A stretch of DNA of 38,998 nucleotides from an uncultured Bacteroidia bacterium (GTDB lineage Bacteria; Bacteroidota; Bacteroidia; J057; CALLMJ01): contig CALLNY010000092.1 in NCBI GenBank assembly GCA_938005475.1, forward strand, positions 1-38,998, written 5' to 3'. This document shows, piece after piece, positions 1 to 38,998 of the stretch. The position numbers were made by a program, and so were the translations under genes. The notes beneath the pieces were generated by a model. It was not told the origin of the DNA. It ran no database searches and saw only the letters and a list, made by a program, of their open reading frames with translations. Position 1 is the stretch's first letter; each line of letters opens with the position of its first letter.

Positions 1-1
1 A

Positions 2-256
2 CAAAGAGAATATATGAACAGCTTAAAGAGATACAATGATTTCAATAATATTTTAACTACATATCAACATGAAATAAGTCATGTTCAAGAGTTATTAGAG
101 GAAGAAAGGAAGCGAGCAGAGGAAGAAAGGAAGCGAGCAGATGATTCAAAACAAAGAATCATAGAATTAGCTAAATTCTTAAAAGAATTAAATTTACCTA
201 TCAAAGAGATAATAGAAAAGACAGGATTATCCGAGCAAGAAATACAAAATTTATAA
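2..256 (+). CDS. C-terminal part of a Rpn-family PD-(D/E)XK nuclease/transposase-like protein (5' end outside window)
   Basis: The reading frame is open to the first base of the window, so the ATG at 14 is probably internal and the gene starts upstream. What remains is the tail typical of the Rpn (recombination-promoting nuclease / PD-(D/E)XK 'transposase') family: a YMNSLKRYND-like segment, a charged heptad coil rich in EERKRAE, and a terminal helix pair ending in TGLSEQEIQNL, the usual C-terminal helix-turn-helix-like end. The nuclease core is not visible. The coil contains an exact 21-bp tandem duplication. Such genes are often multicopy and variable in Bacteroidota. The family call rests on the tail only. 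Confidence 0.7.
   Translation, partial: QREYMNSLKRYNDFNNILTTYQHEISHVQELLEEERKRAEEERKRADDSKQRIIELAKFLKELNLPIKEIIEKTGLSEQEIQNL
99..140 (+). repeat. Exact 2 x 21 bp in-frame tandem repeat
   Basis: Two identical, directly adjacent 21-bp units (99-119 and 120-140) each encode one coiled-coil heptad of the Rpn-like tail. The unit length keeps the frame and the heptad register. Identity at every base points to a recent duplication. Confidence 0.95.
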
Positions 257-295
257 TAAATTATTGAACACAATTAAGGACAGGTTTAATATTTA

Positions 296-326
296 TTGTT
301 ATTCCAAACAAAAAACTCTAATTTTG
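296..326 (+). promoter_or_regulatory. Bacteroidota-type promoter of hscA-rhomboid
   Basis: TAATTTTG at 319-326 matches the TAnnTTTG -7 element, and a TTG at 296-298 lies 20 nt upstream as a -33 element. The hscA ATG follows 13 nt after the -7 box, giving a very short leader without a Shine-Dalgarno sequence. Confidence 0.75.
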
Positions 327-339
327 CGTTTATTTTTAC

Positions 340-2217
340 ATGGCAAAAATTAGTATAGACATTATCAGCGGCGATTTGACCCCTGAGAAGGTATATTTTG
401 GTATTGATTTAGGTACAACTAACTCGCTGATAGCTTATGTTAAAGATGGTAAACCTCATTGCATCGCTGATTTTGGCAAGGAGGTTATTGTTCCTTCTAT
501 TATTCACTTTGATAAATCAGGAGCTATTCAAGTAGGAGATGAAGCTAAGACTTTTCTTCTCACTGACCCCCAAAATACCATATTCTCTGTAAAAAGATTA
601 TTGGGTAAATCCTATAAAGATATTCAAAACGATTTATCCCATTTTAGTTACAAAATTATTGATAATGGTGAAAATGAACTTGTTAAGATACAAATTGGTG
701 AACGTTTCTATAGTCCCATTGAGTTATCAGCTTTAATTTTGAAAGAACTAAAAAAGCGCGCAGAACATCGTTTAAAAGTTCCAGTACAAGACGTTGTAAT
801 AACGGTCCCAGCTTATTTTAATGATTCTCAACGTCAAGCAACAAAAGATGCTGGTAAATTAGCAGGCCTCAATGTTTTAAGAATTATTTCCGAACCCACT
901 GCCGCCGCAATTGCTTATGGTTTAGGACTTAATAATCAACATGAAAAACAAAATATCGTTGTGTATGACCTAGGCGGTGGAACGTTTGATATTACTGTTT
1001 TAACTTTGGAAGAGGGAGTCTTTGATATTTTAGCAACTAATGGTGATACCTATCTCGGCGGCGATGATATGGATATTGCTATCGTAAAATTTTGGTTACA
1101 ACAACATCAAATCCCTGAAAATTACTTAAATCAAAATAAGCCCTTCGCTCAACAAATTAGGCTTTTAGCAGAAAAAGCAAAAAAACATCTTACAAACCAT
1201 CCTAATTTTGAAGATAGTATTCATTTTAACCATCAAAATATAAAGTTAACTTTAGAATTATCTACTTTTAACAATCTTATTCAATCAATAGTTGAAAGAA
1301 CGTTAAATTGTTGTAAAGCCGCATTAAAAGATTCGGGTCTATCATATAAAGACATAGACAAAGTGATTTTAGTGGGGGGTAGTACTCGGGTGCCCTTAGT
1401 TAAACAGAAAATTGAAGAATTCTTTGGAATTAAGCCGCTAGATAACATAGACCCTGACCAAATTGTAGCATTGGGAGCAGCATTACAAGCGGATGCTTTT
1501 TTAGGTAAATCTGAAGTCTATTTAGCGGATATCACACCTTTATCATTAGGAATTGAAACCGTAGGCGGATTGATGGATGTCATTATTCCAAGAAATACTA
1601 AAATTCCCACACGTGCAGGACGTCTATATACTACCTCCATAGACGGACAAGTAAACTTAAAAATTGCTGTTTATCAAGGAGAAAGAGAGCTTGTCAAAGA
1701 AAATAGGAAACTTGGTGAATTTATTTTAAAAGGGATTCCCGCTATGCCTGCTGGTTTACCTAAAATTGATATTCAATTTTTTATAGATTCAGACGGTATC
1801 CTAAAAGTTACTGCGAAAGAGTTAAGAAGTGGTGTAGAACAAACCATTGAGATCCAACCTTCTTTCGGCCTTACGGATGAAGAAGTAGAAAAAAGATTAT
1901 TAGATTCCATTCAACATGCCCAAGAAGATATTGAAACTCGTTTGCTATTGGAAGTAAAGGAAGAAGCCAAACAAATATTATATACTACTGATAAATTTTT
2001 ACGTAACTACTCACAATTTTTAACAAGTGAAGAAATATCAGGAACACAAAAATTGATACATCATTTATCAGAAGTTGTAAATACCGAACAGAAAGATGTA
2101 ATTCAAAAAGCAATTGAAGCACTCAATAATTTTAGTAAACCATTTGCCCAACGTGTAATGGATGCCGCAATACATCAAGCTCTTACAGGTAAAAATATTC
2201 AAGAAGATTTTAGATAA
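340..2217 (+). CDS. hscA: Fe-S protein assembly chaperone HscA (Hsp70 family)
   Basis: This is a 625-residue Hsp70. The ATPase domain shows GIDLGTTNS (21-29), the phosphate loop DLGGGTFD (210-217) and GGSTR (346-350); the beta-sandwich substrate domain starts with ITPLSLGIE (about 398) and a helical lid follows. The N-terminal extension of about 18 residues before the first ATPase strand, and the length, are typical of Bacteroidota HscA, which releases Fe-S clusters from the scaffold IscU with the J-protein HscB. The interdomain linker reads EVYLADI where LLLDV is usual. The stop overlaps the next ATG by one base (TAATG), so the rhomboid gene is co-transcribed. A candidate hscB is in this window at 18726-19175. 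A generic DnaK is less likely because the long acidic C-terminal tail is missing. Confidence 0.88.
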
Positions 2218-2834
2218 TGCATATACTCATTACGAAAATTGTATTAAACATACTTATAATCAATGGATTAGTTTTTTTAGCTACTACCTTACACGAAAAT
2301 TTGCTTCAATATTTCTTACTTTTTAAAACCGATTTATTCAATATCAGACAAAGTTTAGGATTGGGCGCCTTCGGACCAGAATATTTTGAGCCTATTCAAT
2401 TAATTACCTATTTTTTTTCACATGCCAATTTTCTGCATTTACTCTTCAACTCTTTCGCTTTAATGAGTATTGGCTCTATGGTGGAAATTGCTATGGGCTA
2501 CCGAAGATTTCTGCAATTTTATTTGTTTGTAGGCGTTTTAGGTGGCATAATTATTACTTTTTTAGACCCCTCCCCGAACCCTGTTCTTGGCGCATCTGTT
2601 CCTATCTCGGGCGTTTTAGTAGGATTTGGTTATTATTACCCTGATAAAAAACTAATTATTTTTCCTATTCCAATTCCTATCAAATCAAGAACTATCGTTT
2701 TAGGATTTATTGGAATTAGTCTTTTAATGGTACTAATCAATGAACAATCAGGTATTTCGCATTTTGGGCATTTAGTCGGTGCTTTGTTAGGTTTAGCTTA
2801 TTTTGCTACAAAACCCAAACGTCATATATTCTAA
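2217..2834 (+). CDS. Rhomboid-family intramembrane serine protease
   Basis: This 205-residue protein has about six hydrophobic segments. It carries the rhomboid signature: HxxxNFLHLLFN in TM2 (His74, Asn78), the nucleophile region LGASVPISG (Ser127) in TM4 and SHFGHLVGALLG (catalytic His185) in TM6. The residue after the nucleophile is Val, whereas the family motif is GxSG with Gly; the rest of the segment aligns, so activity is plausible but not certain. Translation is probably coupled to hscA through the TAATG overlap. No functional link to Fe-S assembly is evident. The 3' end overlaps the convergent dapF stop by 4 nt. Confidence 0.88.
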   Translation: MHILITKIVLNILIINGLVFLATTLHENLLQYFLLFKTDLFNIRQSLGLGAFGPEYFEPIQLITYFFSHANFLHLLFNSFALMSIGSMVEIAMGYRRFLQFYLFVGVLGGIIITFLDPSPNPVLGASVPISGVLVGFGYYYPDKKLIIFPIPIPIKSRTIVLGFIGISLLMVLINEQSGISHFGHLVGALLGLAYFATKPKRHIF

Positions 2835-3598
2835 ATATTTACATAACCAGTAAAAACCTGCTTAACAGGACCCTCTAAAAAAATTTGTTCTGCTGAATAG
2901 ATAGTAACTTTTAGGTCTCCGCCCAATGTAGATACGAAAACCGTTCCTGTTTCTTGCTTTTGTTGTTTAAGATAGCAAATTGCAGAAGCTGTGACCCCTG
3001 TACCACAACTTAATGTTTCTTCCTCAACCCCTCTTTCGTAGGTTCTAACAAATATTCCTTCTTGTATTTTACTCACAAAATCTACATTCGTTCCATTCGG
3101 TTGGTAACGTTCAAAATTTCTTATCTCTTTTCCTTTTTCATTGACAGGATAGTTCCATACATCCTCCACAAAAACCACATGATGCGGGGAACCGGTATCT
3201 AAAAAAAACTCATGGTCGTTCAATGGTTTAAAATTTTGATAAGGGTTCATGAGAACTCTTACCGCATTATTTAGTATTTCCGCTTGATGGATACCATCAT
3301 AAGCAATAAAAGATATTTTATTAGAACTAATTGCACCGATTTCTTTGGCAAAGAAGCAAACCGCACGTGAACCATTTCCACAAAAAGAACCTAAATTTCC
3401 ATCAGCATTATAATAAACCATTTCAAAATCAGCTTGTTTGTGATTTTGAATCAAGATGAGACCATCTGCACCGATACCCAATCGTCTTTGACATAAGTGG
3501 TAAACCTGTTTGGGCGAAAGCGTTAAGAATAAATTCCGATTATCAATCAAAATAAAATCGTTCCCAGTTGCTTGATATTTTGAGAAGGGAATCGTCAT
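2831..3598 (-). CDS. dapF: Diaminopimelate epimerase
   Basis: This 255-residue enzyme interconverts LL- and meso-diaminopimelate for peptidoglycan and lysine synthesis. The PLP-independent active-site cysteine pair is present: Cys73 in GSFCGNGSRA and Cys198 in LSCGTGVTAS. The N-terminal KYQATGNDF and NADGNLG motifs are canonical. It is slightly shorter than the E. coli enzyme. Its ATG overlaps the kdsA stop (ATGA), making it the last gene of a hydrolase-kdsA-dapF operon, all for envelope precursors if the hydrolase is also related. Confidence 0.96.
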   Translation of the reverse strand: MTIPFSKYQATGNDFILIDNRNLFLTLSPKQVYHLCQRRLGIGADGLILIQNHKQADFEMVYYNADGNLGSFCGNGSRAVCFFAKEIGAISSNKISFIAYDGIHQAEILNNAVRVLMNPYQNFKPLNDHEFFLDTGSPHHVVFVEDVWNYPVNEKGKEIRNFERYQPNGTNVDFVSKIQEGIFVRTYERGVEEETLSCGTGVTASAICYLKQQKQETGTVFVSTLGGDLKVTIYSAEQIFLEGPVKQVFTGYVNI

Positions 3599-4449
3599 AT
3601 ATTAAAAGTTTCTAAATAAGCGTTACGCATGATTACTAATTTTTTGAGGAGATACTCTACCTGGTCTAGGGGGAGCATGTTGGCACCGTCGGATTTTGCT
3701 TCGCTTGGATTAGGGTGGGTTTCTAGAAAGATACCATTCACTCCAACTGCTATACCAGCTTTTGCTATGAGTTCTATTAACTGTGGACGTCCCCCAGTGA
3801 CTCCTGTTGTTTGATTAGGCTGTTGTAAAGAATGAGTAATATCTAATACTACAGGACAACCCGTTTCTTGCATCCACGCTATATTACGATAATCAACGAT
3901 TAAATCATTGTAACCGAACATAGTACCTCTTTCTGTCAATAAAACTTTTAGATTGCCACTATCACGTACTTTTTGTACCGCATATTCCATGGTTTTCGCA
4001 GAAACAAATTGTCCTTTTTTTATATTTACAATTTTTTGAGTTTTTGCAGCCGCTACTAATAAATCAGTTTGACGACATAAAAAAGCTGGTATCTGCAACA
4101 CATCTACAAACTGAGCAGCCATTTCACATTCGTGACTCTCATGTACATCAGTTAGTATGGGCAAGTGAAATTGTTCTTTTACTTTTTTTAAGATATTCAA
4201 GGCTTTTTCATCTCCAATTCCCTGAAAAGAATCTAATTTCGTGCGATTAGCTTTTCGGTACGAACTTTTATATATCAAGGGAATTTTTAACAATTGGCAA
4301 ATACTTAATAATTTCTCGGCAACGGTAAAACAAACTTCCTCACTTTCTACGGCGCAGGGTCCAGCTATTAAAAAAAATTGATTTTGATTTTTGATAATTT
4401 CTGGTAACCAATTGGGAACCAATGCATTTAATGCAACTATATTACTCAT
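3595..4449 (-). CDS. kdsA: 3-deoxy-8-phosphooctulonate (Kdo-8-P) synthase, metal-dependent type
   Basis: This 284-residue enzyme condenses phosphoenolpyruvate with arabinose 5-phosphate, the first committed step to Kdo of lipopolysaccharide. Recognisable segments are AGPCAVES (29-36), KANRTKLDSFQG, LTDVHE and the C-terminal SDGANMLPL. Cys32 in AGPC, His206 in DITHS, Glu243 in FLETHP and Asp254 in KSDG match the metal ligands of class II (Aquifex-type) KdsA; the metal-free E. coli type has Asn at the Cys position. It lies 1 nt after the hydrolase stop and overlaps dapF by 4 nt. Confidence 0.96.
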   Translation of the reverse strand: MSNIVALNALVPNWLPEIIKNQNQFFLIAGPCAVESEEVCFTVAEKLLSICQLLKIPLIYKSSYRKANRTKLDSFQGIGDEKALNILKKVKEQFHLPILTDVHESHECEMAAQFVDVLQIPAFLCRQTDLLVAAAKTQKIVNIKKGQFVSAKTMEYAVQKVRDSGNLKVLLTERGTMFGYNDLIVDYRNIAWMQETGCPVVLDITHSLQQPNQTTGVTGGRPQLIELIAKAGIAVGVNGIFLETHPNPSEAKSDGANMLPLDQVEYLLKKLVIMRNAYLETFNI

Positions 4450-4450
4450 T

Positions 4451-5215
4451 TTATTTATTTTTATTTGTTTGCAAGAAAATTTCTGTTAATAAGTTAAAGC
4501 GTTCAGGTTGTTCCATCATAGCGGCATGACCACATCGGTCTATGAAGGCGAGTTGTGAATTTTTGATATTTCGGTGAAATTCATGGGCAACGGGAACTGG
4601 TGTGATGTTATCATTTAACCCCCAAATAAGCAACGTAGGCACTTCAATTTCTTTTAAACGATGAGCTAGATTTTGCCTTTGTGCGCTTCTCGCTATCTTA
4701 ATGATTCGCAAAGCTTTGTTATTATCATTCACTATATCAAATACTTCGTTCACTAACTCTTGCGTTGCGGTTTGTGGGCTATAAAATGTGTATTCTACAC
4801 GTTCTCGTATAAACTCTATACTGGAACGTCTTGGAAATGATTGCCCCATACCAGCTTCAAATAAACCAGAACTTCCTGTTAATATCATTTTGCTGGTTTT
4901 ATGAGGATAATTTAAGGTATAATACAGAGCTATATGCCCACCAAGCGAATTCCCAATTAAATGTACTTTTTCATATTTCTTGAACTCAATGAAATCCCTT
5001 ATAAACAGGGTCAAGCCTTCAATACTTGGCTCAACAGAGGACATAGTGTAAATTGGCATTAAAGGAATAACTACTGTAAAATAATTCCTAAAATACTTTA
5101 GGACAGGTGTCCAATTACTTAAGGCACCGAAAAGCCCATGTAACAAAATCATAGGTTCTCCTGAACCTTCTTCTACATAATCAAAACCCGATTCCTTGAC
5201 TAATCTGTATTCCAT
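4451..5215 (-). CDS. Alpha/beta-hydrolase
   Basis: This 254-residue single-domain alpha/beta-hydrolase has the oxyanion-hole motif LLHGLFG, the nucleophile elbow GNSLGG (Ser90), the acid in WGLNDNITP (Asp202) and the catalytic His in RCGHAAMMEQPE (His230). There is no signal peptide, so it is cytoplasmic. The substrate cannot be read from the sequence. It is first in the operon with kdsA and dapF, with a -7 element 12 nt upstream of the ATG. A role in envelope metabolism is a guess from context only. Confidence 0.85.
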   Translation of the reverse strand: MEYRLVKESGFDYVEEGSGEPMILLHGLFGALSNWTPVLKYFRNYFTVVIPLMPIYTMSSVEPSIEGLTLFIRDFIEFKKYEKVHLIGNSLGGHIALYYTLNYPHKTSKMILTGSSGLFEAGMGQSFPRRSSIEFIRERVEYTFYSPQTATQELVNEVFDIVNDNNKALRIIKIARSAQRQNLAHRLKEIEVPTLLIWGLNDNITPVPVAHEFHRNIKNSQLAFIDRCGHAAMMEQPERFNLLTEIFLQTNKNK

Positions 5216-5227
5216 TAATTAATCACG

Positions 5228-5235
5228 CAAAATTA
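5228..5235 (-). promoter_or_regulatory. -7 element of the hydrolase-kdsA-dapF operon
   Basis: TAATTTTG on the minus strand lies 12 nt before the hydrolase ATG. No good -33 TTTG was found at the usual distance. Confidence 0.55.
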
Positions 5236-5400
5236 CATTTTTTATAACAATCCTTTTATTTCCTAATCTATAATTTTTTAACATCTCAATAATTCATTAT
5301 CCTTGATTAAGTAAACAAATAATATAATTGATTTTCAATGTTTTGTATCCAAAAATTACACGTTTTAAGTTGATAGCAGAATTATCCCTAAATTTACATT

Positions 5401-6213
5401 GTGGAAATTATACCTAATCAAGAATATCAAAAGATTAAGCAGAAAAGTGCAAGTATAACGATTACCTTTGGTTTACTCTTGTTAATTATTAGTTTTGTAT
5501 GGACATTTGTAGAAACGACTGATCCTCCTTTATTTGAAGTTTTATCGGAAGGTTCGGGGTCAGTAGATTTTGGAAATTGGGTGGAAGGTTCAGGAAATGT
5601 TAATAATTTTGAAGAACCCTCTCCTACACCGGGAGAAGGAAAGCCTAAATTATCACAAGAAACACAAACAGTTTCAGCGAATGAGCAACAAACATTAAGT
5701 AGCCAAGCAGAGGAAAATGAGGTTACTACTCCCCCTGTAAAAGAAAAAAAAGAAGTCAAAAAAGAAAAAATAAAATCAACACAGATTGATAAACCGAAAG
5801 AAATTGATAAACATAATAATAACGTAAGTAATACCACAACAAATAATAGCAATCAGAGCGTTGGTTCAAATCATGGAAACAGCAATCAAATAGGAAACAG
5901 AGGAAGGGATGATGTAAAAATTTTGGATAATGATGGGTTGTATACTTTTGGCTCTGGGGAAGAAGGATTACAAGGAAGAAAACCTATTAGTTTACCGAAA
6001 CCTGTTTACGAGGTGGAGGCGGAAGCCAAAATTACTTATGAGTTCACGATTGCTCCTGATGGCTCAGTAAAAAATGTCAAAGCCCTAACTTTAAGTTCTA
6101 ATGCAGATTTAAAAAATGCTGGTATCAAGGCCATTTACAAATGGAAGTTTGAGCCCATAGAAGAAAATAAAATTCAAAAAACAAAGGTAACTATCACTTT
6201 TAAATTGAGATAA
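5401..6213 (+). CDS. TonB-like energy transducer protein
   Basis: This 270-residue protein has a short cytoplasmic N-terminus, one membrane helix (about 17-37), a long hydrophilic Pro/Lys/Asn-rich linker (about 45-165) and a C-terminal TonB-like domain (about 195-270) with the pattern TIAPDGSVKNV...GIKAIYKWKFEP. That is the topology of TonB proteins that pass proton-motive energy to outer-membrane receptors. The only plausible start is GTG at 5401: an in-frame stop precedes it at 5389 and no in-frame ATG follows before the membrane helix. A weak -7-like TAAATTTA (5389-5396) directly before the start suggests a nearly leaderless mRNA. No exbBD genes are adjacent. Confidence 0.8.
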   Translation: MEIIPNQEYQKIKQKSASITITFGLLLLIISFVWTFVETTDPPLFEVLSEGSGSVDFGNWVEGSGNVNNFEEPSPTPGEGKPKLSQETQTVSANEQQTLSSQAEENEVTTPPVKEKKEVKKEKIKSTQIDKPKEIDKHNNNVSNTTTNNSNQSVGSNHGNSNQIGNRGRDDVKILDNDGLYTFGSGEEGLQGRKPISLPKPVYEVEAEAKITYEFTIAPDGSVKNVKALTLSSNADLKNAGIKAIYKWKFEPIEENKIQKTKVTITFKLR

Positions 6214-6243
6214 ATCTACTTAAAGCAAAATTACCTTGATTTA

Positions 6244-6573
6244 TTAAGCAAGGATAGAATCGATTTTAGATTTTAGAGCACTTTTAGGGGCGGCACCCAC
6301 TTGTTTGTCAATTACACTTCCCCCTTTAAAGAATAGCAGTGTAGGTATATTTCGGATGCCATATTCCATGGGAATTTCGGAATTGTTATCCACGTTCATT
6401 TTTCCAATCACAAATTTACCTTCATATTCTTTTGCTAGTTCCTCAATGATAGGAGCGACCATTAAGCAGGGTCCACACCATTCAGCCCAAAAATCTACTA
6501 GTACGGGTTTGTCAGATTTTAAGACTACATCTTCAAAATTTGTGTCAGTAATTTCAATTGAATAATTTCCCAT
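6244..6573 (-). CDS. trxA: Thioredoxin
   Basis: This 109-residue cytoplasmic disulfide reductase has the redox site WCGPC (Cys33, Cys36), the conserved cis-proline segment IPTLLFF and a full-length thioredoxin fold. The ATG is 8 nt downstream of the dnaE stop with no separate promoter seen, so it is probably transcribed with dnaE. Confidence 0.96.
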   Translation of the reverse strand: MGNYSIEITDTNFEDVVLKSDKPVLVDFWAEWCGPCLMVAPIIEELAKEYEGKFVIGKMNVDNNSEIPMEYGIRNIPTLLFFKGGSVIDKQVGAAPKSALKSKIDSILA

Positions 6574-6581
6574 TATTATTT

Positions 6582-9500
6582 TTATTTTAGTCTAAACGAA
6601 AATTGATATTGTTCAAGTTCCATGAGTAAAGAATTATCTATGTGGATGTTCGTATTTTTACTGGTAACTAATAATTCTACTCCGGTATTAGAACGTACTG
6701 CAAATTTAATAGGATTTTTTCCTTTATGACATAAAAAAATTTGTTGTAATTGTTTAATATTTTGATTATCAATCGATAAATTATCTAGTTCAATAATAAT
6801 TTCTTTGACTTGTGCGAGTAAATCTTCTAAAAGTTTGATTTCTTTGATACGAACTTCATAAATATCATGGTTTTTATAGTTTGGTATATATGATCCTGAG
6901 ATGAGTAGCATGCTATCTAATTCAAAGAAATGCTTAAACTTTAATAAATCTTCACCGAAAAGTGTTATTTCAATAGAAGCATGCAAATCCTCGAGAGTTA
7001 CTTTTGCCCATTTGTTACCATTTTTAGATATTTTTTCTTGAAAATCGGTTACTATGCCAGCGAATTTAACTTCTTTATTTTTAAAATTTTCTAAATCTAG
7101 AATGGAGCAGTTCGTGAAAGTTTTAATTTCATGTTTATATTTATCGAGGGGATGTCCTGTTAAATAAAATCCGAGAAAGTCTCTTTCATGTTTCAATTGT
7201 TGTAATATAGACCATGGTTCGGTTTTTGGGGGAGCAGGTTTTTCTATGATGTGGTTCATAAGCGAATCTCCAAATAAAGAAGCTGAAACAGAATGATTTT
7301 GATTTTGTCGGTAACGTGAACCGAAAGTTATAAGTTTTTCCATGAAAGTTTCGTCATTTTCTTTTTCTTTAACGAAGTATTGGGAGCGGGAAAAATGTTT
7401 ATCAAAATCGAGTGCACCACTATAAATTAAACATTCAAAGGTTTTTTTATTAAGGGTTTTAGGGTCTAAACGGGTAACAAAATCGTAGATATCTTTAAAA
7501 GGACCATTATCATTTCTTTCGTTGATAATGGCTTGTGCACTGCTCTCACCAAGTCCTTTAATAGCATTTAAACCAAAGCGTATTTGTTTATATTTGTTTA
7601 CGGAAAAAAGCATTTCTGATTCGTTGACACAAGGGGGTAGTACTTCAATTTTCATTCTTCTGCATTCTTCAATGAAGAAGGTTATATCTTTAATGTCGTT
7701 AATATGATGGGAAAGTACGGCTGCCATGTATTCATGGGGGAAGTGAGCTTTTAGGTAAGCAGTTTGATAGGCTAAGACGGAGTAAGCGGCGGCATGAGAT
7801 TTGTTAAAACCATATTCAGCAAATTTAGCCATGGTATCAAAAATTTTTTCAGCAGTTTTCTTTTCTATACCTTGTTGAATTGCTCCCTCTACAAATTTTG
7901 AGCGTTCGGCTTCCATGACCTCTTTTTTCTTTTTTCCCATGGCTCTACGCAGTAAATCCGCACCACCAAGACTATAGCCTGCAATCGCTTGTGCAATCTG
8001 CATAACCTGTTCTTGGTAGACCATAATTCCATAAGTATTTTTGAGTATAGGTTCTAATTTAGGGTGTTCATATTCAATGGGTTGTCTTCCATGTTTACGG
8101 TCTATGAAGGTAGGGATATTGTCCATGGGTCCTGGGCGGTATAAAGCATTCATGGCAATCAAATCCTCAATATTAGTAGGTTTGAGCTGTCTTAAATATT
8201 TTTGCATTCCTTCTGATTCAAACTGAAAGGTAGCAACGGTTTCACCTTTTTGGTACAATTCAAAGGTTTTAGGGTCATCTAAAGGAACTTTTTGAGGATT
8301 GATATCCAAATCTTGAGTTTGTTTGATGATTTTACAACAGGTTTTCATGATAGACAAAGTTTTTAGTCCGAGGAAATCCATTTTCAGGAGCCCCACTTTT
8401 TCGGCGAAAGGTCCATCGTACTGCGTGGTAACTACTTTATCTTTATTGACAGCAAGGGGGACATAATTATAGAGTTCACCGGGTGCAATAATAACTCCTG
8501 CGGCATGTACGCCTGTATGTCGGGTAGTACCTTCAAGGGTCATAGCGTATTTGAAAAGTTTTTGGATTTTTTCACTTCCATTATTTTTTAGTTCGAGTAA
8601 TTTTTGATAATTATCCGGGTTCTCTTCTTTGGAGAATGCTTTTTTGAAAGTGATATTAGGTTTATCAGGAATCCATTTTGCGATTTTATTGATTTCATCA
8701 AGAGGGATTTTGAGGGTTCTACCAACATCACGTAGAGCGGTTTTGGCTCCCATTGTACCATAAGTAATGATTTGGCATACAGAATTTCTTCCATATTCTT
8801 CTACTACATAATCAATCACTGCTTGCCTACCTTCGTCGTCAAAATCAATATCGATATCGGGTGGGGAAATTCTTTCTGGGTTCAGAAAACGTTCAAAGAG
8901 TAAGGCATACTGCATAGGATCAATATCAATAATACCGATGCAATAAGCAACAACCGAACCTGCGGCAGAGCCTCTTCCCGGTCCTACAAGCACTCCACGT
9001 TTTCGGGCTTCTGTAGTAAATCCTTGAACAATCAAAAAATAACCTTCAAAGCCCATCTTTTCTATGATTTTTAACTCATGTTCAATTCGTTCGGTTATTT
9101 CTGGGGTAATAGTAGGATAACGAACTTTCGCTCCCTCCCAGGTTAGATGCCTTAAATACTCCATCATGGATTGAAAACCTGATGGAACTTTGTAAATAGG
9201 GAGTAATAAATTCGAATTTAAGTTTAAATTGAAGTTTACGGTCTCTGCGACAGCAATAGTATTTTCTACCGCTTCTGGAATATCTTGAAAGATATCTAGC
9301 ATTTCTTCGGCAGTTTTAAAATAAAACCTGGGATTGAGTTCGTTATTATCGTCCGTAAAACGAAAACGATTTTTTTCATTATAGTCAGAGCCCGTTTGTA
9401 AGGCTAAAAGCAAATCGTGAGCATCAGCATCTTCTTTATTAACATAATGCGAATCGTTGGTTGCAATGATTTTTACGTTATATTTTTTTGCCCATTGGAT

Positions 9501-10061
9501 TAAGATATTATTACAAGTTTCTTGGTCTTTAAGGTTATGTCTTTGTAATTCAACGTAGTAATGCTCTCCAAATAAGTTCAGATACCACAAAAATATTCTT
9601 AAAGCTTCTTCTATGTTTCCATTCAGAATATTTTGATTAATTTCAGAGGCAAGGCAACAAGTCGTAGCGATTAGCCCCTCCGCATGTTTACTTAGAATTT
9701 CTTTATCAATACGAGGTTTGTAGTAATATCCTTCCTGATAAGCAATACTGTTGAGGTACATTAAGTTTTTGTAACCTTGTTCATTTCGAGCTAAAAGAAT
9801 TTGGTGGTAGGTTTCATTTTCTTTGGTAAAGTTTTTAAGGTCATATTTACAGATGTAAAATTCGCAGCCAATAATGGGTTTAATGTTTTTAGATTTAGCG
9901 GTTAAAGCGAATTTAGGAACTCCAAACATATTGCCATGGTCAGAGATAGCAACAGCAGGCATTTGGTTTTGATGAGCTTTTTCTATCAAATCATCAATTT
10001 TTGCGGCACCATCTAATAAGCTATATTCTGTGTGAGAGTGTAAATGAACAAACTGAGCCAT
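6582..10061 (-). CDS. dnaE: DNA polymerase III alpha subunit
   Basis: This 1159-residue replicative polymerase is given from the ATG at 10061 (MAQFVHLHSHTEYS). Longer in-frame starts up to 10181 would add a 40-residue hydrophobic stretch foreign to the family, and the -7 element at 10085-10092 lies inside that extension. Domains in order: PHP (HLHSHTEYS, about 6-13; SDHGNMFGV), palm with catalytic Asp402 and Asp404 in PPDIDIDF and Asp562 in LLKMDFLGL, fingers with RRAMGKKKKEVM and FNKSHAAAYS, HhH, then the OB domain (VKFAGIVTDF). Length and order match DnaE1 rather than PolC, since no exonuclease insert is present. trxA follows in the same transcript. Confidence 0.96.
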   Translation of the reverse strand: MAQFVHLHSHTEYSLLDGAAKIDDLIEKAHQNQMPAVAISDHGNMFGVPKFALTAKSKNIKPIIGCEFYICKYDLKNFTKENETYHQILLARNEQGYKNLMYLNSIAYQEGYYYKPRIDKEILSKHAEGLIATTCCLASEINQNILNGNIEEALRIFLWYLNLFGEHYYVELQRHNLKDQETCNNILIQWAKKYNVKIIATNDSHYVNKEDADAHDLLLALQTGSDYNEKNRFRFTDDNNELNPRFYFKTAEEMLDIFQDIPEAVENTIAVAETVNFNLNLNSNLLLPIYKVPSGFQSMMEYLRHLTWEGAKVRYPTITPEITERIEHELKIIEKMGFEGYFLIVQGFTTEARKRGVLVGPGRGSAAGSVVAYCIGIIDIDPMQYALLFERFLNPERISPPDIDIDFDDEGRQAVIDYVVEEYGRNSVCQIITYGTMGAKTALRDVGRTLKIPLDEINKIAKWIPDKPNITFKKAFSKEENPDNYQKLLELKNNGSEKIQKLFKYAMTLEGTTRHTGVHAAGVIIAPGELYNYVPLAVNKDKVVTTQYDGPFAEKVGLLKMDFLGLKTLSIMKTCCKIIKQTQDLDINPQKVPLDDPKTFELYQKGETVATFQFESEGMQKYLRQLKPTNIEDLIAMNALYRPGPMDNIPTFIDRKHGRQPIEYEHPKLEPILKNTYGIMVYQEQVMQIAQAIAGYSLGGADLLRRAMGKKKKEVMEAERSKFVEGAIQQGIEKKTAEKIFDTMAKFAEYGFNKSHAAAYSVLAYQTAYLKAHFPHEYMAAVLSHHINDIKDITFFIEECRRMKIEVLPPCVNESEMLFSVNKYKQIRFGLNAIKGLGESSAQAIINERNDNGPFKDIYDFVTRLDPKTLNKKTFECLIYSGALDFDKHFSRSQYFVKEKENDETFMEKLITFGSRYRQNQNHSVSASLFGDSLMNHIIEKPAPPKTEPWSILQQLKHERDFLGFYLTGHPLDKYKHEIKTFTNCSILDLENFKNKEVKFAGIVTDFQEKISKNGNKWAKVTLEDLHASIEITLFGEDLLKFKHFFELDSMLLISGSYIPNYKNHDIYEVRIKEIKLLEDLLAQVKEIIIELDNLSIDNQNIKQLQQIFLCHKGKNPIKFAVRSNTGVELLVTSKNTNIHIDNSLLMELEQYQFSFRLK

Positions 10062-10084
10062 GGTAAATTGGTTAAAGTAGACTA

Positions 10085-10092
10085 CAAAATTA
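10085..10092 (-). promoter_or_regulatory. -7 element of dnaE-trxA (decides the start)
   Basis: TAATTTTG on the minus strand, 23 nt upstream of the ATG at 10061. A transcript from here excludes the upstream in-frame extension. No -33 TTTG is seen at 18-21 nt. Confidence 0.55.
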
Positions 10093-10230
10093 CAGCATAA
10101 GTAAGAAACTATGAAGAATGTGAAAAAATAAAAAATTATAAGGATAAAAGTATGATTTTTATGATTGGAGAGTTGCCACACTTTAAAAGTAGATAAAGAA
10201 GAAATGGAACAATAGATACTGAAAAGCCCA

Positions 10231-10353
10231 AATCTTAAAATACAAGTTCAGAAACTTGAAATCAATTAAACGAGTTAGAAAAATCGGTTAAGCAATTAGA
10301 AGTATTGTTAAATCTTAAAAAAAATTGGGAGATTATGAGGGGTTGTTACTTTT
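10231..10353 (+). pseudogene. Possible decayed coiled-coil ORF remnant
   Basis: The gap between dnaE and the GH3 gene holds two overlapping frames that read as amphipathic coil: LKIQVQKLEIN ending in a stop at 10267, and in another frame from 10263 QLNELEKSVKQLEVLLN and onward to a stop at about 10353 inside the 3' end of the GH3 gene. The pieces look like one coil separated by a frameshift. There is no recognisable family and the stretch is short, so chance in AT-rich DNA is a serious alternative. Confidence 0.25.
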
Positions 10354-13293
10354 GAAGTTTTCTATAGAACGGTATAGTAGACTCATAATTTGAGATCTAA
10401 CGCTTTCGTTATTGAATATAGGATTTTTGGTATTGGGGTAGGTTCGATTAGAAAGAAAGACAAAGACGAGGTCGTAATCGGGGTCAACCCAGAAGGCGGT
10501 ACCAGTGAACCCGAGGTGCCCATAGGTGTCTAAACTAGCTTGTGAGCAGGTTGGGCTGATTTTATTTTGTTTAGGTTCAGGTTTATCGAAGCCAAGTCCT
10601 CTTCTATGTTTAGATTGATTTTGTGAGGTAAAATACTTAATGGTAGCGGCGTCAAGGAAGCAAATACCACCGTATTCACCTCCATTTTTGAGCATAAAGC
10701 CTAGTTTTCCAAGGTCATAGATATTAGCGAATAATCCAGCATGGCCTGCTATTCCTCCCATAATTGCGGCGTTGGGGTCATGGACGTATCCTTGAATTTT
10801 TTGTCTACGCCAATAACTGTCAATTTCGGTAGGTGGGATGATGTAATTGGTATCTAAGGGTTGTTTATAGGGCTGAAAGAAAGTATTATACATTCCCATA
10901 GGTTCATAAAAGTGTAGTTTAACGTATTGATAAAGGTTCATTCCGCTTATTTTTTCCAATAGTTTAGCTAGTAAAATCATTCCTAAGTCACTGTAAACAA
11001 GTTCTTTTTTTTTGGTTATTTTAATGTTTTTTATTCTATTCCAGAATATAGTATCGAAACTCTCATGTACCCAAATTTTATCGGTGAGAGGTATATTAAA
11101 GCCATCTTTAGGGGCATTAGAGACCATATCGGGGTTAGACTTACCGTTTTTTAGGGTGGCTGTCCAAAAGTTTTCGTAGGGGGGCAAACCTGAGGTGTGA
11201 GTTAATAAATCAATGATTCGTAGTTTACCCACGGGATAGTCTTTTAAATTCGTTAAATACCTACCGATGGGGGCGTAAAGATTGATTAGCTGTTGTTCAT
11301 ATAAGTGCATGATACCGAGCGTGGTTGCGGCTACTTTGGTTATAGACGCAAGGTCATAGATGGTATAGAGGGGGTCTAAATCTTTTGAGGATTTAATGTA
11401 TTCAGTTTTTCCGATAGATTTAGCATAAACAATTTTGTTTCCTCTTATAACTAGAATAGAAGCACCTGGAAAAGCTTTTCTTTTGATGTAATGATGGACT
11501 GCCGTATCAATTTTGGATAGTGTATAAAAGTCCATGCCTACGTCTTCAGGTTGTGCGAATTGTAATCTTTGTATGGAATTAAAGTATAGAGGTCTTTTGC
11601 TAAACTGCGGAATAAAAATTGGTAACTTTCCTTCGGGAACGAGCCCCCCAAAAATAACTTCCGCTACGCCTTCTTGGCAATCTTTAACTTCTTCGTAAGC
11701 AATAATAATGGCTTCCTGATCTTCTAATGCTTTTAGTAAATAAGGACTTCCAAATATTGCTAAGATTTTACGAGGTTTTTGTAATTTTTGTATTTCATTA
11801 ATTAAATTTAAAGCATTAGGATTAAACTCATGCAATTTGGGGTCTTTACTGTTCATGTTAAAAATTCCTAAAATAATGTATTCATAGTTCTTTAAAATGT
11901 TTTTGTAATTTTCAATGACTTGTTGAGTGGCATCCAAAGGGATTTTGATTTCATCAATCTGGGTATAAACTTTTAGAGTTTTTAAAAAAATGGATTGTCC
12001 ATTATGATTACCTATTTGAACATAGGCAAATTTTTTGTTTAGTTCTTTAATGGGTAAGAGCCTACCTTCATTTTTTACAAGGGTAATAGATTTTTTGTAT
12101 AATTTAGAAACTAATAATTCTGCATACCGGGAATGTAAGACTTTATGGACATTTTGGGGGTCTACTAATTTATTTTGATGTAAATTTAACCATTCTTTGG
12201 CAAGTAGTATTTTAAAAACACGTTGGTTAATTTCTTGTTCAGAGATTTGTCCGTTTTGAATAGCTTTTTTGATTTTAGAGATAGCGTTGGGGATATTTTC
12301 AGCGAATAAAAGGATATCATTTCCTGCGAGTAAGGCTTTTAGAGCAATATCACCGCTTTGAAAGTATTTAGTAACGGCTCCCATATTAAGAGCATCCGTA
12401 AAGACAAGTCCGTGAAATTTTAAGGAATCTTTCAATAGATTTTGAACTATTTTAGAGGATAAAGTGGAGGGTAGATTGGGGGTAGGGTCTAATGCGGGGA
12501 TGAACAAATGGGCAACCATGATACCCATGACACCGTAGTCAATCATATGTTTAAAGGGGTAAAGTTCTAAACTATCAATTCTTTCAGCGGAATGCGGGAT
12601 GATAGGTAAATCTAGATGGGAGTCAGTATCGGTATCTCCATGTCCTGGGAAGTGTTTAGCGGTGGCAATGATACCATTTTTTTGCATACCTTGCATCATC
12701 ATTAAGGCTTTTTGGGTAACGTTATGTTTGTCTTCTCCGAAGGCTCGTGAGCCAATGACGGGATTATAAGGATTATTGTTTATATCGACAACGGGAGCAA
12801 AGTTGATGTGAACCCCCACTGCTCTTAATTGATGGGCTAGTTCTTCGCCGTATTTGTAGAGCAAGGAGTCATCTTCAATAGCGGCTAGTGTCATATTTTT
12901 AGGGTAGCGGATACAAGAATCCAAACGCATAGCAAGCCCCCATTCTGCATCTTGGCTTATCAACAAAGGAACATTGGAAATATTTTGAAAATAGTTAGCA
13001 TACTCCGCTTGTTTAGTTGGATGTCCTTGCATAAAAATTATTCCCCCGATTTTGTATTTTTTTATGGTTTCTTCGATATAATGAAAATTAGAATTTTGTT
13101 TTCCCGAATAGGCAGGAATCATAAATAATTGGGCAATTCTTTCTTCTAAGGTCATTTTTTCTAATGTTGATTTTGCCCATTCTCCTTTAACAAGAAATAA
13201 ATCTTGGGGTTTTTCAATAATTTGAATTTGCCCGAGGGAATAATCAAAAAAGAAAATTCCCAAAAGCCATAAAACTTTTCTAATTACTTGCAT
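10333..13293 (-). CDS. Secreted glycoside hydrolase family 3 (NagZ-like) fused to a class C beta-lactamase-like serine hydrolase
   Basis: This 986-residue protein has an N-terminal signal peptide (about 1-21). Residues about 40-370 are a GH3 domain of NagZ type: KHFPGHGDTDTDSH (213-226) holds the Asp/His acid-base pair and VFTDALNM the nucleophile Asp300. About 395-560 resembles the second GH3 domain. About 585-980 is a serine beta-lactamase/penicillin-binding-like domain with SITK (Ser650, Lys653), YSD (767-769) in place of YxN, and HLGFTGT as third motif. The domain order is known in Bacteroidota and suggests peptidoglycan or muropeptide turnover in the periplasm: removal of N-acetylglucosamine plus peptide or ester hydrolysis. 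Substrate specificity of the second half is not readable. Confidence 0.9.
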   Translation of the reverse strand: MQVIRKVLWLLGIFFFDYSLGQIQIIEKPQDLFLVKGEWAKSTLEKMTLEERIAQLFMIPAYSGKQNSNFHYIEETIKKYKIGGIIFMQGHPTKQAEYANYFQNISNVPLLISQDAEWGLAMRLDSCIRYPKNMTLAAIEDDSLLYKYGEELAHQLRAVGVHINFAPVVDINNNPYNPVIGSRAFGEDKHNVTQKALMMMQGMQKNGIIATAKHFPGHGDTDTDSHLDLPIIPHSAERIDSLELYPFKHMIDYGVMGIMVAHLFIPALDPTPNLPSTLSSKIVQNLLKDSLKFHGLVFTDALNMGAVTKYFQSGDIALKALLAGNDILLFAENIPNAISKIKKAIQNGQISEQEINQRVFKILLAKEWLNLHQNKLVDPQNVHKVLHSRYAELLVSKLYKKSITLVKNEGRLLPIKELNKKFAYVQIGNHNGQSIFLKTLKVYTQIDEIKIPLDATQQVIENYKNILKNYEYIILGIFNMNSKDPKLHEFNPNALNLINEIQKLQKPRKILAIFGSPYLLKALEDQEAIIIAYEEVKDCQEGVAEVIFGGLVPEGKLPIFIPQFSKRPLYFNSIQRLQFAQPEDVGMDFYTLSKIDTAVHHYIKRKAFPGASILVIRGNKIVYAKSIGKTEYIKSSKDLDPLYTIYDLASITKVAATTLGIMHLYEQQLINLYAPIGRYLTNLKDYPVGKLRIIDLLTHTSGLPPYENFWTATLKNGKSNPDMVSNAPKDGFNIPLTDKIWVHESFDTIFWNRIKNIKITKKKELVYSDLGMILLAKLLEKISGMNLYQYVKLHFYEPMGMYNTFFQPYKQPLDTNYIIPPTEIDSYWRRQKIQGYVHDPNAAIMGGIAGHAGLFANIYDLGKLGFMLKNGGEYGGICFLDAATIKYFTSQNQSKHRRGLGFDKPEPKQNKISPTCSQASLDTYGHLGFTGTAFWVDPDYDLVFVFLSNRTYPNTKNPIFNNESVRSQIMSLLYRSIENFKSNNPS

Positions 13294-13309
13294 TTCACTA
13301 ATTAAACTG

Positions 13310-13317
13310 CAAAATTA
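13310..13317 (-). promoter_or_regulatory. -7 element of the GH3/beta-lactamase gene
   Basis: TAATTTTG on the minus strand, 16 nt before the ATG at 13293. No clear -33 element. Confidence 0.55.
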
Positions 13318-13424
13318 TATTTTTTTGTTTTCAGATAATTGTTAATTTTCCACGATATTTTTTAGGTTAAAAGGAATGTTAATAAAGTTTTTTAGTTGGA
13401 ATAAGAGTAGGTTTTTGGATATTT

Positions 13425-13450
13425 TAATTTTGAAAAAAACTTTATTTTTG
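13425..13450 (+). promoter_or_regulatory. Two candidate -7 elements before the DUF389 gene
   Basis: TAATTTTG (13425-13432) and TATTTTTG (13443-13450) both fit TAnnTTTG and lie 39 and 21 nt before the ATG at 13472. Neither has a TTTG at the ideal distance, so which one is used cannot be told. Confidence 0.45.
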
Positions 13451-13471
13451 TTGTGAAATAGGTAAGTTAGT

Positions 13472-14791
13472 ATGAATATTTTTTTAACAATTAGGAAGGT
13501 AATAGATTATTTTAGTTTAGATGATGAGTTAGAAAATCAGGATTTGGTATACGAAGAGATTAGAAAGGGAGTAATTTTTAAGGGTACTAATTTATGGATT
13601 TTGATTTTTGCGATTGTAGTAGCATCAGTAGGGCTAAATGTAAATTCTACGGCAGTAATTATAGGAGCGATGTTAATTTCTCCGTTGATGGGACCAATTA
13701 ACGGCATGGGTTATAGTATTGCCACCTATGATTTTGAGTTATTTAGGACTTCTGTTAAGAATTTTACTTTTGCAATTATAGCGAGCCTTTGTGCTTCTGC
13801 AACTTATTTTGCTTTAAGCCCTGTTTCTACTGCTCATTCCGAATTATTAGCCAGAACAAGCCCTACGATTTACGATGTGTTAATTGCTTTATTTGGTGGT
13901 TTAGCAGGAATTGTTGCGATTTGTTCTAAACAAAAAGGGAATGTAATACCTGGTGTAGCAATAGCTACTGCTTTGATGCCTCCTTTATGTACTTCGGGAT
14001 ACGGAATCGCTACCTTACAGTTCGATTTCTTTTTCGGTGCTATTTATTTATTTACGATTAACACTATTTTCATTGCTATTGCCTCTGTATTGCTTTCTCG
14101 AATCTTAAAGTTCCCCATACGAAATGTTGTAGATGAAAGAAAAAAGAAAAAAATTAATCAAGCTATTACTGTACTAATTACGATTGTTATATTGCCTAGT
14201 ATATTTTTCGGTTATAAATTAGTGAAACAAGAAAATTTTCAACAAAAAGCGAATACATACATCAGTAATGTCTCAAGCTTTGAAGGAAATTACCTTTTAA
14301 AAAGTGATATTAATGTCAAAAATAATACGATTAAATTAGTCTATGGTGGCTTTAAACTCTCTGACAATCAAAAAAATTCGATAATCGCAAGAGCAAAGGA
14401 TTTTAAGTTAGATGATGCTACTATTATGATTGAACAAGGTTTATCATATAAAGATATAGATGATAAGAATTTAGAACTAATCAAACTTAAAGAACAAATT
14501 TTTGATTTGAATAATTTAATTGCAAAAAAGAATTTCGAGATTGATAGCATAGCAGGCAAACAAAAATTAGGCTATGTCATGCTAAATGAAGCGAATGCTT
14601 TTTTCCCACAAATTAAAGGTTGTCTTTTTTCAGAATCGTTATTTTATTATGATACTTCCCAAACTCCTGTTAAAATTCCTATTGTGGTATTCAAATCACA
14701 AGGAGCAATCAATGCAAACGATAAAATTAAAATCCATAATTGGCTTAAACAAAAATTAAATAATAATCTTGTTAAGGTTTATTATGAATAG
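13472..14791 (+). CDS. DUF389 membrane protein
   Basis: This 439-residue protein has a DUF389 (TIGR00341-like) core at about 45-245: several hydrophobic helices with NSTAVIIGAMLISPLMGPI and GVAIATALMPPLCTSGYG, the conserved glycine/proline-rich signatures of the family. The C-terminal 190 residues are soluble with a short predicted coil (about 335-360) and no family that I recognise. DUF389 proteins are uncharacterised inner-membrane proteins, so no transport function is claimed. It stands alone with its own promoter; the receptor gene downstream has a separate promoter. Confidence 0.85.
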   Translation: MNIFLTIRKVIDYFSLDDELENQDLVYEEIRKGVIFKGTNLWILIFAIVVASVGLNVNSTAVIIGAMLISPLMGPINGMGYSIATYDFELFRTSVKNFTFAIIASLCASATYFALSPVSTAHSELLARTSPTIYDVLIALFGGLAGIVAICSKQKGNVIPGVAIATALMPPLCTSGYGIATLQFDFFFGAIYLFTINTIFIAIASVLLSRILKFPIRNVVDERKKKKINQAITVLITIVILPSIFFGYKLVKQENFQQKANTYISNVSSFEGNYLLKSDINVKNNTIKLVYGGFKLSDNQKNSIIARAKDFKLDDATIMIEQGLSYKDIDDKNLELIKLKEQIFDLNNLIAKKNFEIDSIAGKQKLGYVMLNEANAFFPQIKGCLFSESLFYYDTSQTPVKIPIVVFKSQGAINANDKIKIHNWLKQKLNNNLVKVYYE

Positions 14792-14802
14792 ATAAAGATT
14801 TA

Positions 14803-14834
14803 TTTGCAACGTATTTGCAATTGCAATAATTTTG
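14803..14834 (+). promoter_or_regulatory. Promoter of the TonB-dependent receptor with embedded palindrome
   Basis: TTTG at 14803-14806, 20 nt spacer and TAATTTTG at 14827-14834 form an ideal Bacteroidota promoter. The spacer contains the perfect 12-bp palindrome TTGCAATTGCAA (14815-14826), directly abutting the -7 box, and ATTTGCAA occurs twice (14802-14809, 14813-14820). A protein bound there would block polymerase, so it is a good operator candidate. Confidence 0.7.
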
Positions 14835-14850
14835 TAATAAAGTAATTATT

Positions 14851-17178
14851 TTGAGAAAAACCAGAGGATTATTCTTGATTTTGTTCTATTGTAGTTCTTA
14901 TGTTCTAGGACAAATTAAAGTTAGGGGGGTTATATTAGAGGAAAGTCAGTTTCCTTTATCTCAAACACGTATATGGTTGCATGAACTTCATCTTGGTACT
15001 TTATCTGATGAAAAAGGAATTTTTGAAATGGTTGTACCTCAAAAAGGGAATTATCATCTTCATATTTCTTATTTAGGCTACAAATCTGAAATATTAGAAT
15101 TGTTTTTAGAAAAAGATACTTTTCTTACTGTGTATTTACAACCAAGCCATTTAGAATTTAAAGATGTAGTGATTGAAGCCAATATTCAAAAGACTTTAAT
15201 ACAAGAAAGTTCACAGGATTTATCAGTTGTAACTCAAGATTTTATTTTAAAGCGGAATTTTGATAATCTCTTGAAAAGCATAGATAGGATACCGGGCATC
15301 AACACAATCAACATTGGAGTTGGGGCTTCGAAGCCTGTGATTAGAGGATTAAGTTTTAATAGAGTAGTGGTAGCGGAAAATGGAATCAAACAAGAAGGAC
15401 AACAATGGGGCGGAGACCATGGACTTGAAATAGACGGTTTTAACGTTGATGAAATTGAGATTTTGAAGGGACCTGCCGCTTTATTTTATGGTTCTGATGC
15501 TATGGGTGGCGTTTTACATATTCAACAAAAAATTCCTTCAGAGGATGGTTTTGCTTTTCATACTATACAAGGCTATCGTTCTAATAATCAGGCTTTTTTT
15601 CAGTCTACTTATTTAGCTTATAAAAAGAAAACAATTGCTTTGCAACTCCGAAATACATATCAAAATTACGCTGATTATGGGGTTCCATCAGATAATTTTA
15701 TTTATAATTCCTATGTTTTACCTATTGAAAATCAAAGACTTAAAAATACTTCTGGTAGAGAATGGAACAAAATGTTTCGTATTAGCTTTCATGGCAGAAA
15801 TTTTAATAGTTTCTTAAATATAAGTCATTTTTATCAGAAATTAGGTTTTTTTTCAGGAGCTTTTGGTATTCCTACTAGATATAGTGTAATACAAGATGGT
15901 AATTTTAGAAATATAAGTTTACCATACCAAAATATACAACACACTAAAATTCAAAGTAATAATCAGATTTTGATAGGAAAAGATTGGTTTGAATTAGATG
16001 CTGCATGGCAACAAAATCAAAGAAAAGAGTTTTCAAAAGCACATTCTCATGGGCAAAACTCCAAGGATAGTTTAGCTTTAGGTTTGTTGTTAAATACTTA
16101 TTCATTAAATCTAAGATATTTCAAAAAATGGGGACAATGGAAATGGGTATCAGGTATGAGTAGTCAAATACAAAACAATCAAATTAGTGGTTTTGAATAT
16201 TTAATTCCTAATTTTCAACGTTTTCAATTAGGTTTTTTTCAGTTTTTGCAATACAAACAAAATGAGCAATGGATATGGAATGTAGGAGCAAGATTAGATT
16301 ATGGCAATGATGAACTTCAAGAAGCATATGTAGATTTTTATAGGCGAGGCATGTATATGGGTAAGCAATTACGAAGTCCCTATATTGCACGTAATTACAT
16401 CAATTACAGTTTTGCGGGTGGGCTTTCTTGGTTTATTAATGAGAAATGGAACGTGAAAGGGAATTTAGGTTCTGATTTTCGTTACCCAGCACCTTCTGAA
16501 TTAGCTTCTAATGGAGTTCATCACGGAACATTTCGGCATGAGCAAGGTAACCCAAATTTGCTTCCCGAAAGAGGTCTACAAACCGATTTGGTTCTGCATA
16601 ACGAAAATACTCATTGGGAACTTAAATTATCTGTTTTTAGTGCTTATTTCTGGAATTATATTTATCTATCACCGACTACTCTTTTTTCTAATTTACCTGA
16701 AGGTGGACAGGTTTATCAATACCTTCAAAGTGACGCATTGCTTTGTGGAGGAGAATTTTTTGTAGACTATCATTTCATAGAAAATTTGCATGCCAGTGTA
16801 AGTGCCGATTTTGCCTACGGAGATAATTTAACTCAATCTAGACCTTTGCCTTTTATGCCTCAGCCTTCAATTCTTACACACCTAGAATATCATCTAAAAA
16901 GACTAAAAAAATTCAAAACGGAAATTTGGTTAGAGCATCGTTATGCTTTCCCTCAGTATCGTGTAGTCATCAATGAACCAGAAACTTTTGCTTTTCATTT
17001 ATGGAATGTTGGATTTCAAACTCAAATAAATTATTCTAAACAAAATTTCACGTTAGGATTGCAAGTTCAAAATGTATTCAATACACGTTACTTCTATCAT
17101 TTAAGTAAATATAGATATTTAAATATTTATGAGCCTGCTAGAAATTTTGTAGTTCAACTACAATGGAAATGGTTGTAA
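14851..17178 (+). CDS. TonB-dependent outer-membrane receptor
   Basis: This 775-residue protein starts at TTG 14851, 16 nt after the -7 box and directly giving a signal peptide (about 1-20, cut before QIKVRG). Then come a CarboxypepD_reg-like domain (about 22-110), a plug (about 120-235) with the typical VDEIEILKGPAALFYGSDAMGGV, and a beta barrel to the C-terminus. The plug segment RVVVAENGIKQEGQQWGGDHG and a His-rich barrel loop (NGVHHGTFRHEQGNPNLLPE) recall receptors of the metal-uptake (ZnuD-like) branch; zinc or another metal is an inference, not shown. Energy would come from a TonB protein such as the one at 5401-6213. The promoter palindrome suggests repression by a small regulator. Confidence 0.88.
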   Translation: MRKTRGLFLILFYCSSYVLGQIKVRGVILEESQFPLSQTRIWLHELHLGTLSDEKGIFEMVVPQKGNYHLHISYLGYKSEILELFLEKDTFLTVYLQPSHLEFKDVVIEANIQKTLIQESSQDLSVVTQDFILKRNFDNLLKSIDRIPGINTINIGVGASKPVIRGLSFNRVVVAENGIKQEGQQWGGDHGLEIDGFNVDEIEILKGPAALFYGSDAMGGVLHIQQKIPSEDGFAFHTIQGYRSNNQAFFQSTYLAYKKKTIALQLRNTYQNYADYGVPSDNFIYNSYVLPIENQRLKNTSGREWNKMFRISFHGRNFNSFLNISHFYQKLGFFSGAFGIPTRYSVIQDGNFRNISLPYQNIQHTKIQSNNQILIGKDWFELDAAWQQNQRKEFSKAHSHGQNSKDSLALGLLLNTYSLNLRYFKKWGQWKWVSGMSSQIQNNQISGFEYLIPNFQRFQLGFFQFLQYKQNEQWIWNVGARLDYGNDELQEAYVDFYRRGMYMGKQLRSPYIARNYINYSFAGGLSWFINEKWNVKGNLGSDFRYPAPSELASNGVHHGTFRHEQGNPNLLPERGLQTDLVLHNENTHWELKLSVFSAYFWNYIYLSPTTLFSNLPEGGQVYQYLQSDALLCGGEFFVDYHFIENLHASVSADFAYGDNLTQSRPLPFMPQPSILTHLEYHLKRLKKFKTEIWLEHRYAFPQYRVVINEPETFAFHLWNVGFQTQINYSKQNFTLGLQVQNVFNTRYFYHLSKYRYLNIYEPARNFVVQLQWKWL

Positions 17179-17193
17179 ATCTAAATAATTATA

Positions 17194-17211
17194 TTATTGA
17201 TAATCAAATAA
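17194..17211. promoter_or_regulatory. Palindrome TTGATAATCAA upstream of the coiled-coil nuclease gene
   Basis: TTGATAATCAA at 17197-17207 is symmetric about its centre and lies in the AT-rich gap after the receptor gene, about 60 nt upstream of the next -7 element. The same core occurs as a 15-bp palindrome at 34077-34091. Function unknown. Confidence 0.3.
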
Positions 17212-17267
17212 TTATAATAATTTAATACAAATCATGAAACTGTAATTTCAAAATGTTACGTTTTTAG

Positions 17268-17275
17268 TATTTTTG
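17268..17275 (+). promoter_or_regulatory. -7 element of the coiled-coil nuclease-like gene
   Basis: TATTTTTG fits TAnnTTTG, 14 nt before the ATG at 17290. A weak TTTC at 17246-17249 lies 18 nt upstream. Confidence 0.5.
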
Positions 17276-17289
17276 CAAAAAGTTTTTAA

Positions 17290-17913
17290 ATGAAAGATTC
17301 AGATAAAGAACCCCTTACTTTTGAGAAAGTCTGGTTGTTATTTCAAGAAACAGATAAGAAGTTTCTTGAAACAGATAAGAAGTTTCTTGAAATGGAAAGA
17401 GTATTAACTGAAAAGTTTGGGGAGACAGATAAAAAGTTTCAAGAGTTACATAAGATATTTAAGGAGTCTAACAAAAAAACAAGAGAATTAGAAGAACTTT
17501 TTATAGGTCAGTGGGGTAAGTTAGTAGAATCGTTAGTCGAGGGTTCTCTTGTGAAACTATTAAATGAAAGGGGGATTATGGTTCAACAAACCTTTGAACG
17601 CTCTCGTTCCCGTAAATTAGATAAAGAAATAGAAATCGATATTATTGCATGTAATGGGCAAGAAGTAGTAGCAGTTGAAGTGAAAACATCTTTATCAGAG
17701 AAACATGTAAAAGAATTTGTAGAAAAATTAAAAGTATTCAAACAAGCATTTCCACAATACAGTAACAATAAAATTTATGGAGCAGTAGCATTTTTAAGGG
17801 CAAGCTCTAATGCAGATAAATTTGCGTATAAAAAAGGCTTATTTGTGATTAAAGCAACTGGGGATAGTGCTAAAATATTAAATGATGAAAAATTTAAACC
17901 TACTGCTTACTAA
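17290..17913 (+). CDS. Coiled-coil protein with PD-(D/E)XK nuclease-like C-terminal domain (DUF3782-like)
   Basis: This 207-residue protein has an N-terminal coiled coil (about 15-72) built of near-identical heptads (ETDKKFL repeated), then a compact alpha/beta domain (about 75-200) with the PD-(D/E)XK pattern: Asp117 in EIEIDIIA, then Glu130-x-Lys132 in VAVEVK. The layout resembles DUF3782-type proteins. Such proteins occur in many AT-rich bacterial and archaeal genomes, often in several copies; their biological role is unknown. No partner gene, methylase or toxin-antitoxin companion is adjacent. The coil includes an exact 21-bp tandem duplication, like the Rpn-type tail at the left edge. 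Nuclease activity is inferred from the fold only. Confidence 0.72.
   Translation: MKDSDKEPLTFEKVWLLFQETDKKFLETDKKFLEMERVLTEKFGETDKKFQELHKIFKESNKKTRELEELFIGQWGKLVESLVEGSLVKLLNERGIMVQQTFERSRSRKLDKEIEIDIIACNGQEVVAVEVKTSLSEKHVKEFVEKLKVFKQAFPQYSNNKIYGAVAFLRASSNADKFAYKKGLFVIKATGDSAKILNDEKFKPTAY
17350..17391 (+). repeat. Exact 2 x 21 bp in-frame tandem repeat
   Basis: Units 17350-17370 and 17371-17391 are identical and each encodes one heptad (TDKKFLE). A diverged third copy follows at about 17423-17443. The coil therefore grows or shrinks by whole heptads. Confidence 0.95.
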
Positions 17914-17947
17914 ATTAGGTTTATAAAACTATTTTACAAGAAAGTTT

Positions 17948-17955
17948 TATATTTG
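17948..17955 (+). promoter_or_regulatory. -7 element of the SDR gene
   Basis: TATATTTG fits TAnnTTTG and ends only 4 nt before the ATG at 17960. If used, the transcript is leaderless or nearly so. Confidence 0.45.
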
Positions 17956-17959
17956 TAGC

Positions 17960-18724
17960 ATGTTTCAAAAGGATTTTTTTAAAGATCAAGTGGTTCTTGT
18001 AACTGGAGGTGGTAGTGGAATAGGCTATACAATTGCCCAACAATTTTTAAATTTCGGAGCAAAAGTTGTAATTGCTTCGCGTAAAATAGAAAAAATCGAA
18101 AAAGCTGTTCAACAATTAGGTGCTAATTGCAAAGGGATGATATTAGATATACGACAACCGGAGCAGGTAGATGAAGTAATAAAGAATATCATAGGGGAGT
18201 ATGGAAAATTAGATATTTTGATAAACAATGCAGGTGGGCAGTTTCCCTCTGCGGCAGAAAATATCAGTATCAATGGTTGGAACGCTGTAATAAATAACAA
18301 CTTAAATGGCACGTTTTATGTTTCAAGATCCGCTTTTTTACAAGCTTTTCAAAAACAGAATTCAGGTGTTATTATCAACATTATAGCTAATATTTATCGT
18401 GGATTTCCGGGTATGAGCCACACGGGAGCCGCCCGGGCTGGAGTTGATAATCTCACTAAATCTTTAGCTGTTGAATGGTCTCGTCATCAAATTCGAATTA
18501 ATGCAGTAGCGCCAGGAATCATCAATTCCTCCGGATTAGACCAATATCCCCCACAACTTTTGAATAATATAAATGCAAACATTCCCTTAAAAAGAATGGG
18601 AACATGTGATGAAGTTGCATATCCTGTTCTATTTTTAGCTTCACCTATGGCTTCTTATATCACCGGAGAGACTTTATATGTAGATGGAGGTATGAGGCTC
18701 TGGGGCGATTTATGGGAAATCTAA
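17960..18724 (+). CDS. Short-chain dehydrogenase/reductase, PECR/DECR-like (enoyl- or dienoyl-CoA reductase type)
   Basis: This 254-residue Rossmann-fold enzyme has the nucleotide loop TGGGSGIG (15-22), NNAGGQFPS (89-97), and VDGG near the end. The usual SDR YxxxK is missing: the segment HTGAARAG (154-161) puts Thr155 and Arg159 at those places. The same HSGAARAGV-like segment is characteristic of the peroxisomal trans-2-enoyl-CoA reductase (PECR) branch, so the deviation is a subfamily trait and not decay. A role in NADPH-dependent reduction of unsaturated acyl-CoA is inferred. The gene ends 1 nt from the convergent hscB stop. Confidence 0.82.
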   Translation: MFQKDFFKDQVVLVTGGGSGIGYTIAQQFLNFGAKVVIASRKIEKIEKAVQQLGANCKGMILDIRQPEQVDEVIKNIIGEYGKLDILINNAGGQFPSAAENISINGWNAVINNNLNGTFYVSRSAFLQAFQKQNSGVIINIIANIYRGFPGMSHTGAARAGVDNLTKSLAVEWSRHQIRINAVAPGIINSSGLDQYPPQLLNNINANIPLKRMGTCDEVAYPVLFLASPMASYITGETLYVDGGMRLWGDLWEI

Positions 18725-18725
18725 A

Positions 18726-19175
18726 TCAATCTTTATTTTCAATTAACCTCTTTAAGTACTTTCTTTCAAAATACTTTTGCGCAATTTTTTGTTTGTTGCT
18801 TTCATTTAACTCTCCTTTGAATAACTCATAAATGGTATTTATGTTTTGATTTAGTATATTTTGGGCTTCTTGTAAAGCATTAGTATTCCCTCCTTGAATA
18901 GCATCACTAAGTTCCATAATCTCCATCAAAAATTCAGAAGAAAGTTTTATTTCACTTGAACCATCTTCTTGAACAAAATTCCATTTTTTAAGAAAGTATT
19001 CTATTCGCAGTTCATCATCATTTAAAGTTTTATATGCAAGATGAATTAAAGATAATTGGTTTTCAGCATCAGAATTTTGAAATTCTTTAATCATCTGCAG
19101 ATATTTTTTTCTTAAAATTGTTTTATCTATAAAAAAATTAACGGGTTGTTCAAAAACAGAGAAATAATCAACCAT
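18726..19175 (-). CDS. hscB: HscB-like Fe-S co-chaperone lacking the HPD motif
   Basis: This 149-residue protein fits HscB along its length: N-terminal DYFSVFEQPVNFFID as in the HscB J domain, helix II LRKKYLQMIKEF, helix III LSLIHLAYKTL, then the HscB-specific segment RIEYFLKK and a C-terminal three-helix scaffold-binding domain (FLMEIMELSDAI, about 84-95). Where J proteins have HPD after helix II (about residues 33-35) it reads QNS. The HPD triplet is what normally triggers Hsp70 ATP hydrolysis. The reading frame is intact and has a -7-like box just upstream, so it does not look like a pseudogene. The partner HscA gene is in this window at 340-2217, not adjacent. No isc scaffold gene is nearby. 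Confidence 0.8.
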   Translation of the reverse strand: MVDYFSVFEQPVNFFIDKTILRKKYLQMIKEFQNSDAENQLSLIHLAYKTLNDDELRIEYFLKKWNFVQEDGSSEIKLSSEFLMEIMELSDAIQGGNTNALQEAQNILNQNINTIYELFKGELNESNKQKIAQKYFERKYLKRLIENKD

Positions 19176-19186
19176 AAAAATTATAA

Positions 19187-19194
19187 CAAAAATA
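19187..19194 (-). promoter_or_regulatory. Candidate -7 element of hscB
   Basis: TATTTTTG on the minus strand, 11 nt before the hscB ATG at 19175. No -33 TTTG in the expected place. Confidence 0.4.
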
Positions 19195-19203
19195 AAAAAT
19201 TTG

Positions 19204-19400
19204 TAACTTTGTTGCTCTAAATTACGTAAAAATAGTAAAAGAACAAAATAACATACTAATGAATTTATTTTTACTTGCTTTCTTTTTTACACTTACTGTA
19301 AGGGAGGCTTTTATATAAGACAATACCTAGTGTCTTCATTGGATTGGTTTACGGCTTTAATTAGTCTTTAATTCAAGTTATTGTACGTTCAAAGCAAGTA
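19204..19400 (+). ncRNA. Candidate structured RNA in the hscB-SPFH intergenic region
   Basis: This otherwise empty gap of nearly 300 bp shows TAACTTTG (19204-19211, fits TAnnTTTG) followed by a long-range perfect 10-bp inverted repeat, TACTTGCTTT at 19272-19281 and AAAGCAAGTA at 19391-19400. Inside it, AAGACA...TGTCTT (about 19317-19336) forms a small apical hairpin, and ACA/ACT stretches of the two arms can pair in part. The result is a rod of about 130 nt. A 6S-like regulatory RNA is one idea, but I see no family signature. There is also a 19-residue ORF at 19259-19318 (MNLFLLAFFF start) that could be chance. Confidence 0.3.
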
Positions 19401-19414
19401 CCAAAGGAATCCAA

Positions 19415-19447
19415 ACAACAAAAAAAGACTGCCATTAAATGCAGTCT
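19415..19447 (-). terminator. Rho-independent terminator of the SPFH/SHOCT gene
   Basis: Read on the minus strand: AGACTGC (19447-19441), an 8-nt loop, GCAGTCT (19432-19426), then a run of seven T. The 7-bp stem is perfect and begins 23 nt after the stop codon. Confidence 0.88.
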
Positions 19448-19470
19448 AAATTGAATAGTATTTTTATCGA

Positions 19471-20553
19471 TTAAACTAATTTAGAAAGTAGCTCTTTTTT
19501 CTTAGTATCAAACTCTTCTTGGGTAAGAACGCCCATTTCTTTGAGTTCTCCTAGTTGTTTTAGGGTAGCCATAATTTTTTCTCTTTCTTGTTCCGATGAT
19601 GGTATTTGATTAGAAGTTTTATTTTGGTTGTTCATCATTTGGTTTACCATATTCATACCTATGTTCATTTCCAACATAGTTTTCATCAAATTACCTGCAC
19701 TATTTTCTTTGGTCATACCTAAACCTGTTTGCATTTGAAGGAACTTGTTCATATCATCTACATTCTGGGATAAGTTCAATTTATTAGCAAGGTTAGTAAG
19801 TTCCATTTCATTTTCAAGCATTTTTTCTTTACGTTTAGTTCTTAACTTCATGTTATTTTTGACCATTTCGTCAAGTTCAGCTTGAAGTTCTTCGGGTAAG
19901 TTAATACTTTCAACAATAAAGGATTTTATTTCTAAGCCTACTGATTGTAAATCTTGATTGATGAAGGGCAGAAGTTCAGTGCCTAAATCTGCACCCATAG
20001 AAGCCAAATCTAAGATAGACTTACCTGTTTTTACCAATGATGTGGTAAATTTAGAGATGATAATACCTCTAAATCGGTCAACAATTTCATCAGTGGTAAC
20101 TTTAGAATCTGTACCTGCTATTTCTGTGAAGAATTTAGGAGCATCCACTACTTTGAAATAGAGATTTCCAAAGGCTCTTATTCGAACCGCATCAAACTCG
20201 GGGTCTCGTATTAAAATAGGTTGTTTAGTTCCCCATTTAATTTCCAGTTGTTTAGTAGAAACAAAGTAAACATCGCATTTAAAGGGCGAATTAAAACCAT
20301 ATTTCCAGCCTTTGAGGGAAGAGAGGATAGGCATGTTTCTTGTAGATAATTCGTAACGCCCTGGACCATAAACATCCGCTAATTTTCCTTCATTTAAGAA
20401 AAGAGCAACTTGAGACTCTCTTACTACTAATTGTGCACCCATCTTAATTTCTTTGTCCTCATCAGGAAATTTATAGATTATAGTGTTATTTGTGTCATCT
20501 AACCATTCAATGATTTCTATGAATTGGTTCTTGAAAAAATTAAAAATTCCCAT
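19471..20553 (-). CDS. SPFH-domain protein with C-terminal SHOCT segment (virion core/YdjI-like)
   Basis: This 360-residue soluble protein has an SPFH-type core at about 35-235 (AQLVVRESQVALFLNEGKL, VYGPGRYEL, then RFRGIIISKFTTSL), a helical Met/Asn-rich stretch (about 240-315), and a terminal SHOCT motif (KQLGELKEMGVLTQEEFDTK, about 332-351). The architecture matches the 'virion core protein / YdjI-like' SPFH family, thought to act as oligomeric membrane-proximal scaffolds. There is no membrane helix at the N-terminus, in contrast to stomatins. It is monocistronic, ending in the strong terminator just downstream. Confidence 0.85.
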   Translation of the reverse strand: MGIFNFFKNQFIEIIEWLDDTNNTIIYKFPDEDKEIKMGAQLVVRESQVALFLNEGKLADVYGPGRYELSTRNMPILSSLKGWKYGFNSPFKCDVYFVSTKQLEIKWGTKQPILIRDPEFDAVRIRAFGNLYFKVVDAPKFFTEIAGTDSKVTTDEIVDRFRGIIISKFTTSLVKTGKSILDLASMGADLGTELLPFINQDLQSVGLEIKSFIVESINLPEELQAELDEMVKNNMKLRTKRKEKMLENEMELTNLANKLNLSQNVDDMNKFLQMQTGLGMTKENSAGNLMKTMLEMNIGMNMVNQMMNNQNKTSNQIPSSEQEREKIMATLKQLGELKEMGVLTQEEFDTKKKELLSKLV

Positions 20554-20579
20554 TTTATTATTGAATTATTTTATGATTA

Positions 20580-20702
20580 TTACGTAAAAATAATTTAGAA
20601 TGTTGCAAAGAAAAAATAAATTAAATGTTTTTAACATCTCTAAAATAACGTAAAATAACTATATTGCTGTTAATAAACCATTTACAATTTACTACGTAAA
20701 AA
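20580..20702. repeat. Recurrent TACGTAAAA motif cluster
   Basis: TTACGTAAAAATA at 20580-20592, TAACGTAAAATA at 20646-20657 and CTACGTAAAAAATA at 20692-20705 occur in the gap upstream of the SPFH gene; a fourth, TTACGTAAAAATA, is at 19222-19234 downstream of that gene. All point the same way and share ACGTAAAA. This gap (20554-20816) otherwise holds no gene that I can support. Confidence 0.4.
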
Positions 20703-20816
20703 ATAAAAGATTATGAACAAAATTTTATGCAAAATAAACTAATAAAATTGAATTAACTAAAGACTATAAAAAAATGACAACATAGCAATTATGCTGAGAA
20801 ATTTTTCAGAGGGGTT

Positions 20817-22223
20817 TTAAACATCTTGGTTTATATCCCAAGCTTCAAGATAATCCGCAACTTTTCTTACAAAAGCACCACCTAATGCCCCATCAATGAC
20901 GCGGTGGTCATAAGAATGCGATAGAAACATTAAATGACGTATTCCAATTACATCACCAGTGGGAGTTTCTATGACAGCAGGTTTCTTACGAATTGCACCA
21001 GTCGCTAGAATAGCACATTGTGGTTGTAATATTACAGGAGTTCCCATGACGTTCCCAAAAGTCCCTACATTGGATAGAGAGTATGTTCCATTCGCTAGAT
21101 CATCGGGAGTAAGTTTATTATTTCTTGCACGATTGGCTAAATCATTGACACCAGCTGCTAAGCCCGCTAAATTTAATTTATCTGCATTTTTCAATACAGG
21201 TACTATCAAATTTCCCGTTGGTAGAGCTACTGCAATCCCAATGTTGATATTCTTTTTGACAATTATTTTATCTTCATCCACTGAAATATTTACCATAGGG
21301 AAATCACGAAGTGCTTTCGCTACTGCCCATACAAAAATGGGAGTATAAGTTAATTTTTCGTTGTATTTTTTTTCAAAATTATTTTTAACTTTTTCACGCC
21401 ATAAAACAATATTTGTAACATCGGCTTCTACGAAGGAAGTAACGTGAGGTGATACATGTTTTGAATAGACCATATTTTCTGCTATCATCTTACGCATACG
21501 GTCCATTTCTATAATTTCAAAATCTCCCGAGAAAGAAAAAGATTTCTTGGGAATATGGATACCACCATTAGAAGGTGCGTTTGAGGTAGCCGAGGTAGCG
21601 TAAGTGGAGGTTGGTTTTTCTTGGACCGTTTGTACAGTGGAAGATGTGGCAACATTGGATTGAACAGTTTGAGAAGCAGAAACTGCCGCCTGCTGGACAA
21701 GCTTTCCTGCTTTTTTGGCTTCAACGTAAGATAATATGTCTTTTTTGGTAACTCTATCTTCTTTACCAGTACCGGGGATAGTTTCTAATTCTGCCATAGA
21801 AATACCTTCTTCCTTTGCTATGCTTAAAACTAAGGGAGAATAAAATCTTCCTGGCATGGGATTTGCCAAAACAGAAGCTGTTAACTGGGGTTCATTAACT
21901 AAAATATTATTAACAGGAGAAGAGATAGTATTAACTTGTGGGGTGGTGCTACTAGCAGGAGTTATGGTGTTCTCAGTAACTGTTTCCGTCTCAAAGATTG
22001 CAATAACTTGTCCAACAGGAACTACTGCGTTTTCAGGAAATAAAATTTCTTTTAGTATTCCTTCTGTAGGACTAGGCACCTCGGAGTCCACTTTATCTGT
22101 AGAAATTTCTAAAACGGTTTCATCTTGTTCTACTTTATCCCCAATTTTTTTACACCAACGGATAATGGTTGCCTCCATTATACTTTCGCCCATCTTGGGC
22201 ATTACCATTTCAACTCTCGCCAT
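20817..22223 (-). CDS. 2-oxoacid dehydrogenase complex E2 subunit (dihydrolipoamide acyltransferase)
   Basis: This 468-residue protein has an N-terminal lipoyl domain (1-78) with the lipoylated Lys44 in TDKVDSE, an Ala/Thr/Ser/Pro linker, a peripheral subunit-binding domain (about 126-168: SPLVLSIAKEEGISMAEL), a second flexible linker and the catalytic domain (about 235-468) with the active-site SYDHRVIDGALGG (His440, Asp444). E1 and E3 genes are not adjacent, so whether the acyl group is acetyl, succinyl or branched-chain cannot be settled; the sequence is of the branched-chain/2-oxoglutarate-like group. It is probably monocistronic, with its own promoter. Confidence 0.92.
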   Translation of the reverse strand: MARVEMVMPKMGESIMEATIIRWCKKIGDKVEQDETVLEISTDKVDSEVPSPTEGILKEILFPENAVVPVGQVIAIFETETVTENTITPASSTTPQVNTISSPVNNILVNEPQLTASVLANPMPGRFYSPLVLSIAKEEGISMAELETIPGTGKEDRVTKKDILSYVEAKKAGKLVQQAAVSASQTVQSNVATSSTVQTVQEKPTSTYATSATSNAPSNGGIHIPKKSFSFSGDFEIIEMDRMRKMIAENMVYSKHVSPHVTSFVEADVTNIVLWREKVKNNFEKKYNEKLTYTPIFVWAVAKALRDFPMVNISVDEDKIIVKKNINIGIAVALPTGNLIVPVLKNADKLNLAGLAAGVNDLANRARNNKLTPDDLANGTYSLSNVGTFGNVMGTPVILQPQCAILATGAIRKKPAVIETPTGDVIGIRHLMFLSHSYDHRVIDGALGGAFVRKVADYLEAWDINQDV

Positions 22224-22240
22224 GTTTTGATGATTTTTCG

Positions 22241-22270
22241 CAAAATTAAAAAGTTTTACAATCTAACAAA
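22241..22270 (-). promoter_or_regulatory. Promoter of the E2 gene
   Basis: Minus strand: TTTG (22270-22267), 18 nt spacer, TAATTTTG (22248-22241); ATG 17 nt further at 22223. Confidence 0.65.
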
Positions 22271-22279
22271 AAATTAAAT

Positions 22280-23095
22280 TTAATACCAAAGCCGAAAATG
22301 CTCTTTAACCTGATTTCTATTAAAATACACTATCCCCAAATTATACAAATCTAAACTTAATGTAACCTTCTCATCTTTAATAATATATTTCCAAGCTCTT
22401 AACATCGATGAATTCCAATAAATATCGTCAAAAATGATAAAGCCTTGCGGATTAATATGCTTCTTTAACACCTCAAAATAACGTACTGTGGCATCGTAGG
22501 TATGGTTTCCGTCAATGAAAACTCCATCAAAATTTTCATTATAGCTTAAATGGTTCAAAACATTATCAAAAGTATCATTTATTAAATTGACTTTTAAATT
22601 CAGATTAGAAAGTAAATCTATAGCCTTTATGTGTAAGTTTAAAGAACCTTCAATGCTAATGAATTCATAATCAGAATTATAAATTTCTGATAATGCGGTG
22701 GCAATGTAAGCAGTAGAAAATCCCAAATTGGTTCCTAACTCTAAAAAACGTTTGGGTTTATGGTATTTGATAATTCGGTAAAGTAGTTCTCCTTCTTTTT
22801 TTTTTCTTGCGGAGCTAAGGGTTATTTTAGATAGTTTTTTTTGAATGAAAAACTTTTTACAATTATCATATCCTGCTCCAAAATCTTGTATTTCAATAAT
22901 TTCATAAGATTTTATATATTCTAAACGCTTAATTTCAATTTTCTCTCCTATGGAGGATTTTTGTTTTGGTAATACTGTGGTAATTAAATGATAAACAAAA
23001 GGAGAGTGTATTCTCCATTTAGATTTAGAAAACCAAAAGAATTTTATGAATTGTAATGCTCTCCAGACGAAAAGTTTAATCTTGAGATAGTTCAT
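22280..23095 (-). CDS. Class I SAM-dependent methyltransferase
   Basis: This 271-residue protein has a SAM-binding motif [17 protein letters not shown] (about 116-131), an acidic post-I strand FISIEGS, motif [15 protein letters not shown] and IIFDDIYW, the pattern of O-methyltransferase-3-like class I enzymes. The N-terminal [11 protein letters not shown] segment is common in Bacteroidota members of this group. The substrate is unknown. Its start overlaps the purE 3' end by 20 nt, so it is translated from the purE transcript. Confidence 0.85.
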
Positions 23096-23570
23096 CCATG
23101 GACTGTAAAACTTTCTCTTTTAAGGAATATTTGTATTCTTCTAATTTATTAGCGAGGTTGGGGTTGTAAGTTGCAAGGATTTGGGTCGCGAGTATAGCTG
23201 CGTTAAGGGCTTGATTGAGAGCCACGGTCGCAACGGGCACGCCGCCGGGCATCTGTAAAATAGATAAAATGGAGTCCCAACCATCAATAGAGTTAGAGGA
23301 TAGAATGGGTACACCAATGACAGGCAAAGTGGTAATGGAAGCTACCATACCGGGTAGATGAGCCGCCCCCCCAGCACCAGCTATTATCACTTTTATTCCT
23401 CTATTTTTTGCATTTTTCGCATACTCAAACATTCTATCAGGAGTTCGATGTGCCGAAACTATCGTCATTTCATAGGGAATTTGCATTTGTTTCAAGAAGT
23501 CCGCCGCATGCTTCATAATACTATAATCAGATTTAGACCCCATTATAATTGATATGGTTGCCTCGTTCAT
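23076..23570 (-). CDS. purE: N5-carboxyaminoimidazole ribonucleotide mutase
   Basis: This 164-residue class I PurE converts N5-CAIR to CAIR in purine synthesis. It has IIMGSKSDY (8-16), VSAHRTPDR with the active-site His, and [12 protein letters not shown]. The C-terminal helix is complete. It is the first gene of a purE-methyltransferase pair; purK is not adjacent. A -7 box lies 14 nt upstream of the ATG and just downstream of a terminator of the preceding gene. Confidence 0.97.
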
Positions 23571-23584
23571 GCTAAAAATAATTA

Positions 23585-23592
23585 CAAAGCTA
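23585..23592 (-). promoter_or_regulatory. -7 element of purE
   Basis: TAGCTTTG on the minus strand fits TAnnTTTG; 14 nt to the ATG at 23570. The -33 region falls inside the preceding terminator. Confidence 0.5.
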
Positions 23593-23605
23593 CAAAATTT
23601 TATAA

Positions 23606-23636
23606 ATAAAAAAGGCTACCTTTTGAAAAGCAGCCT
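23606..23636 (-). terminator. Rho-independent terminator of the membrane receiver gene
   Basis: Minus strand: AGGCT (23636-23632) pairs with AGCCT (23617-23613), with an inner CTTTT/AAAAG helix, followed by six T. It separates the upstream receiver gene from purE. Confidence 0.8.
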
Positions 23637-23657
23637 ATTTAATCTTATGAAAAAATC

Positions 23658-23697
23658 ATGTTTCAAAAAATAACTAAATGTTTTAAAAAATAACTAA
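23658..23697. repeat. 2 x 20 bp tandem repeat, non-coding
   Basis: Units 23658-23677 and 23678-23697 differ at one base. They sit between the receiver gene stop (23703) and its terminator. No function is evident. Confidence 0.85.
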
Positions 23698-23702
23698 AAT
23701 AT

Positions 23703-24269
23703 TTATTGGCTGGGTCTACCGAAGCAGTATTCCGTTCCTGATACATTAAAAGGATCCCATTTAATTTGCCTTTGATTGGGGCAAGTTTGGAAATAAATCC
23801 AGAATAACATAATTAATAAAAAGACAACTACACCTGAAATAGCAATTTGCCATTTTTTGATTTGTAATTTTAATTCAATGACTTGGCTTTTTTGAAATTC
23901 TAGTTCAATAATCCTTTTAATATGGTGTTTAACGCGAAGTGCCGCATTTTCACTTTTCACCACATAATCAAAGACACCATTTTCAAAAAGCTCAACTGCC
24001 GCTTGTACACTTTCTTGGGCAGTAAACATAATCACATAAACATGAGGCAATCGTTTTTTTATTTCTTTTAGGGTATCTAAGCCATTCATCTGTCCTTCCA
24101 AATCATAGTCTAAAATAACTATATCGGGCATTTTCGATAAATTGGCTATACAATCTTCCCCAGAAACGTAAAAATGGTATTCATAATTGGGACCTAATTT
24201 CTCTTGTAAGGAAATTGCCCATATTTCTTTGTCTTCTACGATAAATACTCGGTACTTTTTATTGGACAT
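23703..24269 (-). CDS. Response-regulator receiver domain with C-terminal membrane anchor
   Basis: Residues 1-122 of this 188-residue protein form a complete CheY-like receiver: acidic pair Glu12/Asp13, phospho-acceptor Asp54 in ILDYDLEG, Thr83 in MFTAQES and Lys105 in YVVKSE. A basic coiled stretch (about 120-140) follows, then a single membrane helix (about 142-160) and a 28-residue tail with Cys163 and Cys182. There is no DNA-binding or enzymatic output domain and no adjacent histidine kinase. Topology by the positive-inside rule puts the receiver in the cytoplasm and the tail outside. The gene stands alone between its own promoter and terminator. The function is unknown. Confidence 0.85.
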   Translation of the reverse strand: MSNKKYRVFIVEDKEIWAISLQEKLGPNYEYHFYVSGEDCIANLSKMPDIVILDYDLEGQMNGLDTLKEIKKRLPHVYVIMFTAQESVQAAVELFENGVFDYVVKSENAALRVKHHIKRIIELEFQKSQVIELKLQIKKWQIAISGVVVFLLIMLFWIYFQTCPNQRQIKWDPFNVSGTEYCFGRPSQ

Positions 24270-24288
24270 ACTTTTAAAATTATCGTTC

Positions 24289-24321
24289 CAAAATTAGAAA
24301 CTTTCATTTAAACTTAACAAA
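24289..24321 (-). promoter_or_regulatory. Promoter of the membrane receiver gene
   Basis: Minus strand: TTTG (24321-24318), 21 nt spacer, TAATTTTG (24296-24289); ATG at 24269. Confidence 0.65.
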
Positions 24322-24425
24322 AATATTTGTCCCTAATAGTAAATCGTTAACTTTTTAGATTGTTGAAAACAATTAGCCCCCTGAATCCATCAGAGGACTT
24401 GTAACTCAATTAAGTTATTATAGAA

Positions 24426-27206
24426 CTACTTCTGAACAATCAGTTTTAAGGTTTGTACACTAGTAGAAGTTTTTAATTTAATAAAGTAAACTCCATCCGT
24501 AAAATTATCTGTTTGAAGTGAAATCAAATGCGAGCCCATTTCATAATAGGAACTATTTTGTTGCAATAGTCTTCCCGATAAATCATATAACCCAAACTCG
24601 ACCTCTTCATTTTTATTTAATTCAAAACGTATAAAAGCTTCATGATTCGCAGGATTAGGGTATAATACTGCATTCAATCTAGTAGCAGTCTCATAGGTAG
24701 ATTGGTTGGAGACCGGCCAGTCTCTTAACAAGAATATACCACGACCATAGGTCCCTATAACAACATGTTTCTCAGGAGCTTCGTCTAAAAATATTTGAAC
24801 TTGAGTTCCTTGCTCTACTACTCTTCTATTAACCATTTTCATGTCCATCGAGATTACAGGAACATTTTTTGTTTCAGGGCTATTGTAATCAAACCAATTA
24901 GGAGCATTGACACTGGGATTTGTCAAATCTTCATTAGAAGCATAAACACCAATTTCTGTACCAATCAATACTTTCCAGTTTCTGGGGGATTGTAAAGTAG
25001 TGGTAGGAGCAAATAAAGCTGTATAGACAGGATATTTAGGGAAGTTACCAGTTACATCTCTAAAAGTAGGAGAAGCAGAAAGAGCATTGTTAGATACGTA
25101 AATTCTTCCATTAGATTGATTATTAAAATCATAAGCACCGTAGGTAACTAATATGGTATTAGGGTCATTAGGATGCGCCGCAATATGAGTAACCCAACGA
25201 TTTGGTAGTCCTGAAGAAATTTTTTGAATAGTTCTATTACACAAATCATTTGCATTAGTAATTCTCCATATTCTGCCTTTACGAGTTCCAACATAGAGTG
25301 TATAATTACCGTCTTGGGTGATGGTCATACAAGTAACGCGATCGTCACTTTCCCCTTCATTGATAGCATCAGGATAACTTATCCTATTCCATGTCGGTAA
25401 ACTGTCAGGTCCGCCGAAGGGATTTATTATTAACCATACATTTTCATGTAAATAGTCATGGGCAAAAGCATAAGTTTTATAATTTTTCTTGCCACTAGCT
25501 TCTTGAATTTCATAATGGAAGCCACTTGCATCAATGGTTGGTGTTATGGTTGGATACTCAATGAAAGCAAAGCAAGCGGGTACGGAAGGGTCTGGAGTAG
25601 GACCTTGTCGAAATTCTTCATTTGCTGTAGCATGAACAACCCCATTACAACTATCTTTTTTGCTGGGATATCCATAAAATTCTTCAAATAACCCACCAGC
25701 ATTTAAGCTTCTATTCAAAACATCTCCGCCCATTGATGAATAGAGTAACAAGTTAGGATTGACTATGGAAGCCGCTATTTTACCTTCACTAATTCTTACT
25801 AAACGTTGAAACTCTTGATTGTTTTGTGAAGGATTATTTTTATATAGAATTCCTCCCTCTTTTAATATAGCATAAATTTCAAATGGATTACCACCAAATT
25901 TTACCGAAGAAATATGCGCCGTATTATAGGATTTAGACCTTAATGAAAAAGTTTTACCATCATCATTTGATACAGTTATCTCTCTTGTACCTGAATACCA
26001 AATTTGATTAGGATTAGAAGGATTAAACACAATGTTATTTAATGAAGCACCAACATAAGCGTTATCCCCTAGAAAAGCAGGAAAATTTCTTCCAGCAATA
26101 GCCCAGCCATTTTCTTCGGTATATTCCCAATAAGATGTACCACCTAGTAACAAGCGAGTTTTCTTTTTGGGGTCCACTACCATAGTCAAAGCGTACCATC
26201 CTTGACCATCTTGGGTTGGAGTGAAAACTCCAGGAACTGAGCTCGGTGCAATAATAGTAAAATTATTACCTCCATCCGTTGAACGTGCCACTCCCGCAAA
26301 ACCTAACTTTGTTATTGTATTTACTCCTGCAATGTAAACATAGTTGGGATCACTGGGTGCAATAGCTACCTCAAAACGAACCGGACGGTTTGAGCTAGTA
26401 AACATACTAGCAAATTTATTAATGATAGAAACAAAATCGCCCGTAAAATTTTCCTGAACAAACACATTTGCAGGATTTCCTATCGATGCAACATAAACTT
26501 TGTTATCCGTAATCTCTATATCAATAATGGACTGAGTGCTTCTATCATTTCCAGCTGTATCTTTTAATACAGCTCGTGTCACTGTCCCAAAATTATCATC
26601 TGTATAATAAAGCCCTGCATATGTAGCTATATAAAAACGCCCATTTTTATCTTTTGCTACTTTTTGAACCGACAAAAAAGGATTGGTATTAGGGTTATAG
26701 AAACAAGATTGAGCAGGGTCGTTACAAGTGTTATCCCACGTACTATTGTTATTAGAAAAAGTATTACCTCCATCTGTTGATATATAAACTCCTTTACCTG
26801 GCATTCCAGAATAACCAAAATAACCATTCGCAAAATTCCCTATGTGGTTATTGTTGAAATTGGCATTAGAACCCCATCTTATTTTTGCATTTCTTACTAA
26901 ATCTCCCGTTGAAACATAAATATTATTTCCATCAATAAAAATATGTGAAACAATTAAATTCTCGTTAAATCCTTGTACTCGTTTCCATGAAAAACCTTGG
27001 TCAGTTGACTTCCATAAACCACCACCCGCAGAACCTGCATAAAGATGATTATTAGCATCTATCGCTAATGCGGTAGTTCGACCCCCAAAATTATTTGGAC
27101 CTAATTCTTCCCATGTTTGAATATTCTGAGCTTCAACATGCTTTATAACTATGAATGCAATTAGTAAAAAAATACTCTTAAAAGACTTTTTGAATATTTT
27201 TATCAT
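24426..27206 (-). CDS. Secreted BNR/sialidase-like beta-propeller protein with T9SS sorting domain
   Basis: This 926-residue protein has an N-terminal signal peptide (about 1-26, ending VEAQ), then multiple BNR/VPS10-type propeller repeats with Asp-box-like motifs (STDQGFSWKR, STDGGNTFS, STDGGNNFT, SNDDGKTFSL) and GTYGRGIFLL at about 830. The last 75 residues are a type A T9SS C-terminal domain: LYPNPANHEAFIRF, LYDLSGRLL, DGVYFIKL, and a terminal QTLKLIVQK. The protein should therefore be exported to the cell surface or released. Asp boxes alone do not prove sialidase activity, since the catalytic Arg triad was not identified; a structural or glycan-binding role is equally possible. Confidence 0.9.
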   Translation of the reverse strand: MIKIFKKSFKSIFLLIAFIVIKHVEAQNIQTWEELGPNNFGGRTTALAIDANNHLYAGSAGGGLWKSTDQGFSWKRVQGFNENLIVSHIFIDGNNIYVSTGDLVRNAKIRWGSNANFNNNHIGNFANGYFGYSGMPGKGVYISTDGGNTFSNNNSTWDNTCNDPAQSCFYNPNTNPFLSVQKVAKDKNGRFYIATYAGLYYTDDNFGTVTRAVLKDTAGNDRSTQSIIDIEITDNKVYVASIGNPANVFVQENFTGDFVSIINKFASMFTSSNRPVRFEVAIAPSDPNYVYIAGVNTITKLGFAGVARSTDGGNNFTIIAPSSVPGVFTPTQDGQGWYALTMVVDPKKKTRLLLGGTSYWEYTEENGWAIAGRNFPAFLGDNAYVGASLNNIVFNPSNPNQIWYSGTREITVSNDDGKTFSLRSKSYNTAHISSVKFGGNPFEIYAILKEGGILYKNNPSQNNQEFQRLVRISEGKIAASIVNPNLLLYSSMGGDVLNRSLNAGGLFEEFYGYPSKKDSCNGVVHATANEEFRQGPTPDPSVPACFAFIEYPTITPTIDASGFHYEIQEASGKKNYKTYAFAHDYLHENVWLIINPFGGPDSLPTWNRISYPDAINEGESDDRVTCMTITQDGNYTLYVGTRKGRIWRITNANDLCNRTIQKISSGLPNRWVTHIAAHPNDPNTILVTYGAYDFNNQSNGRIYVSNNALSASPTFRDVTGNFPKYPVYTALFAPTTTLQSPRNWKVLIGTEIGVYASNEDLTNPSVNAPNWFDYNSPETKNVPVISMDMKMVNRRVVEQGTQVQIFLDEAPEKHVVIGTYGRGIFLLRDWPVSNQSTYETATRLNAVLYPNPANHEAFIRFELNKNEEVEFGLYDLSGRLLQQNSSYYEMGSHLISLQTDNFTDGVYFIKLKTSTSVQTLKLIVQK

Positions 27207-27243
27207 ATCTTTCCGTTTATTTATTGATTTATATCTTAAATCG

Positions 27244-27275
27244 CAAAATTATGCACTAATAACTAAAATCCCAAA
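27244..27275 (-). promoter_or_regulatory. Promoter of the T9SS propeller gene
   Basis: Minus strand: TTTG (27275-27272), 20 nt spacer, TAATTTTG (27251-27244). The ATG at 27206 leaves a leader of about 33 nt. Confidence 0.7.
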
Positions 27276-27328
27276 AAAAAATCAAATTTATACTTTTAAG
27301 CTTACTGAAAAAGTACATACGTAGAATT

Positions 27329-27360
27329 AAAAAAGAGGCTAGGAGTAACTCCTAACCTCT
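27329..27360 (-). terminator. Rho-independent terminator of the RQC/HTH gene
   Basis: Minus strand: a 12-bp stem, AGAGGTTAGGAG pairing with CTCCTAGCCTCT with one G-T pair and a 3-nt loop, followed by six T. It begins 8 nt after the stop codon. Confidence 0.95.
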
Positions 27361-27368
27361 ATATAAAC

Positions 27369-28271
27369 TTATGCCGCAACAGTAATTTGTTGGATACGAT
27401 AGTAAATTCGCCCCAACCTTATGGTCTCATAGTCTAATTCTAATTGTGCTTTCGCATCTTTAAGTTGATAATTTTGAGTTTTTGTGAAATATTCAATGCA
27501 CTTGACCAAATTTTTTTTGCTTACATTCTTATAAATCCATTCCTTTATGCTATGGTTACCGTTTTCATATAAACTCTCTACGTATTTTGTCAAAGTTGAA
27601 AACTTAATATTCAAAATGTTTAATATTTCTGCGATAGTCTTACCTTGAAGTATAAGCGTTTCTATTTTGGTATAATTGGAATAACGGCTCAAATTTTGGG
27701 GACTGTAATATTCTTTTTTACAATTTCTTAAAATTAAAAGCATTTTATTCCAATCCACTTTACCTTCCCAATCCTTAAAAATCGAATGTTGATTTAATTG
27801 CTCAACAGTTTCAAAATCTTGAATAATCATTTGCTCCAATTGAAAATTAGAGCAAAGTTCGAATGTACTACAATTCTTCTCTTTTGCTTGAGATTTCCTT
27901 TCTTCCTTTAATGCTTTCATAGCTAAATAATAATATCTTTTGATTGGTTTTAACTCATATTCTTTAACCCAAAACTCTGAGGATTTATTTAAATATTTTT
28001 GACCTCTTCTAGAAAGTTCGTAGCTTCCTTTTTGTTGGTTCTTTAAAACCAAATACTCTTTTTGATAAAGAAATTCTATCAATAGACCAATTTTATTTTC
28101 TGACCAATGAGCAATTTCACCAAACTGGGGAAGTTGTTTGTGCTCTGGTTTCGTAAATTCTGGATTACCTCTTAGAATACGAACTAAATAGTTTTTTGAA
28201 AACTTCCCTTCTAAATCTTGTACTAATTTAAGTATACTGCTAACTTCATTTTGAATGTTTATACTTTCCAT
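27369..28271 (-). CDS. Stand-alone RQC winged-helix plus HTH_40-like protein (RecQ C-terminal module without helicase)
   Basis: The start is set at ATG 28271 (300 residues); a 17-codon upstream extension would overlap the -7 box at 28293-28300. Residues about 8-95 match the RQC winged helix of RecQ: KFSKNYLVRILRG, FGEIAHWS, LIEFLYQKEYLVLK, YELSRRGQKYL. About 210-255 (TKIETLILQGKTIAEILNIL, STLTKYVESL) matches the helix-turn-helix that closes RecQ in Bacteroidota (HTH_40). No DEAH helicase motifs or zinc-binding cysteine cluster are present. The gene has its own promoter and a strong terminator, so it looks functional and not a fragment. A DNA-structure-binding role is inferred. Confidence 0.68.
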   Translation of the reverse strand: MESINIQNEVSSILKLVQDLEGKFSKNYLVRILRGNPEFTKPEHKQLPQFGEIAHWSENKIGLLIEFLYQKEYLVLKNQQKGSYELSRRGQKYLNKSSEFWVKEYELKPIKRYYYLAMKALKEERKSQAKEKNCSTFELCSNFQLEQMIIQDFETVEQLNQHSIFKDWEGKVDWNKMLLILRNCKKEYYSPQNLSRYSNYTKIETLILQGKTIAEILNILNIKFSTLTKYVESLYENGNHSIKEWIYKNVSKKNLVKCIEYFTKTQNYQLKDAKAQLELDYETIRLGRIYYRIQQITVAA

Positions 28272-28292
28272 CTTGATTAATTTTAATGAGTA

Positions 28293-28300
28293 CAAAATTA
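28293..28300 (-). promoter_or_regulatory. -7 element of the RQC/HTH gene (decides the start)
   Basis: TAATTTTG on the minus strand, 21 nt before ATG 28271 and inside the longer in-frame extension to 28322. No -33 TTTG at standard spacing. Confidence 0.55.
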
Positions 28301-28436
28301 GAGGACTGCTTGGTGTACCCATTGGAAAAAAATTCTATTAAGTAACATCATAATAGACATTATCTAAAATCAATATCCTTATTTTCAATATCTTAAATCG
28401 GTTACATCATAAAAAAACATAATTATTGCGATAAAA

Positions 28437-28468
28437 TTTGTAAGTTTAAAATTCTTGAAATAAATTTG
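28437..28468 (+). promoter_or_regulatory. Promoter of the DUF151 gene
   Basis: TTTG (28437-28440), 20 nt spacer, TAAATTTG (28461-28468): a full consensus match. The leader to GTG 28506 is about 33 nt. Confidence 0.75.
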
Positions 28469-28505
28469 CGTATATACTTTTCATAAGACGAAAAAAGTTT
28501 TAAGT

Positions 28506-29129
28506 GTGGAAAATATTGAATTAGAAATATTAGGTTTAGCTTCTTCACTAACGTCTAATAACAACACTTATGCCTTGATTTTAAAAGAGCTTCATGGCAC
28601 AAGGCGATTACCTGTTATTATAGGTGCTTATGAGGCTCAAGCTATTGCATTAGAACTAGAAAACTTCAAAAGACAAAGACCTCTCACCCATGATCTATTC
28701 GCAGATGCACTTAAAACCTTAAATACTTACTTAGAAAAAATCATTATTGATAACATTAAAGAAGGTATTTTCTACGCTACTATTTATTTGAATAATCAGG
28801 GAAACATCATTAAATTAGATGCAAGACCTTCCGATGCAGTAGCTATGGCTGTTCGTTTTAAATGTCCTATTTTCGTTAAAGAGCAAGTGTTAGAAGAAGC
28901 GGGAGTATCGGTTAAAGAAGAGGATTATGCTGAGGAAGATTTTGAAATCTCTCATGCCTCTGCTTATGAAAGCAATATTTCCAATCGATATGCAAGCAAT
29001 CCACAAGAAATTTATGAGCAAATTCAAAGGCTCAATAAAGAAATTGAAGAGGCTATTCTCCACGAAGACTACGAACGAGCCGCTAAATTACGCGATGAAA
29101 TTAAAAAATTAGAAAATAAAAAAGAATAA
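28506..29129 (+). CDS. Bifunctional nuclease-family protein (DUF151) with UVR motif
   Basis: Residues about 1-135 of this 207-residue protein are the DUF151/BFN domain (LPVIIGAYEAQAIALELE, RPLTHDLF, DARPSDAVAMAVR). The C-terminus (about 168-203, LNKEIEEAILHEDYERAAKLRDEIKKL; helix pattern of UvrB/UvrC interaction motifs) is a UVR helix pair. Plant members have been reported to have DNase and RNase activity; bacterial function is unproven. Translation starts at GTG 28506 (MENIELEIL); no nearer in-frame ATG fits the domain start. The stop abuts the convergent rnr stop. Confidence 0.92.
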   Translation: MENIELEILGLASSLTSNNNTYALILKELHGTRRLPVIIGAYEAQAIALELENFKRQRPLTHDLFADALKTLNTYLEKIIIDNIKEGIFYATIYLNNQGNIIKLDARPSDAVAMAVRFKCPIFVKEQVLEEAGVSVKEEDYAEEDFEISHASAYESNISNRYASNPQEIYEQIQRLNKEIEEAILHEDYERAAKLRDEIKKLENKKE

Positions 29130-31310
29130 TTACTTCATTTTTTTTCGTTTATTCTTTCTGTTGCTTGTTGAGCCTTTTCTTTTATTTTTGTAACCATACT
29201 CCTCTCCTTTTTCATAATTACCATATTTCTCACTCGAGATTAGTTCCAAATCTATGGTTCGTTGAATAATATCTGTTTTAAGTATTCTTGCTTTTACTTT
29301 ATCTCCCAACTGAAATTTTTTTTTAGATTTTTTGCCTATTATACAAAAGCTTTTTTCTTCATAAACATACTGGTCATCTCTTAAACTTTTCAAAGGAACA
29401 AGTCCTTCTGCTTTAATATCCAGCATTTGAACATAAAAGCCCCATCCTGTAACTCCAGTTATAGTACCTTCTACAATCTGTCCTAAGTATCCATTAGCAT
29501 ACTCTACAAGTTTATATCTTATTGAAGCTCTTTCTGCATCGGAAGCCTTCTTCTCTTGCAAAGAACAATGTTTACATATTTTTTTTAATTGTTCCCTATC
29601 GTATAGCACTTTTTGGGGATTTTCTAAAAATTGTTGTAATATCCTATGCACCATTAAATCGGAATATCGGCGGATAGGAGAAGTAAAATGAGTATAATAA
29701 TCAAAAGCTAATGCATAATGACCTATATTTTCAGGTTGATAAACGGCTTTTGCCATACTTCTGATAGCGATATTTGCGACAATATCACCTTGTGGAGTGC
29801 CTTCAATCTTCTGATTGATTTCGTTTAAAGTCTTTCTAAAAGATTTTTCATTACTTAAATCTAATTGATGACCCAAGCTTGCTAAAAAATTTTGTAAATC
29901 AACTAACTTATCCTGTTGAGGTTGATCATGAACTCTAAAAATCATCGGTATTTTTTTTGATTTTGCAATAAACCTACAAACCCGTTGGTTAGCTAATAGC
30001 ATAAAATCTTCTATCAATTTATGAGCATCTTTTCGTAACTTCGGTTTTATGCCAATAGGCTTATTGTTCTCATCTAGTTTAAAACGTATCTCTTCGGTCT
30101 CGAAGTTAATACTTCCGTTACGAAAACGTTTCTTTCTTAATGCGTAAGCTAATGCATTTAATGTTTTTAAGAAATCAGCCCATTCGCCCGTAGGATTTTC
30201 TAGTATAGCCTGTGCTTCTTCGTAAGTAAATCTTTTCGCAGAGTGTATTATGGACCTACCGAACCATTCTTGATGAATTTTCCCTGAACTATCCAACTCA
30301 AAAACCGCAGAAAAAGTAAGTTTATCTTCATTTGGTCTTAAACTACATAAAAAATTAGATATTTTTTCGGGAAGCATAGGTAAGGTTCTATCCACTAAAT
30401 AAACCGATGTCGCTTTTTGATAAGCTTCTTGGTCTAACATACTGCCTATTTTTACGTAATACGATACATCGGCAATATGTATTCCGACTTCATAGTTTCC
30501 ATTTTCTAAAATCCTTAAAGAAAGAGCATCATCAAAATCTTTTGCGTCTTCGGGGTCTATAGTAATTGTGGGTACGGAGCGAAAATCTTTTCTTTTTGTA
30601 TACTCTTCCTCAGGTATCTTTTCAGGGATACTATCTGCTTCTTGAAGAGCAACATCTGAAAAACCCGGTAGCAAACCAAACTCATGAATGATAGCATGTA
30701 TTTCTGTTTGATGATTGCCAGGGTCTCCTAAAATCTTGATAATTTGTATATCAGGAGTTCCTTTTTCATTTATTATCAGTTGGGCAAAAGCTTTTTTTCC
30801 TATGTAGTCTCGTTCTATTTTTGAGGTGATATCGTATTCCCATGGAATTTTTTTATCATCTGGCACAAAAAAAATACGGTTCGCATCTTTGATAATTCTA
30901 CCCACAAAATTTCTTTTCGGACCCTCTATCCATTCTACTAACTCACCATAAGAATACCTCAAATTTTTTTCTACAATTTTTACCATTATTTTATCTCCAA
31001 CCATCAAAAAATATTTCGGTGAGATAGGAACAAAAACCCTTTCTGCGAGAGTTTCTACCCATACTTCATAGTCCAATAAATTCACTTGTTCTACTATACC
31101 TTCATATGCTTTTCCAATAACATTTAAAGAAAATTTTGAAGTGGTCTCTTGTATCAATTCTCCCGTTTGAGCTAGTTTCTTCAATGCTTTATAAATTTGA
31201 TCTACATTATAATGATTTTTCAGTTTAGATTTAGCAAAAATTTGTTTTGCATTGAAAACCTCTCCTGGGTGTTCGTTAAAAAATTGAAGTAATTCATTGG
31301 TTAGGCTCAT
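29130..31310 (-). CDS. rnr: Ribonuclease R
   Basis: This 726-residue processive 3'-5' exoribonuclease has an N-terminal winged-helix-like region (1-65), cold-shock/OB domains (about 68-235), an RNB catalytic domain from about 245 with the metal-binding IDPEDAKDFDDA (Asp252, Asp258, Asp260, Asp261), a C-terminal S1 domain (about 620-700: VEGTITGVTGWGFYVQ) and a short Lys/Arg-rich tail typical of RNase R rather than RNase II. It is the last gene of a five-gene operon, and its start overlaps the NeuD-like gene by 17 nt. Confidence 0.96.
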   Translation of the reverse strand: MSLTNELLQFFNEHPGEVFNAKQIFAKSKLKNHYNVDQIYKALKKLAQTGELIQETTSKFSLNVIGKAYEGIVEQVNLLDYEVWVETLAERVFVPISPKYFLMVGDKIMVKIVEKNLRYSYGELVEWIEGPKRNFVGRIIKDANRIFFVPDDKKIPWEYDITSKIERDYIGKKAFAQLIINEKGTPDIQIIKILGDPGNHQTEIHAIIHEFGLLPGFSDVALQEADSIPEKIPEEEYTKRKDFRSVPTITIDPEDAKDFDDALSLRILENGNYEVGIHIADVSYYVKIGSMLDQEAYQKATSVYLVDRTLPMLPEKISNFLCSLRPNEDKLTFSAVFELDSSGKIHQEWFGRSIIHSAKRFTYEEAQAILENPTGEWADFLKTLNALAYALRKKRFRNGSINFETEEIRFKLDENNKPIGIKPKLRKDAHKLIEDFMLLANQRVCRFIAKSKKIPMIFRVHDQPQQDKLVDLQNFLASLGHQLDLSNEKSFRKTLNEINQKIEGTPQGDIVANIAIRSMAKAVYQPENIGHYALAFDYYTHFTSPIRRYSDLMVHRILQQFLENPQKVLYDREQLKKICKHCSLQEKKASDAERASIRYKLVEYANGYLGQIVEGTITGVTGWGFYVQMLDIKAEGLVPLKSLRDDQYVYEEKSFCIIGKKSKKKFQLGDKVKARILKTDIIQRTIDLELISSEKYGNYEKGEEYGYKNKRKGSTSNRKNKRKKMK

Positions 31311-31938
31311 AAATTATTTTATTTTGAATCTGTTTTAATGGATTTCCTGCATAAATACCAGGCTCATGAATATCATACAAAACTACACTTCCTAATCCTA
31401 TCACTACATTATCATGAATTTGAACGTTATTCTTTATCAAGGTGCCACTTCCAACGAAAACATGATTCCCAATTTTTACTTCTCCATTAAGGATAGCGCC
31501 AGTAGATATATGCACATTATCTCCTATCTGACAATCATGCTCTATGGTTGCTCTTGTGTTGATAATACAAAAATTACCTATTCGAGTGTTATTATTAATG
31601 AAAACAAAAGGATGAATAGTATTACCTATTCCTATTTGGATTTCATTGCCAAGGATTGCGCTGGGTGCTATTAAATTTAAAAATCGAGGATAATAATCTT
31701 TCAAGGATTGAAGTAATTTATTACGAAATGATAAATTTTTGATTCCCCCTATACCAATTGCCATCTGGACATTTTTAAATAGGCTTATATCCTGAATTTT
31801 CCCTAGTACATTGGTTTGAGTAGAGAAATCATCCAAATAACCTAGGACATTGTAATTTAAAGACTTGGCAATTTGTGTAACAGATTTTGCATGCCCACCA
31901 GCACCTATAATGATTATATCACGAGCACTAGAAGTCAT
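31294..31938 (-). CDS. NeuD/PglD-family sugar O- or N-acetyltransferase
   Basis: Residues 1-85 of this 214-residue protein form a Rossmann-like PglD N domain (IIIIGAGGHAKSV, GYLDD). The rest is a left-handed beta helix of hexapeptide repeats (IGNFCIINTRATIEHDCQIG, IGNHVFVGSGTLI) with the putative catalytic His in EHD, ending in AGNPLK. Acetyl-CoA is the expected donor and a nucleotide sugar or surface glycan the acceptor. It overlaps the sigma-factor gene by 11 nt and rnr by 17 nt. Together with the upstream glycosyltransferase it suggests surface-polysaccharide work. Confidence 0.87.
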   Translation of the reverse strand: MTSSARDIIIIGAGGHAKSVTQIAKSLNYNVLGYLDDFSTQTNVLGKIQDISLFKNVQMAIGIGGIKNLSFRNKLLQSLKDYYPRFLNLIAPSAILGNEIQIGIGNTIHPFVFINNNTRIGNFCIINTRATIEHDCQIGDNVHISTGAILNGEVKIGNHVFVGSGTLIKNNVQIHDNVVIGLGSVVLYDIHEPGIYAGNPLKQIQNKIIYEPNQ

Positions 31939-32545
31939 TCATTTTAAATAAAATCTCTTGTAAAATATTTTTTGCTCTATTCAGTTGTGCTTTAACAGTA
32001 CCAATAGGTAAATTAGTGGAAGCAGCAATCTCTTCATAACTAAGCTCTTCATAAAAACGTAATTCAATTAAAATTCTATACTTTTGGGGTAATGAGCTAA
32101 CTATTTTATGGATAATTTCTCTCCGCTCTTTTCGTTCTAAATCATCATCGGGAGTAAAAAATTTTGTATCATTTATTTGTAATTCAGAGTTATCCTCTTC
32201 ATTATTATTTAGGTTACAACTCAAAGATAGCATTTCAAATTTTCTTTTACGAATAAAATCCACACAAGTATTCGAAGCGATTTTGTATAGCCATGTAGAA
32301 AAAGCAAATTTAGCTTCATATTTATTTAATGAAGAAAAAGCTTTCACAAAGCATTCTTGCGTTGCATCTTCCGCATCATTTTCGTTATTCAAAAAACGTA
32401 ATGCAATGTAATACACATTCTTTTTGTAACGGTTCATCAACTTATCATAAGATTTTGTATCTCCATTGATAGCATTTTGAACTAAAAATAAATCTTCTTT
32501 GGCTCTTGGCGTTAAATTTTCTAATATTGTGTTGTCTATTTCCAT
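31928..32545 (-). CDS. ECF-type RNA polymerase sigma factor
   Basis: This 205-residue protein has sigma region 2 (about 35-100: RFLNNENDAEDATQECFVKAF, FSTWLYKIASNTCVDFIRKRK) and region 4 (about 140-195: LPQKYRILIELRFYEELSYEEIA, LPIGTVKAQLNRAKNIL), separated by a charged linker of about 40 residues. This is a two-domain ECF sigma. No anti-sigma gene lies next to it; the gene overlaps its neighbours by 10 and 11 nt, embedding it in a glycosyltransferase/acetyltransferase operon. Confidence 0.94.
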   Translation of the reverse strand: MEIDNTILENLTPRAKEDLFLVQNAINGDTKSYDKLMNRYKKNVYYIALRFLNNENDAEDATQECFVKAFSSLNKYEAKFAFSTWLYKIASNTCVDFIRKRKFEMLSLSCNLNNNEEDNSELQINDTKFFTPDDDLERKERREIIHKIVSSLPQKYRILIELRFYEELSYEEIAASTNLPIGTVKAQLNRAKNILQEILFKMNDF

Positions 32546-33621
32546 ATAGCTAGTCTAGTAAAAGAAAACGGTAATAAAATTAACTGAAATAGAAAAAGTA
32601 AAAAACCACCCAAAAAATGATGGATAAGAGGTATTTTGAAACCAATTTTTGGAGTAACTACATTTATAGCGGCGTATTTTACTAATCCCATAAAGCACAA
32701 AGTTAATAACAAAATTGGTTTTTTCCAAAATAAAATTGATTCTATTACTCCAATAAAACTTATGAACTGTAAAATATTAAAGATGAACAGTAAAGATTTT
32801 GTTTTTAATTGGTAATATTTACCTACATGATAATGCCTTTTCTTTTGAAGGATGTACTCTTTCCACAACTTCTTTGGTTCTGATAAAGTTTGAGAATTAG
32901 GAGCTAATAGTATATCCGTTTTATAGCGATCCCTTAAATTTTGTATAAATAAATCGTCATCTCCACTCAAAATATTAAAATGCTTTTTATAGCCGTTTTC
33001 TTTAATGAAGACCTCTTTCTTGAGCCCCCAATTTCTTCCTACACACATGTAAGGCTTACCTAAAATAGTAGATAAACTATATAAATAAGCTGTAAAAAAT
33101 GTTTCCCATTGAATAAATCCATTTAATATTGTAGAATAATTTTGATAAGGACTCAATCCTATTACTATTTCATTTCCTTTTTGAAAAGAATGATTATAAT
33201 ATTTCAACCATTGGTTAGATTTAGGTTTACAATCTGCATCGGTAAATACAATGTATTCGTATTTGGAATTTAAAACTCCTTGATTTAAAGCATATTTTTT
33301 AGCAGACCATTCATTTGGAATATCATCAATCACAAGAACTTTAAGCCTGAGTGCTTGTATGCTTTTTAGGTAATTATAACTCTGGTCAGTTGAATTATTC
33401 ACTATGATAATTAACTCATATTTTGAATAATCCAAATCAAGCCAATAAGGTAGATTTTTTTTTAAATTATCAAGTTCATTTTTTGATGCAATGATAATTG
33501 ATATTCCTCGTTCATTATTTGTGTTTAAAGAACTTATTTTGATTTTCTTTGTTATTAGAATAAGACCCGTTCCCCAAAAAAGTATGAAAAAAACGAAAGA
33601 AATTAGATATAGATACTCCAA
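32536..33621 (-). CDS. Family 2 glycosyltransferase, membrane-anchored
   Basis: This 361-residue protein has an N-terminal membrane helix (1-23), a GT-A domain (about 38-260) with ISIIIASKNE, the metal-binding DAD (128-130), GDDDLF and a C-terminal QKKRHYHVG in the place of the processive-type QxxRW motif, then several membrane helices (about 270-360). This layout resembles polymerising or lipid-linked-sugar GT2 enzymes. The acceptor is unknown. It starts 8 nt after the SiaC-like gene and overlaps the sigma gene by 10 nt. Confidence 0.9.
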   Translation of the reverse strand: MEYLYLISFVFFILFWGTGLILITKKIKISSLNTNNERGISIIIASKNELDNLKKNLPYWLDLDYSKYELIIIVNNSTDQSYNYLKSIQALRLKVLVIDDIPNEWSAKKYALNQGVLNSKYEYIVFTDADCKPKSNQWLKYYNHSFQKGNEIVIGLSPYQNYSTILNGFIQWETFFTAYLYSLSTILGKPYMCVGRNWGLKKEVFIKENGYKKHFNILSGDDDLFIQNLRDRYKTDILLAPNSQTLSEPKKLWKEYILQKKRHYHVGKYYQLKTKSLLFIFNILQFISFIGVIESILFWKKPILLLTLCFMGLVKYAAINVVTPKIGFKIPLIHHFLGGFLLFLFQLILLPFSFTRLAIWK

Positions 33622-33629
33622 AAATGTTT

Positions 33630-34001
33630 TTACATTGAATGTATTTTGATGGGTATATTTACTAATTCGGATATATCTTCTCCTACTTCTATCATATCAT
33701 CATCTAGTTCATCATGATACCAATTTACTTGAACCTTCTTACCATTTTCGTAATATAAATCAAGGTCTTCAAATAAACGGATAACCAATTTCGTAGCACT
33801 GGAATTGATATAAGTAAGCATAAAATTGAGGGTAATTTCTGGATGGACTTTTATATAATCAATAATCATTTCATGAATAGGAGCAAAAAATTCAGTTGCG
33901 TTTGCGGGATACAATTTACCTTTAAAATTGATAATACCTTTATTTTTATCAAACAACACCTCTGGTGAAAATTTAGTGCCTTCAATTAGTACCGCGTTCA
34001 T
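33630..34001 (-). CDS. SiaC-family (DUF1987) regulatory phosphoprotein
   Basis: This 123-residue protein is DUF1987-like over its length: LIEGTKFSPEVLFD, FKGKLYPANATEFFAPI and FMLTYINSSATK. In characterised SiaC the conserved NTSS motif is phosphorylated by SiaB and dephosphorylated by SiaA, controlling a diguanylate cyclase; here it reads NSSA, so Ser67 is the likely site. No siaA, siaB or siaD gene is in this window. It heads the glycosyltransferase-sigma-NeuD-rnr operon. Confidence 0.85.
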   Translation of the reverse strand: MNAVLIEGTKFSPEVLFDKNKGIINFKGKLYPANATEFFAPIHEMIIDYIKVHPEITLNFMLTYINSSATKLVIRLFEDLDLYYENGKKVQVNWYHDELDDDMIEVGEDISELVNIPIKIHSM

Positions 34002-34017
34002 TTTTTTAAATTCTATG

Positions 34018-34025
34018 CGAAATTA
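34018..34025 (-). promoter_or_regulatory. Candidate -7 element of the siaC-rnr operon
   Basis: TAATTTCG on the minus strand differs from TAnnTTTG at one base; 16 nt to the ATG at 34001. Confidence 0.35.
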
Positions 34026-34076
34026 AAAAATAAAACCATTCTATCAACAGGTCATCCACGAAATATAATATTATTT

Positions 34077-34091
34077 AATTGATAATCAATT
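34077..34091. promoter_or_regulatory. 15-bp perfect palindrome AATTGATAATCAATT
   Basis: It is symmetric about 34084, in the divergent gap between the SiaC-like operon and the DUF2480 gene, about 40 nt upstream of the latter's -7-like box. The core TTGATAATCAA recurs at 17197-17207. It is an operator candidate; the regulator is unknown. Confidence 0.4.
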
Positions 34092-34130
34092 TCTTAAAAA
34101 TTTTATTCTTTTCTATATGAAAATAAATTT

Positions 34131-34138
34131 TTTCTTTG
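34131..34138 (+). promoter_or_regulatory. -7-like element of the DUF2480 gene (decides the start)
   Basis: TTTCTTTG differs from TAnnTTTG at one base and lies 6 nt before ATG 34145. A TTG start at 34136 would sit inside this box, so ATG 34145 is preferred. Confidence 0.35.
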
Positions 34139-34144
34139 CAAAAT

Positions 34145-34666
34145 ATGTTAAAGAATAAAATGGAAGAAACTATCATTAATAAAGTAGCTAATAGCAATAT
34201 TTTAACTTTCAATTTAGAGGATTATTATCCTGATAGGGATATTACAGAAATGGATATCAAACCTTTTCTTTATATGGAGATGATTTTGAAGGAAAAGGAA
34301 TTTCGGGAAATGATTAAAAATTATGATTGGAAAAAATATGAAAATCAGATAGTTATTATAGGTTGTTCGGTAGAAGCAATTATTCCTACGTGGGCTTATA
34401 TGATTATTGCCGCCACTTTAAATGAAGTTAATGCTTTATCTTTTTATGGTAGTAAAACAAGTTTTTTAGAGGCTCATTATTTCAAAGTATTAAACGAACT
34501 TGATTATGAAGGTTATAAGGATAGAAATGTTGTGATAAAAGGCTGTGGGGATAAGAATATACCAATATCTGCGTACATGCTTGCAAGCCAAAAGTTAAGC
34601 TTATATGTAAAAAAACTTTTTTATGGGGAGCCATGTTCTACGGTTCCTGTTTGGAGAAAGAAATGA
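34145..34666 (+). CDS. DUF2480 family protein
   Basis: This 173-residue soluble protein is recognised by the family's run of motifs: INKVANSNILTFNLEDYYP, DIKPFLYMEMILKEKEFRE, IIGCSVEAIIPTWAYMI, VVIKGCGD and the C-terminal FYGEPCSTVPVWRK. DUF2480 is conserved across Bacteroidota and uncharacterised; I know of no assigned function. It ends 10 nt from the convergent smc stop and has its own promoter region, so it is probably monocistronic. Confidence 0.85.
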   Translation: MLKNKMEETIINKVANSNILTFNLEDYYPDRDITEMDIKPFLYMEMILKEKEFREMIKNYDWKKYENQIVIIGCSVEAIIPTWAYMIIAATLNEVNALSFYGSKTSFLEAHYFKVLNELDYEGYKDRNVVIKGCGDKNIPISAYMLASQKLSLYVKKLFYGEPCSTVPVWRKK

Positions 34667-34676
34667 TACAAATAGT

Positions 34677-37600
34677 TTAGTTCAGTTTTAAATCTACTAA
34701 ACTTACGGGCAGTACTTTGGAGACGCCCATTTCTTCCATTGTTACTCCATAAATTACGTTTGTAGTTACCATCGTTCTCTTGTTATGAGTTACGATGATA
34801 AATTGGGATTGTTGAGAAAAATCTCGGATAATATTATTGAATTTGTCGATGTTGGCGTCATCGAGCGGAGCGTCAACTTCATCAAAAATACAAAAAGGGG
34901 CGGGTTTATATAAATAAATAGCAAAAAGCAATGAGGTTGCGGTGAGGGCTTTCTCTCCACCTGATAACTGATTGATATTGACGGGTTTTTTTCCTTTCGG
35001 TTTTGCTATGATATCAATAGGGGATTCCGTTGGGTTTTCGGGGTCTAACAAAATTAAATCACAAGTATCTACTGAGGTAAATAAAGAACGAAAAACTCGT
35101 ATAAAGTTTTCTCGAATAGCAGTGAATGCTTTCAAAAATTGTTCTTTTGCGTTTAGGTCTATCTCAGAAATAGTGGTCAATAAATTTTGTTTTGCTTTAA
35201 GAATGTCCGTTCTTTGGGAGACAATAAAATCATATCGTTCTTTAATTTCTTGATAGGCTTCCACTGCCGTAGTATTGACCTCTCCAAATTGCTGTATTTT
35301 GTTTCTTAAATCGAGGAGTTGCTCGTAAAGATCGTTTACTGATGGTAAATCTGTCATATTATCAAATAAATCTTCAGCTTTTAAGGTTTCAGGTTGGATA
35401 TTAAACTCTACTTGAAAACGTTCAGAAATCGCATTCCATTGAATTTTTAGCTCGGTAAGCGTATCTTTACATTTTTCGATTTGTTGTTCTAAATTCTCTT
35501 TTTGATATTGTAATTCTTTTATTTGATTTTCACAGCGTTGTATAGAATTTTTGATATTTCTCACCACTTCTTCTTGGTTAGTCAAATGTCTAATTGCAAT
35601 TTCTTTTTTTTCGTATAAATTTACTAAATCATTGGTATCTGAACTCATTTTAGTATGAAGTTCTTGGAGTTCAATTTGTAAGGTATCAAGTTCATTTGAA
35701 CATTCTATAATATTATTTTCTAATTTATTTAAATTTTCACGTTTAAATTGGATTGCTTGTCGTAAGGCTTGAATATGGTTTTTTATTTCTAAAAATTCCA
35801 GATTAGCTTTATTATAGTGGTTTTGTTGTTCGTTGTAACGTTCAAAAATGCTATTATATTGTTTATTTTGTTTTTCAAATTCGTCTTGCATTTGAGCAAG
35901 TTCTTCTTGAATAGTTTCATAAGTTTGAGTATTATTTGAGATATCTGTTTTAAGACTTATAAAAGCTTCCTCCAATGCTGATTTTTGAGAAGCCGATTTT
36001 AATATGAAATTTTTAGTTTCTTGATACTTAAATTCTAAAATGGAATAGTTTTTTTGGGTTTTAAGAAGTTCTTGGTTTAATTCTTTGATTTGATGTTCTA
36101 AATTTTTGATAGGAAGGTTTGCCAGTTGTAAATATGTTTCTTGTAAATTTTGTTCTAATAGTGCGATTGTATTTTCATTTTCTTTTATACTTTTTTGAAG
36201 TAATTCTAAATCTTTCTTTCTACCTATTTTTTTGCCTTCAAAAAGTCCAATAGAGCCTCCTGCTACTTGTGCATTTCCATAAATCCAATTCCTTGAGATT
36301 GAAATATATTTGTTACGGGGGTCTAATGTTTTGATATCTACTTTATCATCAATAAAATAAACATTACCAAATAGAAAATAAGCAAGAGGTTTATATTGTG
36401 GTTCAAAATGTAATATTTCAAAAGCAGGTTTATAAGTAGTAGTATTTTGATTAGTATTGAAGTTATTAAGATGAAGAAGTTTTTCAATTTCATTTAAAAT
36501 AAAAAATTGGGCTTTTCCTAAATTTTTTTTGGTAAGAAGTTGGATAGCATATAATGCCTCTTCATAATTTTGAACCACTATATAATTTAAGTATGGCTCT
36601 AAAAAAAGTTCAATTCCAATTTTATATTCTTCGGGGCAAGTAAAAATATCAGTTAACAACACGGGCTCTCTTGCCCAATCTTTCTTCTTAATCAGAAATT
36701 TAATTGAGTCAGAATAACCTTCTAAATTGTCTACGAGTGATTTTATAAGTTGATATTCGTTTTTCTTTTTTTCAATAAAAAGTTGAATTTCTTGAATTTG
36801 GTTTTTTTGATTTTCTTGTAACTCTGATAAAGTTTGCTGTTTTTGGAGATGTTCATTGAGTTGGGATTGTAAATCTTCGATTTGATTTTCTAATCTCTGA
36901 ATATTCTTTTTTTCTTTTTCTAATTCATGGAATAAAGTATGAATTACAGCATTTTGGGTATCATTTTCTTCTAAATTTTTTTGGAGTTCTTTATTTAAAG
37001 TTTCTAATTTAAGTTTTTGAAGTGATATATTTTTTTCTATTTGATTAAAATATGCTTGTTTTTTTTGAATTTTTTCGTTGAGTTCTTCTAACTGTAATTT
37101 TCTAACTTTGACTTGCTTTTGGTCGTAATCTAAATTCCCTTCAAGTTCTTGAAGCAAAAACTCTAATTTATCATAATCCTCGTTTTTAAGGTCAAGTTCA
37201 TTTTCTAATTTTTCTAATTCATTATGAATGACAATCTTATTATTCGCTTCTTTTACAATCGCTGTTTGAAGCGTAACGATTTTTTCGTTTAGATATTTAT
37301 TTTTTTCTTTTAGTAAATTTTTTTGAGCTTCTTGCTTTTGGATTTCTTCTGAAATTTCATTGAGATTTTTTTGTTTATTTACTAAAAGTTGTTCTTGAAG
37401 AAGTAACTCTTTATGTAACTCTTGCAAAGTGGCTTCATATTGATTGGCTTGGGATTTAATATTGAGGATTTGGTCTTGATATTGTGTTTGAAGTTTCAGG
37501 GTTTCTATTTCTTGGTTTTTCATAGTATTAGATTTAAGATAAACATATTGCGAACTGATGGTTTTGTAATTTTTTTTGAGTTCAAGGTATTTTTCGGCTT

Positions 37601-38231
37601 TTTTAGCTTGCTTTTCAAGATTTTTTAGATTTTTTTCAATCTCTTGCAAGATATCTTCTATTCGGATTAGGTCCTGTTCCGTAGTTTCAAGACGTTTTAA
37701 AGTTTCTTTTTTACGAATCTTATATTTTGATATACCAGCGGCTTCATCAAAAAGTTCTCTACGAGTATTATTTTTATCATTGAGTATTTCATCGACCATT
37801 TTCAGTTCAATAATCGCGTAGGAATCTGGTCCTATCCCCGTATCTAATAAAAGTGATTCTATATCTTTCAAGCGACAGGGAACGTTGTTCAAAAAGTATT
37901 CGGAACCTCCTTCTCTGAAAATTTTTCGTGTGATAGTCACCGAAGTAAATTCAGTCGGAAGTAAATTTTTTGTGTTATCAAAGGTGATAGACACTTCTGC
38001 GAAGTTTGAGCGTTTTCGTTTCTCATTACCATTAAAAATGACCTCCTCCATTTTATCGGAGCGTAAACTTTTCGTACTTTGTTCTCCCAAAACCCAACGT
38101 ATAGCATCAATAATATTTGATTTTCCGCACCCATTCGGACCCACTATACCCGTAATCCCTTTATCAAAATATAATTTCGTCCTGTCTGCAAAGCTTTTAA
38201 AGCCTTGAAGTTCTAAACTCTTAAGTTGCAT
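34677..38231 (-). CDS. smc: Chromosome segregation protein SMC
   Basis: This 1184-residue condensin ATPase is given from ATG 38231 (MQLKSLELQGFKSF). A 26-codon longer frame to 38309 would contain the full promoter at 38244-38275, so it is rejected. Walker A is GPNGCGKSN (31-39); coiled coil runs from about 165 to 505, a hinge domain lies about 510-665, a second coil about 680-1000, then the signature LSGGEKALTA (from 1089) and Walker B CIFDEVDAPLD (Asp1117, Glu1118). Length and order are those of full bacterial SMC. scpA and scpB are not adjacent. Confidence 0.96.
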   Translation of the reverse strand: MQLKSLELQGFKSFADRTKLYFDKGITGIVGPNGCGKSNIIDAIRWVLGEQSTKSLRSDKMEEVIFNGNEKRKRSNFAEVSITFDNTKNLLPTEFTSVTITRKIFREGGSEYFLNNVPCRLKDIESLLLDTGIGPDSYAIIELKMVDEILNDKNNTRRELFDEAAGISKYKIRKKETLKRLETTEQDLIRIEDILQEIEKNLKNLEKQAKKAEKYLELKKNYKTISSQYVYLKSNTMKNQEIETLKLQTQYQDQILNIKSQANQYEATLQELHKELLLQEQLLVNKQKNLNEISEEIQKQEAQKNLLKEKNKYLNEKIVTLQTAIVKEANNKIVIHNELEKLENELDLKNEDYDKLEFLLQELEGNLDYDQKQVKVRKLQLEELNEKIQKKQAYFNQIEKNISLQKLKLETLNKELQKNLEENDTQNAVIHTLFHELEKEKKNIQRLENQIEDLQSQLNEHLQKQQTLSELQENQKNQIQEIQLFIEKKKNEYQLIKSLVDNLEGYSDSIKFLIKKKDWAREPVLLTDIFTCPEEYKIGIELFLEPYLNYIVVQNYEEALYAIQLLTKKNLGKAQFFILNEIEKLLHLNNFNTNQNTTTYKPAFEILHFEPQYKPLAYFLFGNVYFIDDKVDIKTLDPRNKYISISRNWIYGNAQVAGGSIGLFEGKKIGRKKDLELLQKSIKENENTIALLEQNLQETYLQLANLPIKNLEHQIKELNQELLKTQKNYSILEFKYQETKNFILKSASQKSALEEAFISLKTDISNNTQTYETIQEELAQMQDEFEKQNKQYNSIFERYNEQQNHYNKANLEFLEIKNHIQALRQAIQFKRENLNKLENNIIECSNELDTLQIELQELHTKMSSDTNDLVNLYEKKEIAIRHLTNQEEVVRNIKNSIQRCENQIKELQYQKENLEQQIEKCKDTLTELKIQWNAISERFQVEFNIQPETLKAEDLFDNMTDLPSVNDLYEQLLDLRNKIQQFGEVNTTAVEAYQEIKERYDFIVSQRTDILKAKQNLLTTISEIDLNAKEQFLKAFTAIRENFIRVFRSLFTSVDTCDLILLDPENPTESPIDIIAKPKGKKPVNINQLSGGEKALTATSLLFAIYLYKPAPFCIFDEVDAPLDDANIDKFNNIIRDFSQQSQFIIVTHNKRTMVTTNVIYGVTMEEMGVSKVLPVSLVDLKLN

Positions 38232-38243
38232 TCTAAAAACACG

Positions 38244-38275
38244 CAAAAATAAAAACCATCCTAACGTTTCACAAA
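38244..38275 (-). promoter_or_regulatory. Promoter of smc (decides the start)
   Basis: Minus strand: TTTG (38275-38272), exactly 20 nt spacer, TATTTTTG (38251-38244), a perfect consensus. The ATG follows 12 nt after the -7 box. Confidence 0.8.
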
Positions 38276-38286
38276 ATTTTGTATTA

Positions 38287-38393
38287 TAGGTTTGAACATC
38301 AATTATCAATAAATTTTATTTAATAAAGCTATGCAAGGTCAAGCAAGCAAATTTTTTTCATAGTTGAAGGGGAGTTTTAAACTCCCTTTTTTT
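38287..38393 (+). ncRNA. Candidate small RNA or leader ending in a strong terminator
   Basis: TAGGTTTG (38287-38294) fits the -7 element and points away from smc. About 75 nt later comes a strong rho-independent terminator (38367-38393), although no gene lies between. The predicted transcript of about 95 nt holds only an 11-codon ORF (38331-38363, MQGQASKFFS, stop). It could be a small RNA, a leader peptide/attenuator, or the end of something deleted. No -33 TTTG at ideal spacing. Confidence 0.4.
38367..38393 (+). terminator. Rho-independent terminator without an upstream protein gene
   Basis: GGGAGTT (38370-38376), loop TTA, AACTCCC (38380-38386), then seven T (38387-38393); the stem extends by AAG/TTT pairing. 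It works only in the plus direction. Confidence 0.85.
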
Positions 38394-38438
38394 ATTGCAA
38401 AATATTGGCTAACTAAACTAAATTTAAAACTAAAATTG

Positions 38439-38446
38439 TATATTTG
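38439..38446 (+). promoter_or_regulatory. -7 element of the right-edge restriction-modification gene
   Basis: TATATTTG fits TAnnTTTG, 22 nt before ATG 38469 and downstream of the terminator, so the gene has its own start of transcription. No -33 TTTG at the usual distance. Confidence 0.5.
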
Positions 38447-38468
38447 TAGCAATAAAAACATTTTTTAA

Positions 38469-38998
38469 ATGACACAAGAACAGATTGGTCGACTATTTAA
38501 AGAAAAATACAGTCAAGCTGATTGGAAGCAATTTCTTGCGCAACTATTCACTGGGGCACACATACTACAAAAGCCGATAACCCTTACTCAACTTGACTCC
38601 CCCCTTGTAAAACATGCACTTCAATTAGGGCACATCATTCTTAACGAGAACAGCGTTGAACGTTTCATTGCCCTTTACGAAGTTACCCTTTCCGATACCG
38701 TGGACATCCAGCGAAACCGTATAACCTTACGCAACCTACTCCGAAATTACTGGAAAAACATTGATGCCGCTTTTATCGTCTATCACCAACCCGATACTTC
38801 AAAATGGCGGTTTACTTACGTCTCTGAACTTACAGGCTTTGACACTGAAGGTAACTACCAAAAAATTCAAACCGAACCTAAACGTTTTACTTATGTACTC
38901 GGTGAAGAAGAGAACGTCCGTACTGCTACCGAACGCTTTACTCTACTCGCTCAAAAAGCCAATAATATCACCCTCAATGACATCAAAGACGCTTTCTC
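38469..38998 (+). CDS. N-terminal part of a probable Eco57I-type (type IIG) restriction-modification protein, cut by the window end
   Basis: The frame opens at ATG 38469 (MTQEQIGRLFKEKYSQADWK) and stays open for 176 codons to the last base. Segments LRNLLRNYWKNIDAAFIVYH, KWRFTYVSELTGFD and TEPKRFTYVLGEEENVRTATERF are the N-terminal pattern I associate with large Eco57I-like class I SAM-dependent DNA methyltransferases with fused endonuclease. The methylase motifs (NPPY and others) should lie downstream and cannot be seen. Three 60-base lines (38521, 38641, 38701) count 42-45% G+C by hand, against 27% in a line of the DUF2480 gene (34201), and codons prefer C endings, which suggests recent acquisition. 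Identification is by recall of the pattern, not by search. Confidence 0.65.
   Translation, partial: MTQEQIGRLFKEKYSQADWKQFLAQLFTGAHILQKPITLTQLDSPLVKHALQLGHIILNENSVERFIALYEVTLSDTVDIQRNRITLRNLLRNYWKNIDAAFIVYHQPDTSKWRFTYVSELTGFDTEGNYQKIQTEPKRFTYVLGEEENVRTATERFTLLAQKANNITLNDIKDAF

Follow-up and report, generated by a model that had tools for sequence, protein, structure and literature searches.

An HscB without the HPD motif and an HscA with an altered interdomain linker in a genus of uncultured Bacteroidia

The HPD motif is described in reviews as invariant in J domains and as needed for stimulation of the Hsp70 ATPase (PMC9596805, PMC7289447). An open reading frame (ORF) of an uncultured Bacteroidia bacterium encodes an HscB in which this motif is missing. 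It lies at 18726..19175 on the minus strand of the window, the whole 38,998-nucleotide stretch of DNA analyzed here (contig CALLNY010000092.1, assembly GCA_938005475.1). The locus raises the question of whether the protein is an HscB at all, whether the loss is real, and how an HscA-HscB pair could work in its absence.

Identity of the protein and loss of HPD

The ORF is real and encodes a 149-aa protein with a J-like N-terminal hairpin and a C-terminal IscU-binding three-helix domain. The latter matches the Pfam HSCB_C model (PF07743; 18738..18938, minus strand) at 32.6 bits against a cut-off of 22.1 (E=1e-7). Its IscU-binding face is conserved (FLMEIME, YLKRL), and the counterparts of the IscU-binding residues L92, L96 and F153, taken from PMC3040723, are L, M and Y, which almost every HscB of the class shares. 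The Pfam DnaJ-domain model (PF00226) scores 12.9 bits, below its cut-off of 27.8, and the protein falls short of the NCBIfam HscB equivalog cut-offs (TIGR00714, 18.3 bits versus 46.75; NF002935, the best NCBIfam model, 35.7 bits versus 198). The closest solved sequences are Vibrio cholerae HscB and yeast Jac1. The AlphaFold model, built from a three-sequence alignment and strong in one of five models, has a mean pLDDT of 84.9 and comprises a hairpin of two helices (residues 18-32 and 38-52) and a C-terminal three-helix part. A Foldseek search with this model returned HscB structures as the top PDB entries (1FPO, 4IT5), and the J domains 2OCH and 2M6Y matched the hairpin; the antiparallel helix II/III hairpin of the J fold is thus present, as far as a model from so shallow an alignment can tell. 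Because the HSCB_C domain, the alignment and the fold agree, the protein is an HscB in its make-up despite the HPD-less turn, and the opposite reading, that it is not an HscB, is ruled out on the same grounds. Its C-terminal domain would have retained the binding of IscU.

Helix II (residues 18-32, AlphaFold secondary structure; 19080..19124, minus strand) reads LRKKYLQMIKEF and is followed by QNSDAENQLSLIHLAYKTL. The connection to helix III is reduced to a QNSDA turn (residues 33-37; 19065..19079, minus strand), from which HPD and about 10 further residues (in the alignment, about 11 columns filled in relatives) are absent; helix III itself is shortened (residues 38-52; 19020..19064, minus strand). 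The protein consequently lacks the feature that defines a J-domain protein, HPD in the helix II-III loop, and fits the type IV or pseudo-J class, in which a recognizable J fold carries a non-conservative replacement of HPD. The motif is found in none of the other reading frames of hscB. A second hscB is likewise missing from the genome, which has an estimated completeness of 100% and contains a single HSCB_C protein.

The congener G001, which belongs to the same genus and is the sole other family member compared, was assembled independently. Its HscB contains IYQNSHEQNKLSLIHNAY and is an intact 149-aa ORF, 62% identical to that of the window, with the turn YQNSHEQNK, of which QNS is common to both species. 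Since this other species has the same loss, a sequencing or assembly artefact is ruled out. HPD is present in all 53 other full-length HscBs of a survey of the order and 395 genomes of the class, in all 16 additional HscBs from 395 genomes of the phylum, a sample that overlaps the first, and in three of three named records (L017-L019; Chitinophagales, Lewinella, Myxococcaceae). The tally is therefore 72 HscBs with HPD, from Bacteroidota and one Myxococcaceae, and two without, which are sister species; no independent second loss was found among these overlapping samples of 395 class and 395 phylum genomes. A literature search for the HscB variant H32A gave no match in the papers covered. The earlier note, made from sequence alone, had described an HscB that has lost HPD, and it is borne out on both the identity of the protein and the loss.

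Changes in the partner HscA and their timing

The only HscA of the genome is encoded at 340..2217 on the plus strand (625 aa). It has the full domain set, is 52-60% identical to the HscAs of relatives versus approximately 43% to DnaK, groups with the HscAs of its order in the tree, and retains the ATP-site residues checked. Its interdomain linker (1513..1533, plus strand) reads EVYLADI, and is identical in G001, the two HscAs being 79% identical overall. VYLADI thus replaces the canonical xLLLDV type, through D388E, L390Y, L392A and V394I in DnaK numbering, which is used throughout for HscA; L391 and D393 are kept, and one residue has been lost just upstream. All 51 other HscAs at the class level have an aliphatic linker (xLLLDV, xLLLDI, or close forms such as VLLDV, FLLDV and LLIDV). 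As a useful contrast case, a 2.0-Mb Bacteroidia genome (G267; HscA L191, HscB L126) encodes a very divergent HscA, with 37 otherwise conserved columns changed and a tree branch of 4.4, yet keeps both HPD and LLLDV.

We scanned the genus HscA against these 51 sequences over the 197 columns that are at least 94% conserved. Both species depart from the consensus at eight of these: N170S, E217D, V218I, L382F, L390Y, L392A, Y505F and M515R. Position 170 (codon 889..891, plus strand) is S in the window and N in 50 of the 51 others; E217D and V218I (codons 1024..1029, plus strand) belong to a strand that pairs with the linker (PMC6843406). PMC4022485 quotes a list of DnaK residues implicated in the binding of DnaJ or in stimulation by it: Y146-D148, R151, R167, N170, T173, T215, E217, V218, T383 and D388-L392. 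Five of the eight changes (N170S, E217D, V218I, L390Y, L392A) fall in this list (hypergeometric P=1.7e-5), compared with 21 of 232 private HscA changes in other genomes (Fisher P=5e-4), and a second list, drawn from two further reviews, gives P=2e-4. All of these values are descriptive, as the lists came into use once the changed positions had been identified and a single branch was tested. At a conservation threshold of 98%, two changed columns remain, which leaves the docking-list comparison without power.

According to the known mechanism, H33 of the J domain contacts the backbone of L391, P34 contacts P419, and D35 pulls R167 away from D393 and D481 (PMC8215388, PMC7289447, PMC13012618). 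The genus HscA keeps R167, Q378, D393, D481, P419 and D326; an explanation by loss of R167, the HPD receptor, or of D393 or D481 is ruled out. Judged from the aligned residues, the HPD trigger is missing in the genus HscB while its receptor, R167-D393-D481, persists in HscA. The side chains of L390 and L392 face the nucleotide-binding domain (NBD), and L392 pairs with V218 (PMC6843406), so the linker change would be partly internal repacking, in addition to altering the surface that faces the J domain; L392A and V218I together may also reflect such repacking. On the HscB side, helix III carries L and H in both species at E. coli HscB positions 51 and 55, where others have S/T/A and N/T; an alignment of the two J domains equates these positions with DnaJ F47 and K51. 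As DnaJ F47 is reported to be one of several residues that connect with L391/L392 and E217 (PMC13012618), the small-to-large change at its HscB equivalent, alongside L392A in HscA, is a possible size swap.

The two genomes without HPD are precisely those with the linker change. The HscA tree places the genus among the relatives of its order, adjoining G008 (support 94/87), which has HPD and LLLDV. In the HscB tree, the genus stem is long (2.0) and the tips are short (0.22 and 0.53), and other HscBs of the order are long as well. Within this sampling, both changes map to the same genus stem, once, after the split from the nearest relative compared, and inheritance looks vertical from the trees. 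The association represents one evolutionary event, and co-occurrence alone could be due to chance, because the two species are not independent. The unusual linker reported in the earlier note was confirmed, with the correction that L391 and D393 remain, and its suggestion of co-evolution gains support from the concentration of the few genus-specific HscA changes at J-domain and linker docking residues.

Possible working of the pair

Other features of the system are unchanged. IscU keeps LPPVK, and iscS, iscU and an IscA-like gene (iscA) sit together. The DnaK of the genus keeps N170, E217 and V218 and has an aliphatic linker, VVLVDV, and its partner DnaJ has HPD; a drift shared by every Hsp70 of the genus is accordingly ruled out as the origin of the linker change. 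As separate observations, in two genomes of f3, an order-level family of large-genome relatives (G003, G009, G012 and others), the DnaK linker (L044 and L045) is IQLLDVIP where VLLLDVTP would be usual, with a polar residue at 390, and the window contains, at 10333-13293 on the minus strand, a 986-aa ORF that, judged by eye, fuses a glycoside-hydrolase-3-like domain to a serine-hydrolase (beta-lactamase-like) domain.

Published work plainly predicts that stimulation is lost, since H to Q or D to N changes in HPD abolish ATPase stimulation in tested systems (PMC8215388, PMC13254874) and substitutions at DnaK linker positions 390-392 lower the affinity for DnaJ about tenfold (PMC6843406). Examples of HPD-independent action have also been reported: with an HPD/AAA variant, some systems retain part of the stimulation (PMC13012618), and a designed J analogue without HPD is reported to stimulate Hsp70 independently of the motif (PMC13254874).

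The J-like half of HscB shows 70% identity between the two species, against 56% for the C-terminal domain; 35 pairs of HPD-bearing HscBs with similar C-terminal divergence average 60% and 50%, respectively. Because its conservation matches that of HPD-bearing hairpins, the HPD-less hairpin is, by this comparison, about as constrained as working J domains and not vestigial. NG86 estimates of dN/dS between the two species, with dS near saturation, are approximately 0.13 for HscB and 0.09 for HscA. The basic helix-II residues R22, K23, K24 and K30 are kept in the alignment columns, and with the constraint on the J-like half, this indicates that docking of HscB on HscA probably still matters.

With the hairpin constrained and HscA changed around the linker, we favor a pair that continues to dock and to cycle on IscU, its linker having been re-tuned. 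HscB would bind IscU through its C-terminal domain, as its conserved residues imply, while its N-terminus is modelled as a truncated J-type hairpin. This hairpin would dock on HscA via the basic helix II and the changed helix III, against a linker and an underlying NBD surface that may have been re-packed, given the observed L390Y, L392A, V218I, E217D and N170S. Linker release or ATP hydrolysis would then be triggered by IscU together with the shortened hairpin, or need little trigger, rather than by an HPD aspartate displacing R167. We consider the chances about even that the two proteins form a working ISC pair, with a co-remodelled docking site, that acts on IscU without HPD. A further proposal, that this is a natural, dedicated pair in which a J-type co-chaperone lacking HPD goes on regulating its Hsp70 thanks to compensating changes in the linker and the NBD pocket, is tentative, and we hold it at somewhat below even.

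A serious rival is that stimulation has been lost and HscB is left as an IscU-delivery factor, since, according to simulations, an HPD/AAA variant would no longer bind DnaK stably (PMC13012618). The hairpin would then be idle and HscA would cycle on its basal or IscU-stimulated ATPase, which accords with the missing HPD, the altered J-responsive linker of HscA, and the retention of both the IscU-binding face of HscB and LPPVK in IscU. An idle hairpin sits poorly with a J-like half at least as constrained as functional J domains, with retained basic residues in helix II, and with new helix-III residues, L51 and H55, fixed in both species, and we regard this reading as rather unlikely. The earlier note had suggested that HscB is kept mainly as a scaffold-binding adaptor; this suggestion is not supported, as the J half is the better conserved of the two halves, just as in HPD-bearing HscBs.

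It is less probable still that another J protein stimulates HscA, with HscB confined to handing over IscU. Both species have DnaJ and a second J protein, with HPD intact in each, and E. coli DnaJ weakly stimulates HscA though it is unable to partner it (PMC9596805). The second protein (G000 contig C102, L002:1486-2427, plus strand; L086 in the congener) combines, in the window's genome, an HPD-intact J domain with subsequent leucine-rich repeats (Pfam DnaJ and LRR), an unusual combination, and is the only J protein besides DnaJ found in the window's genome. Yet the genus has no extra J protein, with two J-protein matches against two to seven in relatives. Moreover, its HscA, unlike DnaK, has moved away from a DnaK-like docking site.

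Finally, the HscA-HscB system could be decaying. In the sister family f3, neither HscA nor HscB gave a match, and the canonical iscU match was weak or absent in the two genomes checked, which together suggest that its ISC system has been replaced. Such decay would fit the long HscB stem, but intact ORFs, low dN/dS, strongly conserved IscU and HscA (the latter at 79% within the genus) and few, clustered HscA changes make it very improbable.

Relation to known J proteins

The docking, re-tuned pair that we favor resembles several known systems in part. With HscB, Hsc20 and Jac1 (E. coli 1FPO, V. cholerae 4IT5, human 3BVO, yeast Jac1 3UO2), the genus HscB shares the two-domain layout, the helix II/III hairpin, the C-terminal IscU-binding three-helix domain and a genome with HscA and an LPPVK-bearing IscU; it differs in having lost HPD along with about 10 residues between helices II and III, and its partner HscA differs in the linker and the NBD pocket. 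Type IV or pseudo J proteins, such as Pam16, DNAJB13 and exported J-like proteins of Plasmodium, likewise have a J fold without a functional HPD (PMC13254874). Pam16, however, pairs with the HPD-bearing Pam18, whereas the genus has no HPD-bearing HscB, and in the genus the Hsp70 partner is itself changed at the docking site. HPD-less J mimics, namely HSV-1 ICP22 and the designed J analogue, are reported to engage Hsp70, the designed one also to stimulate it (PMC13254874); these are of unrelated origin, while the genus HscB belongs to a lineage of housekeeping co-chaperones and has a matched Hsp70. E. coli DjlB and DjlC, with HscC, similarly tie a J variant (HPE) to a divergent, dedicated Hsp70 (PMC13254874), although theirs is a conservative D to E change and the genus HscB has lost the whole motif.

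Taken together, the evidence suggests rewiring of the pair, not its breakdown. Such a pair offers a natural experiment: it can show which of the steps by which a J domain acts (docking, displacement of R167 by HPD, and linker release) are replaceable, and how an Hsp70 pair is rewired around a client, IscU, that has hardly changed.
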